Positions 1-64,000 of a DNA stretch of 64,000 bases are shown here, piece by piece. The position numbers and the translations under genes are program-made. The notes below the pieces were generated by a model that did no database searches, had not been told where the DNA came from, and saw nothing but the letters and a program-made list of their open reading frames with translations. Each line of letters starts with the position of its first letter. Within the stretch, counting starts at the first letter, position 1. Source of the stretch: Alphaproteobacteria bacterium (lineage in GTDB: Bacteria > Pseudomonadota > Alphaproteobacteria > UBA8366 > Aestuariispiraceae); the NCBI GenBank assembly GCA_024743195.1, contig JANSXE010000003.1, positions 1 to 64,000 on the forward strand, given 5' to 3'.

Positions 1-461
1 ATGCAACTGTTCAGGATGACGATCTGACAGGCGGGCGGCTCCCGTGCCGGACACACGGGCTCGCAAGGCCCAGGGACCCATCGGGACGCCGTCCGCCGAT
101 CCGAGAAAACCACAAATCCGTCAGACAGGGACCCAGGAGCGGCAAACGCCGAGCTCGAGCGAGCCGCCCTGGCTCCCGGCTCTCCGCTCCGCTCCGGCCG
201 GGATGACGGTGGTTGAGCGCCCGTCGTCGTCCCCCCCCCAGCAGCCTTCTTCTCCCCCGTCGTCCCGGACGGCCCGCAGGTCGAGCCGGGACCTAGGGCC
301 GGGAGGCGCAAGTCTGAGCGATGGGAAGGAAGGCGCGCGATCGGAAGAACCGGGCCGCCCTGGGCGCTTTTGGCCCCGGGCGACCCGGCCTCCCGCACTT
401 GCGCCCGGCTTTCAGTGGGTCCCGCAACCGGCCGGACGCACGCCTCTGTCGGGTTCGGGGC
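1..461. other. No gene recognised (460-bp left edge)
   Basis: Only long arginine/proline/serine-rich open frames of the kind random high-GC DNA produces are present, and none reads like a folded protein. A run of nine C lies at 231-239. The region is downstream of the osmC stop codon; no terminator with a T-tract is evident. The first 27 bases could read as a short peptide ending in a stop, possibly the end of a gene outside the window, but this cannot be judged. Confidence 0.5.
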
Positions 462-1025
462 TCAGCCGGCGAGGCCCGCGAAGGCGAAGGCGCTGTGGGC
501 GGGCGGATCGGCGGCCTCGCGCCGCGTTTCGATCCGCACGGGCGTGGCGTTGCGCACGATGTCGAGCACCGGGCAGTGCGCGTCGACCGTGCGGGTCAGG
601 CGCTCCAGCGCCTCCGCCGGGGCCTCGCTTTCCAGCGTCACGCTGAGCTCGATCCCGCGGAAGCCGGGCCGCGCCGATGGGTCGAGCCCGGTCATCCCCT
701 TCAGATCGACTTCGCCTACGGCGCGCACCGCAACGCTCTTTAGCGGCACGCCGAGCGCCTCGGCGTAGAGCCGGTAGACCACTTCCTGACAGGTCGCGAG
801 CGCGGCCAGCGTCAACTCCAGCGGGTTCGGGCCGGCGTCGCCGCCGCCGAGCGTTTCCGGCTCGTCGACCGTCAGCAGGAAGTCGCGGATCTGCACCTCG
901 CTGCGCAGGCCGGCGACCTGCCGGCTGTCGGCCTCGAAGCGGGCGAGATCCGCGCCCGGCGCGGCGTCCGAGAGGTCGCGGCGGACGGCGCCGAGCACGC
1001 CGGAGGGGGAACGGATCTCGCCCAT
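462..1025 (-). CDS. OsmC family peroxiredoxin-like protein
   Basis: This is an OsmC/Ohr-fold protein of 187 residues, a family that reduces organic hydroperoxides with a pair of cysteines. The two expected cysteines are visible: Cys79 in an LATCQE segment at the start of the central helix and Cys151 in DAHCPVLD. The hydrophobic NPLELTLAALA helix before Cys79 is typical of the OsmC rather than the Ohr branch. The ATG start is preceded by AAAGGAG at good spacing. It lies 35 bp downstream of metY on the same strand, so it is probably co-transcribed and shares the SAM-II riboswitch leader. That would link it to sulfur metabolism. The substrate is unknown; many OsmC relatives outside the Ohr group are annotated only by fold. 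Confidence 0.88.
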   Translation of the reverse strand: MGEIRSPSGVLGAVRRDLSDAAPGADLARFEADSRQVAGLRSEVQIRDFLLTVDEPETLGGGDAGPNPLELTLAALATCQEVVYRLYAEALGVPLKSVAVRAVGEVDLKGMTGLDPSARPGFRGIELSVTLESEAPAEALERLTRTVDAHCPVLDIVRNATPVRIETRREAADPPAHSAFAFAGLAG

Positions 1026-1060
1026 TGTCGAGGTCTCCTTTCAGGCTGGACGATGCGCGG

Positions 1061-2374
1061 CTAGGCGGCGTCGGCGACCGAGGCGGCCGCCGTCAGCGCC
1101 TGGTCGAGGTCGGCCAGGATGTCGTCGATATGCTCGATCCCGATCGACAGCCGGACATAGCTGTCGGTCACGCCGGAGGCGGCCTGCTCCTCGGGGTCGA
1201 GCTGCGAGTGGGTGGTCGTGGCCGGGTGGATCGCCAGCGAGCGGGCGTCGCCGATATTGGCCACATGATAGAAGAGCTGCAGCGCGTCGATGAAGGCTGC
1301 GCCGGCCGCGCGGCCGCCCCGGATGTGAAAGCCGACAAGCCCGCCGAAGCCGCCGCTCAGATAGGCTTCCGCACGGCGGAAGCTCTCGCCGTCCTGCAGC
1401 CCGGGATAGATCACGCGCTCGACCAGCGGGTGCTCGGCCAGGAAGTCGGCGACCGCGGCGCCGTTTCGGCTGTGCTCGCGCATTCGGAGCGCGACCGTCT
1501 CGATCCCCTGGATCGCCTGGAAGGCGTTGAAGGGGCTGAGGGCGCTGCCCAGATCGCGCAGCAGCGTCACCCGCGCCTTGATGATGTAGGCGATGGGACC
1601 CAGCGGCTTGACCGCCTGCGTCCAGACCGCGCCGTGATAGGAGGGGTCGGGCTGGTTCAGGTAGGGCTGTCGCTCCGGGAACTCCTCCCAGGGGAAAGTC
1701 CCGCCGTCGACGATCAGGCCGCCGATGGTGGTGCCGTGGCCGCCGAGATACTTCGTCGCGGAATAGACCACCACCGCGGCGCCGTGCTGCAGCGGCTTGC
1801 ACAGGACCGGCGCGGCCGTGTTGTCGACGATCAGCGGAATCCCGAACTCCCGCCCGATGGCCGCGACCTCCGCGATCGGGAAGACCTGCAGCTTCGGATT
1901 GGGCAGCGTCTCTGCGTAGAAAGCGCGGGTCCTGTCGTCGACGGCGCGGCGGAAATTCTCCGGATCGGCCGGGTCGACGAAGCGCACCTCGATCCCCTGG
2001 TCCTTCAGCGTGTTCGCGAACAGGTTCCAGGTGCCGCCATAAAGGTCGGTCGAACTGACGATGTTGTCGCCCGCCTTGGCCAGGTTCTGGATCGCGAAGG
2101 CGCTCGCCGCCTGCCCCGAGGCGAGGGCCAGCGCCGCGACTCCGCCCTCGAGCGCGGCCACGCGCTTCTCCAGCACGTCGCAGGTCGGATTCATGATGCG
2201 GGTGTAGATGTTGCCCAGCTCCTCCAGCGCGAACAGCTTGCGCGCATGGTCGGCGCTGTCGAACTGGTAGCTGGTGGTCTGGTAGATCGGAACCGCGACC
2301 GAGCCGGTGGCGGGATCGGCGCGGTAGCCGGCGTGCAGCGCGATGGTCTGCGGGTGGCTGCTTTCGATGGACAT
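1061..2374 (-). CDS. metY: O-acetylhomoserine sulfhydrylase / aminocarboxypropyltransferase
   Basis: This PLP-dependent Cys/Met-metabolism enzyme makes homocysteine from O-acetylhomoserine and sulfide in methionine synthesis. The 437-residue product begins MSIESSHPQT and shows the SAFAIQNLA and YGGTWNLF segments of the MetY branch, the YTRIMNPT cofactor-site segment, and the Schiff-base lysine K208 in YSATKYLGG. I chose the ATG at 2374 because AGGAGG lies about 9 nt upstream. The open frame runs 64 codons further upstream, but that part is arginine-rich, has no family similarity and overlaps the leader RNA. The leader contains a SAM-II riboswitch and an intrinsic terminator, so expression should fall when SAM is abundant. 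osmC follows in the same operon. Confidence 0.95.
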   Translation of the reverse strand: MSIESSHPQTIALHAGYRADPATGSVAVPIYQTTSYQFDSADHARKLFALEELGNIYTRIMNPTCDVLEKRVAALEGGVAALALASGQAASAFAIQNLAKAGDNIVSSTDLYGGTWNLFANTLKDQGIEVRFVDPADPENFRRAVDDRTRAFYAETLPNPKLQVFPIAEVAAIGREFGIPLIVDNTAAPVLCKPLQHGAAVVVYSATKYLGGHGTTIGGLIVDGGTFPWEEFPERQPYLNQPDPSYHGAVWTQAVKPLGPIAYIIKARVTLLRDLGSALSPFNAFQAIQGIETVALRMREHSRNGAAVADFLAEHPLVERVIYPGLQDGESFRRAEAYLSGGFGGLVGFHIRGGRAAGAAFIDALQLFYHVANIGDARSLAIHPATTTHSQLDPEEQAASGVTDSYVRLSIGIEHIDDILADLDQALTAAASVADAA

Positions 2375-2474
2375 GGGCGGGACCCTCCTTCTCTCAAGAC
2401 GGCGCCGACGCCTGATGCGGCGACGCCGGGTGGTGAACGCGGCGACAGCGCGTGATTGATCTTGAGGAAAGTCG

Positions 2475-2484
2475 GCTTGCGGGC
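2475..2484 (-). repeat. Possible anti-aptamer segment in the metY leader
   Basis: Ten bases here are an exact inverted copy of the GCTTGCGGGC segment of the SAM-II aptamer at 2592-2601. In the minus-strand RNA this element lies downstream of the terminator and about 100 nt upstream of the metY start. It could pair with the aptamer in full-length transcripts. The function is inferred, and chance pairing in GC-rich DNA is possible. Confidence 0.35.
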
Positions 2485-2520
2485 GGCGGTTCGTTCCGGC
2501 GGCGCATGGCGGCGCCGCAA

Positions 2521-2557
2521 GAAAAAACCGCCGCAGCCTGTCGGGGCTGGGCGGTTT
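2521..2557 (-). terminator. Intrinsic terminator/attenuator in metY leader
   Basis: On the minus strand AAACCGCC-CAGCC pairs with GGCTG-CGGCGGTTT around a CCGACA loop and is followed by a run of T. It begins about 10 nt after the SAM-II aptamer and ends about 145 nt before the metY start. It is therefore positioned as a transcription attenuator of the leader rather than as the end of a gene. Confidence 0.9.
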
Positions 2558-2568
2558 CTGCGCCAACC

Positions 2569-2622
2569 CGCTTTAGCTGCATTTCTTAAGCGCCCGCAAG
2601 CTGAGCCTCAAATCGGCGCTAT
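2569..2622 (-). promoter_or_regulatory. SAM-II riboswitch upstream of metY
   Basis: The minus strand carries the SAM-II (metA-type) pattern in order: a 5' P1 strand AGCGCC, the loop GATTTGAGG, the segment GCTTGCGGGC, the 3' P1 strand GGCGCT, then AAGAAATGCAGCTAAAGC. It aligns along its full length with the known metX SAM-II aptamer pattern (GAUUU, UUGC, AAAUG-AGCUAAA). SAM-II aptamers are typical of alphaproteobacterial methionine genes and switch expression off when SAM binds. Here the aptamer is followed at once by an intrinsic terminator, which suggests control at the level of transcription. Most described SAM-II elements act on ribosome-site access. Confidence 0.94.
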
Positions 2623-2656
2623 CGATTTGTTGGTAACACCGGCTGCTCGGGGCGTC

Positions 2657-2662
2657 AATATA
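2657..2662 (-). promoter_or_regulatory. metY: Candidate -10 box for metY leader
   Basis: On the minus strand TATATT lies about 35 nt upstream of the aptamer in an unusually AT-rich stretch. The matching -35 is poor, so this is only a positional suggestion. Confidence 0.3.
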
Positions 2663-2687
2663 AAACATCAGACCCCTGTGGTTTTGT

Positions 2688-2716
2688 TTGATGTGCATTG
2701 CGACGAAGCAAAATAA
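2688..2716 (+). promoter_or_regulatory. Candidate promoter of the Cys/His-rich gene
   Basis: TTGATG and AAATAA are separated by 17 bp in the AT-rich divergent region. The expected transcription start (around 2724) would lie about 10 bp before the iron-box-like palindrome. Confidence 0.3.
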
Positions 2717-2733
2717 GGTGTGGATTTCAGCAT

Positions 2734-2754
2734 TGCAAATGCGAATGAGTTGCA
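2734..2754. promoter_or_regulatory. Fur-box-like palindrome
   Basis: An imperfect 21-bp palindrome with TGCAA/TTGCA arms around AATGCGAATGAG resembles the AATGNGAATNA pattern of many proteobacterial Fur operators. It lies between the divergent metY leader and the Cys/His-rich gene, close to the start expected for the latter. Which regulator binds (Fur, Irr, Mur or none) cannot be read from the sequence. Confidence 0.4.
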
Positions 2755-2824
2755 ATAACAATGCAGCCGTGGACGCCGAACGGCGGCGTCCCCGACGATA
2801 CGAACCCAGGAGCCGTTGGAGACG

Positions 2825-3433
2825 ATGACTGAGATCCGCCCCGACCGACCGAACCGACCGCCCCGAGCCCTGCACCCTACGGCCGGATCCAGGCGCCCGT
2901 CCGACACCGCATCCGATCCAGGGTCCGAAGGGCTGGCGCGTCCCATCCGGCTTGGCGATCTGCCGGCGGGGGAGCGCGCCCTGGTGCGCGCCTTTCGCTG
3001 TTGGGTCGCGCCCGACGCGCGTGAGGACGAGGCCTGGAACGAATTCGCCGGCCTGTTCGGCGGCCGGCTCGGCAAGCCGGTGATGGGCGGCTTCATTCGG
3101 CTGGTGGAGCGCGTGCGCGCCGGGGCGCGTCGACAGGTGCTGCACCACGCGCCGTGCTGCCCCTGTCTGGCGGCGGACGAGATGCGGCTGGTCAATCTGG
3201 TCGGGGCCGCCGCCGTCGGACGCCTCGATCTCGCCCAGGCGTTGGCCGCCGACTTGCTCGCGACGGATGCGGGCGGCTCCGATCGCGGGGCGCAGGACGC
3301 GCTCGCCCTTGCGGAGAGCGCGCGCGCCCTCGCCGAGGCGATGGCGGTTCGCGACGCGGCCCCCGCCTTGCGCCTCGGCGTGAGCTACAGCCTGAAGGCG
3401 GAGGAAACGCCCTGGACCGGGTCGCGGCACTGA
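2825..3433 (+). CDS. Uncharacterised Cys/His-rich protein
   Basis: I do not recognise a named family. The 202-residue product has a disordered Pro/Arg-rich first 40 residues. A helical domain follows with a striking metal-ligand-like cluster, His107, His108, Cys111, Cys112 and Cys114, within LHHAPCCPCLAADE. The C-terminal part is alanine-rich and helical. The ATG at 2825 is preferred; a TTG three codons upstream (2816) lies too close to the AGGAG at 2808-2812. No signal peptide or membrane segment is seen, so it should be cytosolic. The gene is divergent from metY and has an iron-box-like palindrome in its promoter region. That makes metal or iron-sulfur handling a reasonable but untested guess. 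Confidence 0.6.
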   Translation: MTEIRPDRPNRPPRALHPTAGSRRPSDTASDPGSEGLARPIRLGDLPAGERALVRAFRCWVAPDAREDEAWNEFAGLFGGRLGKPVMGGFIRLVERVRAGARRQVLHHAPCCPCLAADEMRLVNLVGAAAVGRLDLAQALAADLLATDAGGSDRGAQDALALAESARALAEAMAVRDAAPALRLGVSYSLKAEETPWTGSRH

Positions 3434-3452
3434 GCGCGGCGGCTTCCACGTC

Positions 3453-4109
3453 TCAGAAATAGGGGCCGTGGGCTTCGATGCGATAGGCCTCGACGGCCGC
3501 CGGAAGCTCTTGGGCGCGGCGCAGATAAGCGGACAGGGTCGGGCGGATCGAGGGCGGATCGGGAATCGCGAACTGCTCGAGCCATCCGGCGACCATCAGC
3601 AGGAAATAGTCCGCGGCGGAGAAGGCGTCCCCCGCAAGCCAGGGGCCGCCGTCTTTCAGGCTGCGGTCGATCTGGCCGAGCATCGACCCCAGACGCGCGC
3701 CGGCCTCGCCGCGGACCTGCTCGATCCCGGCGGTCGTCGCGGCGTAACGGCGGGCGTAGTGGAAGACCATGGTGTCCGCCTGAAGCGTGTTGGTCAGGTA
3801 GAACAGCCAGGACAGCGCCTGCGCGTAGGCGCGCGAGCCGTCCTCCGGCATCAACCCCGCTTCGGGATGGTCCTGCGCGATCTTCAGGCAGATGGCCGCC
3901 GCCTCCGTCATGACATAGCCGCCCTTGTCGGGGTCGCCGATCGTCATGGTCGGGATCCGCCCGTGCGGGTTGAGGCGCCGGTACGCCGGATCGTCCAATC
4001 CGCCTTTCGCCCGATCGACGAGCGTCAGACGATAGGGCGCGCCCGCATGCAGCAGGCACATATGCGGCGCGAGGCTGGCGGTGTCCGGATCATAGTAGAG
4101 CGTGTACAC
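3453..4109 (-). CDS. Glutathione S-transferase family protein
   Basis: The 218-residue protein has GST architecture. Residues 1-80 form a thioredoxin-like domain starting YTLYYDPDTASLAPHMCL, with the cis-proline region GRIPTMTIG and the glutathione-binding MTEAAAICL segment. An all-helical C-terminal domain follows, containing the conserved GPWLAGDAFSAADYFL motif. The start codon is GTG, with GGAAGGGA upstream. A serine in the DTASLAP segment is the likely N-terminal catalytic residue, as in beta/theta-like bacterial GSTs. It is convergent with the Cys-rich gene and divergent from the cyclase gene. The substrate is unknown. Confidence 0.9.
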   Translation of the reverse strand: MYTLYYDPDTASLAPHMCLLHAGAPYRLTLVDRAKGGLDDPAYRRLNPHGRIPTMTIGDPDKGGYVMTEAAAICLKIAQDHPEAGLMPEDGSRAYAQALSWLFYLTNTLQADTMVFHYARRYAATTAGIEQVRGEAGARLGSMLGQIDRSLKDGGPWLAGDAFSAADYFLLMVAGWLEQFAIPDPPSIRPTLSAYLRRAQELPAAVEAYRIEAHGPYF

Positions 4110-4273
4110 GCCGATCGTCCCTTCCCATCCGTTTGGCGCGTCGGCGCAATCATTGCGCGCCGCGAGCGATCGGCGCTACGCTATCCGCTAGGGTCCGCGG
4201 GCGCCACAGCCGTCTCGTGCGACAGCGATCCGGCGCGCCGCGTCAGGCCACATCCCAGCGGGAGACGGGACTC

Positions 4274-5245
4274 ATGCAAAAAACAATCGATATGGGACGC
4301 GCCGCCGTGCTGGCGGCTGCGCTGACGGCGGGCTTCGCCGGCGCGGCTGCGGCCCAGACCGTGATCGATCTGACCCACCCGATCCCGACCTTCGCGCCGA
4401 TGGAGGGGGATCCGATGACGCCGGACATGAGCCGGCCCTACGAGGATATCGGCCTGCATCCGAGTTTCGGCGCCCATGCGGTCTTCGCCCTGTCGCAGTT
4501 TCCGACCAGCGACGGTCATTTCGACCTCGGAACCCTGGTGCTGGCGGAGCATCACGGCACGCATCTCGACGCCCCCGCGCATTTCGTGAACAACGACGCG
4601 TCGCTGGAGGCGTCGGGCGCGCCGGCGGCGGAGCGTAAGCACACGCATCAGCTTTCCGCCGCGGACCTGACGGGCCCCGTCGTGCTGATCGACATTTCCG
4701 GCCGGGTGCAAAGCGAATTGGAGAAGAACGGCGGCGTCCCGAACCCCGATCCCGCGGTCACCGATTTCTCCAACGGCTCGCCCAACGTGGTCGGGCCGGA
4801 CGACATCGAGGCGGTCGCCGATCAGCTTCGCGACGGCGTTTGGCTGGTGCTCAATCTCGGCTGGTCGCAGTTCTTCTTCCAGGGCGCGGACTTCGCGACC
4901 GCCCCCTACATCAATGGTTGGAACCATCCTGGGATCAACCGGGCCGCCGTCGATCGGCTGATCGAGTTGACGGAGGAAAAGGGGGTTCGGATCAAAGGGA
5001 TCATCGCCGACAATATCGGGATCGACAGCGGCGAATCCGCGATCGGCGTGGACGACAAATGGACGGACAGTTGGCACGCCCATGTGCGGCTGTTGCAGCG
5101 CGGTCTGCTGTTCGTCGAGAACGCGGCCAATCTGGGGCAGTTGGCCCAGGCCGAAACGCCCGAAGACTGCCTGGTGGCGGTCGGCGCGCCGAAGCATGTG
5201 CGCGGCACCGGCGGCCCCTCGCGCGTGATGGCGATCTGCCCCTGA
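4274..5245 (+). CDS. Exported cyclase-family (kynurenine formamidase-like) hydrolase
   Basis: The 323-residue protein belongs to the metal-dependent cyclase/KynB-like hydrolase family. The signature HGTHLDAPAHF lies at about residues 94-104. DNIGIDSG and HVRLL segments near the C-terminus are also typical. A clear Sec signal peptide (MQKTIDMGRAAVLAAALTAG, cleaved near AAAAQ) predicts a periplasmic enzyme. Typical kynurenine formamidases are cytosolic and shorter (about 210 residues), so this larger exported form probably has another substrate. I chose the ATG at 4274 over the longer frame because it places the signal peptide at the N-terminus and has GGGAGA upstream. It appears monocistronic. 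Confidence 0.85.
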   Translation: MQKTIDMGRAAVLAAALTAGFAGAAAAQTVIDLTHPIPTFAPMEGDPMTPDMSRPYEDIGLHPSFGAHAVFALSQFPTSDGHFDLGTLVLAEHHGTHLDAPAHFVNNDASLEASGAPAAERKHTHQLSAADLTGPVVLIDISGRVQSELEKNGGVPNPDPAVTDFSNGSPNVVGPDDIEAVADQLRDGVWLVLNLGWSQFFFQGADFATAPYINGWNHPGINRAAVDRLIELTEEKGVRIKGIIADNIGIDSGESAIGVDDKWTDSWHAHVRLLQRGLLFVENAANLGQLAQAETPEDCLVAVGAPKHVRGTGGPSRVMAICP

Positions 5246-5272
5246 GGGGCGTCGGGCTTCACTCGGCGCCCC

Positions 5273-6940
5273 TCACTCCGCCCCGACCGCGCGCAGCCGC
5301 TTGAGCCGCGCCAGCGCGTCGGCCGCGGCGGCCTGCGCGGGCGGGCGCTCCTCGGTCTCGGCGCGGCGCTGAATCGCCGGAATCGCCTCGACGGCGCCCA
5401 GGTCGGCCAGCGCCGTCGCCGCGGCGGCGCGCACGCGCGAATCGTCGTCGCCGAACAGCGCGATCAACGGCTCCAGCGCCGCGCGCTCTCCCAGATAGCC
5501 GAGCGTGCGCGCCGCAGTCCAACGCACCTCCGCCGCCTCGTCCCGCAACGCCGCCGTCAGGACCCGTGGCGCATCCGGCCGGCCCAGCACGCCGATCGAC
5601 CGCGCGGCGACCGCACGCAGCCTGGAATCGGGGGCGCCCAGGCCGACCTCTCCGGCCAGCAGCGCCCCCGCGCGCTCCGCCGCCCCGGTATAGCCGAGCC
5701 CGTAGAGGGCCGCGCGCCGCACCTTGTAGAGGGCGTCCGCAAGCGCGAGCCGATGCGGCGCGTTCCGGGGGATCGGACGCGCCTGCGCCGAGCGGGCCAT
5801 CGCCTCGAGGCCCGCCGCGGGCGCCAGATCGGTCGCGGTCCGCAGCGCCGCCTCGAGCAGGGTCAGCCGTTCGAGGGCGTCCTGCGGCGCCTCTGCGATA
5901 GCGCCCGCGTCGGTCGCCGCGAGCCAGTTGGCCAACGCGTCCGCGTAGCGGGCGACGGCGGCGCCGGATTCGGCGTCGCCGATGTCGCGCAACGCGGTCA
6001 CGGCGGCGTATTGCACCGCGCGCTCCGGCGCGGCCAGCAAGTCGGCCAAGCGCTTGCGGACGCCGTCGGCGTCCGCCGCATCGCCCGCCCGGCCCGCCGC
6101 GGCGAGCGCGACCGTCGCCGCCACGCGCAGGCGCGGATCCTCCGCCTCTTCCAGGACGCGCTTCAACGGGACGCGGGCCTCCGGCGCCCCGATGCGGGCG
6201 AGCGCCGTCGCCAAGCGCAGCCGGGTCGCCGCGTCTTCCGCCCGCGTCAACAGCTCGGCCAGCGCCTGTCCCGCAGCCCGCGCGCCGGTCGCGCCCAACG
6301 CGTCGACGGCCCGCGCGGCGAGGGTCGGGTCGGCGGCCAGCGCGGCCGCGACTGCGGGGCGGCTGTCGGAAACCGGCGCGGCGGCGCCCGCAAGCCGCGC
6401 CAGCGTCGCGACGGCGGCGGCGTCGGCGACCGCGCCCAGCGCCGCGACGGCGCGCCGGCGCACCAGCGGCTCCTCGTCCGGGGCGATCAGGCCGATCAGC
6501 CGCGCGCCGGCGTCCGCCGCGCGCGGCGTCCCGCGCAGGCCGCCGAGCGCCCCGGCGCAGGCGGCGCGGACTGGCGTCAGGGCCTCCGCCTCCAGGCAGC
6601 GATTGAGGGCCGGCCACGCCTCGACCGCGCCGATCGCGCCCAGGGCGCGGTAGATTGCGGCGCGGACCTCGGCCTCTCGCTCCGGGCGGGCCAAGGCGTC
6701 CAGCAGGGGGGCGGCGGCTTCCGCCTGGCCGCGATAGCCGAGAGACTGAGCGGCGCGCAGACGCGTCGCCGCGCTCCCGGTCTGCAGCGCCTCGACCAGA
6801 CGCGCGAAGGGGATGGCGCCGTGCTCCCAGCCATTGGCGCCGGCCGGCCGGGCGTCCGTCAGCGCCGCGGCGTAGGCGAGCGCCGCAAGCGCGAGGGCGG
6901 CGAGTGTAAACCGGTGATGGGCGCGACGGGGGATGATCAT
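5273..6940 (-). CDS. Exported HEAT-repeat protein
   Basis: The 555-residue protein begins with a hydrophobic signal-like segment (residues about 11-32, ending ARPAGANG). It then consists almost entirely of about 30-residue alpha-alpha repeats of the type 'RLRAAQSLGYRG.AEAAAPLLDAL', that is, HEAT/PBS-lyase repeats, continuing to the C-terminus. Such solenoids are protein-binding scaffolds, and no catalytic domain is visible. The ATG at 6940 is preferred to a TTG at 6979. The gene is divergent from the valine-degradation operon across a spacer that holds a C10 run. Export implies a periplasmic or surface scaffold role; the partner is unknown. Confidence 0.8.
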   Translation of the reverse strand: MIIPRRAHHRFTLAALALAALAYAAALTDARPAGANGWEHGAIPFARLVEALQTGSAATRLRAAQSLGYRGQAEAAAPLLDALARPEREAEVRAAIYRALGAIGAVEAWPALNRCLEAEALTPVRAACAGALGGLRGTPRAADAGARLIGLIAPDEEPLVRRRAVAALGAVADAAAVATLARLAGAAAPVSDSRPAVAAALAADPTLAARAVDALGATGARAAGQALAELLTRAEDAATRLRLATALARIGAPEARVPLKRVLEEAEDPRLRVAATVALAAAGRAGDAADADGVRKRLADLLAAPERAVQYAAVTALRDIGDAESGAAVARYADALANWLAATDAGAIAEAPQDALERLTLLEAALRTATDLAPAAGLEAMARSAQARPIPRNAPHRLALADALYKVRRAALYGLGYTGAAERAGALLAGEVGLGAPDSRLRAVAARSIGVLGRPDAPRVLTAALRDEAAEVRWTAARTLGYLGERAALEPLIALFGDDDSRVRAAAATALADLGAVEAIPAIQRRAETEERPPAQAAAADALARLKRLRAVGAE

Positions 6941-7000
6941 GGCGGCGATCTGCTTCGCACGCTTTCCAAAGCGGCGCAACAGGGGCGGATGGTGGCGCGG

Positions 7001-7010
7001 CCCCCCCCCC
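7001..7010. repeat. Homopolymeric C10 tract
   Basis: Ten consecutive C lie in the divergent spacer between the HEAT-repeat gene and the valine-degradation operon. Such tracts can slip and change promoter spacing, but they are also a common place for sequencing error. Confidence 0.8.
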
Positions 7011-7133
7011 GGCGATTGACGGCGGGGAGGGGCTGACTATGCTCTGCGCCGAACGGGCGTTTGCTCAGTCGTCGCATCGCACCGGGCGCGAGGCGTCGCC
7101 CTCCGCGGGCTTGTTGAAGAGGACCCCCACCCG

Positions 7134-8273
7134 ATGGACTTCACTCTCAGCGAGGATCAAACCGCCTTTCAGGACATGGCGCGGCGTTTCGCGCAGGAGG
7201 CGATGGCTCCCGCCGCGGCGGACTGGGACGAAGAGAGCGTTTTTCCGGAGGACGTCCTGCGCGAGGGCGCGGCGCTCGGCTTCGGCGGAATCTATTGCGG
7301 GGCGGAGCATGGCGGCTCCGAGCTGACGCGGCTGGATGCGGCGATCATCTTCGAGGAGTTGGCCGCGGCCTGTCCCTCCACCGCCGCCTACATCTCGATC
7401 CACAACATGGCGGCCTGGATGATCGACAGCTTCGGCGGCGACGCCGTGCGGGCGAAGTTCCTGCCCGAGCTGATGACGATGGATCATTTCGCCAGCTATT
7501 GCCTGACCGAGCCGGGCGCCGGCTCCGACGCGGCGAGCCTGAAGACGCGCGCCGTGCGCGACGGCGAGCACTATGTCCTGAACGGCGCCAAGGCCTTCAT
7601 CTCGGGCGGCGGGCGCTCGGACGTCTATGTGACCATGGTGCGCACCGGCGACGAGGGGCCGGGCGGGATCACCTGCCTGGCGGTCGAGGCGGGGACGCCC
7701 GGCCTCTCTTTCGGGGCGCAGGAGCGCAAGCTCGGCTGGCATTCCCAGCCGACCTCGGCGGTGGTCTTCGAGGACTGCCGCGTTCCGGCGGAGAACCGCA
7801 TCGGGGACGAGGGCGAGGGCTTCAAGATCGCCATGAAGGGCCTCGACGGCGGGCGCATCAATATCGCGGCCTGCTCGCTCGGCGGGGCGCGCGCCGCCTT
7901 GGAGCAGGCGGCCGCCTACATGAAGGAGCGCAAGCAGTTCGGCCGGGCGCTCGCCGATTTCCAGGCGCTGCAGTTCAAGCTCGCCGACATGGCGACCGAG
8001 TTGGAGGCCGCGCGCCTCATGGTGCATCAGGCCGCGGCCAAGCTCGACGCCAAGGCGCCGGACGCGACCACCGCCTGCGCCATGGCCAAGCGCTTCGCGA
8101 CCGACGCCTGCTTCGCCGTGGTCAACGACTCGCTGCAGCTGCATGGCGGCTACGGGTATCTGCGCGACTTCCCGATCGAACGTTATCTGCGCGATCTGCG
8201 CGTGCATCAGATTCTCGAGGGCACGAACGAGATCATGCGCCTCATCGTCTCCCGCCAGTTGCTGAAGGATTGA
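7134..8273 (+). CDS. Isobutyryl-CoA dehydrogenase (acyl-CoA dehydrogenase family)
   Basis: This FAD-dependent acyl-CoA dehydrogenase oxidises isobutyryl-CoA to methacrylyl-CoA in valine breakdown. At 379 residues it has normal family length. It shows the ACAD signatures [17 protein letters not shown] and [18 protein letters not shown], the [20 protein letters not shown] flavin segment, and the catalytic glutamate E362 in LEGTNEIMR. The specificity call rests on strong ACAD8-like segments and on the two downstream genes, which perform later steps of the same pathway. The start is supported by AAGAGGA about 9 nt upstream. The stop is 7 bp from the next gene, so they form an operon. Electrons should pass to ETF. 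Confidence 0.9.
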
Positions 8274-8280
8274 CCCCGCC

Positions 8281-9345
8281 ATGAGTGAAGAGGAATCCGG
8301 CGTCTTGCTTGACAGGAACAACGGGCTCGGCGTCGTCACGCTGAACCGCCCGAAGGCGCTCAACGCGCTCACGCTCGAGATGATTGAGACGCTCGACCCG
8401 CAGCTGGCGGAGTGGGCGGCGGACGACAGCCTCGGCGCCGTCCTGATCAAGGGGGCCGGCGAGAAGGCCTTCTGCGCCGGCGGCGACGTGCGCGCCGTCT
8501 GGCGGGCGGGCAAGGACGGCGGCGATCTGACGAAGCTCTTCTTCTGGGAGGAGTACCGGCTGAACCGCCGCATCCACGTCTTCCCCAAACCCTATGTGGC
8601 GATCCTGGACGGGGTGACGATGGGCGGCGGCGTCGGCCTCTCCATCCACGGCAGCCATCGGATCGCGACCGAACGGCTGATGTTCGCGATGCCGGAGACC
8701 GCGATCGGGCTGTTCCCCGACGTCGGCGGCACCTGGTTCCTGAACCGGTGCCCGGGCGAGACCGGCCTCTATCTGGCGCTGACCGGGGCGCGGCTGGGCG
8801 CGGCGGATGCGGCCGCGCTCGGCCTTGCGACGCATGTCGTCCCCAGCGAACGCATCGCGGCGCTGGAGGAGGCGCTGGCGGCGGCCGATCTCTCCGGCGA
8901 CGCGCGCGGAGCCGTCGACCGCATCGTCGCCGAGCATGCGGTCCATGCCGGCGAGCCGACGCTCGCCCCGCACCGCGCGGTCATCGACCGGTGCTTCGCC
9001 TATGACAGCGTGGAGGAGATTCTCGCGGCGCTTGAGGCCGAGGGCGGCGCGTTCGCCGCCGAGACGCTGGCCGGGCTGCGGAAGAAGTCCCCGACCTCGA
9101 TGAAGGTCAGCCTGGCGCAGCTTCGGCGCGGGCGCGGCCTGGACTTCGATTCGGCCATGACGATGGAGTACCGCCTGAGCCAGGCCTGCATGCGGCCGGG
9201 CTCCGACTTCTATGAGGGCATCCGGGCGGTGCTGGTCGACAAGGACCATGCGCCGCGCTGGACTCCGGCCACGCTGGAGGAGGTCTCCGACGCGATGGTC
9301 GACGGTTTCTTCCAGCCGGCGGAGCGGGAATTGCTCTTCGATTGA
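8281..9345 (+). CDS. 3-hydroxyisobutyryl-CoA hydrolase (enoyl-CoA hydratase/isomerase family)
   Basis: The 354-residue crotonase-fold protein matches the HIBYL-CoA hydrolase branch, which is longer than ordinary enoyl-CoA hydratases (about 260). It contains GEKAFCAGGDVRAVW, GGGVGLSIHGSHRIATE and the PETAIGLFPDVGGTWFL segment that marks this branch. The C-terminal helical extension ends with MEYRLSQACMRPGSDFYEGIRA and RWTPATLEEV. It releases free 3-hydroxyisobutyrate after hydration of methacrylyl-CoA. The gene lies between the dehydrogenases of the same pathway, with a 7-bp gap to the upstream gene and 64 bp to the next. Confidence 0.93.
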   Translation: MSEEESGVLLDRNNGLGVVTLNRPKALNALTLEMIETLDPQLAEWAADDSLGAVLIKGAGEKAFCAGGDVRAVWRAGKDGGDLTKLFFWEEYRLNRRIHVFPKPYVAILDGVTMGGGVGLSIHGSHRIATERLMFAMPETAIGLFPDVGGTWFLNRCPGETGLYLALTGARLGAADAAALGLATHVVPSERIAALEEALAAADLSGDARGAVDRIVAEHAVHAGEPTLAPHRAVIDRCFAYDSVEEILAALEAEGGAFAAETLAGLRKKSPTSMKVSLAQLRRGRGLDFDSAMTMEYRLSQACMRPGSDFYEGIRAVLVDKDHAPRWTPATLEEVSDAMVDGFFQPAERELLFD

Positions 9346-9409
9346 CCGGGCGGCTAGAGTCGCGCGCGAGCGATCAGACAATGGGTTCAGGACAGCAGGA
9401 GATCGAGAC

Positions 9410-10297
9410 ATGGCCAGCATCGGATTCATCGGCGTCGGCAATATGGGAGGGCCGATGGCCCGCAATCTCCTGAAGGCGGGCCATGCGGTGACGGCCTTCG
9501 ATCTGTCGGAAGCGCTGCTTAAGACGATGGCCGACGCCGGCGCCAAGACCGCCGGCAGCGCGGCCGAGGCGGCGCTGGAGGTCGATGTGGTGATCACCAT
9601 GTTGCCGGCGGGCCAGCATGTGAAGTCGGTCTATGTCGGCGAAGTGCTGGGGCACGCCAAGCCGGGCGCGCTGTTCATCGACTGCTCGACCATCGATGTG
9701 GAGAGCGCGCGCGAGGTGGCCGCCGCCGCAGCCGAGAAGGGGTTCCCGATGGTCGACGCGCCGGTCTCCGGCGGCGTCGGCGGGGCCGAGGCGGGCACGC
9801 TGACCTTCATGGTGGGCGGCCCGGAAGAGGCCTACGAGGCGGCGCGTCCCTTTCTGGACGTGATGGGCAAGACCATCGTCCATTGCGGCGGGGCCGGCAA
9901 CGGCCAGGCGGCCAAAATCTGCAACAACATGATGCTGGGCATCCAGATGATCTCGGTCGCCGAGGCGTTCGTGCTGGCCGAGAAGCTGGGGCTCGATCAT
10001 CAGAAGCTGTTCGACGTCTCGTCCAAGGCGTCGGGCCAGTGCTGGTCGCTGACCACCTATTGCCCGGTTCCGGGGCCGGTTCCGACCTCGCCGGCGAACC
10101 GCGATTACCAGCCGGGCTTCACGGCCGCGATGATGCTGAAGGACCTGAAGCTGTCGCAGGACGCGGCCGGCGCTTTCGACGCGGACACCGCACTCGGCCG
10201 CCACGCGATGAGCCTCTATGAGGCCTACGCCGGCGCGGGCAATGAGGGCGTCGATTTCTCCGGCATTATCAAGATGATCCGCGAGGCGGCCGGGTGA
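9410..10297 (+). CDS. mmsB: 3-hydroxyisobutyrate dehydrogenase
   Basis: This 295-residue enzyme oxidises 3-hydroxyisobutyrate to methylmalonate semialdehyde with NAD+. It has the N-terminal dinucleotide motif FIGVGNMGGPMARNL, the substrate-binding DAPVSGGVGGAEAGTLTFMVGG segment and the catalytic-lysine region GNGQAAKICNNM. The ATG at 9410 follows GACAGCAGGAGATC, which contains AGGAG. It is the third gene of the valine operon. The next enzyme, methylmalonate-semialdehyde dehydrogenase (mmsA), is not in this window. Confidence 0.95.
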   Translation: MASIGFIGVGNMGGPMARNLLKAGHAVTAFDLSEALLKTMADAGAKTAGSAAEAALEVDVVITMLPAGQHVKSVYVGEVLGHAKPGALFIDCSTIDVESAREVAAAAAEKGFPMVDAPVSGGVGGAEAGTLTFMVGGPEEAYEAARPFLDVMGKTIVHCGGAGNGQAAKICNNMMLGIQMISVAEAFVLAEKLGLDHQKLFDVSSKASGQCWSLTTYCPVPGPVPTSPANRDYQPGFTAAMMLKDLKLSQDAAGAFDADTALGRHAMSLYEAYAGAGNEGVDFSGIIKMIREAAG

Positions 10298-10513
10298 AGG
10301 CTTTCCGCATTCGCAACTGGACACCGCGGCGCGCTACGGTCTAGTCTTTGCATGCGTTTCGGACGGGGGACGACGCATCGGGGTGAGACGGCGCATCGGG
10401 CCGTCGCCTGGGGGCGCGCCGCCGCGACATGACGCGACGGCCGCGGCGAGAGGCCTTTCGGGGGAGGGCCGCTGCGGTCGGTCCGTTGGCAGCAAAAACA
10501 TGAGACCCGTTCC

Positions 10514-10972
10514 GTGAAAGACGAATATCTGACCGTCATCCGGCTGATCGAGCGCCTGCACCGACAGTTCCTGGAGGTGATCAAGGGGGAGATCGACCGC
10601 CTCGGGATCCGCGACATCAACAACATCCAGGCGCTGATCCTTTACAACATCGGGGCCGACGAGCTCACCGTGGGGGAGTTGACCCACCGCGGCTACTACC
10701 TCGGCTCGAACGTGTCCTACAATGTGCGCAAGATGGTCGAGAACGGCTATCTGATCCAGGAGCGCTCGACCCACGACCGCCGCTCGATCCGGGTGCGGTT
10801 GTCGGAAAAGGGCCTGAAGGTCCGCGACAAGGTTGAAGAGATCCTGGACGAACAGGCCGGCAAGCTGGGCGAGACCGGCATCAACACCGAACAGCTCGAC
10901 TTCACCGGCCAGGTGCTGAACCGGCTCGAGCGCTTCCTGCTGCACACCTACGGCTACGGACCGGTGCGCTAG
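10514..10972 (+). CDS. ldtR: MarR-family transcriptional regulator LdtR
   Basis: The 152-residue winged-helix protein closely resembles the alphaproteobacterial LdtR branch of MarR regulators, which controls an L,D-transpeptidase and stress or motility genes in Rhizobiales. Distinctive segments are ALILYNIGADELTVGEL, the recognition helix YYLGSNVSYNVRKMVENGYL and the wing STHDRRSIRVRL. The start is a GTG; the nearby ATG is out of frame. No L,D-transpeptidase gene is adjacent, so its target here would be in trans. The 216-bp upstream spacer shows no clear promoter. A phenolic or carboxylic ligand is usual for the fold but cannot be inferred here. Confidence 0.85.
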   Translation: MKDEYLTVIRLIERLHRQFLEVIKGEIDRLGIRDINNIQALILYNIGADELTVGELTHRGYYLGSNVSYNVRKMVENGYLIQERSTHDRRSIRVRLSEKGLKVRDKVEEILDEQAGKLGETGINTEQLDFTGQVLNRLERFLLHTYGYGPVR

Positions 10973-11003
10973 CGGGCCCGGCCGCGTTCGCCCCTGCGGC
11001 CGG

Positions 11004-11945
11004 TCATCCCGGCGGCCGCCGGCGGCCGAACACGCGGCCGAAGGGCAGTACGGTCGCAAGGCCGGTCGCGATCAGCAGGAAGCCGAGCGCGTCGACGAGC
11101 CCCAGACGCTCGCCGAGCAGCAGCACGCTGAGCGCCATCCCCATTGCGGGGACGACGAGGACCGCCAGGGATGCGAACGCAACGCTCGTGGCGTTCAGCA
11201 GCGTGAACCAGCTCGCCATCCCCAAAGCCTGGCTGATCAGCGCCACGCCGGCCGTCGCCAGCAGGGCGCGGGCCCCGACCGTCTGCGTCCACGCCATCGG
11301 TTCGAACGCCAGCGCGAGCGCCGCCAGCGGCGCCGCGCCGATCAGCAATTGCCAGCCGGCCACCTGCATCACCGGGCTTTGGAAGGCCATCTCCTTCTGC
11401 AGGGTCGAGCCGACGCTCCAGACGATCGCGGCTGCGGTGATCGCGGCCACGCCCCAAGGGAAAACGACGCCGGCGCTTCCGACCGCTGCGGCGACGTCGT
11501 CCCAGGCCATCAGCAGGATCGCGCTCACCCCGGCGGCGACGCCGAAGACGCGCCGCAGGGCGATCGGCTCCTTCAGGAAGAGGACGCCGATCAGGAAGGC
11601 CCAGAACGGCATCGTGTAGGCCAGGAGCGCGGCGCGGCTCGCCGGCAGCAGCGTCACCGACAGCGCCGAGAGGTAGAACCAGGCGGTGACGCTGACGAAA
11701 CCGCACAGCGCGATTCCGCGCCAATCCCGCCGCATGGGCGCGGCCGTCCCATACCGCAAACGGGCCAGCAGGAGCAGCGCGCCGCCGGCCAGAAAGCCCG
11801 TCATCGCCCGGAAGGTCAGGATCGGAATCTCGGCGGCGCCGATCTTCATCAAGGGCCAGGTGGCCCCCCAGGCGACGGCCAGAAAGGGCAGCAGCAGCCA
11901 CGCCCGCAGCGGGACGCCGCCGGCGGCGGTCGGAGAGGGGGGCAT
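11004..11945 (-). CDS. DMT-superfamily (EamA) transporter
   Basis: The 313-residue protein has ten hydrophobic segments in two EamA repeats, the usual layout of drug/metabolite exporters. Typical features are the AVAWGATWPLMKIGA first helix, RAALLAYTMPFWAFLIGVLFLKEP at the end of repeat one, and VPAMGMALSVLLLGERLGLVDALGFLLIATGL at the end of repeat two. It is convergent with ldtR and divergent from the small gene at 12105. The substrate is unknown; amino acids or metabolites are usual for the family. Confidence 0.88.
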   Translation of the reverse strand: MPPSPTAAGGVPLRAWLLLPFLAVAWGATWPLMKIGAAEIPILTFRAMTGFLAGGALLLLARLRYGTAAPMRRDWRGIALCGFVSVTAWFYLSALSVTLLPASRAALLAYTMPFWAFLIGVLFLKEPIALRRVFGVAAGVSAILLMAWDDVAAAVGSAGVVFPWGVAAITAAAIVWSVGSTLQKEMAFQSPVMQVAGWQLLIGAAPLAALALAFEPMAWTQTVGARALLATAGVALISQALGMASWFTLLNATSVAFASLAVLVVPAMGMALSVLLLGERLGLVDALGFLLIATGLATVLPFGRVFGRRRPPG

Positions 11946-12104
11946 CCGAACAGAACCTCGTCATCTGGGCGCGCGGACGGGGCGTCCGCCTCGCAATAGT
12001 CCATCGGGAGGACTCGCGAAAGGCCGTTTGTGGCGTCCGCGCCTTCGCGCATAATCGACCGCGATGGGGCGCCGCGCCCCGAACGCCGGTCTTGCCGAGG
12101 CCCG

Positions 12105-12404
12105 ATGCCGAAACGCTCCGTCACCGCCGACCCCGCCATCCTGCCGCAAGGCGCGATCATCGAGTTCGTGGCGCAGGGATCCTACGTGAAGGTCTCCGCC
12201 GCCGATCCGGAGAGCCTGGAGGAGGTCTCGATCGTCGGCGATCCGGCGGCGGGCGATCGGACGCTCGCCGATCTCGCCGTGCGCAAGCTGGAGCGCATCG
12301 TCGCCCGCAAGCATCCCGGCGCCGTCGAGCGCCGACGCCGCCGGATGGGGCCGGATCGCGCCGGCGTGCGGCGCGACGAGCCGCCGAGCGGCTGGGACCT
12401 TTGA
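12105..12404 (+). CDS. Small conserved alphaproteobacterial protein (DUF6898-like)
   Basis: The 99-residue basic protein has the core 'GAIIEFVAQGSYVKVSAADP...EVSIVGDP...LADLAVRKLERIVARK'. I associate this with a small uncharacterised alphaproteobacterial family (probably DUF6898; from memory, not verified). It looks like a short beta-rich domain followed by a helix and a disordered Arg-rich tail. No signal or membrane segment is present. I chose the ATG at 12105, since upstream codons encode arginine-rich non-conserved sequence. It ends 12 bp before the convergent cydB stop. Confidence 0.7.
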   Translation: MPKRSVTADPAILPQGAIIEFVAQGSYVKVSAADPESLEEVSIVGDPAAGDRTLADLAVRKLERIVARKHPGAVERRRRRMGPDRAGVRRDEPPSGWDL

Positions 12405-12416
12405 GCGGCGAGGCGA

Positions 12417-13430
12417 TCAGTCGTAGCTGAGGTCCGTCGCCTTGCCGCGGAACACATGGTAGCTGAAGGCGGAATAGGCTCCGATCACCGGCATCACGAT
12501 CAGCACGCCCACCAGCATGATGGCGAGGCTCTCCGGCGCGCTGGCCGATTCGTAGAGCGTGAGCCGCTCCGGCACCACATAGGGATAGAAGCTGTAGGCC
12601 AGCCCGGCGAAACTGAGCACGAAGAGCGCGATCGCCGCGCCGAACGGGACCAGGCTGTAGCGGTCGCCGACGTCGGGCAGGCGCCGCAGCACGTAGGTCA
12701 GGGCGAGGAAGATCGCCGCCGCCGTGGCCGGCAGCGGCGCCAGCAGCAGGAACTCCGGCACGGAAAACCACTTCGCGAAGATGCGCGCGCTGACCAGCGG
12801 GGTGACCACGGAGATCGCGGCGAAGCCGGCCGCCACGAACCAGGCGAGCCGCCGGGCCCACCGCACCGCCTTTTCCTGCAGCGCGCCGTCGGTCTTGTAG
12901 ATCAGCCAGCAGGCGCCGATGAAGGCGTAGCCGGCCGTCAGGCAGACCGCCGTCAAGAGCGAGAAGAGGATCGTCCAGGGCGTGACCTCCAGCCCCATGA
13001 TGTAGGCGCCCAGCATGTAGCCCTGGCTGAGCGCGGTCGTCAGCGAGCCGCCGAAGAAGGCGAGGTTCCAATAGCGCTTCTGGTCCGGATGCACCTTGGC
13101 GCGGAACTCGAACGCGACGCCGCGCAGGATCAGCCCGACCAGCATCAGCGCCACCGGCACGTAGAGGGTCGTGAGGATCACCCCATGCGCCACCGGGAAG
13201 GCGACCAGCAGCAGGCCGACCGCCAGCACCAGCCAGGTCTCGTTCGCGTCCCAGAAAGGCCCGATGCTGGCGATCATGCGGTCCTTCTCGGCCGGGGCGG
13301 CGCCGGCGAACAGAACGCCCACCCCCAGATCGTAGCCGTCGAGCACGACGTAGATCAGGATCGACAGCCCCATCAGGCCCGCGAAGGTGACCGGCAGCCA
13401 GACGGCGGGGTCTCCGAACAGGTCGAGCAT
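12417..13430 (-). CDS. cydB: Cytochrome bd-type quinol oxidase subunit II
   Basis: The 337-residue membrane protein is subunit II of a bd-type terminal oxidase. It shows multiple transmembrane helices, the N-terminal VLDGYDLGVGVLFAG, the FWDANETWLVLAVGLLLVAFP segment and AFEFRAKVHPD. It forms the complex with CydA and supports quinol oxidation with low proton-pumping. It follows cydA with a 21-bp gap and has its own AAGGAG site. No cydX-like small gene can fit downstream, because the convergent small gene ends 12 bp away. Confidence 0.95.
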   Translation of the reverse strand: MLDLFGDPAVWLPVTFAGLMGLSILIYVVLDGYDLGVGVLFAGAAPAEKDRMIASIGPFWDANETWLVLAVGLLLVAFPVAHGVILTTLYVPVALMLVGLILRGVAFEFRAKVHPDQKRYWNLAFFGGSLTTALSQGYMLGAYIMGLEVTPWTILFSLLTAVCLTAGYAFIGACWLIYKTDGALQEKAVRWARRLAWFVAAGFAAISVVTPLVSARIFAKWFSVPEFLLLAPLPATAAAIFLALTYVLRRLPDVGDRYSLVPFGAAIALFVLSFAGLAYSFYPYVVPERLTLYESASAPESLAIMLVGVLIVMPVIGAYSAFSYHVFRGKATDLSYD

Positions 13431-13451
13431 CGCGTCTCTCCTTGTCGCCCG

Positions 13452-14831
13452 CTACTCGGCCGGCTGCGGCGCGCCGCCGGGCAGCGCGACCGGGCTCCTC
13501 TCGCCGTCGCCCCGGCCGCCGTCGGCCTTCTGCGCGAGGCGCAGGATCGCGCCCATATAGGCGGCGATCAGCACGGCGTAGACCGCCAGATAAAGCGTCA
13601 GCGAGCCGGCGATCACCGGGGCTGCGACGTCGCTCGCCGCCTCGGCGGTGGTCATCACGCCGGTCACCAGCCAGGGCTGGCGGCCGATCTCGGTGACGTA
13701 CCAGCCGGCGAGCGTCGCGACCCAGCCGGAGAAGGTCATCCCCACCAGCGCCCGGTTCAGCCATGCCGGCGTCTCGCCCCGGCGCCACAGCATCCACGCG
13801 GCCGTCCAGGAGACGATGAGCATCAGCATCCCGACGCCCACCATGATCCGGAAGGCGTAGAAGACCGGGGCCACGGGCGGGTGTTTCACCGTGCCGTCTT
13901 CGAGCACGTAATCGTCGAGACCGGGCACCACGCCGTCGAGCTCGTGCGTCAGGATCAGGCTGGCGCCGTTGGGGATCCCGACCTCGAAGCGATTGCTGCG
14001 GGTTTCCTCGTCGGGCATGGCGAAGAGCAGGAGCGGCGCGCCGGCCTGCGTTTCCCAATTGCCCTCCATCGCGGCGACCTTGGCCGGCTGATGCTCCAGC
14101 GTGTTGAGGCCGTGCAGGTCGCCCACCAGGATCTGCACCGGGATCAGGACGGCGGCGATCGTCACGCCGGTCTTCAGCGCGGCCATGACGCTGCCCTCGC
14201 GCCGGCCGATCAGCCAGCGGAAGGCGCTGACGCCGGCGATCAGGAAAGCGGTCGTCAGGCCGGAGGCCAGCAGCATGTGCATGAGCCGGTAGGGCATGGA
14301 GGGATTGAAGATGATGGCCTGCCAGTCGGTCGCGTGGGCGACGCCGTCGATCATCTCGAACCCGACCGGGGTGTGCATCCAGCTGTTCAGCACCAGGATC
14401 CAGAAGGCCGACACCGTCGTGCCGAAGGCGACCAGCCCGGTCGCCAGCGTGTGCACCCAGGGCTTCACCCGCCGGAAGCCGAACAGCATGATCCCGATGA
14501 AGACCGCCTCCAGGAAGAAGGCCGTCAGCACCTCGTAGGCCAGCAGCGGCCCGGCGATGTTGCCGACCGTCTCCATGAAGCCCGGCCAGTTGGTGCCGAA
14601 CTGGAAGCTCATGGTGATGCCGGAGACGACGCCCATCGCGAAGCTGAGCGCGAAGATCTTCACGAACAGGAAATAGGCGTCCATCCACTTCATGTCGCCG
14701 GTGCGGGCGTAGGCGAGCTTGAAGAACAGCAGCACCCACCCGAGCGCGATCGTGATCGTCGGGAACAGGATGTGGAACGAGATGTTCGCGCCGAACTGAA
14801 TGCGCGCCAGGATAAGGGCGTCCAACTCCAT
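13452..14831 (-). CDS. cydA: Cytochrome bd-type quinol oxidase subunit I, short (CIO) form
   Basis: Subunit I carries the three hemes and the quinol site. At 459 residues it is shorter than E. coli CydA (522) and matches the short-Q-loop, cyanide-insensitive (CioA) group. Visible landmarks are the N-terminal FGANISFHILFPTITIA with the first heme-ligand histidine, FGTNWPGFMETVGNIAGPLLAYEVLTAFFLEA, GDLHGLNTLEHQPAKVAAMEG, and GWYVTEIGRQPWLVTG at the quinol side. A GGAGG sequence precedes the ATG. The 275-bp upstream spacer shows no clear FNR/Anr box. No cydDC genes are present in the window. The symbol cioA would be equally apt. Confidence 0.94.
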   Translation of the reverse strand: MELDALILARIQFGANISFHILFPTITIALGWVLLFFKLAYARTGDMKWMDAYFLFVKIFALSFAMGVVSGITMSFQFGTNWPGFMETVGNIAGPLLAYEVLTAFFLEAVFIGIMLFGFRRVKPWVHTLATGLVAFGTTVSAFWILVLNSWMHTPVGFEMIDGVAHATDWQAIIFNPSMPYRLMHMLLASGLTTAFLIAGVSAFRWLIGRREGSVMAALKTGVTIAAVLIPVQILVGDLHGLNTLEHQPAKVAAMEGNWETQAGAPLLLFAMPDEETRSNRFEVGIPNGASLILTHELDGVVPGLDDYVLEDGTVKHPPVAPVFYAFRIMVGVGMLMLIVSWTAAWMLWRRGETPAWLNRALVGMTFSGWVATLAGWYVTEIGRQPWLVTGVMTTAEAASDVAAPVIAGSLTLYLAVYAVLIAAYMGAILRLAQKADGGRGDGERSPVALPGGAPQPAE

Positions 14832-15107
14832 CGCGCTTGAGCCTCCACTACAGGGACCATGCGGTCGTGACGCTCAAGTACGTCCGGGCCCTGCGCGGGA
14901 CAAGGCCGCCCTCCCGCCCATTCTGTCGCACGCGACCGCTTGCCGCACTGCAAAAAAGACGGCGTCGGCCCCGAAAAGGCTGCGGGGCCGCGCCCTGGTC
15001 GGACCGGCCCCGCGCGCCTGCGCCCAGCCGCCCTGTCGGCGACGGCGCTCCCGTGTCCTTTCCCGGCGCCCGCGGCTCTCAGCGGGCGTTACGGCGGCCT
15101 TGGTCCG

Positions 15108-15611
15108 TCAGTGCGCGCTGCGCCGCCCGGTCGGCCCCCGCGCGCCATCGCTTCGGCCGAGGCCGATCTTCTTGGCGAAAGCGGAGCGTTCGGCGGCGTA
15201 GTTGGGCGCGACCATCGGGTAGTCCGGCGGCAGGCCCCATTTCGCGCGGTACTCCTCCGGCGTCATGCCATAGGCGGCGCGCAGATGGCGCTTCAGCATC
15301 TTGAGACGCTTGCCGTCCTCCAGACAGACGAGATAGTCCGGGGTCACCGAGCGGTTGATCGGGATCGCCGCCTTGCGCGGTGCGGCGGCCGCTTGCGACT
15401 CCGCGGCGGGGCTCTGCGGTTGCTGGTCGAGACTGCTGTAGACCGCGCCGATCAGGTGGGGCAGGTCGCTCGCCGCGACATCGTTGCGCCCGGCGAAGGC
15501 GGCGACGATCTGGGCCGTCATGGACAAAAGGTCCGCGCGCGACGGTCCGTCGTCCTGCGCGCCCGCGCCGTCGCGCCGCACCCCGGCGTCCGTTCCGCTC
15601 ATCGTCCCCAT
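15108..15611 (-). CDS. mucR: MucR/Ros-family transcriptional regulator
   Basis: This is a MucR/Ros zinc-finger regulator, an H-NS-like silencer in alphaproteobacteria. The start at 15611 gives 167 residues (GTG/ATG alternatives upstream add only Arg-rich sequence; ATG 15602 is also possible). The oligomerisation region LLSMTAQIVAAFAGRNDVAASDLPHLI is followed by the finger segment SVTPDYLVCLEDGKRLKMLKRHL and the conserved GMTPEEYRAKWGLPPDYPMVAPNYA. The family binds AT-rich DNA and represses its own promoter. The spacer upstream of this gene is the most AT-rich part of the window, which fits autoregulation. Confidence 0.93.
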   Translation of the reverse strand: MGTMSGTDAGVRRDGAGAQDDGPSRADLLSMTAQIVAAFAGRNDVAASDLPHLIGAVYSSLDQQPQSPAAESQAAAAPRKAAIPINRSVTPDYLVCLEDGKRLKMLKRHLRAAYGMTPEEYRAKWGLPPDYPMVAPNYAAERSAFAKKIGLGRSDGARGPTGRRSAH

Positions 15612-15830
15612 GCTCCGCACCGTCCCTCTTCCCCGACCGCGTCGCGGCGTTCCGAGCGCCCGCGCCGCTTCCTGTCTCGGCAAGCGAAATTGAAGCAGAA
15701 AACAGTAATCGATTCAATTTGTGAATCGACAGGCGTCGATTATTTGTCGAACTTTGAAAGAACTCCTTCGAATTAACACTATATATCGAAGAAATCATCT
15801 CTTGGGACTCAACATGCTGTGCCGGAGATT
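15612..15830. promoter_or_regulatory. AT-rich mucR promoter island with 7-bp palindrome
   Basis: From about 15685 to 15815 the base composition drops sharply from the GC-rich background. A perfect inverted repeat CGATTCA-ATTTG-TGAATCG lies at 15710-15728, and further AT steps such as TATATATCG lie near 15781. MucR-family proteins bind AT-rich DNA with T-A steps, so this is the expected autoregulatory target. No single promoter can be assigned with confidence. Confidence 0.55.
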
Positions 15831-16009
15831 CTCGGCCGTTCCTCGATTATTGGCGCCGCGCTCGGCGACCCAGACCTTGTGTCGCGCCCTAGGTATGGCG
15901 CCGGCCGCACAGCATACCGCGAGGTCTGGCGCCCGTGCTGGCGCCGCGCCGCGCCCTGTGTTACAGGAAGCGTCGATCTCGCGCGGGGCCGTGCGGCGGG
16001 GCAGTGTCG

Positions 16010-16031
16010 CCTGGATGGCGCCTGGATGGCG
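16010..16031. repeat. 11-bp tandem duplication
   Basis: CCTGGATGGCG is present twice in direct succession in the glyA leader, immediately before the nested hairpin. Confidence 0.85.
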
Positions 16032-16069
16032 CAAAGCGGCGGGCATGCGCCGCCGGTGCGACTTTGCGC
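16029..16069 (+). other. Nested inverted repeat in glyA leader
   Basis: The outer arms GCGCAAA and TTTGCGC enclose an inner perfect hairpin GCGGCG-GGCATG-CGCCGC. The element lies about 110 nt upstream of the glyA ATG. It could be an RNA structure in the leader or an operator. No T-tract follows, so it is not a standard terminator. Confidence 0.5.
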
Positions 16070-16179
16070 GCCGGGTCTGCGCCCTATGGTCCCCGCGGTC
16101 GGCTTCCGCTGCGTGCGCGTGCGGCGGCGTGCGGAAGTCGGGTTTGGACGGATCACCAACGGAAAGGCGATTGGACGAC

Positions 16180-17490
16180 ATGGCTAGCGCAACCGCATCG
16201 GATCTGTACGGCTTCACCGGCTTCTTCGACCGTCCGCTCGAGGAGAGCGACCCGGACGTGTTCGCGGCGCTCGATCAAGAGCTCGTGCGGCAGAATGACG
16301 GGATCGAACTGATCGCGTCCGAGAACATCGTCAGCCGCGCCGTCATGCAGGCGGTCGGCTCGGTCAACACAAACAAGTACGCCGAGGGCTATCCGGGCCG
16401 GCGCTACTATGGCGGCTGCGAGCATGTCGACGTGGTCGAGGAGCTGGCGATTGAGCGGGCCAAGCAGCTCTTCAACTGCCAGTACGCGAACGTGCAGCCG
16501 CACTCCGGGGCGCAGGCCAATCAGGCGGTCTTCTTCGCGCTGATGCAGCCCGGCGACTGCTTCATGGGCCTGTCGCTGGACGCCGGCGGCCACCTGACCC
16601 ACGGCGCGGCGCCGAACCAGTCCGGAAAATGGTTCAAGGCGGTGCAGTATCATGTCCGCAAGGAGGACGCGCTGATCGACTTCGACGAGGTCGAGCGGCT
16701 GGCCAAGGAGCACAAGCCGAAGATCATCATCGCCGGCGGCTCGGCCTATCCGCGAATCATCGATTTCAAGCGGTTTCGGGAGATCGCGGACTCCGTCGGC
16801 GCCTATCTGATGGTCGATATGGCGCATTTCGCGGGGCTCGTCGCCGGCGGCGTCCATCCGAACCCGTTGGAGCATGCGCATGTCGCCACCACGACGACGC
16901 ACAAGACCCTGCGCTGCACGCGCGGCGGCCTGATCCTGACCAACGACGAAGCGCTGGCGAAGAAGTTCAACTCCGCCATCTTCCCCGGGCTGCAGGGCGG
17001 ACCGTTGATGCACGTCATCGCCGGCAAGGCGGTCGGCTTCGGCGAGGCGCTGCGCCCGGAGTTCAAGGAGTACGCCGCCGCAATCGTGCGCAACGCGCGC
17101 ATGCTCTCCCAGACGCTGGTCGAGGGCGGGCTGGACATCGTCTCCGGCGGCACCGACACGCATCTGATGCTGGTCGATCTGCGCCCCAAGGGCCTGACCG
17201 GCAACATCGCGGAGAAGAGCCTGGAGCGCGCCGGGATCACCTGCAACAAGAACGGCATCCCGTTCGATCCGGAGAAGCCGATGGTGACCAGCGGCGTGCG
17301 GCTCGGCACGCCGGCGGGGACCACGCGCGGCTTCGGCGAGGCGGAGTTCCGTCAGGTCGGCCAGCTCATCGTGGAGGTGCTCGACGGCCTCGCGGCCAAC
17401 CGCGAGGACAATGGCGCCGTGGAAGCCTCGGTGCATGAGCGGGTGACGGCCCTGTGCCGGCGCTTCCCGCTCTACGACCGGCCGTACTGA
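16180..17490 (+). CDS. glyA: Serine hydroxymethyltransferase
   Basis: This PLP enzyme interconverts serine and glycine, charging tetrahydrofolate with a one-carbon unit. The 436-residue protein has [34 protein letters not shown], the cofactor lysine K242 in [14 protein letters not shown], and the C-terminal [16 protein letters not shown]. The ATG at 16180 gives normal family length; the open frame extends 153 codons upstream without similarity. It heads the gene run glyA-nrdR-ribD-ribE-ribH-nusB-thiL, with nrdR 42 bp downstream. Confidence 0.97.
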
Positions 17491-17532
17491 GCGGCCCGCG
17501 CGCGCCGTCGAAAGCAGTGAGGGGGAGCCCCG

Positions 17533-18009
17533 ATGAAGTGTCCGTTCTGTCAGCATGACGACACGCAGGTTAAGGACTCGCGTCCGACCGAGGACAATTC
17601 GGCGATCCGCCGGCGGCGGCTGTGCCTGAATTGCGGGGCCCGCTTCACCACCTTCGAGCGCGTGCAACTGCGCGAGCTGACCGTCGTGAAGTCCGGCGGC
17701 GTGCGCGAGCCGTTCGACCGCGACAAGCTGATCCGGTCGATGCAGATCGCGCTGCGCAAGCGCAATGTCGAGCTCGACCGGGTCGAGCGGGTCGTGAACT
17801 CCATCGTGCGGCGCCTCGAAAGCTCGGGCGAGAGCGAGATTCCCTCGCAGACCGTCGGTCAGCTCGTCATGGAGGCGCTGCTGCAGCTCGACCAGGTCGC
17901 CTATGTGCGCTTCGCCTCGGTCTACAAGAACTTCCGGGAGGCGAAGGACTTCTCGGAATTCATCGAACGCGACGTGAGCCGCGACCGGGCCGGCGCGCTC
18001 GACGATTGA
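17533..18009 (+). CDS. nrdR: Transcriptional repressor NrdR
   Basis: NrdR is the ATP/dATP-sensing repressor of ribonucleotide reductase genes. The 158-residue protein has the N-terminal zinc ribbon (CPFC at residues 3-6 and CLNC at 31-34) and the RRRRLC segment. The ATP-cone starts at [17 protein letters not shown] and ends with [11 protein letters not shown]. It follows glyA by 42 bp, with GAGGGGGAG upstream, an order common in alphaproteobacteria. No nrdA/nrdJ gene is in the window. Confidence 0.97.
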
Positions 18010-18037
18010 CCGGCCTGCGGTCATCGGCCGTGCGGCG

Positions 18038-19159
18038 ATGACGGGTGCGTCCGAGAAACCCGAAGGGTGCGACGCGGACCGCCGCTTCATGCGGGCCGCC
18101 CTGTCGCTTGCGGCGCGCGGGTTGGGGCGCGTTGCGCCCAACCCCGCCGTCGGCTGCGTCCTGGTGCGCGCGGGGCGCGTTGTCGGCCGCGGCTGGACCC
18201 AGCCCGGCGGGCGCCCGCACGCCGAGACGGAGGCCTTGTCCCGCGCCGGCGAGGCGGCGCGCGGCGCCACCGCCTACGTGACGCTGGAGCCCTGCAGCCA
18301 TCACGGAAAAACCCGGCCCTGCGCCGACGCGCTGATCGAGGCCGGCGTCGCCCGAGTCGTCGCCGCCATGGCGGATCCGGACGACCGCGTCTCCGGCCGG
18401 GGGATCGAGCGGCTGCGCGCCGCGGGGATCGCGACCGACGTCGGGCTGCTGGAGGCGGAGGCGCAGGCGCTCAATCTCGGCTTCGTGCTGAACCGCATGG
18501 CCGGGCGGCCGATGGTCACCCTCAAGCTCGCGACCACGCTGGATGGGCGCATCGCGACCGCCGCCGGCGAGAGCCAGTGGATCACGGGGGCCGAGGCGCG
18601 CGCCGAAGCGCATCTGCTGCGCGCGCGGCACGACGCCGTCGCGGTCGGGATCGGCACGGCGCTGGCCGACGATCCCAGTCTGACGGTGCGGCTGCCCGGC
18701 CTTTCCGGCCTGCCGCAGCCGCTGCGCGTGATCTTCGACAGCCGGGCCCGGTTGCCGGCGGACGCCCGGTTGTGCGACGGGGCCGCGGAGACCCTGGTTC
18801 TTGCAGGGGAGAGCCCGCCGGTGCGGATCGGCGCAGCGGAAGTCCTGGCCTGTCCGACCGACCCGTCGGGCCGCCTGGATGCGGCGGAAGCGTTGCGGCG
18901 GCTCGGCGCGCGCGGGATCACCCGGCTGCTGGTGGAGGGCGGCGGAGAGCTGGCCGCCTCGCTGCTGCGCGCCGGGTGCGTCGACCGGGTCGTCTGGTTC
19001 CGGGCGGGCGCGGTGATCGGCGGCGACGGGCGCGCCGGCGTCGGGCCGCTCGCCCTGCGGGCGCTGGCCGACGCTCCGCGTTTCCGACTGACGGCGCAAC
19101 GCGCCGTGGGACCCGACGTTCTGGAGGAGTGGGCGCGCGGGCCGGCGCCGCCGCTTTGA
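18038..19159 (+). CDS. ribD: Bifunctional riboflavin deaminase/reductase RibD
   Basis: RibD performs two successive steps of riboflavin synthesis. The N-terminal zinc deaminase domain has HAE at residues 61-63 and the PCSHHGKTRPC motif with Cys86 and Cys95. The C-terminal NADPH reductase domain starts near residue 160 with MVTLKLATTLDGRIATAAGESQWITG and ends with RLLVEGGGELAASLL. The length (373) is normal. It lies 28 bp after nrdR and 116 bp before ribE. Confidence 0.96.
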   Translation: MTGASEKPEGCDADRRFMRAALSLAARGLGRVAPNPAVGCVLVRAGRVVGRGWTQPGGRPHAETEALSRAGEAARGATAYVTLEPCSHHGKTRPCADALIEAGVARVVAAMADPDDRVSGRGIERLRAAGIATDVGLLEAEAQALNLGFVLNRMAGRPMVTLKLATTLDGRIATAAGESQWITGAEARAEAHLLRARHDAVAVGIGTALADDPSLTVRLPGLSGLPQPLRVIFDSRARLPADARLCDGAAETLVLAGESPPVRIGAAEVLACPTDPSGRLDAAEALRRLGARGITRLLVEGGGELAASLLRAGCVDRVVWFRAGAVIGGDGRAGVGPLALRALADAPRFRLTAQRAVGPDVLEEWARGPAPPL

Positions 19160-19275
19160 TCCGTCGTCGCATGCGGCCGGCCCGTCATGAGGGGCTTTCC
19201 TGAGCCGCGCCGCCGGTCTACATACGCCGCCTGTCGGGCCGAGCGTCTCAGCCCGGCCGACCGAGCGGAGCCGTC

Positions 19276-19878
19276 ATGTTCACCGGAATAGTCACCGATT
19301 TGGGTCGCGTGCGCAGCGTAGAGGCGCGCGGCGACGCGCGCTTCACCCTCGCGACCGCCTATGCGGTGGAGGAGATCGCGCTGGGCGCCTCGATCGCCTG
19401 CAACGGCTGCTGCCTGACCGTGACGGAGACCGGCCGCGACGCGGACGGAACCGGCTGGTTCGCCGTCGACGCGTCCGCGGAGACGCTGTCCAAGACGACG
19501 CTCGGCGCGTGGGGCGAGGGAACGCCGGTCAATCTCGAGCGCGCGCTGCGCCTCGGCGACGAGTTGGGCGGGCATTTCGTTCTCGGCCATGTGGACGGGG
19601 TCGCCGAGGTGCTGGATCGCGCGGCCGAGGGCGATAGCTGGCGCTTCGGCTTCCGCGCGCCGGCGGACCTGCGGCGCTTCATCGCGCCGAAGGGGTCGAT
19701 CGTGCTGGACGGCGTCTCGCTGACGGTCAACGAAGTCGACGGCGAGCGTTTCGGCGTCAACATCATCCCGCACACGTATGAGGTGACGGCGTTTCGCGCG
19801 CTTGGCGCCGGCGACCGGGTCAATCTTGAGGTGGACGCCCTCGCACGCTACGTTGCGCGCCTTCTGGACCGGGAGTGA
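19276..19878 (+). CDS. ribE: Riboflavin synthase alpha subunit
   Basis: Riboflavin synthase dismutates two molecules of 6,7-dimethyl-8-ribityllumazine. The 200-residue protein starts with the invariant MFTGIV and shows two lumazine-binding repeats. Repeat one has SIACNGCCLTVTE and GDELGGHFVLGHVDG; repeat two has GSIVLDGVSLTVNEVDG and IIPHTYEVTAF. It precedes ribH by 10 bp. No FMN riboswitch is visible in the 116-bp spacer upstream. Confidence 0.97.
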   Translation: MFTGIVTDLGRVRSVEARGDARFTLATAYAVEEIALGASIACNGCCLTVTETGRDADGTGWFAVDASAETLSKTTLGAWGEGTPVNLERALRLGDELGGHFVLGHVDGVAEVLDRAAEGDSWRFGFRAPADLRRFIAPKGSIVLDGVSLTVNEVDGERFGVNIIPHTYEVTAFRALGAGDRVNLEVDALARYVARLLDRE

Positions 19879-19888
19879 CACCAAGCCG

Positions 19889-20350
19889 ATGGCGGATGCG
19901 CGCCCAAACATCATGATCGTCGAAGCCCGGTTCTACGAGGACCTGGCGGACGAACTCGCGCGCGGCGCGATCGCGGCGTTGGACGCGGCCGGCGCGAGCT
20001 GGGAGCGCTTCGCCGTCCCCGGCGCGTTCGAGATCCCGGGCGCCATCAACATGGCGCGCAAGGCCCAGCTCCATCAGGGGCGGCCGCGCTTCGACGGCTA
20101 TGTGGCGCTGGGCGTCGTGATCCGCGGCGAGACGACCCACTACGATTATGTCTGCGGCGAGAGCGCGCGGGCGCTGATGGATCTCTCGGTCGAGCACAGC
20201 CTGGCGATCGGCTACGGCATCCAAACCGTGGAGAACCGCGTCCAGGCCTGGGCGCGCGCCAGCGTCGAGGACAAGAACAAGGGCGGCGGCGCGGCGGAAG
20301 CCTGCCTCGCCATGATCGCGCTCGGCCGCAGCCTCGGCCTCGACGGCTGA
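19889..20350 (+). CDS. ribH: 6,7-dimethyl-8-ribityllumazine synthase
   Basis: RibH condenses the RibD-pathway pyrimidine with dihydroxybutanone phosphate. The 153-residue protein has VEARFYEDLADELARGA, the substrate segment VPGAFEIPGAI, the phosphate-binding GVVIRGETTHYDYVC with the catalytic histidine, and VENRVQAWARA. I chose the ATG at 19889; the longer frame overlaps ribE. ribBA, which supplies dihydroxybutanone phosphate and often lies between ribE and ribH, is absent here. Confidence 0.96.
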   Translation: MADARPNIMIVEARFYEDLADELARGAIAALDAAGASWERFAVPGAFEIPGAINMARKAQLHQGRPRFDGYVALGVVIRGETTHYDYVCGESARALMDLSVEHSLAIGYGIQTVENRVQAWARASVEDKNKGGGAAEACLAMIALGRSLGLDG

Positions 20351-20387
20351 GCGGCGGGCGGGCGGCGCAGCGGATCGGACCCCGGCA

Positions 20388-20981
20388 ATGGCGGCGAAGA
20401 AGACGGTCGGCAAATCTTCCCGGACCCTGGCGGCCCGGCTCGCCGCCGTGCAGGCGCTCTATGACATCGAAATGACCGAGCACGGCGCCCGCGACGTGAT
20501 CGCGGCGTTCACCGCGCGCGGGGGATCGGCGTCGCTGGAGGGGGAAGAGGTTCCCGCCGACCCCCAGCTCTTCGCCGACATCGTGCGCGGCGTCGACGCG
20601 GAGCGCGCCGCCCTGGACGAGATGATCGTCGGCGCCGGCCGCGCCGGCCGGCGGGTCGAGGCGCTGCTGCAATCGGTCCTGCGCGCGGGCGCGTTCGAAC
20701 TCTGGCGTCACCCGAAGGTCGATGCGGCGCTGGTGATCTCGCATTATTTGAGCGTTGCGGCCGCCTTCTATGATCGGGCGGAGGTCGGTTTGGTGAACGG
20801 CGTGCTGGATGCGCTCGCCAAGCGGCTGCGCGCCGGCGCCGTCTCGACGCCCGAAGCGAACCCCGATCCCCGAAAGGACCCGCTGGAGGACCCGCTGGAG
20901 GACCCGCTGGAGGACCCGCTGGAAACGCCGATCGAGGACCCGCCTGCCGGCGCCGCGCCGGGCGGCGGGACCTCCGGCTGA
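20388..20981 (+). CDS. nusB: Transcription antitermination factor NusB with acidic repeat tail
   Basis: NusB binds boxA RNA with NusE during rRNA antitermination. Residues about 10-150 form the usual helical domain (RLAAVQALYDIEMTEHGARDVIAAF, LLQSVLRAGAFELWRHPKVDAALVISHYLSVAAAFYDRAEVGLVNGVLDALAKRLR). A tail of about 40 residues follows, not found in standard NusB. It is encoded by four in-frame copies of a 12-bp unit giving (DPLE)4 and is rich in Asp/Glu/Pro/Gly. The start fits the family. It is the sixth gene of the glyA-thiL run. Confidence 0.94.
   Translation: MAAKKTVGKSSRTLAARLAAVQALYDIEMTEHGARDVIAAFTARGGSASLEGEEVPADPQLFADIVRGVDAERAALDEMIVGAGRAGRRVEALLQSVLRAGAFELWRHPKVDAALVISHYLSVAAAFYDRAEVGLVNGVLDALAKRLRAGAVSTPEANPDPRKDPLEDPLEDPLEDPLETPIEDPPAGAAPGGGTSG
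20877..20924 (+). repeat. 12-bp tandem repeat (4 copies) in nusB
   Basis: GACCCGCTGGAG occurs four times in direct succession (last copy with one change). It is in frame and encodes Asp-Pro-Leu-Glu repeats in the NusB C-terminal tail. Confidence 0.95.
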
Positions 20982-20997
20982 GCGGCGGGTAGGGCCG

Positions 20998-21993
20998 GTG
21001 ACCGATCCGGCGGGCCCGCGGCGGCTGGGCGAATTCGGCCGCATCGCCCGCTACATGCGCCCGTTGAGCGAGGGATTCGCCGGGGCGCGGGGCCTGCGCG
21101 ACGATGCGGCGATCCTCGATCCGCCGAAGGGCTGCTCCCTCGTCGTCACCACGGACACCATCGTCGCGGGCGTGCACTTCGTCGGCGACGAGGGGCCGGG
21201 CGACGTGGCCGCAAAGGCGTTGCGGGTCAATCTCTCCGATCTCGCGGGCATGGGGGCGCAGCCCTTCTGTTATGCGCTCAATCTGGCGCTGCCGCAGTCG
21301 CTCGAGGATGCGTGGCTGGAGGCCTTCTGCGCCGAGCTGGCGGCCGAGCAGGCGCGGTTCGGGCTGCATCTCGTGGGCGGGGACAGCGTCTCGACCCCGG
21401 GTCCGGTGACGGTGACGCTGACCGCTTTCGGCGTCGTCCCGGCGGGGCGCGCCTTGCATCGCGACGGCGGCGAGGCGGGCGACGACGTTTGGGTCAGCGG
21501 GACGATCGGCGACGGGCTGTTGGGGTTGGAGGCGGTCCGGGCGCACGCGCACGGTCCGCAGGCGGCCTATCTGATCGCGCGCTATCGGCGTCCCGAGCCG
21601 CGGCTTGCCTTGGGCGCGCGGCTGGTCGGGGTCGCCCGGGCGGCGCTGGACGTCTCCGACGGCCTGATCGCCGATCTGGCCCATCTGGCGGAAGAGTCCG
21701 GCCTGGCGGCCGAGATCGCGGCGCCCTCCGTCCCGCTGTCGGAGGCCGCGGCGGAGCATCTCGCCGGCCATCCGGAGCGTTTCGCCGACCTGCTGACCGC
21801 GGGTGACGACTACGAACTGGTCTTCGCGGCGCCGCCGGCCGCGCGCGCCGATATCGAGGCCGTGGCTTTGGAGACGGCGACGCCCGTTGCGCGCATCGGG
21901 CGGCTGCTGGCGGGCGCGCCCGGGGCGGTCCGCGCCCTCGACAAGGCGGGCGCCGTCCTGCCCATCGATCGGACCGGCTATCGCCACGATTGA
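20998..21993 (+). CDS. thiL: Thiamine-monophosphate kinase
   Basis: ThiL phosphorylates thiamine monophosphate to the active pyrophosphate. The 331-residue protein has GLRDDAAIL, the metal-binding VVTTDTIVAGVHF, AAKALRVNLSDLAGMGAQP, HLVGGDSV and DVSDGLIADLAHLAEESG. The start is a GTG at 20998, 17 bp after nusB. The upstream in-frame extension would read through the nusB repeat in another frame as Arg/Trp repeats and is rejected. It closes the conserved nusB-thiL pair. Confidence 0.95.
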   Translation: MTDPAGPRRLGEFGRIARYMRPLSEGFAGARGLRDDAAILDPPKGCSLVVTTDTIVAGVHFVGDEGPGDVAAKALRVNLSDLAGMGAQPFCYALNLALPQSLEDAWLEAFCAELAAEQARFGLHLVGGDSVSTPGPVTVTLTAFGVVPAGRALHRDGGEAGDDVWVSGTIGDGLLGLEAVRAHAHGPQAAYLIARYRRPEPRLALGARLVGVARAALDVSDGLIADLAHLAEESGLAAEIAAPSVPLSEAAAEHLAGHPERFADLLTAGDDYELVFAAPPAARADIEAVALETATPVARIGRLLAGAPGAVRALDKAGAVLPIDRTGYRHD

Positions 21994-22076
21994 GAAATCG
22001 GGCTAGAACAGGCCCTTGGATCGGCGCCTGCCCGCCTTTCGGCGCGGCCGGCGCCTGACGGGGGCGCGGGCGCGGC

Positions 22077-22520
22077 GTGAAGAAGCTCTTGATCTTCGGC
22101 CTGCTGGGACTGCTGCTGTTGGGCGGCGGGGGCGGCGCCTATTGGTGGTTCATGCTGCGCGATGCGGGCGAGGAGGCGGCCGAAGCCGAACCGCCGCCGC
22201 AGGATCCGCCGGTTTTCCTCGAGCTCGACTCCCTCACGATCCCGGTGATCCGCAGCGGCTCGATCGTCAAATACGTGCTGCTCAAGATCACGCTGGAGGT
22301 CGAGGATCAGGGCGCGCGGGACGAGGTGGTCGACCGCATGCCGCGGCTCAAGGACGCCTTCCTGCGCGACCTGCACGACTATTTCGCGTCGATCCCGCTC
22401 GACAGCCCGGTCAATGTGCGCACGGTGAAACAGCGCCTGCAGCGCGTCGCCGATCGGCAAGCCGGACCCGGCGTCGTCAAGGACGTCCTGATCCAGGGCG
22501 CGTTCGAGAAAAGGAGTTGA
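22077..22520 (+). CDS. fliL: FliL-like flagellar basal-body-associated protein (orphan)
   Basis: The 147-residue protein has a single N-terminal transmembrane helix (residues about 4-27), an acidic Pro-rich linker, and a periplasmic FliL-type domain with VFLELDSLTIPVIRSGSIVKYVLLKITLEV. FliL proteins surround the stator-rotor interface and modulate flagellar torque. The start is a GTG. No other flagellar structural gene is nearby, and it follows thiL by 83 bp in an otherwise housekeeping run. It may serve the motor from a distant site or be a FliL-domain protein with another role. Confidence 0.75.
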   Translation: MKKLLIFGLLGLLLLGGGGGAYWWFMLRDAGEEAAEAEPPPQDPPVFLELDSLTIPVIRSGSIVKYVLLKITLEVEDQGARDEVVDRMPRLKDAFLRDLHDYFASIPLDSPVNVRTVKQRLQRVADRQAGPGVVKDVLIQGAFEKRS

Positions 22521-22602
22521 GAGCCGGGGCGGGCTTGACCGCTCGGGCGGCGCTGCGCACTGTTCGGGGAAAGCCTTACCCCGATGTCCCGCAGTCAGGC
22601 CC

Positions 22603-23895
22603 ATGACCCACGCCCCGCCAGAGAGCGCGCCTTCGAACGCGTCCGCCCGCCGCGACCCGACGAAGCGCAACGTCCTGATGCTGTGCATCGCGCTCGGGCT
22701 CAGCAACACGGGCGCGAGCCTGATCATGACCGTGACCGCGTTGACGGGCGTCATGCTGGCCGACCCGTCGGTGGTCTACGACCTGCCCTTCGTGGGGCCC
22801 TTGCCGGAGACGGCGTTGGCCACGCTCGGGCTGGGCGTTCAGTTCATCGGCACGATGGCCTCGACCGTGCCGGCGTCGCTGCTGATGGGGCGGATCGGCC
22901 GGCGCGCCGGCTTCACGATCGGCCAGTTGATCGGCCTGACCGGCGGCGCGGTGGCCGTTCTGGCGATCCTGGAAGGCGATTTCTGGCTCTTCGTCTACGC
23001 CGGCTTCATGATCGGGATCCATAACGCCTTCTGGCAGTATTACCGCTTCGCCGCGGCGGATACGGCGTCGGAGGCCTTCAAGCCGAAGGCGATCAGCTAT
23101 GTGATGATCGGGCCGATCTTCGCCGGGATCTTCGGCCCCGAGATCGCCAAGCACAGCCGGGAGCTGATCGAGGGTGCGGCTTTCGCCGGCTCCTACGCCG
23201 CGGTGGCGGGGCTTTCGCTGCTGGCGCTCGGCATCCTGCAGTTCCTCGACATTCCGAAGCCGACCCTGGCGGAGCGCAAGGAGTCGGGCCGGCCGCTCGG
23301 CGAGATCGCCCGCAATCCGACCTTCCCGGTGGCGGTCTTCGCGGCCATGGTCGGCTACGCCAGCATGTCCTTCCTGATGACGGCGACGCCCTTGGCCATG
23401 ACCGCCTATGCGCATCCGTTCGAGGACGCGGCCTTCGTCATCCAGTGGCACGTCCTGGGCATGTTCGCGCCCAGCTTCGTCACCGGCCATCTGATGAAGC
23501 GCTTCGGGACGGCGACCATCATCCTGACCGGCTCGGTGCTGTTCCTGATCGCCGTCGGGATCAACGCGACCGGCGTGGGCATGCTGCAGTTCTGGTCGGC
23601 GCTGGTGCTGGTCGGGATCGGCTGGAACTTCATGTTCGTCGGCGGCACCACGCTGCTGACCGAGACCTACCGGCCCGAGGAGAAGTCGAAGGTGCAGGCC
23701 CTGAACGACTTCTGCGTCTTCTCGACCGTCGCCTTCGCGAGCCTTCTGTCCGGCGTGCTGCAGAGCGTCTATGGCTGGCAGGTGGTGAACGCCTCGGTCG
23801 GCGTCGCGATGGCCTCTGCGCTGGTCCTCCTGATCTGGTTCAAGCTGGTGGTGCGCCGCCGCGCGCGCCGCAACGCGCGCCATGGGGCGGTCTGA
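22603..23895 (+). CDS. Major facilitator superfamily transporter
   Basis: The 430-residue protein has twelve predicted hydrophobic helices with the usual central cytoplasmic loop (IPKPTLAERKESGRPLGEIARNP) and a basic C-terminus RRRARRNARHGAV. Short basic loops such as MGRIGRRAGF fit MFS topology. The N-terminus is soluble and polar for about 20 residues. The substrate is not identifiable. An 11-bp duplication spans its stop codon, and a weak hairpin (CAACCG...CGGTTG near 23928-23947) lies downstream. Confidence 0.88.
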   Translation: MTHAPPESAPSNASARRDPTKRNVLMLCIALGLSNTGASLIMTVTALTGVMLADPSVVYDLPFVGPLPETALATLGLGVQFIGTMASTVPASLLMGRIGRRAGFTIGQLIGLTGGAVAVLAILEGDFWLFVYAGFMIGIHNAFWQYYRFAAADTASEAFKPKAISYVMIGPIFAGIFGPEIAKHSRELIEGAAFAGSYAAVAGLSLLALGILQFLDIPKPTLAERKESGRPLGEIARNPTFPVAVFAAMVGYASMSFLMTATPLAMTAYAHPFEDAAFVIQWHVLGMFAPSFVTGHLMKRFGTATIILTGSVLFLIAVGINATGVGMLQFWSALVLVGIGWNFMFVGGTTLLTETYRPEEKSKVQALNDFCVFSTVAFASLLSGVLQSVYGWQVVNASVGVAMASALVLLIWFKLVVRRRARRNARHGAV

Positions 23896-23921
23896 TCGCG
23901 GCCTGATCGCGGCCTGATCGC
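23892..23921. repeat. 11-bp tandem repeat across MFS stop codon
   Basis: The unit CTGATCGCGGC is repeated (third copy partial). The first copy contains the TGA stop of the MFS gene, so the stop codon and its context are duplicated. Confidence 0.85.
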
Positions 23922-24163
23922 CTCGGGGTTTTCCAACCGTTCCATAGCGGTTGCTTCGCCGTGCGCCGTCGCTTACGCTCGCGCCGCTTTTCGGGGGAGC
24001 TGCGAGCGATTCGCGCATCAGCGGAGCCTCGGAACGTGCGCGTGACAAGAAGGATGCAGGACCCGACTTCCTGGGGCCCGCGCTGAGAGGCGCTGCGGGA
24101 GCGGACCCTGACGAAGATATCGCGTTTCGCAAGTGATACGGACATGAAGGGGAACGGAAAGCC

Positions 24164-26260
<2,097 letters not shown>

Positions 26261-26288
26261 TCGCGGAACCGCACGCCTGACGCGAGAG

Positions 26289-26320
26289 CGCCCCCGGCCG
26301 GAGACGGCCGGGGGCGTTTC
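26289..26320 (+). terminator. Intrinsic terminator of hppA
   Basis: A perfect 12-bp stem (CGCCCCCGGCCG / CGGCCGGGGGCG) with a GAGA loop is followed by TTTC. The T-run is short, but the stem is very strong and lies 28 bp after the hppA stop. Confidence 0.75.
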
Positions 26321-26332
26321 GCGTCTGGGGCG

Positions 26333-26366
26333 CCACCGTCAGGCCCCACCGTCAGGCCCCACCGTC
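26333..26366. repeat. 13-bp tandem repeat
   Basis: The unit CCACCGTCAGGCC occurs about 2.6 times between hppA and the pseudogene region. The stop codon of the minus-strand remnant lies inside it. Confidence 0.85.
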
Positions 26367-26669
26367 GGGCGGGCCGCGCGGCGTCCGGGGCGCATGGCGA
26401 CGCACCCAGACGCCGATCGGCGGGCTGACCAGCACGCTCGGCCCGAGCCAGACGACGCGGTCCGGAAGAACCGGCAGATTGACGACCGCGAAGGCCGTCA
26501 GGCTTGCGATCCAGGCGCCGCCCATGCGCTGGATGCGCCGGGCGGTTCGCTCGGAGGGCGCCGCCCCGCCGCGCCGTCCGGCGGCGAGGCCCGACCCGGC
26601 GGCGGCCGCCAGCCCGATCCCGAAGACGGACAACGGCGCCGCCTGCGTCCAGGCGCCGTGCCGGATGCG
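26352..26669 (-). pseudogene. Remnant of a DUF2306-like membrane protein (C-terminal part)
   Basis: The minus-strand frame ends with about 100 residues that look like the last part of a DUF2306-type four-helix membrane protein. They include PLSVFGIGLAAAAGSGLA, then RRIQRMGGAWIASLTAFAV and LPDRVVWLGPSVLVSPPIG with a final basic VRRH. Upstream of this the frame turns into non-protein-like sequence that is antisense to the LytTR remnant. The N-terminal half is therefore missing, with no plausible start codon. I read it as a truncated relic. The family assignment is from pattern memory only. Confidence 0.5.
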
Positions 26670-26920
26670 GCCGATGCTGTCGATCGCTTCCGCGCCCGCT
26701 GGCCCAAGGGGCTCGAGGGCCGGCTTCTGGCGTTGGCGATGGAGGACCATTGCCTGCGGGTCCACACCGACGCCGGCGAGGGCGTTATCCTCTGCCGGAT
26801 GTGCGATGCGGAACGCGAGGTGGGGGCGGCCGGCGGGCGGTCCTGATCCTCGAAAACGGTCTGGAAATCCCGGTCGGCCGCAGTTGCGCGGCCGGTTTGC
26901 GGGCGGCGGGCTGGCTTTGA
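26668..26920 (+). pseudogene. Remnant of a LytTR-domain regulator with internal deletion
   Basis: The first frame reads like the start of a LytTR DNA-binding domain: RWPKGLEGRLLALAMEDH, then LRVHTDAGEGVILCRMCDAE, and stops at 26846. A second frame continues with the domain's normal C-terminal end: VLILENGLEIPVGRSC, then AAGLRAAGWL, stopping at 26920. The middle of the domain (about 25-30 residues, normally containing a VHRS.WV.. segment) is missing between them. The N-terminal part is also gone and is replaced by the antisense DUF2306-like remnant. LytTR regulators and small membrane proteins are often neighbours, so both remnants may come from one lost locus. Confidence 0.6.
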
Positions 26921-26938
26921 GGGGGTGGCGCGACCGGT

Positions 26939-27382
26939 CTAGCGGAACCGGTTGACGTTGCCGAACAACTGTTCGAGGAAGGTGAGCTCCCGGCCGGATG
27001 TCGGGGTTTTGCGGTCGGCGTACTCCACCTCGCGCAGATCTTCCTGGGTGTAGGTCACCACGTTCTGAAGCACGCCGTCGGGCGTGAAGTAGAGCGCCAG
27101 AACCTGATGATCGACGATCTCGGGCTCGAGGAACGCCCACTGCTCCGTCTTCTGGCTCATATAGTACCAGACGTCCTGATCGAAGGTTCCGATGGTGGAC
27201 GGCGTGCCCAGAATGTCGCGAACCCGGCTCTTGGTGTCCTGGCCGACGCGGATCTGCTCGATCTGGCTCTCCCGCGGCAGGTTGCCGCGCAGCGCCGTCT
27301 TCGGCTCGCAGGCGCCCAGAAACAGCACGGCGCCGAGTCCGAGCAAGGCCGCCTTGACGACGCGACGGGAGCGATCAGCCAT
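26939..27382 (-). CDS. bamE: Outer membrane protein assembly factor BamE
   Basis: BamE (SmpA/OmlA) is a lipoprotein of the BAM complex that inserts outer-membrane beta-barrels. The 147-residue precursor has a signal peptide ending in the lipobox LFLGAC. The mature domain has QIEQIRVGQDTKSRVRDILGTPSTIGTFDQDVWYYMSQK and LALYFTPDGVLQNVVTYTQED. I prefer the ATG at 27382 (MADRSRR), which places the signal peptide correctly; an ATG ten codons upstream (27412) is possible. It is divergent from the CBP3 gene, a conserved pairing in alphaproteobacteria. Confidence 0.94.
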   Translation of the reverse strand: MADRSRRVVKAALLGLGAVLFLGACEPKTALRGNLPRESQIEQIRVGQDTKSRVRDILGTPSTIGTFDQDVWYYMSQKTEQWAFLEPEIVDHQVLALYFTPDGVLQNVVTYTQEDLREVEYADRKTPTSGRELTFLEQLFGNVNRFR

Positions 27383-27562
27383 CACCTGACATCCATCCTT
27401 CGGGCCGCGCATGATACGCCGCCGCTCCCGTTAGATGCCGCCCGCCGCCGCATTTTTCAAGCGGACTCGCAGGGCGCCGCGATCTCCCGCAGCAAGCGCC
27501 TTACGCATTGAAACCATGCACGCCGCGCGCTAAATCCCGCCGGGAACCCCAGGAGACAGACA

Positions 27563-28180
27563 ATGTTCGCCCGTCTCGCCGCCTATTTCCGTCCGACGCC
27601 GGAGCAGAGGACGGCGGCCGATCTCTATGACGCCATCGTCGCCGCGGCGCGCCAACCGGCGCTCTATCGCGCTGACGGCGCCGCCGTGGCCGACAACGTC
27701 GACGGGCGATTCGACCTGATCGCCCTGCACGCCTTTCTGTTGTTTCAGAGGGTGAGCGGGGTCGAGGGGTGGGGCGCGACCGGCGACGTGCTGGCGAACC
27801 ACATCATGAAGGACATGGACCGCTCCCTGCGCGAGATGGGCGTCGGCGACATGTCCGTCGGCAAGAAGATGAAGAAGCTGGCCCGCGCCTTCTATGGCCG
27901 CCTGGACGCTTATTGGGGCGCGCTCAAGGCGGAGCGGGCCGGCGAGCGGGGCGCGCTCGCCGACGCGTTGGCGCGCAATGTCTATCGCGACGCCGGGCGG
28001 CGCGCCGAGGCGGCGCGCCTCGCCGCCTATGTGCGCGCCCAAATCGCCGCGCTGGCCGAGCAGCCGACGGACGCGCTGATCGCCGGCCGGGTCCGTTTCG
28101 CCGACGCGGACGCCGCGTTCGCCGACGCCGACGCCGGCGCGGCGAGCGGGGCGGCGAGCGGGGCGGGGGCGGAGGCATGA
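27563..28180 (+). CDS. Ubiquinol-cytochrome c chaperone (CBP3) family protein
   Basis: The 205-residue protein matches the CBP3/UQCC1 family needed for cytochrome bc1 assembly. Visible segments are ADLYDAIVAAARQPALYRADGVAD-type N-terminus, FDLIALHAFLLFQRV, VLANHIMKDMDRSLREMGVGDMSVGKKMKKLARAFYGRLDAY and LARNVYRD. The last 25 residues are low-complexity Ala/Asp/Gly/Ser, built partly from a 12-bp duplication (28139-28162). CAGGAGA precedes the ATG. Its stop overlaps the start of the DUF177 gene by ATGA. Confidence 0.92.
   Translation: MFARLAAYFRPTPEQRTAADLYDAIVAAARQPALYRADGAAVADNVDGRFDLIALHAFLLFQRVSGVEGWGATGDVLANHIMKDMDRSLREMGVGDMSVGKKMKKLARAFYGRLDAYWGALKAERAGERGALADALARNVYRDAGRRAEAARLAAYVRAQIAALAEQPTDALIAGRVRFADADAAFADADAGAASGAASGAGAEA
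28139..28162 (+). repeat. 12-bp tandem duplication in CBP3 gene
   Basis: GCGGCGAGCGGG is repeated in frame, encoding Ala-Ala-Ser-Gly twice near the C-terminus. Confidence 0.9.
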
Positions 28181-28755
28181 GCGAGCCCGTCGACATCGAC
28201 CGCCCGCCGGAGTTTTCCGCCCCCGTCCGGGCGGATGACGTGCCGCACGGCGGCAAGACCCTTCGTCTCGTCGCCGACGCGGACGCACGGCGTGCGGTCG
28301 CGGAGCGGCTCGACCTCGTCGCGCTCGAAACGCTCGAGGGCGAGGTCCTGCTGAAGCCTATTGCGGGCGGCCCCATGCTCATGGCGCGCGGGACCGTGCG
28401 CGCGCGCTTCACCCAGCGGTGCGTCGTGACGCTCGACCCCGTCGAGGGCGCGCTTGAGGAGCGTTTCGAGGTCGAGTTCGGCCCGCCCGAGCCGGACAGC
28501 CTCGAGGAGACGGAGCGCGAGTTCACGCTCGACGAACCCGACCCGCCGGAGCCGATCCGGGACGGGAGGCTCGATCTGGGCGAGTTGCTGGTGCAGCAGG
28601 TCGCGTTGGCGCTCGACCCGTTCCCGCGCAAGCCGGGCGTGGACCTGGAGCGGGCGCTTGCCGACGCTCCGAATGGGCGCGCGGAGGCGGTGGAGCAGGA
28701 CGCGCCGACCGGTCCCTTCGCGGCGCTCGCCAAGCTCAAGCGGGGCGAGGGATAG
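28177..28755 (+). CDS. DUF177 (YceD-like) protein
   Basis: The 192-residue acidic protein is of the DUF177/YceD family, which is coupled to rpmF across bacteria and implicated in 23S rRNA or large-subunit assembly. The core motif is the RARFTQRCVVTLDPVEGALEERFEVEFGP stretch, followed by an acidic region and DGRLDLGELLVQQVALALDPFPRKPG. It ends with a short basic region. Its ATG overlaps the upstream stop (ATGA), implying translational coupling with the CBP3 gene. rpmF follows 179 bp downstream. Confidence 0.92.
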   Translation: MSEPVDIDRPPEFSAPVRADDVPHGGKTLRLVADADARRAVAERLDLVALETLEGEVLLKPIAGGPMLMARGTVRARFTQRCVVTLDPVEGALEERFEVEFGPPEPDSLEETEREFTLDEPDPPEPIRDGRLDLGELLVQQVALALDPFPRKPGVDLERALADAPNGRAEAVEQDAPTGPFAALAKLKRGEG

Positions 28756-28794
28756 CGGGCGCCGCGAGACCGGCGGGGCGAACCGCCTTGCGGC

Positions 28795-28822
28795 TTGCCC
28801 AGCCGGGGCAAAAACGTTATGT
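28795..28822 (+). promoter_or_regulatory. rpmF: Candidate rpmF promoter
   Basis: TTGCCC and TTATGT are spaced by 16 bp in the gap between the DUF177 gene and rpmF. The match to sigma-70 is moderate. Confidence 0.35.
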
Positions 28823-28838
28823 AACCGCCGGTTTGGCG

Positions 28839-28860
28839 GGCGGCCGCACTGGCGGCCGCC
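28839..28860 (+). other. Perfect hairpin in rpmF leader
   Basis: GGCGGCCGC and GCGGCCGCC form a 9-bp stem with a 4-nt loop about 75 nt before rpmF. There is no T-tract. It overlaps an alternative small hairpin (CCGCC...GGCGG) just upstream, so two structures may compete. Confidence 0.55.
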
Positions 28861-28934
28861 TCCATTATGTGGACCCTACGCCGGGCGAACGGGCCGACAG
28901 ACGCCCCGCCGGCTGAACTCGAAAGTCGAGAGTC

Positions 28935-29120
28935 ATGGCCGTTCCGAAACGTAAAGTCACGAAATCGCGCCGCGGAAACCGCCGGTCGCACGACGCGCTG
29001 TCGACGCCGACCTATCGCGAGGACCAGACCACCGGCGAGCTCGTTCGGCCGCACCATGTCGATCTGAAGACCGGCATGTATCGGGGCCGTCAGGTGCTCG
29101 AGCCGAAAGACAGCTTCTAA
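28935..29120 (+). CDS. rpmF: 50S ribosomal protein L32
   Basis: The 61-residue basic protein begins [20 protein letters not shown], the standard bacterial L32 N-terminus. It ends with [16 protein letters not shown]. It has no cysteines and so is the zinc-free (C-minus) form, which is usual in alphaproteobacteria. It starts the conserved rpmF-plsX-fabH-ihfA run. Strong GC hairpins lie on both sides. Confidence 0.98.
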
Positions 29121-29130
29121 GCCGGACGGC

Positions 29131-29153
29131 GGCGGCCGTCGTGGACGGCCGCC
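29131..29153 (+). terminator. Terminator-like hairpin after rpmF
   Basis: GGCGGCCGTC and GACGGCCGCC form a perfect 10-bp stem with a GTG loop, 10 bp after the rpmF stop. No T-tract follows. It may be a partial terminator or an mRNA-stabilising stem between rpmF and plsX. Confidence 0.55.
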
Positions 29154-29271
29154 CTCGCGTCTCGCCACGGACGTTCGAGGCCGGCCGGGTCCATATCTGG
29201 GCCCGGCTGCGCTCTTTCGGGGGTCGCTCGGCGCGGGCCAGCGGGGCCGATAACGCGGAAAGGCGGAAGTC

Positions 29272-30303
29272 TTGGCCGATGGGCTGACCATAGCGCTCGA
29301 CGGGATGGGCGGCGACAACGCGCCCGATGCGATCGTGCGCGGCGCAGCGATCGCGCGCGAGCGGATGCCGCAGCTCCGCTATCTGATCTATGGCGACGAA
29401 TCGCGGCTGCGCCCGCTGCTCGACGCCGAACCGGTTCTGAAGGATGTCGTCGATCTGCGCCATACGGACCAGGTCGTCGCCAACACCGACAAACCGTCGG
29501 CGGCGCTGCGCACCGGCAAGCGATCGAGCATGCGCCTGGCGATCGACGCGGTGCAGGCGGACGAGGCGGCCTGCGCCGTCTCCGCCGGCAACACCGGCGC
29601 TTTGATGGCGATGGCGATGTTCGGCCTGCGCACCATCGCCGGGGTCGAGCGGCCGGCGATCTGTTCCTTTTTCCCGACGGAGCGCGGCGAGACCTGCATG
29701 CTCGACCTCGGGGCCAACGTCGCCTGCGATGCGGACAATCTGGTTCAGTTCGCGGTGATGGGCGAGGCCTTCGCGCGCACCGCGATGGGGATCGACAAGC
29801 CCACCGTCGGCCTGCTGAACGTCGGCGTCGAGGATCTGAAGGGCAAGGATGAGGTGAAGCTGGCCGCGTCGTCGTTGCGCGCCAGCGACCTTCCGATCGA
29901 ATTCAAGGGCTTCGTGGAAGGCGACGACATCGCCCGCGGCACCGTGGACGTGGTGGTGACCGACGGCTTCACCGGCAACATCGCGCTGAAGACGGCGGAG
30001 GGCACCTCGCGCCTGATCAGCGCCTTCCTGCGCGAAGCCTTCCAGTCCAGCCTGAGCGCCAAGATCGGCTATCTCTTCGCGCGGCGCGCGATGCAGAAGC
30101 TGAAGCTTCGGGTCGATCCGCGGCGCTATAACGGCGCGGTCTTGCTGGGCCTGAACGGAATCGTGGTAAAGAGCCACGGCGGGACCGACGCGCTCGGCTT
30201 CGCCAATGCCATCGGCGTGGCCTACGACATGGCGACGCACGGGTTCATCGCCAAGATGAAGCAGGATTTCGAGCGGCTGCGCGCGCCCGACAGCGGCGCC
30301 TGA
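29272..30303 (+). CDS. plsX: Phosphate acyltransferase PlsX
   Basis: PlsX makes acyl-phosphate from acyl-ACP for phospholipid synthesis. The 343-residue protein has IALDGMGGDNAPDAIVRGA, CAVSAGNTGALMAMAMFGLRTI, CMLDLGANVACDADNL, VTDGFTGNIALKTAEGTSRLI and GGTDALGFANAIGVAYDM. The start is a TTG, with AAAGGCGGAAG upstream. It is 151 bp after rpmF and 57 bp before fabH, the conserved alphaproteobacterial order. Confidence 0.97.
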   Translation: MADGLTIALDGMGGDNAPDAIVRGAAIARERMPQLRYLIYGDESRLRPLLDAEPVLKDVVDLRHTDQVVANTDKPSAALRTGKRSSMRLAIDAVQADEAACAVSAGNTGALMAMAMFGLRTIAGVERPAICSFFPTERGETCMLDLGANVACDADNLVQFAVMGEAFARTAMGIDKPTVGLLNVGVEDLKGKDEVKLAASSLRASDLPIEFKGFVEGDDIARGTVDVVVTDGFTGNIALKTAEGTSRLISAFLREAFQSSLSAKIGYLFARRAMQKLKLRVDPRRYNGAVLLGLNGIVVKSHGGTDALGFANAIGVAYDMATHGFIAKMKQDFERLRAPDSGA

Positions 30304-30360
30304 CCGGCCGCCCGTCCGGGCGACGAGGCGGCGCCTCCGCGCCGCAACATGGGGTGAAAG

Positions 30361-31335
30361 ATGCCGCTTCGAAGCGTGGTCAAAGGGGTCGGCGCCTATC
30401 TGCCGGAGCGCGTGCTGACCAACGACGATCTCGCCCGGATGGTCGACACCAACGACGAATGGATTCGCCAGCGCACCGGCATCGCGCGGCGCCACATCGC
30501 CGCGAAGGACGAACTCACCTCCGATCTGGGCCGCAAGGCGGCGCTGGCCGCCCTGGATAACGCCGGCGCGTCCGTCGACGAGATCGACCTGATCGTCATG
30601 GCGACCACGACGCCGGACAACACCTTTCCCGCCACCGCGACGCGGCTGCAGGCCAAGCTGGGCGTGACCCGGGGCGCGGCGTTCGACGTGCAGGCGGTCT
30701 GCACCGGCTTCCTCTACGCGCTGGCCCAGGCGGACAATATGCTGCGGCTCGGCCAGGCGCGCTGCGCGCTGGTCGTGGGCGCGGAGATCTACAGCCGCAT
30801 CCTCGACTGGGAGGACCGCTCGACCTGCGTGCTGTTCGGCGACGGCGCCGGCGCCGTGGTGCTGAAGGCCGAAGCGGTCGGCGACGGCGCCGACGAGCGC
30901 GGCGTGCTCAGCACGACCCTCGGCGCGGACGGGCGCTTCTACGACGCGCTCTATGTCGACGGCGGGCCGGCCAGCACGGGCTCGGCCGGGTTCGTGCGCA
31001 TGCAGGGGCAGGAGGTCTTCCGCCACGCCGTCAAGCGGATGAGCGAGTCGGTGGAGCGCGCGCTGGCCGACGCCGGCCTCTCGCTGTCGGACTTGGATTG
31101 GCTGATCCCGCATCAGGCGAACAGCCGCATCATCGACAAGGTGGGGGCCAGGCTGGGGCTGACGCCCGACCAGGTCGTCGTCACCGTCGAAGAGCACGCC
31201 AACACCTCGGCGGCCACGATCCCCCTGGCGCTCACCCATGGCGTGCAGCGCCAGCTGTTCAAACCGGGCGACCTTTTGGGCCTTACCGCCATGGGCGGCG
31301 GCTTCACCTGGGGCGCGGCGGTGATTCGCTGGTAA
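30361..31335 (+). CDS. fabH: Beta-ketoacyl-ACP synthase III
   Basis: FabH starts fatty-acid chains by condensing acetyl-CoA with malonyl-ACP. The 324-residue protein carries the catalytic triad Cys114 ([11 protein letters not shown]), His251 (PHQANSRI) and Asn281 ([13 protein letters not shown]). [18 protein letters not shown] and the terminal [14 protein letters not shown] are also standard. It is the third gene of the rpmF-plsX-fabH set. Confidence 0.97.
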
Positions 31336-31362
31336 GCCCGAGGGCGATCCCCAGCTTGCCGA

Positions 31363-31391
31363 TTGACGCCCTTCCGGGGCGGCGCTACCGT
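31363..31391 (+). promoter_or_regulatory. ihfA: Candidate ihfA promoter
   Basis: TTGACG and TACCGT are separated by 17 bp in the fabH-ihfA gap, about 58 bp upstream of the ihfA ATG. This is a good -35 and a moderate -10. Confidence 0.45.
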
Positions 31392-31448
31392 ACCGCGTCG
31401 AGCGTTGCGAAATCTGTAACCTCGCGAAATCACTGGGGGAGTCGCGCC

Positions 31449-31739
31449 ATGGCGGGCAAGACCATGACCCGCGCCGAGTTGGCGGAGGCCGTCTATCAGG
31501 AAGTGGGCCTGTCGCGCAACGACTCGGCTGCGCTGGTGGAGACGGTTCTGGGAGAGGTGTCGGACGCGCTGGTCGGCGGGGAGACCGTCAAGATTTCCTC
31601 CTTCGGCAGCTTTTCGGTCCGCCAGAAGGGCGAGCGCATCGGCCGCAACCCGAAGACGGGCGAGGAAGTGCCGATCCTGCCGCGTCGCGTGCTCGTCTTC
31701 CGGCCGAGCCACGTTCTCAAGGACCGCATCAACCAGTGA
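31449..31739 (+). CDS. ihfA: Integration host factor subunit alpha
   Basis: IHF-alpha pairs with IHF-beta to bend DNA. The 96-residue protein has the HU/IHF signature [34 protein letters not shown] and the alpha-subunit features [22 protein letters not shown] and [24 protein letters not shown] lies upstream of the ATG. An 11-bp unit containing its stop codon is present three times at the 3' end. Confidence 0.96.
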
Positions 31740-31766
31740 TCCGGCAGTGATCCGGCAGTGATTCCG
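31734..31766. repeat. 11-bp tandem repeat across ihfA stop codon
   Basis: CAGTGATCCGG occurs three times (third with one insertion). The first copy holds the ihfA TGA stop codon. Confidence 0.9.
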
Positions 31767-31809
31767 GCGTCATGCGGCGCCGACGGCTCCGCAGACCCTG
31801 TTGAGGCTC

Positions 31810-32469
31810 ATGATCGATTCCGAGCAACCGTCAGCCGTACCCTCCGCCGCGCCCTCCGCCGTCCCGTCGGAAGGCCGCGAGAAGTCCGCCGACGCATTCC
31901 GGACGATCAGCGAGGTGGCGGAGGAGCTCGACGTCCCTCAGCACGTGCTGCGTTTCTGGGAGACGAAGTTCGCCCAGGTGAAGCCGATGAAGCGGGCCGG
32001 CGGGCGACGCTACTACCGACCCGACGACGTGACCCTGCTTCGGCGCATCCGAGATCTGCTCTACAGCGAGGGGTTCACCATTCGGGGCGTTCAGAAGCTG
32101 CTGCGCGAGAACGGGGTGCGCGCCTTGATCGACGCGTCGGCGCCCGCCGCGGCCGGCGCCGCCGCCCGTCCCGACGGGCCGCCCGAGGCGGGCCTGCGCG
32201 CCCCGCCGCAGGGCGCCGCCCCCGAGCCTGCATCCGAGGTCCGATCCGATGAGGCCCGGACGTCTGCCGGGTCCCAAGTCGAGGCCAACGCGTCCGAATC
32301 CCCCGGATCCGAGGCCCCGCCGTCTCAGGCTGCGGCGGTCGCCGCGGGCGGTTCGGCGTCGCCTCCCGAGCGCTTGGCGGGGGAGGCGCGAGTCCGGCTG
32401 GAGACCGTGCGTCGCCGGCTGCTTCAGTTGCGCGAGGCTGTGGCGGAAGGTCCGGACGGCGCTGCATAG
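31810..32469 (+). CDS. MerR-family transcriptional regulator
   Basis: The 219-residue protein has a MerR-type winged helix at residues about 33-105: [63 protein letters not shown]. It is flanked by disordered Pro/Ala/Ser-rich arms of about 30 and 90 residues and a short C-terminal helix ([18 protein letters not shown]) that may dimerise. This merR gene follows ihfA in many alphaproteobacteria; its regulon is largely unknown. The ATG at 31810 is preferred over a TTG at 31801. Its last 46 nt overlap the end of the convergent araC-type gene. Confidence 0.9.
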
Positions 32470-33293
32470 CCCGCCGAACCGCAGGCGCCCGCGTAGGCGC
32501 CCGCGTAGGCGCCTGGGGGATAGCCGAAGCAGGCCGTGAAGGCCCGGGTCATATGGCTCTGATCGGCGAAGCCGGCGTCCGCGGCGGCCTGCGCCAAACC
32601 GGTCCCGCCGCGGATCAGGGCGCGCGCGAGGCTGAGGCGACGCTGCATCAGATAGGCGTGCGGCGTCAGGCCGGTTTCCCGCTTGAAGGCGCGGATCATC
32701 TGGAATTGGCTGAGACCCGCCGCCTCGGAGAGGCGCGCGAGGGTGAGGGGCTCTCCCGGCGCGTCGTCGATCACCTGTCGGGCGCGGAGCGCGCGGGGCG
32801 CGCGTCTGACGACGGCTGGCCGCGCCGGGCGGATCAGCCGATCGACGAGGTGCAGCGCCGCTTCGGCCGCGGCCATGCGCGCGACATCGCTCGCCGCGGC
32901 CGTCTCCAGCCGCAACAGGCGCAGCGTCAGCGCGCGCACCGGCGCCTCGCCGACGACGGGCCGCTCGAATTCGAAGCGCGCGGGCGCCTCGCCGCGCAGG
33001 TCCTCGATCAGCGCCGCCGCGTCCTCCGGGCGAAAGAACAGCATGCGCCAGCTTCGTCCCGCATGGGTGACCGGGCGGCCGTCATGCACCTCGCCGGGAT
33101 TGACGGTGATGACGTCGCCGGCGCCCGCCTCGACAGGCCCGCGCCCGCTCCAGGACGCCTGGCCGCCATTCAGGATCAGGCCGATCCCGAACTCGTCGTG
33201 ATGGTGGCGCGCGTAGCGCCGCGTCGAGCGCGATGCGACGGCGTAGGCGGCGACGCCCTGGGTGGGCCGGATACGCACCGTGTGATCGGACAC
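32424..33293 (-). CDS. AraC-family transcriptional regulator
   Basis: The 289-residue protein has an N-terminal cupin sensor domain with [21 protein letters not shown] and [15 protein letters not shown]-terminal double helix-turn-helix follows, with [39 protein letters not shown] and [31 protein letters not shown]. It is divergent from a LysE-type exporter, a pairing in which the regulator usually controls the exporter. After the second HTH the protein carries an extra low-complexity tail (AYAG repeats) that runs 46 nt into the merR gene. A normal end would lie near PPGAY, so the tail may come from duplication of a 12-bp unit. Confidence 0.92.
32483..32513. repeat. 12-bp tandem repeat at the end of the araC-type gene
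   Basis: AGGCGCCCGCGT is present twice, with a partial third copy. On the minus strand it encodes repeated Ala-Tyr-Ala-Gly. Confidence 0.9.
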
Positions 33294-33477
33294 CGGCTCC
33301 TCCGCGGCGGGTCGGCCCGATGCGGCCGGGTGGCGGATCGGGGTGGATCGCGTCCGTCAGACTAACCGCTCGCTTGCGGCGCGCCAACGCCCGGCGGACC
33401 GCAATTCCGTTCAAGGCGCGCCGCCGCGGCTCTGCTATTGGCGTTGGGCGCGCTTCATCCAACGGGAGACGATTGCG

Positions 33478-34089
33478 GTGAGTCCGGATTTTCTGGCGAC
33501 TTCCTTCCTCGTCGTCCTCATGCCGGGGACAGGCGTGCTCTATACGGTGAGCGTGGCGCTGGGGCGCGGCTTTCCGGCCTATGGGGTCGCGGCGGCGGGC
33601 TGCACGCTCGGGATCACGCCGCACATCGCGCTCAGCCTGTCGGGGGCGGCCGCGGTGCTGGCCGCCGATCCGGTCGCCTTCACGGCGCTTAAGGTCCTGG
33701 GCGTTTGCTATCTGCTCTACATGGCGGTCAGCGCGCTGCGCGCGACCGGCTCGCTGCAGGTCGCGCCGCGCGCCGAGGCTGCGGCGGCCGTGCGCACGGT
33801 CGCGGACGGGGTCTTCCTCAACCTCCTGAACCCGAAGCTCAGCGTCTTCTTCCTCGCCTTCCTGCCGCAATTCGTCGATCCGTCCGCATCGGGCGCGCTG
33901 CAGCAAATGGCGCTGTTGAGCGCGGTCTTCATGGCCATGACCTTCCTCGTGTTCTGCGTCTACGGGGCGGCGGCGGACTGGACGCGGCGGCGGCTTTTGG
34001 GCGACGGGCGGGCCATGACGGCGTTGCGCTGGCTGTTCGCCGCCGCCTTCGCGGGGCTTGCGGTGCGCCTCGCGACGGCCTCGCTCTAA
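33478..34089 (+). CDS. LysE-family exporter
   Basis: The 203-residue membrane protein is of the LysE/RhtB family of amino-acid and metabolite exporters. It shows FLVVLMPGTGVLYTVSVALGRG near the N-terminus, AFTALKVLGVCYLLYMAVSALR, and the family motif FLNLLNPKLSVFFLAFLPQFV. About six hydrophobic helices are seen. The start is a GTG at 33478 with GGGAGA upstream; the upstream frame is non-conserved. The divergent AraC-type gene is the likely regulator. The substrate is unknown. Confidence 0.92.
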   Translation: MSPDFLATSFLVVLMPGTGVLYTVSVALGRGFPAYGVAAAGCTLGITPHIALSLSGAAAVLAADPVAFTALKVLGVCYLLYMAVSALRATGSLQVAPRAEAAAAVRTVADGVFLNLLNPKLSVFFLAFLPQFVDPSASGALQQMALLSAVFMAMTFLVFCVYGAAADWTRRRLLGDGRAMTALRWLFAAAFAGLAVRLATASL

Positions 34090-34214
34090 GCGGGTCGGGC
34101 GACGCCTTTCCCCGGTTGCCAGCGCCGGTCAATCCGCCTAGATTGCGCGCCGTTCGGGCCGGGCTCCGGAACGCGCTCCTCTGGGCGCGCCGCCGCCGAC
34201 CCCGACGCGATCTA

Positions 34215-34291
34215 CGGAGCGTAGCGCAGCCTGGTAGCGCACTTGTCTGGGGGACAAGGGGTCGTAGGTTCAAATCCTGCCGCTCCGACCA
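34215..34291 (+). tRNA. tRNA-Pro (GGG)
   Basis: The 77-nt gene folds as a standard cloverleaf. The acceptor arms CGGAGCG/CGCTCCG form 7 bp and CCA is encoded at 34289-34291. The D-arm region is GTAGCGCAGCCTGGTAGCGC. The anticodon arm CTTGT-CTGGGGG-ACAAG gives anticodon GGG, and the T-arm has GGTTCAAATCC. The 5' C is typical of bacterial tRNA-Pro. A terminator follows directly. The tRNA reads the CCC (and CCU) proline codons. Confidence 0.97.
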
Positions 34292-34297
34292 TTCTCG

Positions 34298-34327
34298 AAG
34301 GCCCGGCCACCGCGCCGGGCCTTTTTG
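34298..34327 (+). terminator. Intrinsic terminator of tRNA-Pro
   Basis: A 10-bp stem AAGGCCCGGC / GCCGGGCCTT with a 6-nt loop is followed by a T-run. It lies 6 bp after the CCA end. Confidence 0.9.
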
Positions 34328-34358
34328 CGCTCGGCGCCCGGGTCACCTGGAAGGTTCA

Positions 34359-34373
34359 TGCTGCGCTGCAGCA
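34359..34373 (+). promoter_or_regulatory. TGCTGC-N3-GCAGCA palindrome (PhaR-type operator candidate)
   Basis: A perfect 6-bp inverted repeat with a 3-nt spacer contains CTGC-N3-GCAG, the pattern described for PhaR, the polyhydroxyalkanoate-responsive repressor of alphaproteobacteria. It lies just upstream of a candidate promoter for the methyltransferase gene. The regulator assignment is inference. Confidence 0.45.
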
Positions 34374-34379
34374 CAAACC

Positions 34380-34407
34380 TTGCGATGCGTCGCTAAATCG
34401 ATAGTAT
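34380..34407 (+). promoter_or_regulatory. Candidate promoter of the methyltransferase gene
   Basis: TTGCGA and TAGTAT are separated by 16 bp in an AT-richer stretch, 50 bp upstream of the start codon. Confidence 0.45.
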
Positions 34408-34457
34408 GCTCCCCTCGTAAGTCGCAATTTGGAAAATTGGAATGGAAAGGAGCCGTG

Positions 34458-35480
34458 ATGAGCGTCGCCCCGGTCGAAACCGCTGAGGACCTTTCCGCCA
34501 TCGCCTTCGGGTTCATGGCGTCGAAGGCGCTGTTCGCGGGGCTGCATGTGGACGTCTTCAGCCTGTTGGCGGACGGTCCCAAGACGGCGGAGGAGTTGGC
34601 GAAGGCGGCCGGCATCCCGGCCAATCGGATGGTGACGCTGACGACCGCGCTGGCCAGCATTGGGCTGCTGGAGTATGGCGAGGGGCTGACGCTGAAGAAC
34701 GCGCCGGCTGCGGAAGCCTTCCTGTCGCGCGCCTCGAAATATGATTTCGGCGACTATCTGCGCTATCAGATCGACCAGCAGATGTACCCGTTCCTGCTGC
34801 AGCTCAATGCGGTCATGCATGGCGACCTGGCCGACGGCGCAATTTCCTCCTACCAGCACTGGATGGCGGACGAGGAGCAGGCCTCGGTCTATTCCGAGAG
34901 CCAGCATGCGGGCTCGCTCGGCCCCGGGCGGACGCTGGCGCGGATGGTCGATCTGAGCGGCGCCGAGACGCTGTTGGACGTCGGCGGCGGGACGGGCGCG
35001 ATGACGATCAGCCTGTGCCGGGCCTATCCCGACCTGCAGGCGACGATCATCGATTTTCCCAATGTCGCGGAGATCGGCTGGCGCTTCATCTCCGAGGCCG
35101 GTCTCGTGGACCGGGTGCGCTACATTCCCGGCAACGCGGTCGAAGCCGAATGGCCGGGCCGGCAGGACGCGATCCTGATGAGCTATCTGATGAGCGGCGT
35201 GCCGGGCCCCGCGGTCGCGCAATTGCTCGACAAGGCCTTCGCGGCGCTGAAGCCGGGCGGGCGCCTCATGGTGCATGACTTCATGGTCGACGAGAATCGC
35301 CGCGGCCCGGCGCTGGCGGCGCTGTGGCAGCTGCAGCACATGGCCTTCACGCCGGATGCACACTCGCTGTCGGTCGGATGGTTGACGGAGGCGGCGAAAG
35401 CGGCAGGCTTCGAACCGGACGAGGGCCGGGACCTGATCCCGGCCATGACCAAACTGGTGGTGCTGACCAAGCCCGCGTGA
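34458..35480 (+). CDS. Family-2 (O-)methyltransferase
   Basis: The 340-residue protein has the two-part layout of family-2 SAM O-methyltransferases. An N-terminal winged-helix dimerisation domain (ALFAGLHVDVFSLLADGPKTAEELAKAAGIPANRMVTLTTALASIGLLE) is followed by a Rossmann SAM domain with motif I LLDVGGGTGAMTISL and post-motif TIIDFPNV. In plant enzymes the catalytic base is a His in the segment after the acidic loop; here that place reads LMSYLMSGVPG with no His, so the chemistry may differ. The ATG has AAAGGAG upstream. A thioesterase gene follows 38 bp downstream. The acceptor is unknown. Confidence 0.88.
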   Translation: MSVAPVETAEDLSAIAFGFMASKALFAGLHVDVFSLLADGPKTAEELAKAAGIPANRMVTLTTALASIGLLEYGEGLTLKNAPAAEAFLSRASKYDFGDYLRYQIDQQMYPFLLQLNAVMHGDLADGAISSYQHWMADEEQASVYSESQHAGSLGPGRTLARMVDLSGAETLLDVGGGTGAMTISLCRAYPDLQATIIDFPNVAEIGWRFISEAGLVDRVRYIPGNAVEAEWPGRQDAILMSYLMSGVPGPAVAQLLDKAFAALKPGGRLMVHDFMVDENRRGPALAALWQLQHMAFTPDAHSLSVGWLTEAAKAAGFEPDEGRDLIPAMTKLVVLTKPA

Positions 35481-35518
35481 GCGTCGCCGGAAGCCGAACC
35501 GTTCGGGAGATCCGCTTC

Positions 35519-35974
35519 ATGACCAGCTTTCGCCTGCATCAGGAGCCCTTGCAGGATGCGTGGCTCGACGCCTACGGCCATCTGAACGAGGCCTACTACC
35601 TCGTGCCCTTCTCCAACGCGACCTGGGCGCTGCAGGACCAGTTCGGCATCGGCGTGCCCTATTTCGAGGAGACCGGCTGCGCCCTCTACACGGTCGAGAC
35701 GCATCTTCGCTATCTCGCCGAGGTGCGCGCGCCGGCCGTCCTGGAGGTCGAAAGCATGATCCTGGGCGTCGACGCCAAGAAGGTGCATGTCGGCCACATC
35801 CTGCATGTCGACGGGCGCGAGCGGGCGACCTTCGAATGTCTGATGCTGCACTTCGCGACCCGGGAAGGGCGCACCGCCCCGTTCCCGGACGCCGCGCGCG
35901 AGGCGATGGCGGCGTCGATCCCCGACCCGCCGCCCGACTGGATGGGCCGCGCCGTCGGGCTGGCGAAGAAATAG
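35519..35974 (+). CDS. Hot-dog-fold acyl-CoA thioesterase
   Basis: The 151-residue protein has the 4-hydroxybenzoyl-CoA-thioesterase signature DAYGHLNEAYYLVPFSNATW near residues 18-37, and VETHLRYLAEVRAPAVLEVESMILG in the central helix-strand region. It resembles thioesterases fused to or near carnitine dehydrogenases, but no carnitine gene is adjacent, so I leave the substrate open. GGGAGA precedes the ATG at good spacing. It is probably co-transcribed with the methyltransferase and convergent with the SDR gene. Confidence 0.85.
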   Translation: MTSFRLHQEPLQDAWLDAYGHLNEAYYLVPFSNATWALQDQFGIGVPYFEETGCALYTVETHLRYLAEVRAPAVLEVESMILGVDAKKVHVGHILHVDGRERATFECLMLHFATREGRTAPFPDAAREAMAASIPDPPPDWMGRAVGLAKK

Positions 35975-35984
35975 GGCGCGGGCG

Positions 35985-36656
35985 CTACCAGGGCAGTTCG
36001 CTCCCGTCGTAGCTGAGGAAGCGGCCGTTCGACCCGGCGTCGAGCGAGAGCAACAGGCGGGCGATCTCGCGCGCCGCCTCCTCCGGCGGCCGGACGCTGA
36101 GCCCCGCCTTGGAGAAGGGCTGCGACAGGGGCGTGTCCACCGTGCCCGGATGGACCGCGACCAGCGCCGCCTGCTTCCATTTGCGCGCGAGCTCGATTGA
36201 GGCCGTCTTGACGATCTGGTTGAGCGCCGCCTTCGACGCGCGATAGCCGTACCAGCCGCCATAGCCGTTGTCGGCGATGGAGCCGACCTTGGCCGACAGG
36301 GTGGCGAAGACGGCCGGCGCGTCGCGCGGCAGCTTGGGCAGGAAGTGCTTCATCAGAAGCGCCGGGCCGATCGTATTGATCGCGAAATTGTGGGCGAGAC
36401 TGTCGGCGGAAAGCTGCTTCCAGCTCTTCTCCGGCCCGAACCGGTCGTCATGCAGGAAGCCGGTGCAATCGACCATCAGCGCGGCCTCGGGCAGGGCGTC
36501 GGCCGCCGCCGCAATCGTCGCTTCGTCCGTGAGCTCGATCGGCGGGTCGCTGCGCCGGGACAGTGCGATCACCCGGTGCGTGTCGCCCAGCGCCTCGGCC
36601 AGCGCCGCGCCGATCCCGCCGCCGGCCCCGAAGACGATCGCCGTCTTGTCGCTCAT
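35985..36656 (-). CDS. Short-chain dehydrogenase/reductase (SDR)
   Basis: The 223-residue protein has the NAD(P)-binding GAGGGIGAALAEAL and the catalytic YRASK (Tyr and Lys of the SDR active site) in GWYGYRASKAALNQIVK. HPGTVDTPLSQPFSK follows. It resembles the CsgA/sniffer-like subgroup rather than fatty-acid reductases. AGGAGA precedes the ATG. The substrate is unknown. Confidence 0.92.
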   Translation of the reverse strand: MSDKTAIVFGAGGGIGAALAEALGDTHRVIALSRRSDPPIELTDEATIAAAADALPEAALMVDCTGFLHDDRFGPEKSWKQLSADSLAHNFAINTIGPALLMKHFLPKLPRDAPAVFATLSAKVGSIADNGYGGWYGYRASKAALNQIVKTASIELARKWKQAALVAVHPGTVDTPLSQPFSKAGLSVRPPEEAAREIARLLLSLDAGSNGRFLSYDGSELPW

Positions 36657-36744
36657 CGCATGTCTCCTATCGCCTCGCGCCTGCGCCAGGAGCTAGCGCG
36701 CACGCCCATTGTGTCCAGCGCGCGGCCGGCGCATGCTTGGGTCC

Positions 36745-37527
36745 ATGGCGGAGGAAAGAAGCCTCAGGAAATCGCTCGACCTGCTCTACAACGGACGCAG
36801 CCGCAAGGCGGCGCGCTTCCGCTATGGCTTGATCGGCTTCGATCTCTTCACAATCGGCTTCTTTCTGGCGACCACGCCGGTCGATCCGACGCCGGCGATC
36901 CTGGTCGCCGACATCGCCATCGCGCTGGTGATCCTCTCGGACTTCCTGATCCGGCTGTGGATCGCGCCCAGCAAGCCGCGCATGCTGCTGCAGGTCTACA
37001 CGATCGCCGACCTGCTGGTGATCCTGTCGCTGCTGCTGGCGCCGATCTTCGGGGACACCTTCGCCTTCCTGCGGGTGCTGCGGGCGCTTCGGCTCGTGCA
37101 TTCCTATCACGTGCTGCGCGACCTGCGGCGCGAGACCGCCTTCTTCCGCCGGCACGAGGAGGCGCTCGTCAGCGCGGTCAATCTCGCCGTCTTCATCTTC
37201 GTCGTCACCGCGCTGGTCTACGTGCTGCAGGTGGAGCGCAATCCGGCGATCGAAGGCTATGTCGACGCGCTCTATTTCACCGTCGCGACCCTGACCACCA
37301 CGGGCTTCGGCGACATCACCCTGCAGGGCGGCGGGGGGCGATTCCTATCCGTCGTCATCATGGTGGTGGGGGTCGCGCTCTTCCTGCGGCTGGCCCAGAC
37401 GATCTTCCGGCCGCAGAAGGTGCGCTACGCCTGCCCCGATTGCGGCCTGAGCCGCCACGACCCGGACGCCGTCCACTGCAAGCATTGCGGCCGCACGATC
37501 AAGATCGAGACGGAGGGGGAGGCCTGA
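36745..37527 (+). CDS. Voltage-sensor/pore ion-channel protein with C-terminal zinc ribbon
   Basis: The protein (260 residues from the ATG at 36745; 36733 is possible) looks like a prokaryotic six-helix potassium channel. Four helices are followed by an S4-like segment, FLRVLRALRLVHS, with Arg110, Arg113 and Arg116. A selectivity filter TTTGFGD at 184-190 and a final pore helix come next. After the pore is a short cytoplasmic tail with two CxxC pairs (Cys230/233 and Cys245/248), a rubredoxin-like zinc ribbon ending in IKIETEGEA. I do not know this combination as a standard architecture. The metal knuckle could sense zinc or redox, or hold the tetramer together. Confidence 0.8.
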   Translation: MAEERSLRKSLDLLYNGRSRKAARFRYGLIGFDLFTIGFFLATTPVDPTPAILVADIAIALVILSDFLIRLWIAPSKPRMLLQVYTIADLLVILSLLLAPIFGDTFAFLRVLRALRLVHSYHVLRDLRRETAFFRRHEEALVSAVNLAVFIFVVTALVYVLQVERNPAIEGYVDALYFTVATLTTTGFGDITLQGGGGRFLSVVIMVVGVALFLRLAQTIFRPQKVRYACPDCGLSRHDPDAVHCKHCGRTIKIETEGEA

Positions 37528-37586
37528 GCGGCCGCCCCGCGCGCCGTTAACTTTCTCTTTGCCGGCGCCGGCCTATCTTTGCCGGC

Positions 37587-38009
37587 ATGAGCATCCTGGA
37601 ACAGTCCGTCGCGCCGAGCGACACCCGCAGGCCGCCTGCGGCGGTGCGCGCGGTTTTGCTGGCGTTTGGCCTGCTTTGCACCGGGCTGGGCGTGGTCGGC
37701 GTCATCCTGCCCGGGTTGCCCGGAACGGTGTTCCTGATTCTGGCCGCCTGGGCCTTCGCGCGGTCGAACGAGCGGCTGGACGCCTGGCTGCAGTCCCATC
37801 CGCGCTTCGGCCCTGTGTTGCGCGCCTGGCGGCGCGACCGCTCGATCCCGCGGCGCGCCAAGAGGGCGGCCGTCGGGCTGATGGCGTTCAGCCTCGCAGG
37901 CCTGGTCTGGCTGGCCGGCGGCTTTGGGGCCGGGGTTTTTGCGGCCGCCGGCGCGATGACCTGCGTCAGCGCTTGGATCGTGACCCGGCCGGAACCGCCG
38001 GCGGCGTGA
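37587..38009 (+). CDS. YbaN-family (DUF454) inner-membrane protein
   Basis: The 140-residue protein has the DUF454 pattern: an N-terminal helix pair with LLCTGLGVVGVILPGLPGTVFLILAAWAFARSNERL, the loop QSHPRFGPVLRAWRRDRSIPRRAKRAAVGLMAFS, and a last hydrophobic segment. Four membrane helices are likely. Function is not established for the family. A direct duplication of TTTGCCGGC precedes the gene (37557-37585 area). Confidence 0.9.
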   Translation: MSILEQSVAPSDTRRPPAAVRAVLLAFGLLCTGLGVVGVILPGLPGTVFLILAAWAFARSNERLDAWLQSHPRFGPVLRAWRRDRSIPRRAKRAAVGLMAFSLAGLVWLAGGFGAGVFAAAGAMTCVSAWIVTRPEPPAA

Positions 38010-38021
38010 CGCCGCGGCGCC

Positions 38022-39548
38022 TCAGCCCTCCCGGAAGCGCATGCCGTCCGGCAGCCGCCGCCAGAGCGGGCAGGGGCGATAGCGCTCCTCGCGATAGCAG
38101 TCGGCGAGATTGTCGAGGATCTCCAGCACCCGCGCCGCCCCCAGCCGGTCGGCCCAGGCGAGCGGCCCGATCGGATAGTTGACGCCCTTCATCATGGCCG
38201 TGTCGATCCCGTCCGGGTCGGCGACGCCCTTGTAGAGTGCGTCGGCCGCCTCGTTCATCAGCATCGCCGCTGTGCGCGCGACGATCAGGCCGGGGATGTC
38301 CTCGACCGGGCAGACCGCGAAGCCCGCGGCCTGCAGCAGGGCCGCGACGCGCGCGAAATCCTCCGCCGGGACGTCGCTGGAGCGGGCGATCGCGATGCGC
38401 TCGGCCAGCGCCCAGTCGAGCGCGAGGTCGATCAGCACGACCGGTTTGCCCTCGGCCTGCGCGATCGCCTCCGCATGCGCGCCGTCGCTGGGGCAGAGCA
38501 GCACTGGCCCGAAATCGAGCAGCGGAAAGAGGCAGTCGTCCTCCTGCCGTTCGATGGAGAGGCCGGCCTTCGCCAGCCGTTCGATCAGCCCCGCCCAGGG
38601 GCCGGGATCGCCCAGTAGGATCGCGGCCTCCGGCGGGGCGATGTCGGCGGTCTCGGCGTCCGCCGGAACGGGCGGCTCTGCGCCGTCGGAATAGTCGTAC
38701 CAGCCGCGGCCGGACTTGCGGCCCAGCAGCCCGCCGTCCGCCATCTCCTTTTGCAGGATCGAGGGGCGGTAGCGTGGATCGTAGTTGAAGGCCTCGAACA
38801 CCGCGCTGGAGACCGAGTAGTTCACGTCGTTGCCGATCAGGTCCATCAGCTCGAACGGCCCCATGCGGAAGCCGCCCGCGCCCTTGATGCAGGCGTCGAC
38901 GGTGGCGGGGTCCGCGGCCTGCTCCTCCACGATGCGCAAGGCTTCGCCGTAGAAGGGCCGCGCCACGCGATTGACGATGAAGCCGGGGGTGGAGGCGGCG
39001 TGCACCGGGCTCTTGCCCCAGGCGGCCGCGGTCTCGAACACGGTCTCGGCCACCGCCGGGTCGGTCGCGAGGCCCGAGATCACCTCGACCAGCGGCAGGA
39101 GCGGCGCGGGATTGAAGAAGTGCATCCCCACCAGCCGCTCCGGCCGGGCGAGCGGCCGGGCGATCGCGGTGATGGACAGCGACGAGGTGTTGCTGGCCAG
39201 GATGGTCTCCGGCCCCGTCAGCGCTTCGAGACGCCCGAAGACCTCCTGCTTGACGTCGAGACGCTCGACCACCGCCTCGATCGCGAGACCGACGGGTGCC
39301 AAGTCCTCCAGCGCCGTCACAGCGGTGATCCGAGCGAGCGCGGCCTCCGCTTCGGCCTGCGTGCGCTTGCCCTTCTCGACCAGACGGGCGAAGACGCCTG
39401 CGAGCTTCTCGCGCGCCGCCTCTGCCTGGCCCTCGGCCGCGTCGAACAGCAGCACCGGATGCCCCGCCTGCGCCGCCACCTGGGCGATGCCCTGGCCCAT
39501 CGCGCCTGCGCCGATCACGCCGACAGCCGTGTCCGCCTGCAAACCCAT
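38022..39548 (-). CDS. 3-hydroxyacyl-CoA dehydrogenase (PaaH/HbdA-like)
   Basis: The 508-residue protein has an N-terminal NAD-binding Rossmann domain ([26 protein letters not shown]), the catalytic region [14 protein letters not shown] and [18 protein letters not shown] with the active-site histidine, and [24 protein letters not shown] second 3HCDH C-terminal domain occupies roughly residues 300-508. This duplicated layout is typical of PaaH/PaaC of the phenylacetate pathway and of some beta-oxidation enzymes. No paa genes are adjacent, so the exact pathway is open. Confidence 0.92.
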
Positions 39549-39724
39549 CGTTCCGTCGTCCCTTCACACTGTCTCTCCGCGGCGCGCCCATGCGCCGCGA
39601 CGGCGCCCTGGATAGCGCGGCCAAGGGCCCGGGGAAAGGGGTAGGGGAAAGGGGCGGGTCGCACAGCGCCCCCGGATCGGGTTAACTTCAGCGTCGGATC
39701 GCTCTATCCGCAGCGGAGACTTCG

Positions 39725-40531
39725 ATGACAGCGCCGGAGACGTCGCCCGCCCATTCACAGGATTTCGACCGGCTGTACGATCTGCCGGACCCGCGGCCTT
39801 ACTTCCGGGGTCTCAAGCCCTCCGCCTATCGCATGCCGCAGACCGTCGCCGCCGCGGTCGAGGCCCTCCGGCCGGCGCTTCTGGCGGCGCGCGGGCGGCC
39901 GCCGGACGAGACGCTGCGGCTCCTGGATTTCGCCTGCGGCTACGGAACGCTCGGCCTGCTGCTGCGCCATGATCTGACGATGGATGCGCTCTATCGGCGC
40001 TTCGCCGACGACGGGCTGGAGGAGGACCCGGCCTTCTTCGCCGCCCGCCGGCTGGCGGGCGCGCCTTACGAGATCGCCGGGCTCGACATCGCTGGGCGGG
40101 CGGTCGCCTACGCGCGCCGCGTCGGCGCCGTCGATCTCGGCTTCTCGGAGAACGTGCTCGACGCCGCGCCGGGTCCCGAGCTTTCGGGGTTCCTCGCGAC
40201 CTGCGATCTGATCGTCGAGACGGGTGCGATCGGCGGTCTGCTGGCGCCCGGCTTCGCGCGACTGCTGGAGGCGGCCGGCGACGCGCGGCCCTGGATGCTC
40301 TATTGCCCGCGGCCGAACGTCGATCCGCAGCCGCCGCGCGCGGTGCTGGAGGGCTTCGGCTATCGGGTCGAAGCCCACGGCGACCCGGTCGCCTACCGCC
40401 GTCCCCTGTCCGAGGTCGAGCGCGCGGAGGTTCTGCGGCAGGGGCGGGCGCTCGGCCTTTCGGACGCGGACGTCCTGGACGCGGACGGCTTCATGCGGGT
40501 GCAGATCCGCCTCGCGCGACCGGGTTCCTGA
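39725..40531 (+). CDS. Class I SAM-dependent methyltransferase-like protein
   Basis: The 268-residue protein has a recognisable motif I LRLLDFACGYGTLGLLLRH and downstream Rossmann-like strands such as CDLIVETGAIGGLLAPGFARLLEAAG. The spacing between motif I and the acidic strand is enlarged by an insertion (residues about 85-115), so it is an atypical member. The N-terminus (FDRLYDLPDPRPYFRGLKPSAYRMPQ) is shared by a group of uncharacterised alphaproteobacterial methyltransferases. The substrate is unknown. Confidence 0.8.
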   Translation: MTAPETSPAHSQDFDRLYDLPDPRPYFRGLKPSAYRMPQTVAAAVEALRPALLAARGRPPDETLRLLDFACGYGTLGLLLRHDLTMDALYRRFADDGLEEDPAFFAARRLAGAPYEIAGLDIAGRAVAYARRVGAVDLGFSENVLDAAPGPELSGFLATCDLIVETGAIGGLLAPGFARLLEAAGDARPWMLYCPRPNVDPQPPRAVLEGFGYRVEAHGDPVAYRRPLSEVERAEVLRQGRALGLSDADVLDADGFMRVQIRLARPGS

Positions 40532-40558
40532 AGGCCCGAAAGCCGCTCCGGCTGTGTC

Positions 40559-41674
40559 CTAGAGAAAGGGCAGGTCGGTCGGTTCGGCCGCGCGCTCGTC
40601 TCCCGCCAGGGAGACGGCGAACGGGCCGCCGCGGTCGAGCGCGTGGATGGCGGCGAGGCCGATCCCGATGGTGCGGCCGAGGCGCGGGGACCGGCAATGC
40701 TCCCACAAGGTCCCGACGGGCGCTCCGTCGCGCAGAATCGGGTGCGGACCCGGGTCCGCCGCGGCGGGGCCGTCGATCAGCCAGCCCGTGCGCCGGCGCG
40801 TCCGGCCCGCTTTCGCGCGCGCCTGCAGGGCCTGCTTGCCGATGAAGTCGTCCGGGCGCTCGAGATCCACGAGCGCCCCGAGGCCGAGCTCGAACGGGTC
40901 AGCCGGCCGTTCCTGCCGTCGCGCGTCCGCGCCGTAGGAGAGCAGGCCGCTCTCGATCCGCTCCCAATCGTTCGGCGCGCCCGGGATGATCCCATGCGGC
41001 GCGCCGGCCTGTTTTACGCGCCGCCAGAGATCGCCGCCCCGCGTCCCGTCCGTCAGGTAGAGCTCGAAGCCGCCTTGCTTCGACCAGCCGGAGCGCGCGA
41101 CGATCAGGGGAATCCCGTCCAGCGTCGCTTCGCGGAAGCCGAAATAGCGCAGGTCCCGCACCCAATCCCCGAACAGCGCGGCGGCGACCTCGACCGCTTT
41201 CGGGCCCTGGATGGCGAGCGGCGAGACGTCCGGCTCCGACACCCGCACGTCGAGGCCGCGCTCCTGCGCGATCGCCTCGGCCCACAGCGCCACGTCGCTG
41301 TCGGCGATGGACAGCCAAAAACGCGTTTCGCCGAGCGGCAGCAGGACCGGGTCATTGATCAGCACGCCCTGGCGATCGCACAGCGGGACGTAGCGGCCCT
41401 GACCCGGGTCCAAGCGCTTCAGTCGGCGCGGCGTCAGCAGACGGACAAGCTGTGCGGCGTCCGGCCCCTCCAGCGCGACCTGCCGTTGGGCGGCGACGTC
41501 CCACATCACCACGCCGTCGATCAGGCGGGCGTATTCCGCCTGCGGATCGCCGAAACTCCCGGGGATCAGCATGTGATTGTAGACGGAGAAGGAGCGGACC
41601 CCGTCCGCGACGGTCGCCTCGAAATAGGGCGAGCGGCGCAGATTCGGGCCGACGGCGATGGCAAAGGGCGGCAT
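40559..41674 (-). CDS. DmdA-like aminomethyltransferase (candidate DMSP demethylase)
   Basis: The 371-residue protein belongs to the GcvT fold and closely resembles DmdA, the tetrahydrofolate-dependent dimethylsulfoniopropionate demethylase. Shared DmdA-type segments are RSPYFEA, VYNHMLIPGSFGDPQAEYA, MWDVAAQRQVALEGPDAAQLVRLLTPR, GVLINDPVLLPLGETRFWLSIADSD and EPDVSPLAIQGPKA. Where GcvT proteins read GYTGEDGFE, this one has GWSKQGGFE (196-204), the DmdA form. It starts 8 bp after ggt, so both are probably one operon. dmdB, dmdC and dmdD are not in the window. A DmdA paralogue acting on another methyl donor is the alternative. Confidence 0.75.
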   Translation of the reverse strand: MPPFAIAVGPNLRRSPYFEATVADGVRSFSVYNHMLIPGSFGDPQAEYARLIDGVVMWDVAAQRQVALEGPDAAQLVRLLTPRRLKRLDPGQGRYVPLCDRQGVLINDPVLLPLGETRFWLSIADSDVALWAEAIAQERGLDVRVSEPDVSPLAIQGPKAVEVAAALFGDWVRDLRYFGFREATLDGIPLIVARSGWSKQGGFELYLTDGTRGGDLWRRVKQAGAPHGIIPGAPNDWERIESGLLSYGADARRQERPADPFELGLGALVDLERPDDFIGKQALQARAKAGRTRRRTGWLIDGPAAADPGPHPILRDGAPVGTLWEHCRSPRLGRTIGIGLAAIHALDRGGPFAVSLAGDERAAEPTDLPFL

Positions 41675-41682
41675 GGGGATGA

Positions 41683-43614
41683 CTATTCCGGCGCCACGTA
41701 ATCCGGGACGACCGCCTCGAAGCCTCCGAACAGGCGGGGGTCCAACTGGCGCTCGCCGATCGCGCGCCCCTCGCGGCGCGGGTCGGCCCCGCCGATCAGT
41801 TGGTCGGCGATCAGCTCGACCCCGTGCAGGCCGCTCGTCATCTCGCGAAGCTGCACCTCGTAGCCGCGCTGGCGCATCGCCTCGGCGAGGTCGGCCGCGG
41901 CCGTTCCCTCCTCAAGCTCCAACGGGCCGTTGCGGTTCAGGTAATGCGGCAGGTCGATCGCCTCCTGCACCGTCAGGTCCCAGTCCAAGACGCCGAGCAC
42001 GGCCTGCGCCGTATAGCCGATGATGCGGCTGCCGCCGGGGGAGCCGATGGCGAGGCGCGGCTCCCCGTCCGGCGCGAAGACCAGGGTCGGGCTCATCGAG
42101 CTGCGTGGGCGCTTGCCGCCTTCCATCCGGTTCGGATGGAGGCCGGTCTCGGGATCCGGCGTCGACGGCCAGGCGAAGTCGGTGAGCTGGTTGTTCAGCA
42201 GGAACCCGCCCACCCACAATCCGCTGCCGAAGGCGAATTCGATGGAACTGGTCATGACCGCCACGTCGCCGGCCTCGTCGACGATGGTGAGATGGGTGGT
42301 CGAGGGCGGCTCCTCCGTAGCGGTCGGGGCGGGGTCGGGACCTGCGGGCGCGCCCGGCGGCCGGCCGAAGGGGGCTGTCTCCTTCGGCGCGTCCGTCAGG
42401 TCCATCAGCGCCGCGCGCTCTGTCAGGTAGTCCCGGTCGAGCATTCCGGCCACGGGCACGTCGGCGAAGTCCGGATCGCCGATATAGCGGTCGCGGTCGG
42501 CGTGGGCGAGCTTCATCGCCTCCGCGAAGAGCTGCACCGAGCGCGGATGCAGCGGCGGATCGGCGTCGAGGACCCGATCCTCCAGCAGCCCCAGGATTTG
42601 CAGCACCGTCAGCCCTCCGGAGGAGGGCGGCGGCATGCCGCAGACCGTGAAGCGCCGATAGGGCGCGCAGAGATTTGGGCGCACCTTGGCCTCGTAGCCG
42701 GCGAGATCAGCTTGCGTCAGGACGCCGGGATTGACCGGGCTGGTCCGCACGGCCTCAACGATCGCCTTGGCGATCTCTCCCTCGTAGAAGGCGTCGACGC
42801 CCTCCGTCTGGATGGTGCGCAGGGTCCGGGCGAAATCCGGGTTCTTCAGGATGTGGCCGACCGGCCAGGGCTCGCCGGCCGCGTCATAGAAGAAGTCCCG
42901 CGCGGCGGGCGTCTTCTTGAGCGTCGGGATGCCCGCCAGCATGCCGTTCAGGCGCGGCGAGACGGGAAAGCCCTCCTCCGCCATGCGGATCGCGGGATGG
43001 AGCAGCGCGTCGAACGGCTTCGATCCATGCGCCGCGTGCGCCGCCTCCAGCATGCGAAGCAGGCCCGGCGCGCCGACGGAGCGGCCGCCCGCCAGCGCTT
43101 CGAAATAGCCCTTCTGCGCGCCGTCGGACCGCAGGAAGAGCGATCCGTCGGCGGCCTGCGGCGCGGTCTCGCGCCCGTCATAGGTGGTCAGGCGTTGCTC
43201 GGACGCATCCCAATAGAGCAGAAACCCTCCGCCGCCGACGCCCGAGGATTGCGGCTCCACCAGCGTCAGCACCATCTGGGCGGCGATCAGCGCGTCGATC
43301 GCGCCGCCGCCGTCCTCCAGCACCTGCGCCCCGACCTGAGCGGCGGCGGGATGTGCGACCGCGCTGATATAGCGTTCCGCATAGGTCGGGGCGGCGGGGC
43401 CGTGCAGTCCCTCCTGCATCTCGCGGAAGATGGCCTCGCGCATGGCGGCGTCCGAGTCGACGGCTTCCGCCGGCGCTTCGAGCGCATGGCCGCCCAGCAC
43501 GCCGCCGAACAGCGCCGCCAGCATCCAGCCGCCGATCACCGCGCCGCCGCCCAGCAGCGCGACTCCCACCGCGGCGGCGAGAAGGTTCTTCGGGGTCCAG
43601 GTCGGCTGGCTCAT
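41683..43614 (-). CDS. ggt: Gamma-glutamyltransferase (membrane-anchored precursor)
   Basis: The 643-residue protein is an N-terminal-nucleophile gamma-glutamyltranspeptidase, which cleaves glutathione and other gamma-glutamyl compounds. The autocleavage and catalytic threonine are in PPSTTHLTIVD. Other motifs are PQSSGVGGGGFLLYWD, the GMPPPSSGG segment and SMSPTLVFAPDGEPRLAIGSPGGSRII. The N-terminus has one long hydrophobic helix with Gly/Ala (residues about 13-38) and no obvious cleavage site, so it may stay anchored and face the periplasm. The ATG at 43614 is used; a GTG is one codon upstream. It precedes the DmdA-like gene. Confidence 0.94.
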   Translation of the reverse strand: MSQPTWTPKNLLAAAVGVALLGGGAVIGGWMLAALFGGVLGGHALEAPAEAVDSDAAMREAIFREMQEGLHGPAAPTYAERYISAVAHPAAAQVGAQVLEDGGGAIDALIAAQMVLTLVEPQSSGVGGGGFLLYWDASEQRLTTYDGRETAPQAADGSLFLRSDGAQKGYFEALAGGRSVGAPGLLRMLEAAHAAHGSKPFDALLHPAIRMAEEGFPVSPRLNGMLAGIPTLKKTPAARDFFYDAAGEPWPVGHILKNPDFARTLRTIQTEGVDAFYEGEIAKAIVEAVRTSPVNPGVLTQADLAGYEAKVRPNLCAPYRRFTVCGMPPPSSGGLTVLQILGLLEDRVLDADPPLHPRSVQLFAEAMKLAHADRDRYIGDPDFADVPVAGMLDRDYLTERAALMDLTDAPKETAPFGRPPGAPAGPDPAPTATEEPPSTTHLTIVDEAGDVAVMTSSIEFAFGSGLWVGGFLLNNQLTDFAWPSTPDPETGLHPNRMEGGKRPRSSMSPTLVFAPDGEPRLAIGSPGGSRIIGYTAQAVLGVLDWDLTVQEAIDLPHYLNRNGPLELEEGTAAADLAEAMRQRGYEVQLREMTSGLHGVELIADQLIGGADPRREGRAIGERQLDPRLFGGFEAVVPDYVAPE

Positions 43615-43687
43615 CACGGGTCTCGACGGCGGTCGGGGAGGGGTCTGGAGGCGGCCCCGGGCGGAGCGGCGGAGAGACGCGGGCGGG

Positions 43688-43996
43688 TCACCCGGACCGG
43701 ACGGCGGCCCGGCCGGCCTCGGTCAGCTTGCAGACCAGCCAATCCGGCTTCAAGGGATTGTTGAACCAGGGCTCCGCCCAGCCGCGCTCGATGCAGCTGC
43801 GCACCGTGCGCTCGCTGATCCGCTGGCCGTAGGCGTCGAACAGCGGGAGCTTGCCGCCCGCCTGGTCGAGCCCGCGGCGCAGATAGGCGAGCTGGGCCTT
43901 GCTCGGCCGCGCGACGCCCGGCGTTTGCGATTGGGCGGCGGCTTCCGTCGCGCCGTCGCCGTCTCCCGCCGCCAAGCTTTGATCCTGCGCCGTCAT
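43688..43996 (-). CDS. Small wHTH-like hypothetical protein
   Basis: The 102-residue protein has about 30 disordered N-terminal residues and then a compact helical domain: RPSKAQLAYLRRGLDQAGGKLPLFDAYGQRISERTVRSCIERGWAEPWFNNPLKPDWLVCKLTEAGRAAV. The end reads like a winged helix (recognition helix, wing, LTEAGRAAV typical of MarR/ArsR-like folds). I know similar uncharacterised proteins in alphaproteobacteria but no function. It lies 73 bp upstream of ggt and 80 bp after the HD gene, so it could be the last gene of one operon or the first of the next. Confidence 0.7.
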   Translation of the reverse strand: MTAQDQSLAAGDGDGATEAAAQSQTPGVARPSKAQLAYLRRGLDQAGGKLPLFDAYGQRISERTVRSCIERGWAEPWFNNPLKPDWLVCKLTEAGRAAVRSG

Positions 43997-44076
43997 GGCC
44001 GGTCCTCCTGCGCCGCGCTGCGCGCGTCGACCCGCAATGGTACGGCATGCAGCGCGGAAGGCAAGCAAGCCCGGCC

Positions 44077-44703
44077 CTATCGCCGCGCCATCGCTGCGGC
44101 CAATGTCTCGAAACGCTTGAGGAAACCGGCCTTCGCTTCGTCCGGCGGCTGCGGCGCGGCGTCGAAGGGGCCGGCGATGCGCACCTTCGGCGGCGCGCCC
44201 CACAGGCGGCGCGCCTCGGCCGCGCTGAAGCCGGCGATCTGGGTCGCCTCCAGATAGGCGCCCTGACGGTCGGCGCGCTTGATCTTGCGCGCGATGTCGG
44301 CGGGCAGGTCCGCCGGCAGGCCGAACCGCAGATGGACCGCCGCCTGCAGCCCTTTTTCGAGTTTCCTGTAATCGTAGCCGACGGCCGTCTTGAAGGGCGA
44401 GATCATGTCGCCGACGACGTATTCGCTGGCGTCGTGCAGCAGCGCCGCCAGCCGCCACGCCGGCGAGAGGCCGGGAGTCGCCTCCACCGTCAGCGCCTCG
44501 ACCATCACCGAGTGCTGGGCGACGGAGAAGGCCCAGGCGCCCGTCGTCTGACCGTTCCAGCGGGCCACGCGGCTGAGGCCGTGCGCGATGTCTTCGATCT
44601 CGACGTCCATCGGCGTCGGATTCAAGAGGTCGAGCCGGCGGCCGGACAGCATTCGCTGCCAGGCGCGGGGCGCGGGCTTTTCCGGTGCGCGCGTGGACGT
44701 CAT
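44077..44703 (-). CDS. HD-domain hydrolase (YfbR-like)
   Basis: The 208-residue protein has the HD-phosphohydrolase metal motifs: a His in FSVAQHSVMVEAL, the His-Asp pair in ALLHDASEYVVGDMISPFK, and a late Asp in KRADRQGAYLEA. The best match in memory is the YfbR 5'-deoxynucleotidase-like branch. The ATG at 44703 is used; the frame extends upstream into the hyi gene. It is the last gene of the C40 peptidase-TSUP-Hyi-HD run, 19 bp after hyi. Confidence 0.9.
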   Translation of the reverse strand: MTSTRAPEKPAPRAWQRMLSGRRLDLLNPTPMDVEIEDIAHGLSRVARWNGQTTGAWAFSVAQHSVMVEALTVEATPGLSPAWRLAALLHDASEYVVGDMISPFKTAVGYDYRKLEKGLQAAVHLRFGLPADLPADIARKIKRADRQGAYLEATQIAGFSAAEARRLWGAPPKVRIAGPFDAAPQPPDEAKAGFLKRFETLAAAMARR

Positions 44704-44722
44704 GCGCCGGGCCCGCCTGCGC

Positions 44723-45499
44723 TCAGCGATAGGCCGCGAGCCAGCCGAGCCCGTCCTCGGTCCGCCCGCTGGGAAAATACTCGCACCCGATCCAGCCGTC
44801 ATAGCCGACGGCGTCGAGCGCGTCGAAGAGCGCGGGGTAGTGGATCTCGCCCCGATCCGGTTCGCTCCGCTCCGGGGCGCCCGCGATCTGCACGTGGCCG
44901 AGGACCGGCGCGGTGCGCTCGATCGTGCGGATCAGGTCGCCCTGCGTCACCTGCCGGTGATAGAGATCGAGCTGAAGACGGATCGTGGGATCGCCGATCG
45001 CTTCGATCAGGGACAGCGCATCCTCGGTGCGGTTGACGACATAGCCCGGCATGTCGCGATCGTTGATCGGCTCCAGCAGCAAGGTCCGCCCGGCCTCCGC
45101 CGCCTTCGGCGCCAGCCGGCGGAGATTGGCCCCGAAGGCGCGCAGATAGGCCGTGTTGTCGAGGGTCTTCGGCGCGACGCCCGCCATGACGTGCAGCATC
45201 CGGCAGTTCAGCGCGCGGGCGTACTCGAGCGCCGTCTCCAGCGCCTGATCCAGTTCCTTCTCCCGACCGGGCAGGGCGCCCAGGCCCCGGTCGCCGGCGG
45301 CCCAATCCCCGGGCGGCAGGTTGAACAGCACGAGCTCGAGCCCCGTCGCCTCAAGCCGGTGCCTGATGGCGTCGGTCGGGTGCTCGTAAGGGAACTGGAT
45401 CTCCACCCCGGCGAAGCCGGCGTCGGCCGCCGCCTGGAAGCGATCCAAGAAGGGGCGCTCCGTGAATAGGGTGGAGAGATTGGCGGCGAAACGGGGCAT
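44723..45499 (-). CDS. hyi: Hydroxypyruvate isomerase family protein (OtnI-like)
   Basis: The 258-residue TIM-barrel protein starts [39 protein letters not shown]. It has the metal-binding residues of the family in LLLEPINDRDMPGYVVN, LQLDLYHRQVTQGDLIRTIE and HVQIAGAPERSEPDRGEIHY, ending with GWIGCEYFPSG. This pattern fits Hyi/OtnI, which isomerises hydroxypyruvate or 2-oxo-tetronate. No otnK/otnC or glyoxylate carboligase gene is adjacent, so the physiological substrate is open. Confidence 0.9.
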   Translation of the reverse strand: MPRFAANLSTLFTERPFLDRFQAAADAGFAGVEIQFPYEHPTDAIRHRLEATGLELVLFNLPPGDWAAGDRGLGALPGREKELDQALETALEYARALNCRMLHVMAGVAPKTLDNTAYLRAFGANLRRLAPKAAEAGRTLLLEPINDRDMPGYVVNRTEDALSLIEAIGDPTIRLQLDLYHRQVTQGDLIRTIERTAPVLGHVQIAGAPERSEPDRGEIHYPALFDALDAVGYDGWIGCEYFPSGRTEDGLGWLAAYR

Positions 45500-45508
45500 G
45501 GCGTCCGG

Positions 45509-46339
45509 TCAGCTGATCAGGCCGTAGATCATGCGCACCGCGGTCGCGAAAAGAAAGAGGGCGAAGGCCTTGCGCAGCAGGCCGGGCGGAATCGAATGGG
45601 TCAGCCGCGCGCCCAGCGGCGCGACCAAGGCGGTGGTGGGGGCGACCAGGGCGAAGCCCACCAGGCTGACATAGCCCAGCGTCAGCGGCGGCGTCCCCTC
45701 GACGCCGAGCCCGCTGATCGCGAAGCCGATCGCGCCCGGGACCGCGATGATCAGGCCGATCGCCGCCGCGGTCCCGACGGCGCGCCGGATCGGCACGCCG
45801 CAGGCGGTCATGATCGGCGTCGACATCGCGCCGCCGCCGATCCCCATCATCGAGGAGAGCAGCCCCACGACCCCGCCGATCGAGAACAGCGCCGGGCCGC
45901 CCGGCAACGTCTCCCGCAGGCGCCAGTCGTCGCCGCGGAAGGCCATGTTGGCGGCGATCAGAAGCGCCACTGCGGCGAAGACGCCGGTGAGGGCGCGCCC
46001 GTCGAGCTGCGCCGCGAGCGCGGCGCCGAGCGCGACGCCGACCAGAACGCCCGGCCCCCAGCTCTTCAGGATCGTCAGATCGACGGCGGCGCGCTTGTAG
46101 TGGGCGCGGGTCGAACTGATCGAGGTCGGGATGATGGTGGCGAGCGAGGTGCCCACCGCCAGATGCATGCGGATCGCCTCCTCGACGCCGATCACGTCGA
46201 ACAGGTGGAAGAGAACCGGCACGATGACGATGCCGCCGCCGACGCCCAGCAGGCCGGCGAGCAGGCCGGCCGCGACGCCCGCGCCGAGCATCACCGCCGC
46301 GAGCGGGACGAGGACGTCGACCGACAGGGTTTCCAACAC
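45509..46339 (-). CDS. TSUP-family (TauE/SafE) sulfite/anion exporter
   Basis: The 276-residue protein has about eight helices in two repeats, each with the TSUP glycine motif (GLLAGLLGVGGGIVIVPVL in the first, GLLSSMMGIGGGAMSTPIM in the second). The GTG start at 46339 shares one base with the stop of the upstream peptidase gene (TAGTG), so translation is probably coupled; a TTG one codon later is an alternative. TSUP proteins move sulfite, sulfoacetate or other small organic acids across the inner membrane. The direction and substrate cannot be stated. Confidence 0.92.
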   Translation of the reverse strand: MLETLSVDVLVPLAAVMLGAGVAAGLLAGLLGVGGGIVIVPVLFHLFDVIGVEEAIRMHLAVGTSLATIIPTSISSTRAHYKRAAVDLTILKSWGPGVLVGVALGAALAAQLDGRALTGVFAAVALLIAANMAFRGDDWRLRETLPGGPALFSIGGVVGLLSSMMGIGGGAMSTPIMTACGVPIRRAVGTAAAIGLIIAVPGAIGFAISGLGVEGTPPLTLGYVSLVGFALVAPTTALVAPLGARLTHSIPPGLLRKAFALFLFATAVRMIYGLIS

Positions 46340-47202
46340 TAGTCCAGAATCCGAAGCGCTTTTGTGAGGCGCGAGCCTTCGGCCCGCTCGATATGCGCGT
46401 CGAGCTCGTCGAGGCGCCAGATGCGCGTCGCCATGTCGGTCGCGTTGGCGTGCAGGATGCGTGCGCCGTCCAGCATGATCCCGACATGGCCCGGCCAGAA
46501 GACCAGATCGCCGCGCCGTGCGGCCGCCGCGCCGCCCTCGACCGGCCGGCCCAGCGCCGCCGCCTGCATATCGGTGTCGCGCGGACAGGCGATCCCGCAA
46601 CGCTGCAGGGCGAGCTGGATCAGGCCGGAGCAATCCAACCCGACGCTGGTCTTGCCGCCCCAGAGATAGGGCGTCTCCAGGAACGTCTCCGCCACCGACG
46701 CCGGATCGTCGGCGACGGCGCCGATCGGCGCGACGTGGCCGGCGTGCACGCAGCCGCCGCCCCAATCGGCGGCCAGATGGGCCCAGCGCCCCTCGACCGC
46801 GGCGACCGCGACGGCGCCTTCCAGGCTCAGCAGGTCCCGGGGCGGCGTCTTCAGGTCCGGCGCGGGATAGAGATAGGTTCGCAGCGCCGCGACCGTATGC
46901 GTCGCCGGAGCGCCGGGGGGGGCCAGGCGATCCTCACGGCAATAGCCGACATAGCCGTCGCGCTCGGCCTGCACCCAGGCCCAGTTGTCGCGCCGGTCGA
47001 AGACGCGCACCCTCTCTCCGAACAGGAGCTGGCTGTCCTGCGGCGCCTCGTCCGCCGGACGGCGGCGCAGCGCGGCGGCGCCCGCCGCGACCTGCGCCGG
47101 ATCGCCGGCGACGAAGCGTGCGGCCGCGACGCGGCCTTCGAGCCGCGCGTCGGCGAGATCCTCGCGATAGGCGTTGAGGCGCGGATCGAGCTGATCGGCC
47201 AT
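46339..47202 (-). CDS. NlpC/P60 (C40) peptidase with SH3 domains
   Basis: The 287-residue protein has two bacterial SH3-like segments (residues about 60-95 and 108-158) followed by an NlpC/P60 catalytic domain. Its catalytic residues are Cys191 (GLDCSGL), His239 (PGHVGIM) and His251 (LHANA). Such enzymes cut peptidoglycan stem peptides. There is no obvious signal peptide, which is common for cytosolic recycling-type members. It is the first gene of a four-gene minus-strand run and overlaps the TSUP gene by one to three bases. Confidence 0.92.
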   Translation of the reverse strand: MADQLDPRLNAYREDLADARLEGRVAAARFVAGDPAQVAAGAAALRRRPADEAPQDSQLLFGERVRVFDRRDNWAWVQAERDGYVGYCREDRLAPPGAPATHTVAALRTYLYPAPDLKTPPRDLLSLEGAVAVAAVEGRWAHLAADWGGGCVHAGHVAPIGAVADDPASVAETFLETPYLWGGKTSVGLDCSGLIQLALQRCGIACPRDTDMQAAALGRPVEGGAAAARRGDLVFWPGHVGIMLDGARILHANATDMATRIWRLDELDAHIERAEGSRLTKALRILD

Positions 47203-47315
47203 GGGACGGCGCGGCCTCCGTGTCGGCGGCGGAATGATGCTCGCCCGTGCTTACGCAAGCGCGCCGCGCTTGGCAATCGTCGCGCAGGTCCGCAAGCGGC
47301 CCGCGGGACCGGAGG

Positions 47316-47882
47316 TCAGTCGAACAGCTTGTCGATCTCATCCTGCGAGATCGACGCCTCCGAGGGCAGGGCGGGACCGTTCAGAAGCGTGGCGTCGGCG
47401 TCCATCTGATCGGCGTCCTCGCCGTACTTCTCCGCCATCTGTTCGATGGCTTCGACGCCCCAGAGCGAGACCATGGCGTTGACCCGCTCCTCCACGAATT
47501 TCATGGAGCGCACGATCTTGGTGACGCGCTGGCCGGTGATGTCCTGGAAGGTGCAGGCCTCGATGGCCTGCATGGTCTGATCGTTGACCTTGTCGCAGAG
47601 GGCGGCGCGTTTCTCGGCGTCTTCCTCCGCGCGGATTTCTTCGACGAGCTCGTCGACCTGCTCCATCTGTTCGAGAATGGAATGCGTCGCGCGCTCGGTC
47701 GCGCCGACGATCTCGTCGAGCTGATCCGACATGCTCTGGAAGCGCGTGCGGTCGCCGTCGCGCGAGACCATCTGGGCGATTTCTTCGCGGAAGCGCCGCA
47801 CATACTGGACGAGGCTGACGACCTCGGCCTTGAGGTGGTCGTCGCTCATCGGCGGATGCGGCTTTGTGGACGGTGCGGGCAT
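47316..47882 (-). CDS. cheZ: Chemotaxis phosphatase CheZ (orphan)
   Basis: CheZ removes phosphate from CheY-P. The 188-residue helical protein has the catalytic motif FQDITGQR with Asp114 and Gln118, equivalent to the Asp-x3-Gln of CheZ. Its C-terminal peptide SQDEIDKLFD resembles the CheY-binding tail of E. coli CheZ and the N-terminus of FliM. I use the first ATG (47882) because GGGGAGG lies upstream. No che, mot or flagellar operon is near; the neighbours are a C40 peptidase and a RAM-domain gene. Confidence 0.92.
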   Translation of the reverse strand: MPAPSTKPHPPMSDDHLKAEVVSLVQYVRRFREEIAQMVSRDGDRTRFQSMSDQLDEIVGATERATHSILEQMEQVDELVEEIRAEEDAEKRAALCDKVNDQTMQAIEACTFQDITGQRVTKIVRSMKFVEERVNAMVSLWGVEAIEQMAEKYGEDADQMDADATLLNGPALPSEASISQDEIDKLFD

Positions 47883-47934
47883 GTCTGAACGGGCCTCCCC
47901 TGGCGGCGCTTGCGCGCCGGGAGCGCGCGGTATC

Positions 47935-48174
47935 TCAGAATGCTTTAAACGTGATGATGGTAAAGGTATCCTTAACGCCGGGCAGCGTTTGGATGCGATC
48001 GTTCACGAAGTGGCCGATATCCGCGTCCTTATCCAAGTAGCATTTCATCAACAGATCGTAGTGACCGGAGGTCGAATAGACCTCGGAGACCTGCTCGACT
48101 TCCTGAATGGCGGCGTCCGCGACCTCATAGGCGCGGCCGAGGTCGCATTTCACCTGGATGAAGATCGTCTGCAT
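47935..48174 (-). CDS. Stand-alone Lrp/AsnC ligand-binding (RAM) domain protein
   Basis: The 79-residue protein is a RAM (AsnC_trans_reg) domain with no DNA-binding part. It starts MQTIFIQVKCDLGRAYEVADAAIQ and contains VYSTSGHYDLLMKCYLDKDADIGHFVNDRIQTLPGV. Stand-alone RAM proteins form ring oligomers that bind amino acids and may modulate full-length Lrp regulators. A GGGAG lies upstream of the ATG. It is 52 bp upstream of cheZ on the same strand, so the two may be co-transcribed. Confidence 0.93.
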   Translation of the reverse strand: MQTIFIQVKCDLGRAYEVADAAIQEVEQVSEVYSTSGHYDLLMKCYLDKDADIGHFVNDRIQTLPGVKDTFTIITFKAF

Positions 48175-48281
48175 GGGGCGGCGCTCCCGCGTGAGGTGGC
48201 GTGACGGTCAGGGGCGCGAGTTTGCGACAGGGCCCCCCGCCGGCGCAAGCGCCGGCGCAGCGCCCGTCCCTTGCGCGGACG

Positions 48282-49847
48282 TCAGCGCAGCAGGAAAGCC
48301 GGCGCCATGTCGGTTTCGCCGAACGGCTTGTCCAGATCCTCCGGCGCGACGTCCGGCGGGGTCAGTTCGTCCTGGCGATTCTCGTCCCGACGCCGGCCGC
48401 CCCGACTTTGATCGCGACCTTGATCCCGGCCCTGATCCCGGCGGGATCGGCTGGCGCGCTTCGGCGGCGCGTCCTGCCGGGGCTCCCGGTCCGAGGGCTG
48501 CTCGCCGGCAGCCTCGGAGGGCGTTTGGCCCGCCGCGTCGCCGTTTGCTTCGGGGGCCGCCTCGGCGGCGGGCTCCGGCTTGCGGCTGCGGCTCTTCCTG
48601 CCGCGCGCTTTCTTCGCACGGGCCTCGGCCTCCGCGGGCGCCGTCTCGGCGGGTTCCTGCGGGGCGGCTGCGGGGGCGGCTGTAGGGGCGGGCGCCTCAG
48701 CGGCGTCCGCAGCGGCGTCCTCTGCGCCGCCGCCCGCGCCGTCGCGGGGGATCTTGCGGCCGATCAGCTTCTCGATTTCGGCGATCTGCTTCTCGTCATG
48801 ATCGGTGACCAGCGTGATCGAGACGCCTTTGCGGCCGGCCCGGCCGGTGCGCCCGACGCGGTGGACGTAATCCTCGGAATGGGAGGGGACGTCGTAGTTG
48901 AAGACGTGGCTGACCGTCGGGATGTCGAGCCCGCGCGCGGCGACGTCGGAGCAGACCAGGACGTTGATCTCCCCGTCGCGGAACTTCGCCAGCCACTCCA
49001 TGCGTTTGTACTGGTCCATGTCGCCATGTAGCGCGCCGGCGGAGAAGCCGTCCTTCTCCAGGCTGCGATAAAGCGTGGCGACGTCGCGCTTGCGGTTGCA
49101 GAAGACCAGCGCGTTCGTCACCGCCGTCTCGCGCAGCAACTCCACCAGTTTGCGCCGCTTGCTGCGCGGGCTCACCGGCACCGCGCGCTGCTCGATCGTG
49201 TCGGCCGTGGTGGCCGGCGGCGAGACGGTGATCTCCTTCGGGTTGTCGAGGAACTTGTCCGCCAGCCGCCGGATTTCCTTCGGCATGGTGGCCGAGAACA
49301 TCAGCGTCTGCCGAATCCGTGGCATCAGCGAGACGATATGCTCCACGTCCGGGATGAAGCCCATGTCGAGCATCCGGTCGGCCTCGTCGATCACCAGGAT
49401 CTTTGTGTCGGTCAGGATGACCTTGCCGCGCTCGCAATGATCCATGAGCCGGCCCGGCGTGGCGATCAGCACGTCGACGCCGCGGGTGATCTTCTGCTCC
49501 TGCTCGCTGAAACTCACGCCGCCGATCAGCAGCGCCATTTCGAGCTTCAGGTACTTGCCGTAGATCTCGAAATTCTCGGCCACCTGCGCGGCCAGCTCCC
49601 GCGTCGGCTCCAGGATCACCGAGCGCGGCATGCGTGCGCGCCCCCGGCCCTGCGAGAGGATGTCGATCATCGGCAGCGTGAAGGAGGCGGTCTTTCCCGT
49701 CCCCGTCTGCGCGCAGCCGAGGATGTCCCGGTTCATGAGGACGGCCGGAATGGCCTTCTCCTGGATGGGCGTCGGCTTCTCGTACCCGGCGTCGGTCACG
49801 GCGCGCAGGAGATGGTCGGATAGTCCCAGATCGGCGAACTTCGTCAT
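48282..49847 (-). CDS. DEAD-box RNA helicase (RhlE-like)
   Basis: The 521-residue protein has all DEAD-box motifs: the Q motif YEKPTPIQEKAIP, AQTGTGKT, PTRELAAQ, DEADRML, SAT, and HRVGRTGRAGR in the second RecA domain. After residue about 400 it has a disordered acidic-then-basic tail with Ala/Glu/Pro and RDQGRDQ-type repeats, common in RhlE/CsdA-like helicases, for RNA or ribosome contact. The ATG at 49847 is the family start; the open frame continues upstream without similarity. It probably acts in RNA decay or ribosome assembly. Confidence 0.95.
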   Translation of the reverse strand: MTKFADLGLSDHLLRAVTDAGYEKPTPIQEKAIPAVLMNRDILGCAQTGTGKTASFTLPMIDILSQGRGRARMPRSVILEPTRELAAQVAENFEIYGKYLKLEMALLIGGVSFSEQEQKITRGVDVLIATPGRLMDHCERGKVILTDTKILVIDEADRMLDMGFIPDVEHIVSLMPRIRQTLMFSATMPKEIRRLADKFLDNPKEITVSPPATTADTIEQRAVPVSPRSKRRKLVELLRETAVTNALVFCNRKRDVATLYRSLEKDGFSAGALHGDMDQYKRMEWLAKFRDGEINVLVCSDVAARGLDIPTVSHVFNYDVPSHSEDYVHRVGRTGRAGRKGVSITLVTDHDEKQIAEIEKLIGRKIPRDGAGGGAEDAAADAAEAPAPTAAPAAAPQEPAETAPAEAEARAKKARGRKSRSRKPEPAAEAAPEANGDAAGQTPSEAAGEQPSDREPRQDAPPKRASRSRRDQGRDQGRDQSRGGRRRDENRQDELTPPDVAPEDLDKPFGETDMAPAFLLR

Positions 49848-50128
49848 AGGGTTGGCGCTGATATCCCAAGCAAAAAACGGGCTGCGGCGTCTTCGTCGCG
49901 ATCGCGCAAAGCGGGGATCGCGGGACGCCCGTGGACCCAGTGGCCGGCCCCTATCTGGCGCCCAGGCCGGGGATCGGCGGGGGCGGGCGGCCGGCGGCGC
50001 ACCGGGGCGGACTATAGGGGTTGCCGGACCCGTGTCAATCGCGCTGCGCCGGCCGGCTGCGGCGGGGCGCGGAGGTTGCGCCGATTCCGCCGGCGCCGTT
50101 GCCCAAGGGTCACGCTCGCCCGCTTCTG

Positions 50129-50626
50129 CTAAAGCAGCGTCGGCTGCTCCGACGTTGCGCCTTCGAGCCGCAAGAGGAAAGCCTTCCTGGACAGTCCCCC
50201 GCCGAATCCGGTGAGGGCGCCCTGCGCGCCGATCACCCGATGGCAGGGGATCAGGATCGGGATCGGATTCCGGCCGTTGGCCGCGCCGACGGCGCGGCTG
50301 GCGGTGGGGGCGCCGATCGCCCGCGCGATCTCGCCGTAGCTGCGCGTCGTCCCGTAGGGGATGTCCTGCAGGGCGCGCCACACCGTCAGTTGGAACGTCG
50401 TGCCTTGCGGGCGCAGGGGAATGTCGAACGCGCGCGCCTCGCCGGCGAAATAGGCGGAGAGCGCGCGGCGCAGGCCGGCGAAGGCGTCCGGCGCGCGCCG
50501 CCAGCCCGGGGCCGGCGCCGCGGGGTCGTCGCCCTCTGGAAGAGTTAAGCGCTGCAGCGCCGCGCCGTCGCCTGCCGCCAGGAGCGGGCCCAGCGGGCCC
50601 TCCAGGATGTCGTAAAGGACCGTCAT
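50129..50626 (-). CDS. ogt: Methylated-DNA-protein-cysteine methyltransferase
   Basis: This suicide enzyme removes O6-alkyl groups from guanine. The 165-residue protein has the helix-turn-helix segment PYGTTRSYGEIARAIGAPTASRAVGAANGRNP and the acceptor Cys128 in IPCHRVIG. ALTGFGGGLSRKAFLLRLE completes the domain. Its start overlaps the stop of the upstream Ada-type gene (ATGA), so the two halves of a classical Ada protein are encoded as two coupled genes. Confidence 0.96.
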   Translation of the reverse strand: MTVLYDILEGPLGPLLAAGDGAALQRLTLPEGDDPAAPAPGWRRAPDAFAGLRRALSAYFAGEARAFDIPLRPQGTTFQLTVWRALQDIPYGTTRSYGEIARAIGAPTASRAVGAANGRNPIPILIPCHRVIGAQGALTGFGGGLSRKAFLLRLEGATSEQPTLL

Positions 50627-51252
50627 GTCGGGGGCGGGGCGGGCAGGGCGCTTCCGGCCGCGTCGGCGGTCCCGGCCGGGCGCGCCGGCGCGCCGGTCGC
50701 CGCGCGCCGCATCTGCGACGGCGGGCGGCCGTAGAGCCTTAGGAAGCTGTCGTTGAAGCGCCGCAGGCTCTTGAAGCCCGCCTGGACGGCGACCTCCGCC
50801 ATGGGCAGGTCGGTCTCGTCCAGCAGGCGCTTGGCCCGCTGCAGGCGCAGGGTCTGCGCGGTCCGGCCGGGGCTGGCGCCCACATGCTTCGCGAAAAGCC
50901 GCGTCAGATGCCGCGCGCCGACGCCGAGCCGCTCCGCCAGCGCCGCGACGGAGCCGTCGTCCAGGGCGCCCGCCTCGATCAGCCTCAGGGCGCGCTCGAC
51001 CGTTGCGCCCGCGCCCTTCCAGGCCGGGCAGAAGGGCGCCGTCTCCGGTCGGCAGCGCAGGCAGGGTCGATAACCCGCCCGCTCCGCCGCCGCGGCGCTT
51101 GGGTAATAGATCACGTTGCGCGGCAGCGGCTGCTTCACCGGGCAGACCGGCCGGCAGTAGATTCCCGTCGTCTTCACGGCGGTGAAGAACAGGCCGTCGA
51201 AGGCCGGGTCGCGGCGGTAGCGCGCCGCCTCGCAGGTTGCGATATCAAGCAT
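50623..51252 (-). CDS. Ada-type methyl-phosphotriester sensor and AraC regulator (AdaA-like)
   Basis: The 209-residue protein has the Ada zinc domain with Cys33, Cys37, Cys64 and Cys67 (GIYCRPVCPVKQP and YRPCLRCRPE); one cysteine accepts a methyl group from DNA phosphotriesters. An AraC HTH domain follows (VAALAERLGVGARHLTRLFAKHVGASP and MAEVAVQAGFKSLRRFND). The C-terminus is a Pro/Ala-rich tail. It should sense alkylation and activate the coupled ogt gene, in the way Bacillus AdaA does. Confidence 0.94.
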   Translation of the reverse strand: MLDIATCEAARYRRDPAFDGLFFTAVKTTGIYCRPVCPVKQPLPRNVIYYPSAAAAERAGYRPCLRCRPETAPFCPAWKGAGATVERALRLIEAGALDDGSVAALAERLGVGARHLTRLFAKHVGASPGRTAQTLRLQRAKRLLDETDLPMAEVAVQAGFKSLRRFNDSFLRLYGRPPSQMRRAATGAPARPAGTADAAGSALPAPPPT

Positions 51253-51367
51253 GCGCCAAGTCTAGCCGCGCGAGGCGTTCGCGGCGAGCGGGGGGCGATG
51301 ATGAGGTCCGAAAACGGCCAGCGCTGCGCTTGCCGAGGCTGGGCGGCTGGCGCACAGTGGCGGCGTC

Positions 51368-51910
51368 ATGCTGCTCGACCGGGACCGCTGCCTTCTGCTG
51401 CTCGTCGATTTCCAGGAGCGTCTGCTGCCTGCGCTCGCCGGCGGGGAGTCTGCGCTCGGCAATGCGGAGCGTTTGTTGACCGCGGCGCGCCGGCTCGGCC
51501 TGCCGGCGCGCGCGACCGAGCAGTATCCGAAAGGTCTGGGCGTCACCGACGCGCGCTTGCGCGGAGAGCTGGACCCCGGCGAAATTCTGGAGAAGACGCA
51601 CTTCAACGCTGCGCGCGAGGGCTCCGTCGCCGATGCGGTGGCGGCGACGCGCCGACGCACGCTGGTTCTCGCCGGGGCGGAAGCGCATGTCTGCGTGCTG
51701 CAAACGGCGCTCGGATTCCAGTCGCAGGGCTACGCCGTCGCCGTCGTCGCCGACGCGACGGCGAGCCGGACGGCGGAGAACGCCCAACTCGGCCTCGGCC
51801 GCATGCGCCGGGCCGGGGTCGAGATCGTTTCGACCGAGATGGCGCTGTTCGAATGGATCGGCCAAGCGGCGACGCCGGAGTTCCGCGACCTCCTGCCGCT
51901 GATCAAGTAG
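51368..51910 (+). CDS. Isochorismatase-family cysteine hydrolase
   Basis: The 180-residue protein has the Asp-Lys-Cys triad of the family: Asp14 (LLVDFQERL), Lys76 (ILEKTHFN) and Cys109 (GAEAHVCVLQTA). Length and pattern fit the YcaC/hydrolase-like subgroup. The natural substrate is unknown. The alpha/beta-hydrolase gene follows 7 bp downstream, so the two form a small operon. Confidence 0.92.
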   Translation: MLLDRDRCLLLLVDFQERLLPALAGGESALGNAERLLTAARRLGLPARATEQYPKGLGVTDARLRGELDPGEILEKTHFNAAREGSVADAVAATRRRTLVLAGAEAHVCVLQTALGFQSQGYAVAVVADATASRTAENAQLGLGRMRRAGVEIVSTEMALFEWIGQAATPEFRDLLPLIK

Positions 51911-51917
51911 CGGGCCG

Positions 51918-52628
51918 ATGACGGACGACAGGCCGCCGTTGATTCTCGTCCCCGGACTGCTGCTGACCGAACGGATGTGGGCGCATCAGACGGCGCATCT
52001 GGCCGACGTCGCCGCGCCCGTGGTCGCGGACACGCTGCAGGACGATGCGATCGACGCCATGGCGTACCGGCTGCTCGCGGACGCCCCGCCACGCTTCGCC
52101 TTGGCCGGGCTGTCGATGGGCGGCTATGTGGCGCTGGCCGTGATGCGCAAGGCGCCGGAGCGGGTCTCGAAGCTCGCGCTGCTGGACACCCAGGCGCGCA
52201 ACGACGCGCCGGAGCAGACCCGGCGGCGCCGCGCGCTGCTGGCGCTGTCGAAGCAGGGGCGCTTCCGCGGCGTCACCGAGCGTTTGCTGCCGCTTCTGGT
52301 GCACGCGGACCGGCTGGGGGAGCGCGCGTTGGTCGAGCCGATCTACGCTATGGCGGAGGCGGTGGGGCGCGACGGCTTCGCGCGTCAGCAGGCCGCCGTC
52401 ATGAACCGGCCCGACGCGCGGGCCGACCTGCCGCGCATCGCCTGCCCGACGCTGGTGCTGTGCGGCCGGGAGGACGCGCTGACTCCGCTCGATCTCAGCC
52501 GGGAGATGGCGGACGCGATTCCCAGGGCCCGCCTGGCCGTGATCGAAGAGTGCGGTCACATGAGCGCGATGGAGCGCCCGCAGGCGGTCACCGCCCTGAT
52601 GCGCGATTGGCTGGTGTACGGGCGATAG
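51918..52628 (+). CDS. Alpha/beta hydrolase
   Basis: The 236-residue protein has the alpha/beta-hydrolase fold. The nucleophile Ser66 is in ALAGLSMGGYVAL, the acid lies near LCGREDALTPLDLS, and His214 is in EECGHMSAMERP. LILVPGLLLTERMW provides the oxyanion region. The specificity is unknown; the family includes esterases and lactonases. It forms a pair with the isochorismatase-like gene. Confidence 0.92.
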   Translation: MTDDRPPLILVPGLLLTERMWAHQTAHLADVAAPVVADTLQDDAIDAMAYRLLADAPPRFALAGLSMGGYVALAVMRKAPERVSKLALLDTQARNDAPEQTRRRRALLALSKQGRFRGVTERLLPLLVHADRLGERALVEPIYAMAEAVGRDGFARQQAAVMNRPDARADLPRIACPTLVLCGREDALTPLDLSREMADAIPRARLAVIEECGHMSAMERPQAVTALMRDWLVYGR

Positions 52629-52802
52629 ACGGTTATCCAAGCGTCTTCCTGTCGCCTCGCGCTCGAGATGGCCTCAAGGCGAGCCGCGTCCCGGCCGGCC
52701 GGTGTGCCCTAACCGATTATTTATCAATTCCCGCACGGAGGTTTGTGGCCTAGACTTCTCGCCGAAGAAACGTCCGCGCATCGAAAATGGGAGACGATAA
52801 AG

Positions 52803-53639
52803 ATGACGCTGAAAAAACTCGCCGCCGGCGCGGCCGTGCTGATGGCCTTCTCCGCCTCGGGAGCGTCGGCGGCCGAATGCACCAACGAGACCTGGAACCG
52901 GGTGATGGAGCGCGGCAAGATCGTCGTCGGCGTCAAGGCCGATTACAAGCCCTGGGGCTTTCGCAGCCCGGATGGAGCGATCGTCGGCATGGAAATCGAC
53001 ATGGCGCAGGACGTCGCCGACACCATGGGCGTCGAGCTCGAGGTGACGCCGGTGGTCAGCTCGAACCGCATGCAGTTCCTCGAACAGGGTCAGATCGACC
53101 TGATGATCGCGACCATGACGGACCGTCCGGATCGGCGCGAGATCGTCGGGATCGTGGGGCCGAACTACTACACGTCGGGCACCAACATCATGGCGCCCAA
53201 GGCGCTCCGCCTGACCGAGTGGGAGGATCTGCGCGGCAAGCCGGTCTGCGGCATCCAGGGCGCCTTCTACAATCAGATCGTCGAGGATCGCTACGGCGCC
53301 GAGATCGTGGCCTTCGGCGGCACGGCGGAAGCGAAGCAGGCGCTGCGGGACCGCAAATGCATCGCCTTCGTCTACGACGATTCCTCGATCGGCTCCGACA
53401 TCGCGTCCGGCAACTGGGACGATTTCGAGATGCCGCTGAACTCCGAGGACGACAGCCCCTGGGGCCTGGCCGTTCCGAAGGCCGAAGAGGACTGCGTCTT
53501 CGGGCGCTTCATGTCGGGCATGCAGTACAACTGGCATCGCGACGGCACGCTGATCGCGCTCGAGGAGAAGTGGGGCATCAAGCCGACCGCCTTCCTCAAG
53601 GCGCAGCAGGAGAAGATGGCGGACCATCTGGCCGAGTGA
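52803..53639 (+). CDS. Polar amino-acid ABC transporter substrate-binding protein
   Basis: The 278-residue precursor has a Sec signal peptide (MTLKKLAAGAAVLMAFSASG, cleaved near ASA-AE) and a type-2 periplasmic binding domain of the SBP_bac_3 group. Segments include IVVGVKADYKPWGFRSPDGAIVGMEIDMAQDVA, QIDLMIATMTDRPDRREIVGIVG and GIQGAFYNQIVEDRYGAEIVAFGG. These are typical of glutamine/histidine/glutamate binding proteins. GGGAGACGA lies upstream of the ATG. It opens a four-gene importer operon. The ligand cannot be fixed from sequence alone. Confidence 0.94.
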   Translation: MTLKKLAAGAAVLMAFSASGASAAECTNETWNRVMERGKIVVGVKADYKPWGFRSPDGAIVGMEIDMAQDVADTMGVELEVTPVVSSNRMQFLEQGQIDLMIATMTDRPDRREIVGIVGPNYYTSGTNIMAPKALRLTEWEDLRGKPVCGIQGAFYNQIVEDRYGAEIVAFGGTAEAKQALRDRKCIAFVYDDSSIGSDIASGNWDDFEMPLNSEDDSPWGLAVPKAEEDCVFGRFMSGMQYNWHRDGTLIALEEKWGIKPTAFLKAQQEKMADHLAE

Positions 53640-53735
53640 CGGCCGGTCGGCAGAATCGTCAACTTGATGCGCGGGGCCGCCGAGCCGATGCACGGCTCGG
53701 CGGCCCGTCGACGTAGACGCCGGGGACGCTGACAG

Positions 53736-54488
53736 GTGCTGGGATTCGAGGACTTCTTCCGGGAGCTCGCCGCCGAGCATCCCCGGTGGAACTTCATCTA
53801 TTTCTATGACGAGAAGCAGGCCGGCCGCATCCTCGCGGGGCTGTGGATGACGGTCAAACTGTCGGTCGCCTGCGTCCTCCTGTCGGTGGTGATCGGCGTC
53901 GTCGGCGCTTGGCTGCAAGGGACGAGCAACCGGCTCCTGAAGGCCGTCGTCCAAGGCTACATCCAGTTCTTCCGCAACACGCCGCCGCTGGTGCAGCTGC
54001 TGTTCTTCTATTTCGCGCTCGGCCAGTTCACGCCGACCTATTCGCCCGACGGCTGGCTGCAGACGCCGATCATCTCGAACGTCGGCTGGGCCATCATCTC
54101 GCTCTCCTTCTTCGCCGGCGCCTTCAATGTCGAGATCTTCCGCGCCGGCATCGAGGCGGTGCCCGAATCGACCCGCGAGGCCTCCGAATCCCTGGGCATG
54201 ACCCGAACCCAGACCTACACGGAGGTGGTGTTCCCGCTCGCGCTCAGGGTCTCCATTCCGGCGCTCAACAACAATCTGGTCAATCTGGTCAAGACGACGA
54301 CGCAGGCCTACGCCATCGCGGTGCCCGAACTGCTCTACGAATCGGTCTCCGTCTGGAACGATTTCCCGTCCGCCCAGAACCCGGTGATGCTCTTGCTTTT
54401 CGTCGTCTACATCCTGCTGGTGGGCGTGTTGGTTCTCGGCATGAACCGGTGGGAGCGCAGGATGAGGATTCCCGGCTATGGCCAGTAG
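53736..54488 (+). CDS. Amino-acid ABC transporter permease 1
   Basis: The 250-residue HisM-type permease has five helices and the ABC-interaction loop ESTREASESLGMTRTQTYTEVVFPLAL (an EAA-like motif). FFRNTPPLVQLLFFYFALGQF is also family-typical. The start is a GTG, and 96 bp separate it from the binding-protein gene. Its last 11 nt overlap the next permease gene, suggesting coupled translation and a heterodimer. Confidence 0.95.
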   Translation: MLGFEDFFRELAAEHPRWNFIYFYDEKQAGRILAGLWMTVKLSVACVLLSVVIGVVGAWLQGTSNRLLKAVVQGYIQFFRNTPPLVQLLFFYFALGQFTPTYSPDGWLQTPIISNVGWAIISLSFFAGAFNVEIFRAGIEAVPESTREASESLGMTRTQTYTEVVFPLALRVSIPALNNNLVNLVKTTTQAYAIAVPELLYESVSVWNDFPSAQNPVMLLLFVVYILLVGVLVLGMNRWERRMRIPGYGQ

Positions 54489-55362
54489 GCGGTTTCCCGG
54501 GGTCGACGCCCCCCTCCGCACGGATCTGCCGGTCCTGAAGCCCTATCGGCTGTCTGGGCCGGTCCATGACGAGATGTATCTCGTGCGCTGGATCGCCTCC
54601 GCGCCGCCGATCTATCTGGCGTTGGCGCTGGCGCTGTGGCCGGCGGCGGCCTGGGCGCAGGGCGGCTACGGCGTGGTGGACGGCTTCGAGGCGCTCGCGC
54701 GCTGGGTCCCGTTCCTCGTGACCGAGGGATTCCTGTTCAATGTATTGATCTCGCTCTTCTCGATGACGATCGGGACGGTCGCGGGCCTGGCCCTCGGCCT
54801 GGCGCAGATCTCGCGCAACGCCGCCCTGCGCGGGGCGAGCTGGTTCGTCACCCAGCTCTTCCGCAACGCGCCGTGGCTGGTGCTGCTGTTCATCGTGCTG
54901 CTGGCCTTCCCGTTCGAGATCGAGATCTTCGGTTTGCTGATCCCGATTCCCGCTTGGATGAAGGCCGTCATCGGCCTGTCGCTGCCGATCATGGCGAACA
55001 TATCCGAGATCGTGCGCGGAGCCGTGAATTCAGTGCCGTCGGCGCAATGGGAGGCTGCGGAAAGCCTCAGCTTCACCCGCACCCAGACGCTGTGGCAGAT
55101 CGTCCTGCCGCAATGCGTCAAGCGGATGATCCCCCCTTGGATGAACTGGTACGCGATCCTGACCATGGCGACGCCGCTGTGCTCGCTGCTCGGGGTCGGA
55201 GAGATCATCACCTTGAGCCGTCAGGCGATGGAGGCGGAAAACAACCAGCCGGAGCTGCTCCTGCCCTTCTACGGCTTCGCCCTGGTGCTGTTCTTCGCCT
55301 ACTGCTATCCGATCGCCCGCCTGACGATCCGGCTGGAACGCCGCTATTCGGTGAAGCTGTGA
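54478..55362 (+). CDS. Amino-acid ABC transporter permease 2
   Basis: The 294-residue protein is the second HisQ/GltK-type permease. It has the loop AQWEAAESLSFTRTQTLWQIVLPQCVKRMIPPWMN and TQLFRNAPWLVLLFIVLLAFPFE. It carries an extra N-terminal region of about 60 residues containing a hydrophobic stretch (PPIYLALALALWPAAAWAQG) not found in the first permease. The start overlaps permease 1 by 11 nt. The gene for the ATPase begins at or just before its stop. Confidence 0.94.
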   Translation: MASRRFPGVDAPLRTDLPVLKPYRLSGPVHDEMYLVRWIASAPPIYLALALALWPAAAWAQGGYGVVDGFEALARWVPFLVTEGFLFNVLISLFSMTIGTVAGLALGLAQISRNAALRGASWFVTQLFRNAPWLVLLFIVLLAFPFEIEIFGLLIPIPAWMKAVIGLSLPIMANISEIVRGAVNSVPSAQWEAAESLSFTRTQTLWQIVLPQCVKRMIPPWMNWYAILTMATPLCSLLGVGEIITLSRQAMEAENNQPELLLPFYGFALVLFFAYCYPIARLTIRLERRYSVKL

Positions 55363-55373
55363 CGGAGCCCGCC

Positions 55374-56180
55374 ATGACCGACCCCGCCCTGACCGATCCC
55401 GCCCTGACCGACCCCGCCCTGACCGATCGGGCAACCGCCTGGACCCCCGATCAACCGATCGTCGCCATCAAGGACGTCCATAAGTCCTTCGGCGATCTGG
55501 AGGTCCTCAAAGGCGTCAGCCTGGAGGTCAGGAAGGGCGAGGTGGTCTGCATCATCGGTCCGTCCGGATCGGGCAAGTCGACGCTGATCCGCTGCATCAA
55601 CGCGCTGACCGACATCCAAGGGGGATCCATCACCGTCGAAGGGCAGGAGGTGCACGCCAAGAACCTCGACAAGCTGGCGCTGCGCAAGAAGGTCGGCATG
55701 GTCTTCCAGCAGTACAATCTGTTCCCGCACAAGACCGCGCTGCAGAACGTGATGATGGCGCCGATCAAGGTTCTGAAGGAGGACCGCAGCGAGGTCGAGG
55801 GCCGCGCCCGGGCGCTCTTGAGGAAGGTGCGGCTCGAAGGCAAGGAGGACAGCTATCCCGGAGAGCTCTCCGGCGGCCAGCAACAGCGCGTCGCGATCGC
55901 GCGCTCGCTCGCGATGCGGCCCGACATCATGCTGTTCGACGAGGTGACGGCCGCGCTCGACCCCGAGACGGTGAAGGAGGTCCTGGTGACGATCAAGGAT
56001 CTGGCGCGCGAGGGGATGACCTGCATCCTGGTCACCCACGAAATGGGTTTCGCCCGCGAGATCGCAGACCACATCTATTTCACGGACCGCGGGGTGATCG
56101 TGGAGCACGGACCGCCCGCGACCTTCTTCGACCAGGCCTCCGACCCGCGGACCCGGGAGTTCCTGAGCCAGATTCTCTGA
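55374..56180 (+). CDS. Amino-acid ABC transporter ATP-binding protein
   Basis: The 268-residue ATPase has Walker A GPSGSGKST, the signature LSGGQQQR, Walker B IMLFDEVTAALDP and the switch histidine in VTHEMGFA, as in GlnQ/HisP proteins. It begins with a repetitive leader (TDPAL three times) encoded by a 15-bp tandem repeat; the conserved domain starts at PIVAIKDVHKSF. A GTG at 55359, overlapping the upstream stop, is an alternative in-frame start. It is the last gene of the importer operon. Confidence 0.95.
   Translation: MTDPALTDPALTDPALTDRATAWTPDQPIVAIKDVHKSFGDLEVLKGVSLEVRKGEVVCIIGPSGSGKSTLIRCINALTDIQGGSITVEGQEVHAKNLDKLALRKKVGMVFQQYNLFPHKTALQNVMMAPIKVLKEDRSEVEGRARALLRKVRLEGKEDSYPGELSGGQQQRVAIARSLAMRPDIMLFDEVTAALDPETVKEVLVTIKDLAREGMTCILVTHEMGFAREIADHIYFTDRGVIVEHGPPATFFDQASDPRTREFLSQIL
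55377..55421 (+). repeat. 15-bp tandem repeat in ABC ATPase gene
   Basis: Three consecutive in-frame copies of ACCGACCCCGCCCTG (one with C to T) encode Thr-Asp-Pro-Ala-Leu repeats directly after the start codon. Confidence 0.95.
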
Positions 56181-56194
56181 GGCCGGCTGGGCGA

Positions 56195-56794
56195 TCAGCC
56201 GCCGAGTTCGAGCATCCGCCGACCGCGGTCGTCCGGGTTGCGCGCCGGGAAGAGCCGCACCGCGACTTGCCGGGCGCCTTGCCGGAAGCCGTCCGTCTGC
56301 AGCGCGCCGGCGTCGGGCGTCTGGCGCACCGTCAACACGGTCGAGCTCAGATGACGGGTGCGGTTGCAGTAGGCGATCAGCAGCCGGAATTCGCCCTCCC
56401 GCGCGTCCGCGCGCTCCGTCAGACGCTCGCCGGCGCACAGGCTGTTCGCGCTCATGTCGATCGGCGGCGCGGCCTTGACCGCCAGCCGGCTGACATCGGT
56501 CCCGACCGCCTGATCGCCGACGAAATCGGTCCGGCCGGCGGGCGTGAAGCCCGTCATGACGTCGGCCAGGGCGGCGCCGATCTCGTCAGACGGGAAATCG
56601 CCGATCTCCCCGTGCACGACGACGGGCATGGTCCGGCCGGCGTGCGCAAAGCGGAAATTGCCCGGATCATAGGCCGGGCGAACCTGCGTCTTGGTCAGGA
56701 CGAAGTCGCTGAAGCCGCCTCCGCCGCCGGCGCAGCCGGCGAGCAGGAAAAGCGCCGCCGCGGCGGCCGAAAAGGTGGACCAACGGACAGTCAT
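56195..56794 (-). CDS. Hypothetical lipoprotein
   Basis: The 199-residue protein has a lipoprotein signal with lipobox LLAGC followed by a Gly-rich linker. The mature part (VRPAYDPGNFRFAHAGRTMPVVVHGEIGDFP, later LLIAYCNRTRHLSSTVLTVRQT) has two cysteines, Cys near residue 120 and in IAYCNRT, that could form a disulfide in the periplasm. I recognise no domain. It is convergent with the ABC ATPase gene, with a 14-bp gap, and lies downstream of parE on the same strand. Confidence 0.75.
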   Translation of the reverse strand: MTVRWSTFSAAAAALFLLAGCAGGGGGFSDFVLTKTQVRPAYDPGNFRFAHAGRTMPVVVHGEIGDFPSDEIGAALADVMTGFTPAGRTDFVGDQAVGTDVSRLAVKAAPPIDMSANSLCAGERLTERADAREGEFRLLIAYCNRTRHLSSTVLTVRQTPDAGALQTDGFRQGARQVAVRLFPARNPDDRGRRMLELGG

Positions 56795-56892
56795 AACCGG
56801 CGCTCCCGATCATTCCATCGCCCCCCGGCTGAACCTAGAGTGACCGGGATTTGCGGCAAGATCTGGGCGCAAGATCGGGGCGGCGGCGGTCC

Positions 56893-58890
56893 TCAGACGT
56901 CCAAGTCCTCCACGAAGTGGGCGTGGTCCTGGATGTATTTGAAGCGCAGTTCCGGCTTCTTGCCCATCAGGGTTTCGACCAGCATGGCGATCTGGCGGGC
57001 GGCGTCGAGATTCTGCTCCTCCGAGCGGTCGGGAAGCTCGACCTGCAAGAGCGCGCGCTTGGCCGGGTCCATCGTCGTCTCGCGCAGTTGCTGCTGCGGC
57101 ATCTCGCCCAGACCCTTGAAGCGGCTGATCTCGACCTTCGCGTTTGGCTTGAAGCGGGTCGCCAGCAGCTCGTCCTTGTGCGCGTCGTCGCGGGCGTAGA
57201 GCGTCTTGCCGCCCTGGGTCAGCCGATAGAGCGGCGGCAGGGCGAGATAGAGCCGGCCGGCCTCGATCAGCCCCGGCATCTCGCGATAGAAGAAGGTCAT
57301 CAAGAGGGCCGCGATATGGGCGCCGTCGACGTCGGCGTCGGTCATGATGACGACGCGCTCGTAGCGCAGCTTGTCCAGACTGAAGTCGCCGCGCACGCCG
57401 CAGCCAAGCGCCTGGCAGAGATCCTTGATCTCCTGGTTCTGCTGAAGCTTGTCGGCGCTGGCGCTGGCGACGTTCAGGATTTTGCCGCGCAGGGGCAGGA
57501 TCGCCTGGGTGGTGCGGTCGCGCGCCTGCTTGGCGCTTCCGCCGGCGCTGTCGCCCTCGACCAGGAACAGCTCCGTGCCCTCCTGCGCGCCCGAGGTGCA
57601 GTCGGCGAGCTTGCCGGGCAGGCGCAGCTTGCGCGTCGGCGCCTTGCGGCGCTGCTCCTTCTGCTGGCGGCGCTTCAGGCGCTCGTCGACGCGCTCCAAG
57701 ACCCGCTCCAGCAGATCGTTGGCGCTGCGCGGATCCTCCGACAGCCAGTGGTCGAAGCGATCCTTCATCGCGGTCTCGACCAGCTTGCCGGCCTCGGGGC
57801 TCGCCAGCTTCTCCTTGGTCTGACCCTGGAATTGCGGCTCGGGAATGAAGACGGACAGCATGATGGCGGCTTCGCCGGTCACGTCGTCGCCGGTTATGTC
57901 CTTGGCCTTCTTGTTACCGACCAGTTCGCCATAGGCCCGCATCGAGCGGCCGAGCGCCGAGCGCATCGCGCTTTCATGCGCGCCGCCCTGGCTGGTCGGC
58001 ACCGTGTTGCAATAGGTGTGGCAGAAGCCGTCGCCGTCCGCCGGCCAGTGGATCGCCCATTCGACCCGGCCGACCCCGTCCTCCGCCTTCATCTGGCCCT
58101 GGAAGGGGCGCGGGGTCAGCGTCGCGCGCTGGCCGATCTGGCCGGTCAGGTAATCCAGGATGCCGCCGGGGAAGTGCAGCGCCTCCTGTTCGGGGATTCC
58201 CTCCTCGCGCTCCTTCGAAGAGAGCAGGGCGGCCGGGCACTTCCAGCGAATCTCGACCCCTTTGAAGAGATAGGCCTTCGAGCGCGCCATGCGGTAGAGC
58301 CGGCCCGGCTTGAAGCGCATCGTCTCGCCGAAGATCTGCGGGTCGGGGGTGAAGGTGACCTGCGTGCCGCGGCGGTTCTGCGCCTCGCCGATCCTCTCCA
58401 GCGGGCCTGCGGGCGCGCCCCGCGAGAAGCTCTGCCGCCAGACCTGCCGGTCGCGCGCGACCTCGACCGTCAATCGCTCGGAGAGCGCGTTCACGACCGA
58501 AATGCCGACCCCGTGCAGGCCGCCCGAGGTGGCGTAGACCTTGCCCGAGAACTTGCCGCCAGAATGCAGCGTCGTCAGGATCACCTCGAGCGCCGACTTG
58601 TCGGTGTATTTCGGGTGCGGGTCGGTCGGGACGCCGCGGCCGTTGTCGCGCACCGTGACCGAGCCGTCCTCGCCAAGCTCGAGTTCGATGCGGCTGGCGT
58701 GGCCGGCCACCGCCTCGTCCATGGCGTTGTCGAGGATCTCGGCCACCAGATGGTGGAAGGCGCGCTCGTCCGTGCCGCCGATATACATGCCGGGGCGATG
58801 GCGGACGGGCTCCAGGCCCTCCAGAACCTCGATGTCCTTCGCCGAATAGCCGGCGCCCGCCTTGTCGCTGTTTTGGAACAGATCGCTCAT
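56893..58890 (-). CDS. parE: DNA topoisomerase IV subunit B
   Basis: ParE is the ATPase subunit of topoisomerase IV, which decatenates chromosomes. The 665-residue protein has the GHKL ATPase motifs (EILDNAMDEAVAGHASRI, VRDNGRGVPTDPHPKYTDKSALEVILTTLHSGGKF and GGLHGVGISVVNALSE). The TOPRIM region has LFLVEGDSAGGSAKQARDR and MTDADVDGAHIAALL, and PLYRLTQGGKTLYA follows. The length, with no GyrB-type insertion, favours ParE over GyrB. parC is not in the window. Confidence 0.96.
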   Translation of the reverse strand: MSDLFQNSDKAGAGYSAKDIEVLEGLEPVRHRPGMYIGGTDERAFHHLVAEILDNAMDEAVAGHASRIELELGEDGSVTVRDNGRGVPTDPHPKYTDKSALEVILTTLHSGGKFSGKVYATSGGLHGVGISVVNALSERLTVEVARDRQVWRQSFSRGAPAGPLERIGEAQNRRGTQVTFTPDPQIFGETMRFKPGRLYRMARSKAYLFKGVEIRWKCPAALLSSKEREEGIPEQEALHFPGGILDYLTGQIGQRATLTPRPFQGQMKAEDGVGRVEWAIHWPADGDGFCHTYCNTVPTSQGGAHESAMRSALGRSMRAYGELVGNKKAKDITGDDVTGEAAIMLSVFIPEPQFQGQTKEKLASPEAGKLVETAMKDRFDHWLSEDPRSANDLLERVLERVDERLKRRQQKEQRRKAPTRKLRLPGKLADCTSGAQEGTELFLVEGDSAGGSAKQARDRTTQAILPLRGKILNVASASADKLQQNQEIKDLCQALGCGVRGDFSLDKLRYERVVIMTDADVDGAHIAALLMTFFYREMPGLIEAGRLYLALPPLYRLTQGGKTLYARDDAHKDELLATRFKPNAKVEISRFKGLGEMPQQQLRETTMDPAKRALLQVELPDRSEEQNLDAARQIAMLVETLMGKKPELRFKYIQDHAHFVEDLDV

Positions 58891-59015
58891 GCTCGTCTCT
58901 CGGGGCGGCGCCCTGTTGCGGGGCGGGTGTATCGTCGGCCTGGATGCGGGCTCGGAAGGGAGATAGAGTAGGGGAAAGAGCCCCGTCCCACAAGATATTG
59001 AGAGCGCGCGCCCTC

Positions 59016-59420
59016 ATGGCCCATCATACCGACTCCGACCGCGAGCCCGCGGGCGAACTCGCCATCCGCACGCTGGCCATGCCGGCGGACACCAACCCGG
59101 CCGGCGACATCTTCGGCGGCTGGGTGCTGGCCCAGATGGACGTCGCCGGCGGGATCATCGCCCGCGGCGTCGCCAAGGGCCGGGTCGCGACCGTCGCGGT
59201 CGACGGCATGACCTTCCATTTGCCGGTCTTCGTCGGCGACGTGGTGTGTTGCTACGGCGCGGTCACGCGCGTCGGTCGCACCTCGATGGCGATCCATGTA
59301 GAGACCTGGGCCCTGCGCGGCGGCGGGGGCGAGCGGGTGCTGGTCACCGAAGGGGTCTTCACCTATGTCGCGATCGGCGACGACCGCCGGCCGCGGATCA
59401 TCGACGGCGCGTCGGACTGA
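59016..59420 (+). CDS. Acyl-CoA thioesterase (YciA-type)
   Basis: The 134-residue hot-dog protein has the YciA/BACH pattern: IRTLAMPADTNPAGDIFGGWVLAQMDVAGGIIA, with the catalytic Asn and Asp of the first helix, and FHLPVFVGDVVCCYGAVTRVGRTSM. The ATG at 59016 gives the family start. It is divergent from parE. YciA enzymes hydrolyse various acyl-CoA esters. The specificity is open. Confidence 0.93.
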   Translation: MAHHTDSDREPAGELAIRTLAMPADTNPAGDIFGGWVLAQMDVAGGIIARGVAKGRVATVAVDGMTFHLPVFVGDVVCCYGAVTRVGRTSMAIHVETWALRGGGGERVLVTEGVFTYVAIGDDRRPRIIDGASD

Positions 59421-59499
59421 GCGCACGAAAACGCGATTGGACGCCGCTTCGTCGCGACGCTAAGCCCCGGAGGGGAAACGCTGCGCCCTGGAGGCTTTC

Positions 59500-59877
59500 A
59501 TGTCGCTTCGTGTGAGACTCTTCGCCGCCGCCCTGCTGCTGACCGCGGCGACGCCGGAGCCGGCCTGGGCCGGCGGGGCCGACGTCGTTGCGGTCGAGAT
59601 CGACCGCACCGGGGAGGGCGTCTATCGCTTTTCCGTCACCGTCCGCCACGCCGACGAAGGCTGGGACCATTACGCGGACCGGTTCGTCGTCCTGGCGCCG
59701 GACGGCCGCGTGCTGGGGACCCGTGTGCTCCATCACCCGCATGTCGAGGAGCAGCCCTTCACCCGCGCGCTCTCCGGGGTCGAAGCGCCGGCGGGGATCG
59801 ACACCGTCACCGTGCGCGCGCATGACAGCGTGCACGGCTTCGACGGCCGCGCGATGACGGTTCGGATCGGGGACTAG
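59500..59877 (+). CDS. Exported small hypothetical protein
   Basis: The 125-residue protein has a Sec signal peptide (residues 1-24, cleaved after AWA). A beta-rich mature domain follows: VVAVEIDRTGEGVYRFSVTVRHADEGWDHYADRFVVLAPDGRVLGTRVLHHPHVEEQPFTRALSG. Similar uncharacterised proteins occur in alphaproteobacteria. The fold may be Ig-like. Two His-rich spots (HH, HVEE) could bind metal. Its TAG stop overlaps the stop of the convergent gene (CTAG). Confidence 0.7.
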   Translation: MSLRVRLFAAALLLTAATPEPAWAGGADVVAVEIDRTGEGVYRFSVTVRHADEGWDHYADRFVVLAPDGRVLGTRVLHHPHVEEQPFTRALSGVEAPAGIDTVTVRAHDSVHGFDGRAMTVRIGD

Positions 59878-60605
59878 TCGGGGTCCCGCGGCGCGGCGAC
59901 GCCATCGAGCAGCGCGCGCCAAGTCTTGCGCGTGCCGTCGAGGTGCGCCGCCCAGCGCGGATGCAGCAAGCCGTCGAGCGTCAGGCGGGCGCCGCCGCGA
60001 TCCCGGCTGGCGGTGAAGACCAGATAGTCCGGGGCCGCTGCGCCGACGACATCCCAGAGCAGGGAGACCCGCCCCGGCGGCGTGTCGGCGAGCACCATCC
60101 CGTCATGCTCGATCGCCCCCTCGCCCCGTCGATGGCGCATGAACAGCCGGCCGCCGGGCCAGGGCGCGATCTCGATCGTCTCGGGGACGCCGAGCGGCGC
60201 GCTCCAACCCCGGGCGGCGTCCGCGGACAAGAGCCGGTCGAGCAGGGGTTCGGGCGCCAGAGGGGACAGGACGTCCACTTGGAACGGTCGATAGCCGTCC
60301 GGCGCCAGCGCCAGCCGCTGCGGTCCTCGGCCGGGGAGGCGGCGCACCAGGCCGCGTGCCTCGAGATCCAACTTGACGGTGGTCGCATGCCAGGAGAGCG
60401 AGCCGATATGCGCCGCCTCCGCCGGCGGAATCCGCCCGGCGATCGCATCGCGCAGGTCGCGGAAGGCGAGCGATCCGCCGGCCAGGATCGCATCGAGGAC
60501 GGCCGCGCGGACCCGGTCGTACTTCCAGCGCGGAATCCGCACCGGCTGCTTGCCGGGCGTCGGCGTTCGGCAGAGCGCCTTGTCCTGAGTGTCGCGCGCG
60601 CCCAT
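59874..60605 (-). CDS. DUF6958-like domain fused to SRPBCC-like domain
   Basis: The 243-residue cytosolic protein has two parts. Residues about 20-95 (IPRWKYDRVRAAVLDAI, then FRDLRDAIAGRIPP, SWHATTVKLDLEARGLVRRLPG) match a winged-helix-like domain that I recall as DUF6958. Residues about 110-240 (QVDVLSPLAPEPLLDRLLSADAARGWSAPLG, GRVSLLWDVV, GGARLTLDGLLHPRWAAHLDGTRKTWRALLD) have the pattern of an AHSA1/SRPBCC helix-grip fold. The combination resembles ArsR-SRPBCC regulators in layout. Function is unknown. Its stop shares CTAG with the convergent hypothetical gene. Confidence 0.65.
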   Translation of the reverse strand: MGARDTQDKALCRTPTPGKQPVRIPRWKYDRVRAAVLDAILAGGSLAFRDLRDAIAGRIPPAEAAHIGSLSWHATTVKLDLEARGLVRRLPGRGPQRLALAPDGYRPFQVDVLSPLAPEPLLDRLLSADAARGWSAPLGVPETIEIAPWPGGRLFMRHRRGEGAIEHDGMVLADTPPGRVSLLWDVVGAAAPDYLVFTASRDRGGARLTLDGLLHPRWAAHLDGTRKTWRALLDGVAAPRDPD

Positions 60606-60612
60606 GCCTCGT

Positions 60613-60644
60613 CCCCGCGATCGACTGGCCCCGCGATCGACTGC
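60613..60644. repeat. 16-bp tandem duplication
   Basis: CCCCGCGATCGACTGG is duplicated (second copy with a changed last base) in the spacer just upstream of the DUF6958-like gene. Confidence 0.9.
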
Positions 60645-60655
60645 CGGCGGGAAGT

Positions 60656-61447
60656 CTAACCGGCCTGCAACTCAACGACCACCGGCGTGTGGTCGCTCGG
60701 CTTCTCCTTGCCGCGCGGGGTGCGGTCGATCTCGCAGGCGACGAGCCGGTCGGCCGCCTGGGGCGAGAGCAGGAAATGGTCGATGCGCAGCCCGTTGTCC
60801 TTCTGCCAGGCGCCGCCGCCATAGTCCCAATAGCTGTATTTCCCCTCGGCGTTGGGGTGGAGCGCGCGCCAGGCCTCCGTCAGGCCCAGATTGACGAGCG
60901 CGCGGAAGGCGGCCCGGCTCTCCGGCCGGCACAGCGCGTCGTCGGCGAAGCCCTCGGGGTCGTAGACGTCCGCGTCGGTCGGACAGACATTGTAGTCGCC
61001 GCCCAGCGCAACCGGCTGTTCGCTGGGCAGCAGCGTCTCTTCGACATGGGTCTTGAGGCGGGCCATCCAGCGCAGCTTGTAGTCGAACTTCGGGCCCGGC
61101 GTCGGGTTGCCGTTCGGCAGATAGATGCTGGCGACGCGCACGCCCCGGACCGTCGCCTCGATATAGCGGGCCTGATCGGCGTCCTCGCCCATCTCGTCCG
61201 CGCCGGGCAGGCCGCGGCGGACGTCTTCGATCGGATGGCGCGAGAGGATGGCGACGCCGTTATAGCTCTTCTGCCCGAGGACTTCCGCCTTGTAGCCGAG
61301 CGCTTCGATCTCCAGGCCGGGAAAGCCGGCCTCCTCGCACTTCAGCTCCTGCAGAAGGGCGACGTCCGGCTGCGCCGCCTCGAGCCACTCCAGGACCCGG
61401 GGCAGGCGCGCCTTGATGGAATTGACGTTGAAGGTCGCGATCTTCAT
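60656..61447 (-). CDS. xth: Exodeoxyribonuclease III
   Basis: Exonuclease III nicks DNA at AP sites in base-excision repair. The 263-residue protein begins MKIATFNVNSIKARLPRVLEWLE. It has the catalytic LLQELKCEE, the VALGGDYNVCPTDADVYDP segment with the active Asp and Asn, and the C-terminal SDHTPVVVEL with the catalytic His. The length is normal. It lies downstream of erpA on the same strand. Confidence 0.96.
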   Translation of the reverse strand: MKIATFNVNSIKARLPRVLEWLEAAQPDVALLQELKCEEAGFPGLEIEALGYKAEVLGQKSYNGVAILSRHPIEDVRRGLPGADEMGEDADQARYIEATVRGVRVASIYLPNGNPTPGPKFDYKLRWMARLKTHVEETLLPSEQPVALGGDYNVCPTDADVYDPEGFADDALCRPESRAAFRALVNLGLTEAWRALHPNAEGKYSYWDYGGGAWQKDNGLRIDHFLLSPQAADRLVACEIDRTPRGKEKPSDHTPVVVELQAG

Positions 61448-61520
61448 GGCGCGGGCAGCCTAGGGAGAGTCCGCGCCGGCCGCAATCGCTCTCGCGCGCA
61501 CCCGAAAGGCGGGCGCGCGC

Positions 61521-61928
61521 TCAGACCGAGAAGCTGACCCCGCAGCCGCAGGAGGAGGAGGCGTTCGGGTTGTTCACCGTGAAATAGGCGCCGACCAGAT
61601 CGTCGATATAGTCGACCTGTCCGCCGGCCAGCAGGCCGATCGAGGCCTTGTCGGTGACGACCTTCACCCCGTCGCGCTCGAACACCAGATCGTCGGGCGT
61701 GGTCTCGCTGTCGAAGCCGAAACTGTACTGATAGCCGGAGCAGCCCCCGCCCGAGACGGTGACCCGCAGCATCTGGTCCGGATCGTCCTCCTGCGACAGC
61801 AGGAAGGCGAGGCGCTTGGCCGCGGCCTCGCTGATGCCGAACTCCGTCGGCGCGCCGGCGGCGTCCAGCGCGAAGGGGTCGTCGAACGCGTCGGCGTCGG
61901 CGCCGGTTTCGAAGGCAGCGTCGCTCAT
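61521..61928 (-). CDS. erpA: Iron-sulfur cluster insertion protein ErpA
   Basis: This A-type carrier delivers Fe-S clusters. The 135-residue protein has the three cluster cysteines, Cys63 (GGCSGYQY), Cys127 and Cys129 (SSCGCGVSF), and the A-type core ISEAAAKRLAFLL. It carries about 27 extra acidic residues at the N-terminus (ADADAFDDPFALDA) compared with the about 105-residue family core. It is adjacent to xth and divergent from dgt, an arrangement common in alphaproteobacteria. Confidence 0.94.
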   Translation of the reverse strand: MSDAAFETGADADAFDDPFALDAAGAPTEFGISEAAAKRLAFLLSQEDDPDQMLRVTVSGGGCSGYQYSFGFDSETTPDDLVFERDGVKVVTDKASIGLLAGGQVDYIDDLVGAYFTVNNPNASSSCGCGVSFSV

Positions 61929-62117
61929 GATCCGTCATCCCGTGCGGCGGGGCTCGTTGCGCGGCCCCGGTGGTGCGTCTTCGTAACGTATGATCTCCCT
62001 GCGGAATGTCAATTTCCGAGGGGCCGATTGCCTTTTGGCCGCCCCGGCTGTAGAGGAAACCCGGCCGCCGGCGCCCGGCCTTGTGCGTCGGAAGCGGAGC
62101 TGAGCCAGGATGGGTCG

Positions 62118-63287
62118 ATGACGCCGGACCGCGCGCCGTACGCCACCTTCTGGGAGGAGAGCCGCGGGCGCTTCCACGCCGAAGCGCCGTCGGCGACGCG
62201 CACCCCCTTCCAGCGCGACCGCGACCGCATCGTCCACTGCGCCGCCTTCCGGCGACTGGGCCACAAGACCCAGGTCTTCATCTCGCCCGAAGGCGATCAC
62301 ATCCGCACCCGCTTGACCCATTCGCTGGAAGTGGCGCAGATCGCCCGCTCGATCGCCCGCACGCTGGGCGCCGACGAGGATCTGACGGAGGCGATCGCGC
62401 TCGCCCACGATCTCGGCCACACGCCGTTCGGCCATGTCGGGGAGGACGCGCTGGACGACCTGATGCATCCCTTCGGCGGCTTCGACCACAACGATCAGGC
62501 GCTGCGCATCCTGACGCGCCTCGAACTGCGCTACCCGAGCCATCCCGGGCTCAACCTCACCTGGGAGACGCTGGAAGGGGTCGTGAAGCACAACGGGCCG
62601 GTGCGCGGCGATCTCCCGCTGACCCTGTCGGAGGTCAATGCGGTCTTCGATCTGGAGGTCGACACCCACGCCGGGCTGGAGGCGCAGGTCGCGGCGATCT
62701 CCGACGACATCGCCTACAACCATCACGACATGGACGACGGGCTGCGCGCGCGGCTCTTCACCATCGGCCAGGTGCGCGAGGCGGTGCCGCATGTGGACGA
62801 GGCCTTCGCGGGCGTCGACAGGGACCATCCCGACGCCCCGCGTCCGGTGCGCATCGCGGAGGCCGTGCGCCGGTTGATCGGGGCGATGGTGGCGGACGTG
62901 CTGGCCGAGACGCGCCGACGGCTCGCCGAGACGGCGCCCGCGGACGCGCCGGCCCTGCGCCGCGCCGGGCGCCAGACGGTCGCCTTCTCCGAGGCGATGG
63001 CGCGCCGCGAAAAGGCGTTGAAGGCCTTTCTCTTCGCGAATATGTACCGGGCGCCGTCGGTCAACGCCGAGCGGTCGGACGGGGTCCGCGTGATCGGCGA
63101 CCTGTTCCGCTATTACGTCAACCGTCCGGATCGGCTGCCGGAGGTCTGGCGCGACGGCTGCGACGCCGCCTTCGGGCGCGAGACGGCCCGAACCGTCGCC
63201 GACTACATCGCCGGCATGACCGACCGGTTCGCGCGCCGCCAGCACGCCCATCTCTTCGCCGGCTCGCCCCGGACGCGCTTGGGCTGA
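62118..63287 (+). CDS. dgt: dGTP triphosphohydrolase-like protein
   Basis: The 389-residue protein is a Dgt-type HD triphosphohydrolase that cleaves dNTPs to nucleoside and triphosphate. The metal site is formed by the His in DHIRTRLTHSLEVAQIARSIA, the His-Asp pair in ALAHDLGHTPFGHVGEDAL, and the later Asp in AISDDIAYNHHDMDDGL. The ATG at 62118 follows CCAGGATGG; the longer frame has no similarity upstream. argS follows 19 bp downstream, a conserved alphaproteobacterial pair. Confidence 0.95.
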   Translation: MTPDRAPYATFWEESRGRFHAEAPSATRTPFQRDRDRIVHCAAFRRLGHKTQVFISPEGDHIRTRLTHSLEVAQIARSIARTLGADEDLTEAIALAHDLGHTPFGHVGEDALDDLMHPFGGFDHNDQALRILTRLELRYPSHPGLNLTWETLEGVVKHNGPVRGDLPLTLSEVNAVFDLEVDTHAGLEAQVAAISDDIAYNHHDMDDGLRARLFTIGQVREAVPHVDEAFAGVDRDHPDAPRPVRIAEAVRRLIGAMVADVLAETRRRLAETAPADAPALRRAGRQTVAFSEAMARREKALKAFLFANMYRAPSVNAERSDGVRVIGDLFRYYVNRPDRLPEVWRDGCDAAFGRETARTVADYIAGMTDRFARRQHAHLFAGSPRTRLG

Positions 63288-63306
63288 CAGCAGGAAACGT
63301 ACAAGA

Positions 63307-64000
63307 ATGAATGTTTTCAAGGAAATGACGCGCGAGATTGAAGCGTGTCTGACAGGGTTTCAGGCGGAGGGGCTGCTGCCCGCCGAGGTCGATTTCTCGC
63401 GCGTCGCGGTCGAGCCGCCGCGCGATCCCGCGCATGGCGACATGGCGACCAACGCCGCGATGGTGTTGGCCAAGCCGGCCGGCCTGAAGCCCCGCGATCT
63501 GGCCGAGCGTCTCGCCGCCGCGCTGGCCGCCGGCGATCGGATCGAGAGCGCGGAGGTCGCCGGGCCGGGCTTCATCAATCTGCGCCTGAAGCCGGACGTC
63601 TGGCGGGGCGTGGTTGGCGCGGTCCTGGCGGCGGGAACCGCCTTCGGCGACGGCGACGCCGGCCAGGGCCGGCCGGTGAATGTCGAATACGTCTCCGCCA
63701 ACCCGACCGGCCCCCTGCATATCGGCCACGCCCGCGGCGCCGTCGTCGGCGACGTGCTGGCGCGGCTCCTCGCCAAGGCCGGCTATGCGGTGACCAAGGA
63801 ATACTGGGTCAACGACGCCGGCGCCCAGGTGGACGAGCTGGGGTGGTCCGTTTATTGGCGCTATCTCAACGCCTTGTCGCCAAATGCTGAGGCGGAGAAC
63901 GAAGCGCGGGCGCTGGCGAAACGGCCGGGCGGCGCGCCGCTGCAATACAAGGGCGACTATCTGATCCCCGTCGGCGAGGCGCTGGCGGCTGAGCATGGCG
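63307..64000 (+). CDS. argS: Arginyl-tRNA synthetase (partial, cut by window edge)
   Basis: The frame is open from the ATG at 63307 to the end of the window (231 codons) and is the N-terminal part of class I ArgRS. The additional N-terminal domain (MNVFKEMTREIEACL, then PRDPAHGDMATNAAMVLAKPAG and VAGPGFINLRL) is followed by VNVEYVSANPTGPLHIGHARGAVVGDVLARLL, which contains the HIGH motif with its His codon at 63718. The KMSK loop and anticodon domain lie beyond the window. It is 19 bp downstream of dgt. Confidence 0.96.
   Translation, partial: MNVFKEMTREIEACLTGFQAEGLLPAEVDFSRVAVEPPRDPAHGDMATNAAMVLAKPAGLKPRDLAERLAAALAAGDRIESAEVAGPGFINLRLKPDVWRGVVGAVLAAGTAFGDGDAGQGRPVNVEYVSANPTGPLHIGHARGAVVGDVLARLLAKAGYAVTKEYWVNDAGAQVDELGWSVYWRYLNALSPNAEAENEARALAKRPGGAPLQYKGDYLIPVGEALAAEHG

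Follow-up and report, generated by a model that had tools for sequence, protein, structure and literature searches.

What does a DmdA-like methyltransferase do when it is encoded beside a gamma-glutamyltransferase (GGT) and none of the genes dmdB, dmdC and dmdD adjoins it? The question is posed by a window of 64,000 nucleotides (the whole stretch of DNA analysed here) from an alphaproteobacterium of the Aestuariispiraceae, in which the reverse-strand open reading frame at 40559-41674 starts with ATG and encodes a 371-aa protein with GCV_T (residues 35-266) and GCV_T_C (residues 293-370) domains, presumably a tetrahydrofolate (THF)-dependent methyltransferase. The original prediction saw in this protein a DmdA-like enzyme acting on a sulfonium or amine donor, and took its pairing with a membrane-anchored GGT, together with the absence of dmdBCD, to indicate either a new DmdA clade or a different substrate.

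Sequence and motifs of the DmdA-like protein

The best solved relative of the 371-aa protein is the DmdA of P. ubique (PDB 3tfh; 37% identity, E 2e-74), and the NCBIfam DmdA model NF009133 matches it with an E value of 7.4e-105, a likeness far beyond chance, at a score of 350.9 bits that misses the curated cut-off of 410. GCV_T domains are also common to GcvT and the TMAO demethylase, but here the scores lie far below the cut-offs (TIGR00528, 97.8 against 235.85 bits; NF053776, 161.4 against 1100). The two motifs named in the original prediction are both present, VYNHML at residues 31-36 (41567-41584, reverse strand) and GWSKQGGFE at residues 196-204 (41063-41089, reverse strand). The latter had been described as standing in place of GYTGEDGFE, a supposed deviation that does not hold up: P. 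ubique DmdA itself reads GWSKQGGYE, and the second motif position is Tyr in 23 and Trp in 18 of 41 DmdA rows, so that the motif is of DmdA type and we dropped the notion that it is unusual. For the same reason Trp197, the residue at that position, does not tell substrates apart.

In base composition the gene (GC 0.72, GC3 0.89) matches six nearby genes (0.70-0.73 and 0.87-0.92). An AlphaFold model had 3tfh as its top fold match, but the model is weak (mean pLDDT 72.8; TM 0.54 and rmsd 10.8 to 3tfh) and too poor for the pocket to be read from it.

Phylogenetic position and distribution

To place the protein we relied on a careful IQ-TREE analysis of 88 of the 144 sequences collected, in which DmdA and an outlying clade Z are represented by chosen rows and L003, L007, L041b and L108 are left out. 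The DmdA core (16 rows, support 100/99) has as its sister a 53-row clade (99/97) that holds the window protein, which falls in an 18-row subclade X (100/99) with L123 from genome G138 as its nearest row (98/90). Forcing the window protein into the 16-row core, whose membership was read off the tree, costs 91 log-likelihood units and is rejected by the AU test (p 4.28e-5). A first, quick tree of 116 rows (without L004, L005, L006, L008, L013, L014, L036 and low-identity second matches) returned the same sister relation with lower support on the window protein's side (93). Membership in DmdA was accordingly rejected: the protein lies outside the clade that unites the P. ubique and P. inhibens enzymes, scores below 410 bits, and has changes at His50, Gln56 and Cys260. 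Placement outside the DmdA clades is one of the two findings by which the original prediction said it could be refuted, and it is what the tree shows. The predicted choice between a new DmdA clade and a different substrate is borne out halfway, in that the clade exists as a sister to DmdA rather than a part of it, and the different substrate is plausible.

Among 385 genomes of the class, 55 contain matches to the DmdA model at E<=1e-75 and 32 pass its cut-off, with a group at roughly 345-395 bits below it. In the window's own genome the model finds 14 matches at E<=0.001, all of them below the cut-off. One is a paralogue with 54% identity on contig C29 (L055, G000:C29:110254-111345); an aminotransferase-like gene adjoins it, and phn-like genes lie nearby (names given by eye). 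Relatives at 57-65% identity come from G005 and G010, which belong to the same family, from genomes of Rhodobacterales type, from one gammaproteobacterial bin and from a plasmid of Phaeobacter sp. G2; the same-genus genome G001 lacks a close relative (best match 39%). In 299 genomes of the phylum, matches at E<=1e-105, a limit that excludes weaker ones, were confined to the own genome and G655. By the quick tree, G005 and G010 each hold a DmdA-clade gene besides the orthologue, that of G005 scoring 577 bits with the family model.

Clade Z lies outside the group formed by DmdA and its sister, mostly reads GWSSELGYE, and includes plasmid genes of Phaeobacter and Loktanella. At four of its loci (L047, L048, L049 and L051) we observed a cassette of Lrp, the clade Z DmdA relative, OsmC, enoyl-CoA hydratase and acyl-CoA synthetase; of the Phaeobacter and Loktanella plasmids that carry it, two are typed as conjugative.

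Conserved and substituted residues

Column counts come from 121 aligned rows. Of the 45 rows in the quick-tree DmdA clade, 41 entered the counts, L027, L070, L097 and L108 being left out. The passages of PMC7487153 available to us name a Glu, a Tyr and one Ser as folate-site residues, and by an offset that we infer from taking their W171, E178 and Y180 as W197, E204 and Y206 of P. ubique, these would be Glu204, Tyr206 and either Ser122 or Ser126. By this numbering both the SKQGGF/Y-E-x-Y motif, whose final Glu in GWSKQGGFE would be the folate-site E204, and the folate-site residues are present in the window protein. E204, Y206 and the two candidate serines are kept in 18/18 subclade X rows, as are N33, Y95, W120, D125, D127, Q156, F178, S198, K199 and Q200. 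With the folate-site residues retained, the likely chemistry is the transfer of a methyl group to THF, the donor being a small onium compound.

Other positions set the protein apart. His50, Gln56 and Cys260 are invariant in the 41 DmdA rows and are R50, V56 and L263 (query numbering) in the window protein. The marks of subclade X are N11, D236 and an insertion of three residues at about 255-257 (40904-40912, reverse strand), which its 18 rows have and the aligned DmdA, subclade Y and clade Z rows lack.

Origin of the GGT adjacency

The GGT gene (41683-43617, reverse strand) lies 8 bases upstream of the DmdA-like gene on the same strand, its product scores 373.9 bits against a GGT cut-off of 357.85, and an N-terminal hydrophobic stretch can be read by eye, all of which agrees with the pairing as it was first described. 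On the other side lies a forward-strand open reading frame of 268 aa (39725-40531) that has no Pfam or NCBIfam match, looks methyltransferase-like by eye, and is kept at 41-44% identity in the family genomes G005, G009 and G010. GGT relatives were found in 11/11 family genomes searched. In G005, G009 and G010 the GGT gene is convergent with the methyltransferase-like gene, the match ends lying about 60-70 bp apart with no DmdA-like gene between them, whereas the window has the DmdA-like gene placed precisely between this pair; in G001 the surrounding block is kept without either GGT or the methyltransferase-like gene. As the two genes meet end to end in three genomes, the simplest reading of these sequence comparisons is that the DmdA-like gene came beside GGT by insertion in the window's lineage.

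Near the far side of GGT, the reverse-strand frame at 43688-44458 aligns over its whole length at 56% in G001, while beside GGT in G005, G009 and G010 only its last ~75 codons are kept (79-83%), so that the real gene may be small.

One could imagine from the shared strand and the 8-base spacing that GGT frees a gamma-glutamylated substrate which the DmdA-like enzyme then demethylates. We regard this as very improbable, since at the 54 other loci where a DmdA-like gene was called no GGT lies within five genes, and no DmdA-like gene stands beside GGT in the four other family genomes opened (G001, G005, G009 and G010). In addition, the hydrophobic N terminus implies that GGT would be active in an extracytoplasmic location, and no THF is expected there. 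A conserved GGT-linked operon was discarded on the same absence of adjacency from the relatives' loci and from G005, G009 and G010, and with it goes the functional reasoning that had been built on the pairing; the two genes would have no functional link.

Gene contexts of relatives

Gene neighbourhoods were called with a homemade caller, by which some starts are overrun and the DmdA-like gene is called in 54 of 57 loci (L107, L185 and L197 being missed, with the context of L107 set by hand); each of the cluster names used below (such as BKACE, Rieske and E1) was assigned from one or two representatives that were tested. For ten of the 18 subclade X members, among them the window protein, the scored clusters yield no informative neighbour. 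The most frequent context in the remainder, seen in seven members (L009, L134, L174, L176, L177, L178 and L180), places the gene between a methionine gamma-lyase and an AceE-like E1 on one strand. Three other members of the sister clade (L115, L117 and L121) have a threonine-aldolase-like gene in their neighbourhood, and L117 alone also has a FAD-plus-GcvT protein next door. In the cousin subclade Y, Marivivens LCG002 has a dmdB-C-D operon, L187 and L196 have dmdB- and dmdD-like genes and L182 a dmdD-like gene, and five members (L136 and L192-L195) adjoin Rieske/VanA_C and panB-type (ketopantoate hydroxymethyltransferase-like) genes, one representative of each having been tested.

A carnitine-type context is found in subclade X at L057 (G010), beside a carnitine 3-dehydrogenase (797.9 bits against 592) and a BKACE gene. 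It recurs in a trio (L105, L107 and L111, family f86) that is sister to subclade X (98/92) and lies beside BKACE and a carnitine-dehydrogenase-like gene, whose product, tested for L105, is under both curated cut-offs (461.9 against 592 and 401.2 against 414). The physical carnitine link is limited to these 2 lineages (4 genomes). The window's own genome encodes an L-carnitine dehydrogenase (482.8 bits, cut-off 414), whose gene adjoins a BKACE-like one with 58% identity to that of G010; the pair lies ~218 kb from the DmdA-like gene. At E<=1e-80 the carnitine dehydrogenase family occurs in 15/18 class-sample genomes with a sister-clade member, in 18/30 DmdA genomes (a count that left out G377 and G121, at 419 and 415 bits) and in 64/385 overall, an enrichment that is suggestive only because the sets overlap and relatedness is uncontrolled; over the cut-off it is present in only 25/385 genomes.

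A separate observation concerns arsenic. The edge of an operon of the arsR-GAPDH-arsJ type lies within ~2 kb of the DmdA-like gene at 3 of the 17 subclade X loci other than the window (L045, L134 and L174), and at 0/37 other loci with a called DmdA-like gene. That arsenobetaine, itself an onium carboxylate, might explain these neighbours is only an idea.

Proposed function and alternative explanations

On the sequence evidence assembled here, we consider it reasonably probable (about 60%) that the window protein is a THF-dependent demethylase of a small onium carboxylate, belongs to the sister clade of DmdA, and has its GGT neighbour by insertion and not through joint work. Homology, clade, retained folate-site residues and the gene order around GGT are observed directly; the reaction, the substrate class and the absence of a functional link to GGT are what these observations make likely. 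In the proposed reaction THF would take the methyl group directly from the onium, as it does in DmdA, and 5-methyl-THF would form with no redox step; the substrate would be a betaine of the sulfonium or the quaternary ammonium type. The main substrate is probably a compound other than DMSP. Our first guess, a tentative one, is a trimethylammonium betaine, such as glycine betaine derived from carnitine, on account of the carnitine-type neighbours at L057 and in the trio just outside subclade X; we lowered our estimate slightly because the trio's dehydrogenase falls under both curated cut-offs. An MttB-family gene lies 2.3 kb from the Phaeobacter G2 orthologue. The idea that the window protein fills the place of a missing betaine demethylase is weakened by five MTTB-family proteins in the own genome (each of 21 genomes searched has between 1 and 21), given which it may already possess a betaine demethylase of a known kind; the portions of PMC12478193 seen by us describe MtgBCD, which includes an MTTB-family protein, as a widespread glycine betaine demethylase.

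The obvious competitor keeps DMSP as the substrate: the protein would be a DmdA-type enzyme that has diverged, and the pathway around it would be incomplete or dispersed. DMSP-type contexts exist both in the true DmdA clade, at P. inhibens, and in subclade Y, whose dmdBCD operon keeps DMSP among the possible substrates; parsimony could then make the common ancestor a DMSP enzyme, and the folate-site residues are kept. Against this stand the tree and AU test, the changes at the three residues invariant in DmdA, and the DmdA-clade genes that G005 and G010 carry besides their orthologues. The pathway partners speak on both sides. The predicted absence of dmdBCD stands for the immediate neighbourhood and for DmdD, no relative of P. 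inhibens DmdD being found in the own genome at E<=1e-40, although AcuH can replace DmdD according to the text of PMC5395565 available to us. It does not extend to DmdC, as the genome has a DmdC-type acyl-CoA dehydrogenase (49% identity) and G655 has another ~8 kb from its orthologue L173; this family was present in 20/20 genomes searched, so that the match says little. Within five genes, 0/18 subclade X members have a DmdB, DmdC or DmdD relative over the identity limits of 35-40% (a 32% DmdB-like gene near L058 falls under them). Taken together, we judge DMSP demethylation to be rather unlikely as the role of the window protein.

Unlikelier still, in our estimate, is that the window protein is an S-methylmethionine:THF methyltransferase, whose product methionine would be broken down by methionine gamma-lyase and a 2-oxobutyrate dehydrogenase. 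The seven flanked members hint at such an activity: at all six loci from our G-numbered genomes the lyase next to the gene scores above the TIGR01328 cut-off, and that of L009 passes two lyase models. At L176 and L180, however, E1 and the DmdA-like gene are not adjacent, as an Lrp-like gene on the opposite strand stands between them, and the E1 substrate is itself inferred, the E1 proteins scoring 162.7-201 bits, far below the aceE cut-off of 859.9. The window's own genome does have a lyase-E1 pair (63% and 57% identical), but on another contig and unlinked to the window gene; as in G195, no DmdA-like gene lies beside it. In eight other genomes with a subclade X member no lyase over the cut-off was found. 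Moreover, the seven lyase-linked members share R23, V123, H129 and G306 (7/7) where the window protein has Ala, Ile, Ala and Pro, which speaks against the lyase-linked specificity for it; Ile123 is found in ten of the eleven other subclade X rows, the window protein included. It is possible, if far from assured, that the sister clade is made up of several substrate-specific THF demethylases, including an S-methylmethionine type (with lyase and E1 genes) and a trimethylammonium-betaine type (with carnitine genes), and that the window protein is one of its members.

Relation to known systems and implications

With the DmdA structures (3tfh, 3tfi and 3tfj; NF009133) the window protein has in common the domain family, length, SKQGGFE, the folate-site residues and ~37-42% identity, and it differs in scoring below the cut-off, in lying outside the clade, in its three-residue insertion and in reading R/V/A/L/E for H50/Q56/N249/C260/S323. 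PMC7487153 describes a 'non-DmdA' clade whose members are close relatives adjoining DmdA, the majority having a DmdA-like tertiary structure; these are DmdA relatives too, compared here by description only, and the passages available do not include gene contexts. As far as the accessible part of PMC3160333 goes, SAR11_1265 is a DmdA paralogue next to metF. It is likewise a relative of DmdA but, unlike the window protein, would belong to clade Z, outside the DmdA-plus-sister group and mostly with GWSSELGYE; we place it there by the Z members in genomes with a P. ubique-like DmdA, not by accession. Relatives are thus in print at least in outline, and the separate subclades and their gene contexts seem new within our search. 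This search, which covered titles and the starts of abstracts mostly outside the subscription literature, yielded no earlier report of a THF-linked demethylase of S-methylmethionine or betaines.

Genes of this kind are easily labelled DmdA or GcvT, the Phaeobacter G2 orthologue being annotated 'glycine cleavage system protein T', and they may therefore be miscounted in surveys of DMSP demethylation. If S-methylmethionine or betaines do pass methyl groups to folate in this way, one-carbon metabolism would gain a point of entry in addition to the cobalamin and homocysteine methyltransferases.
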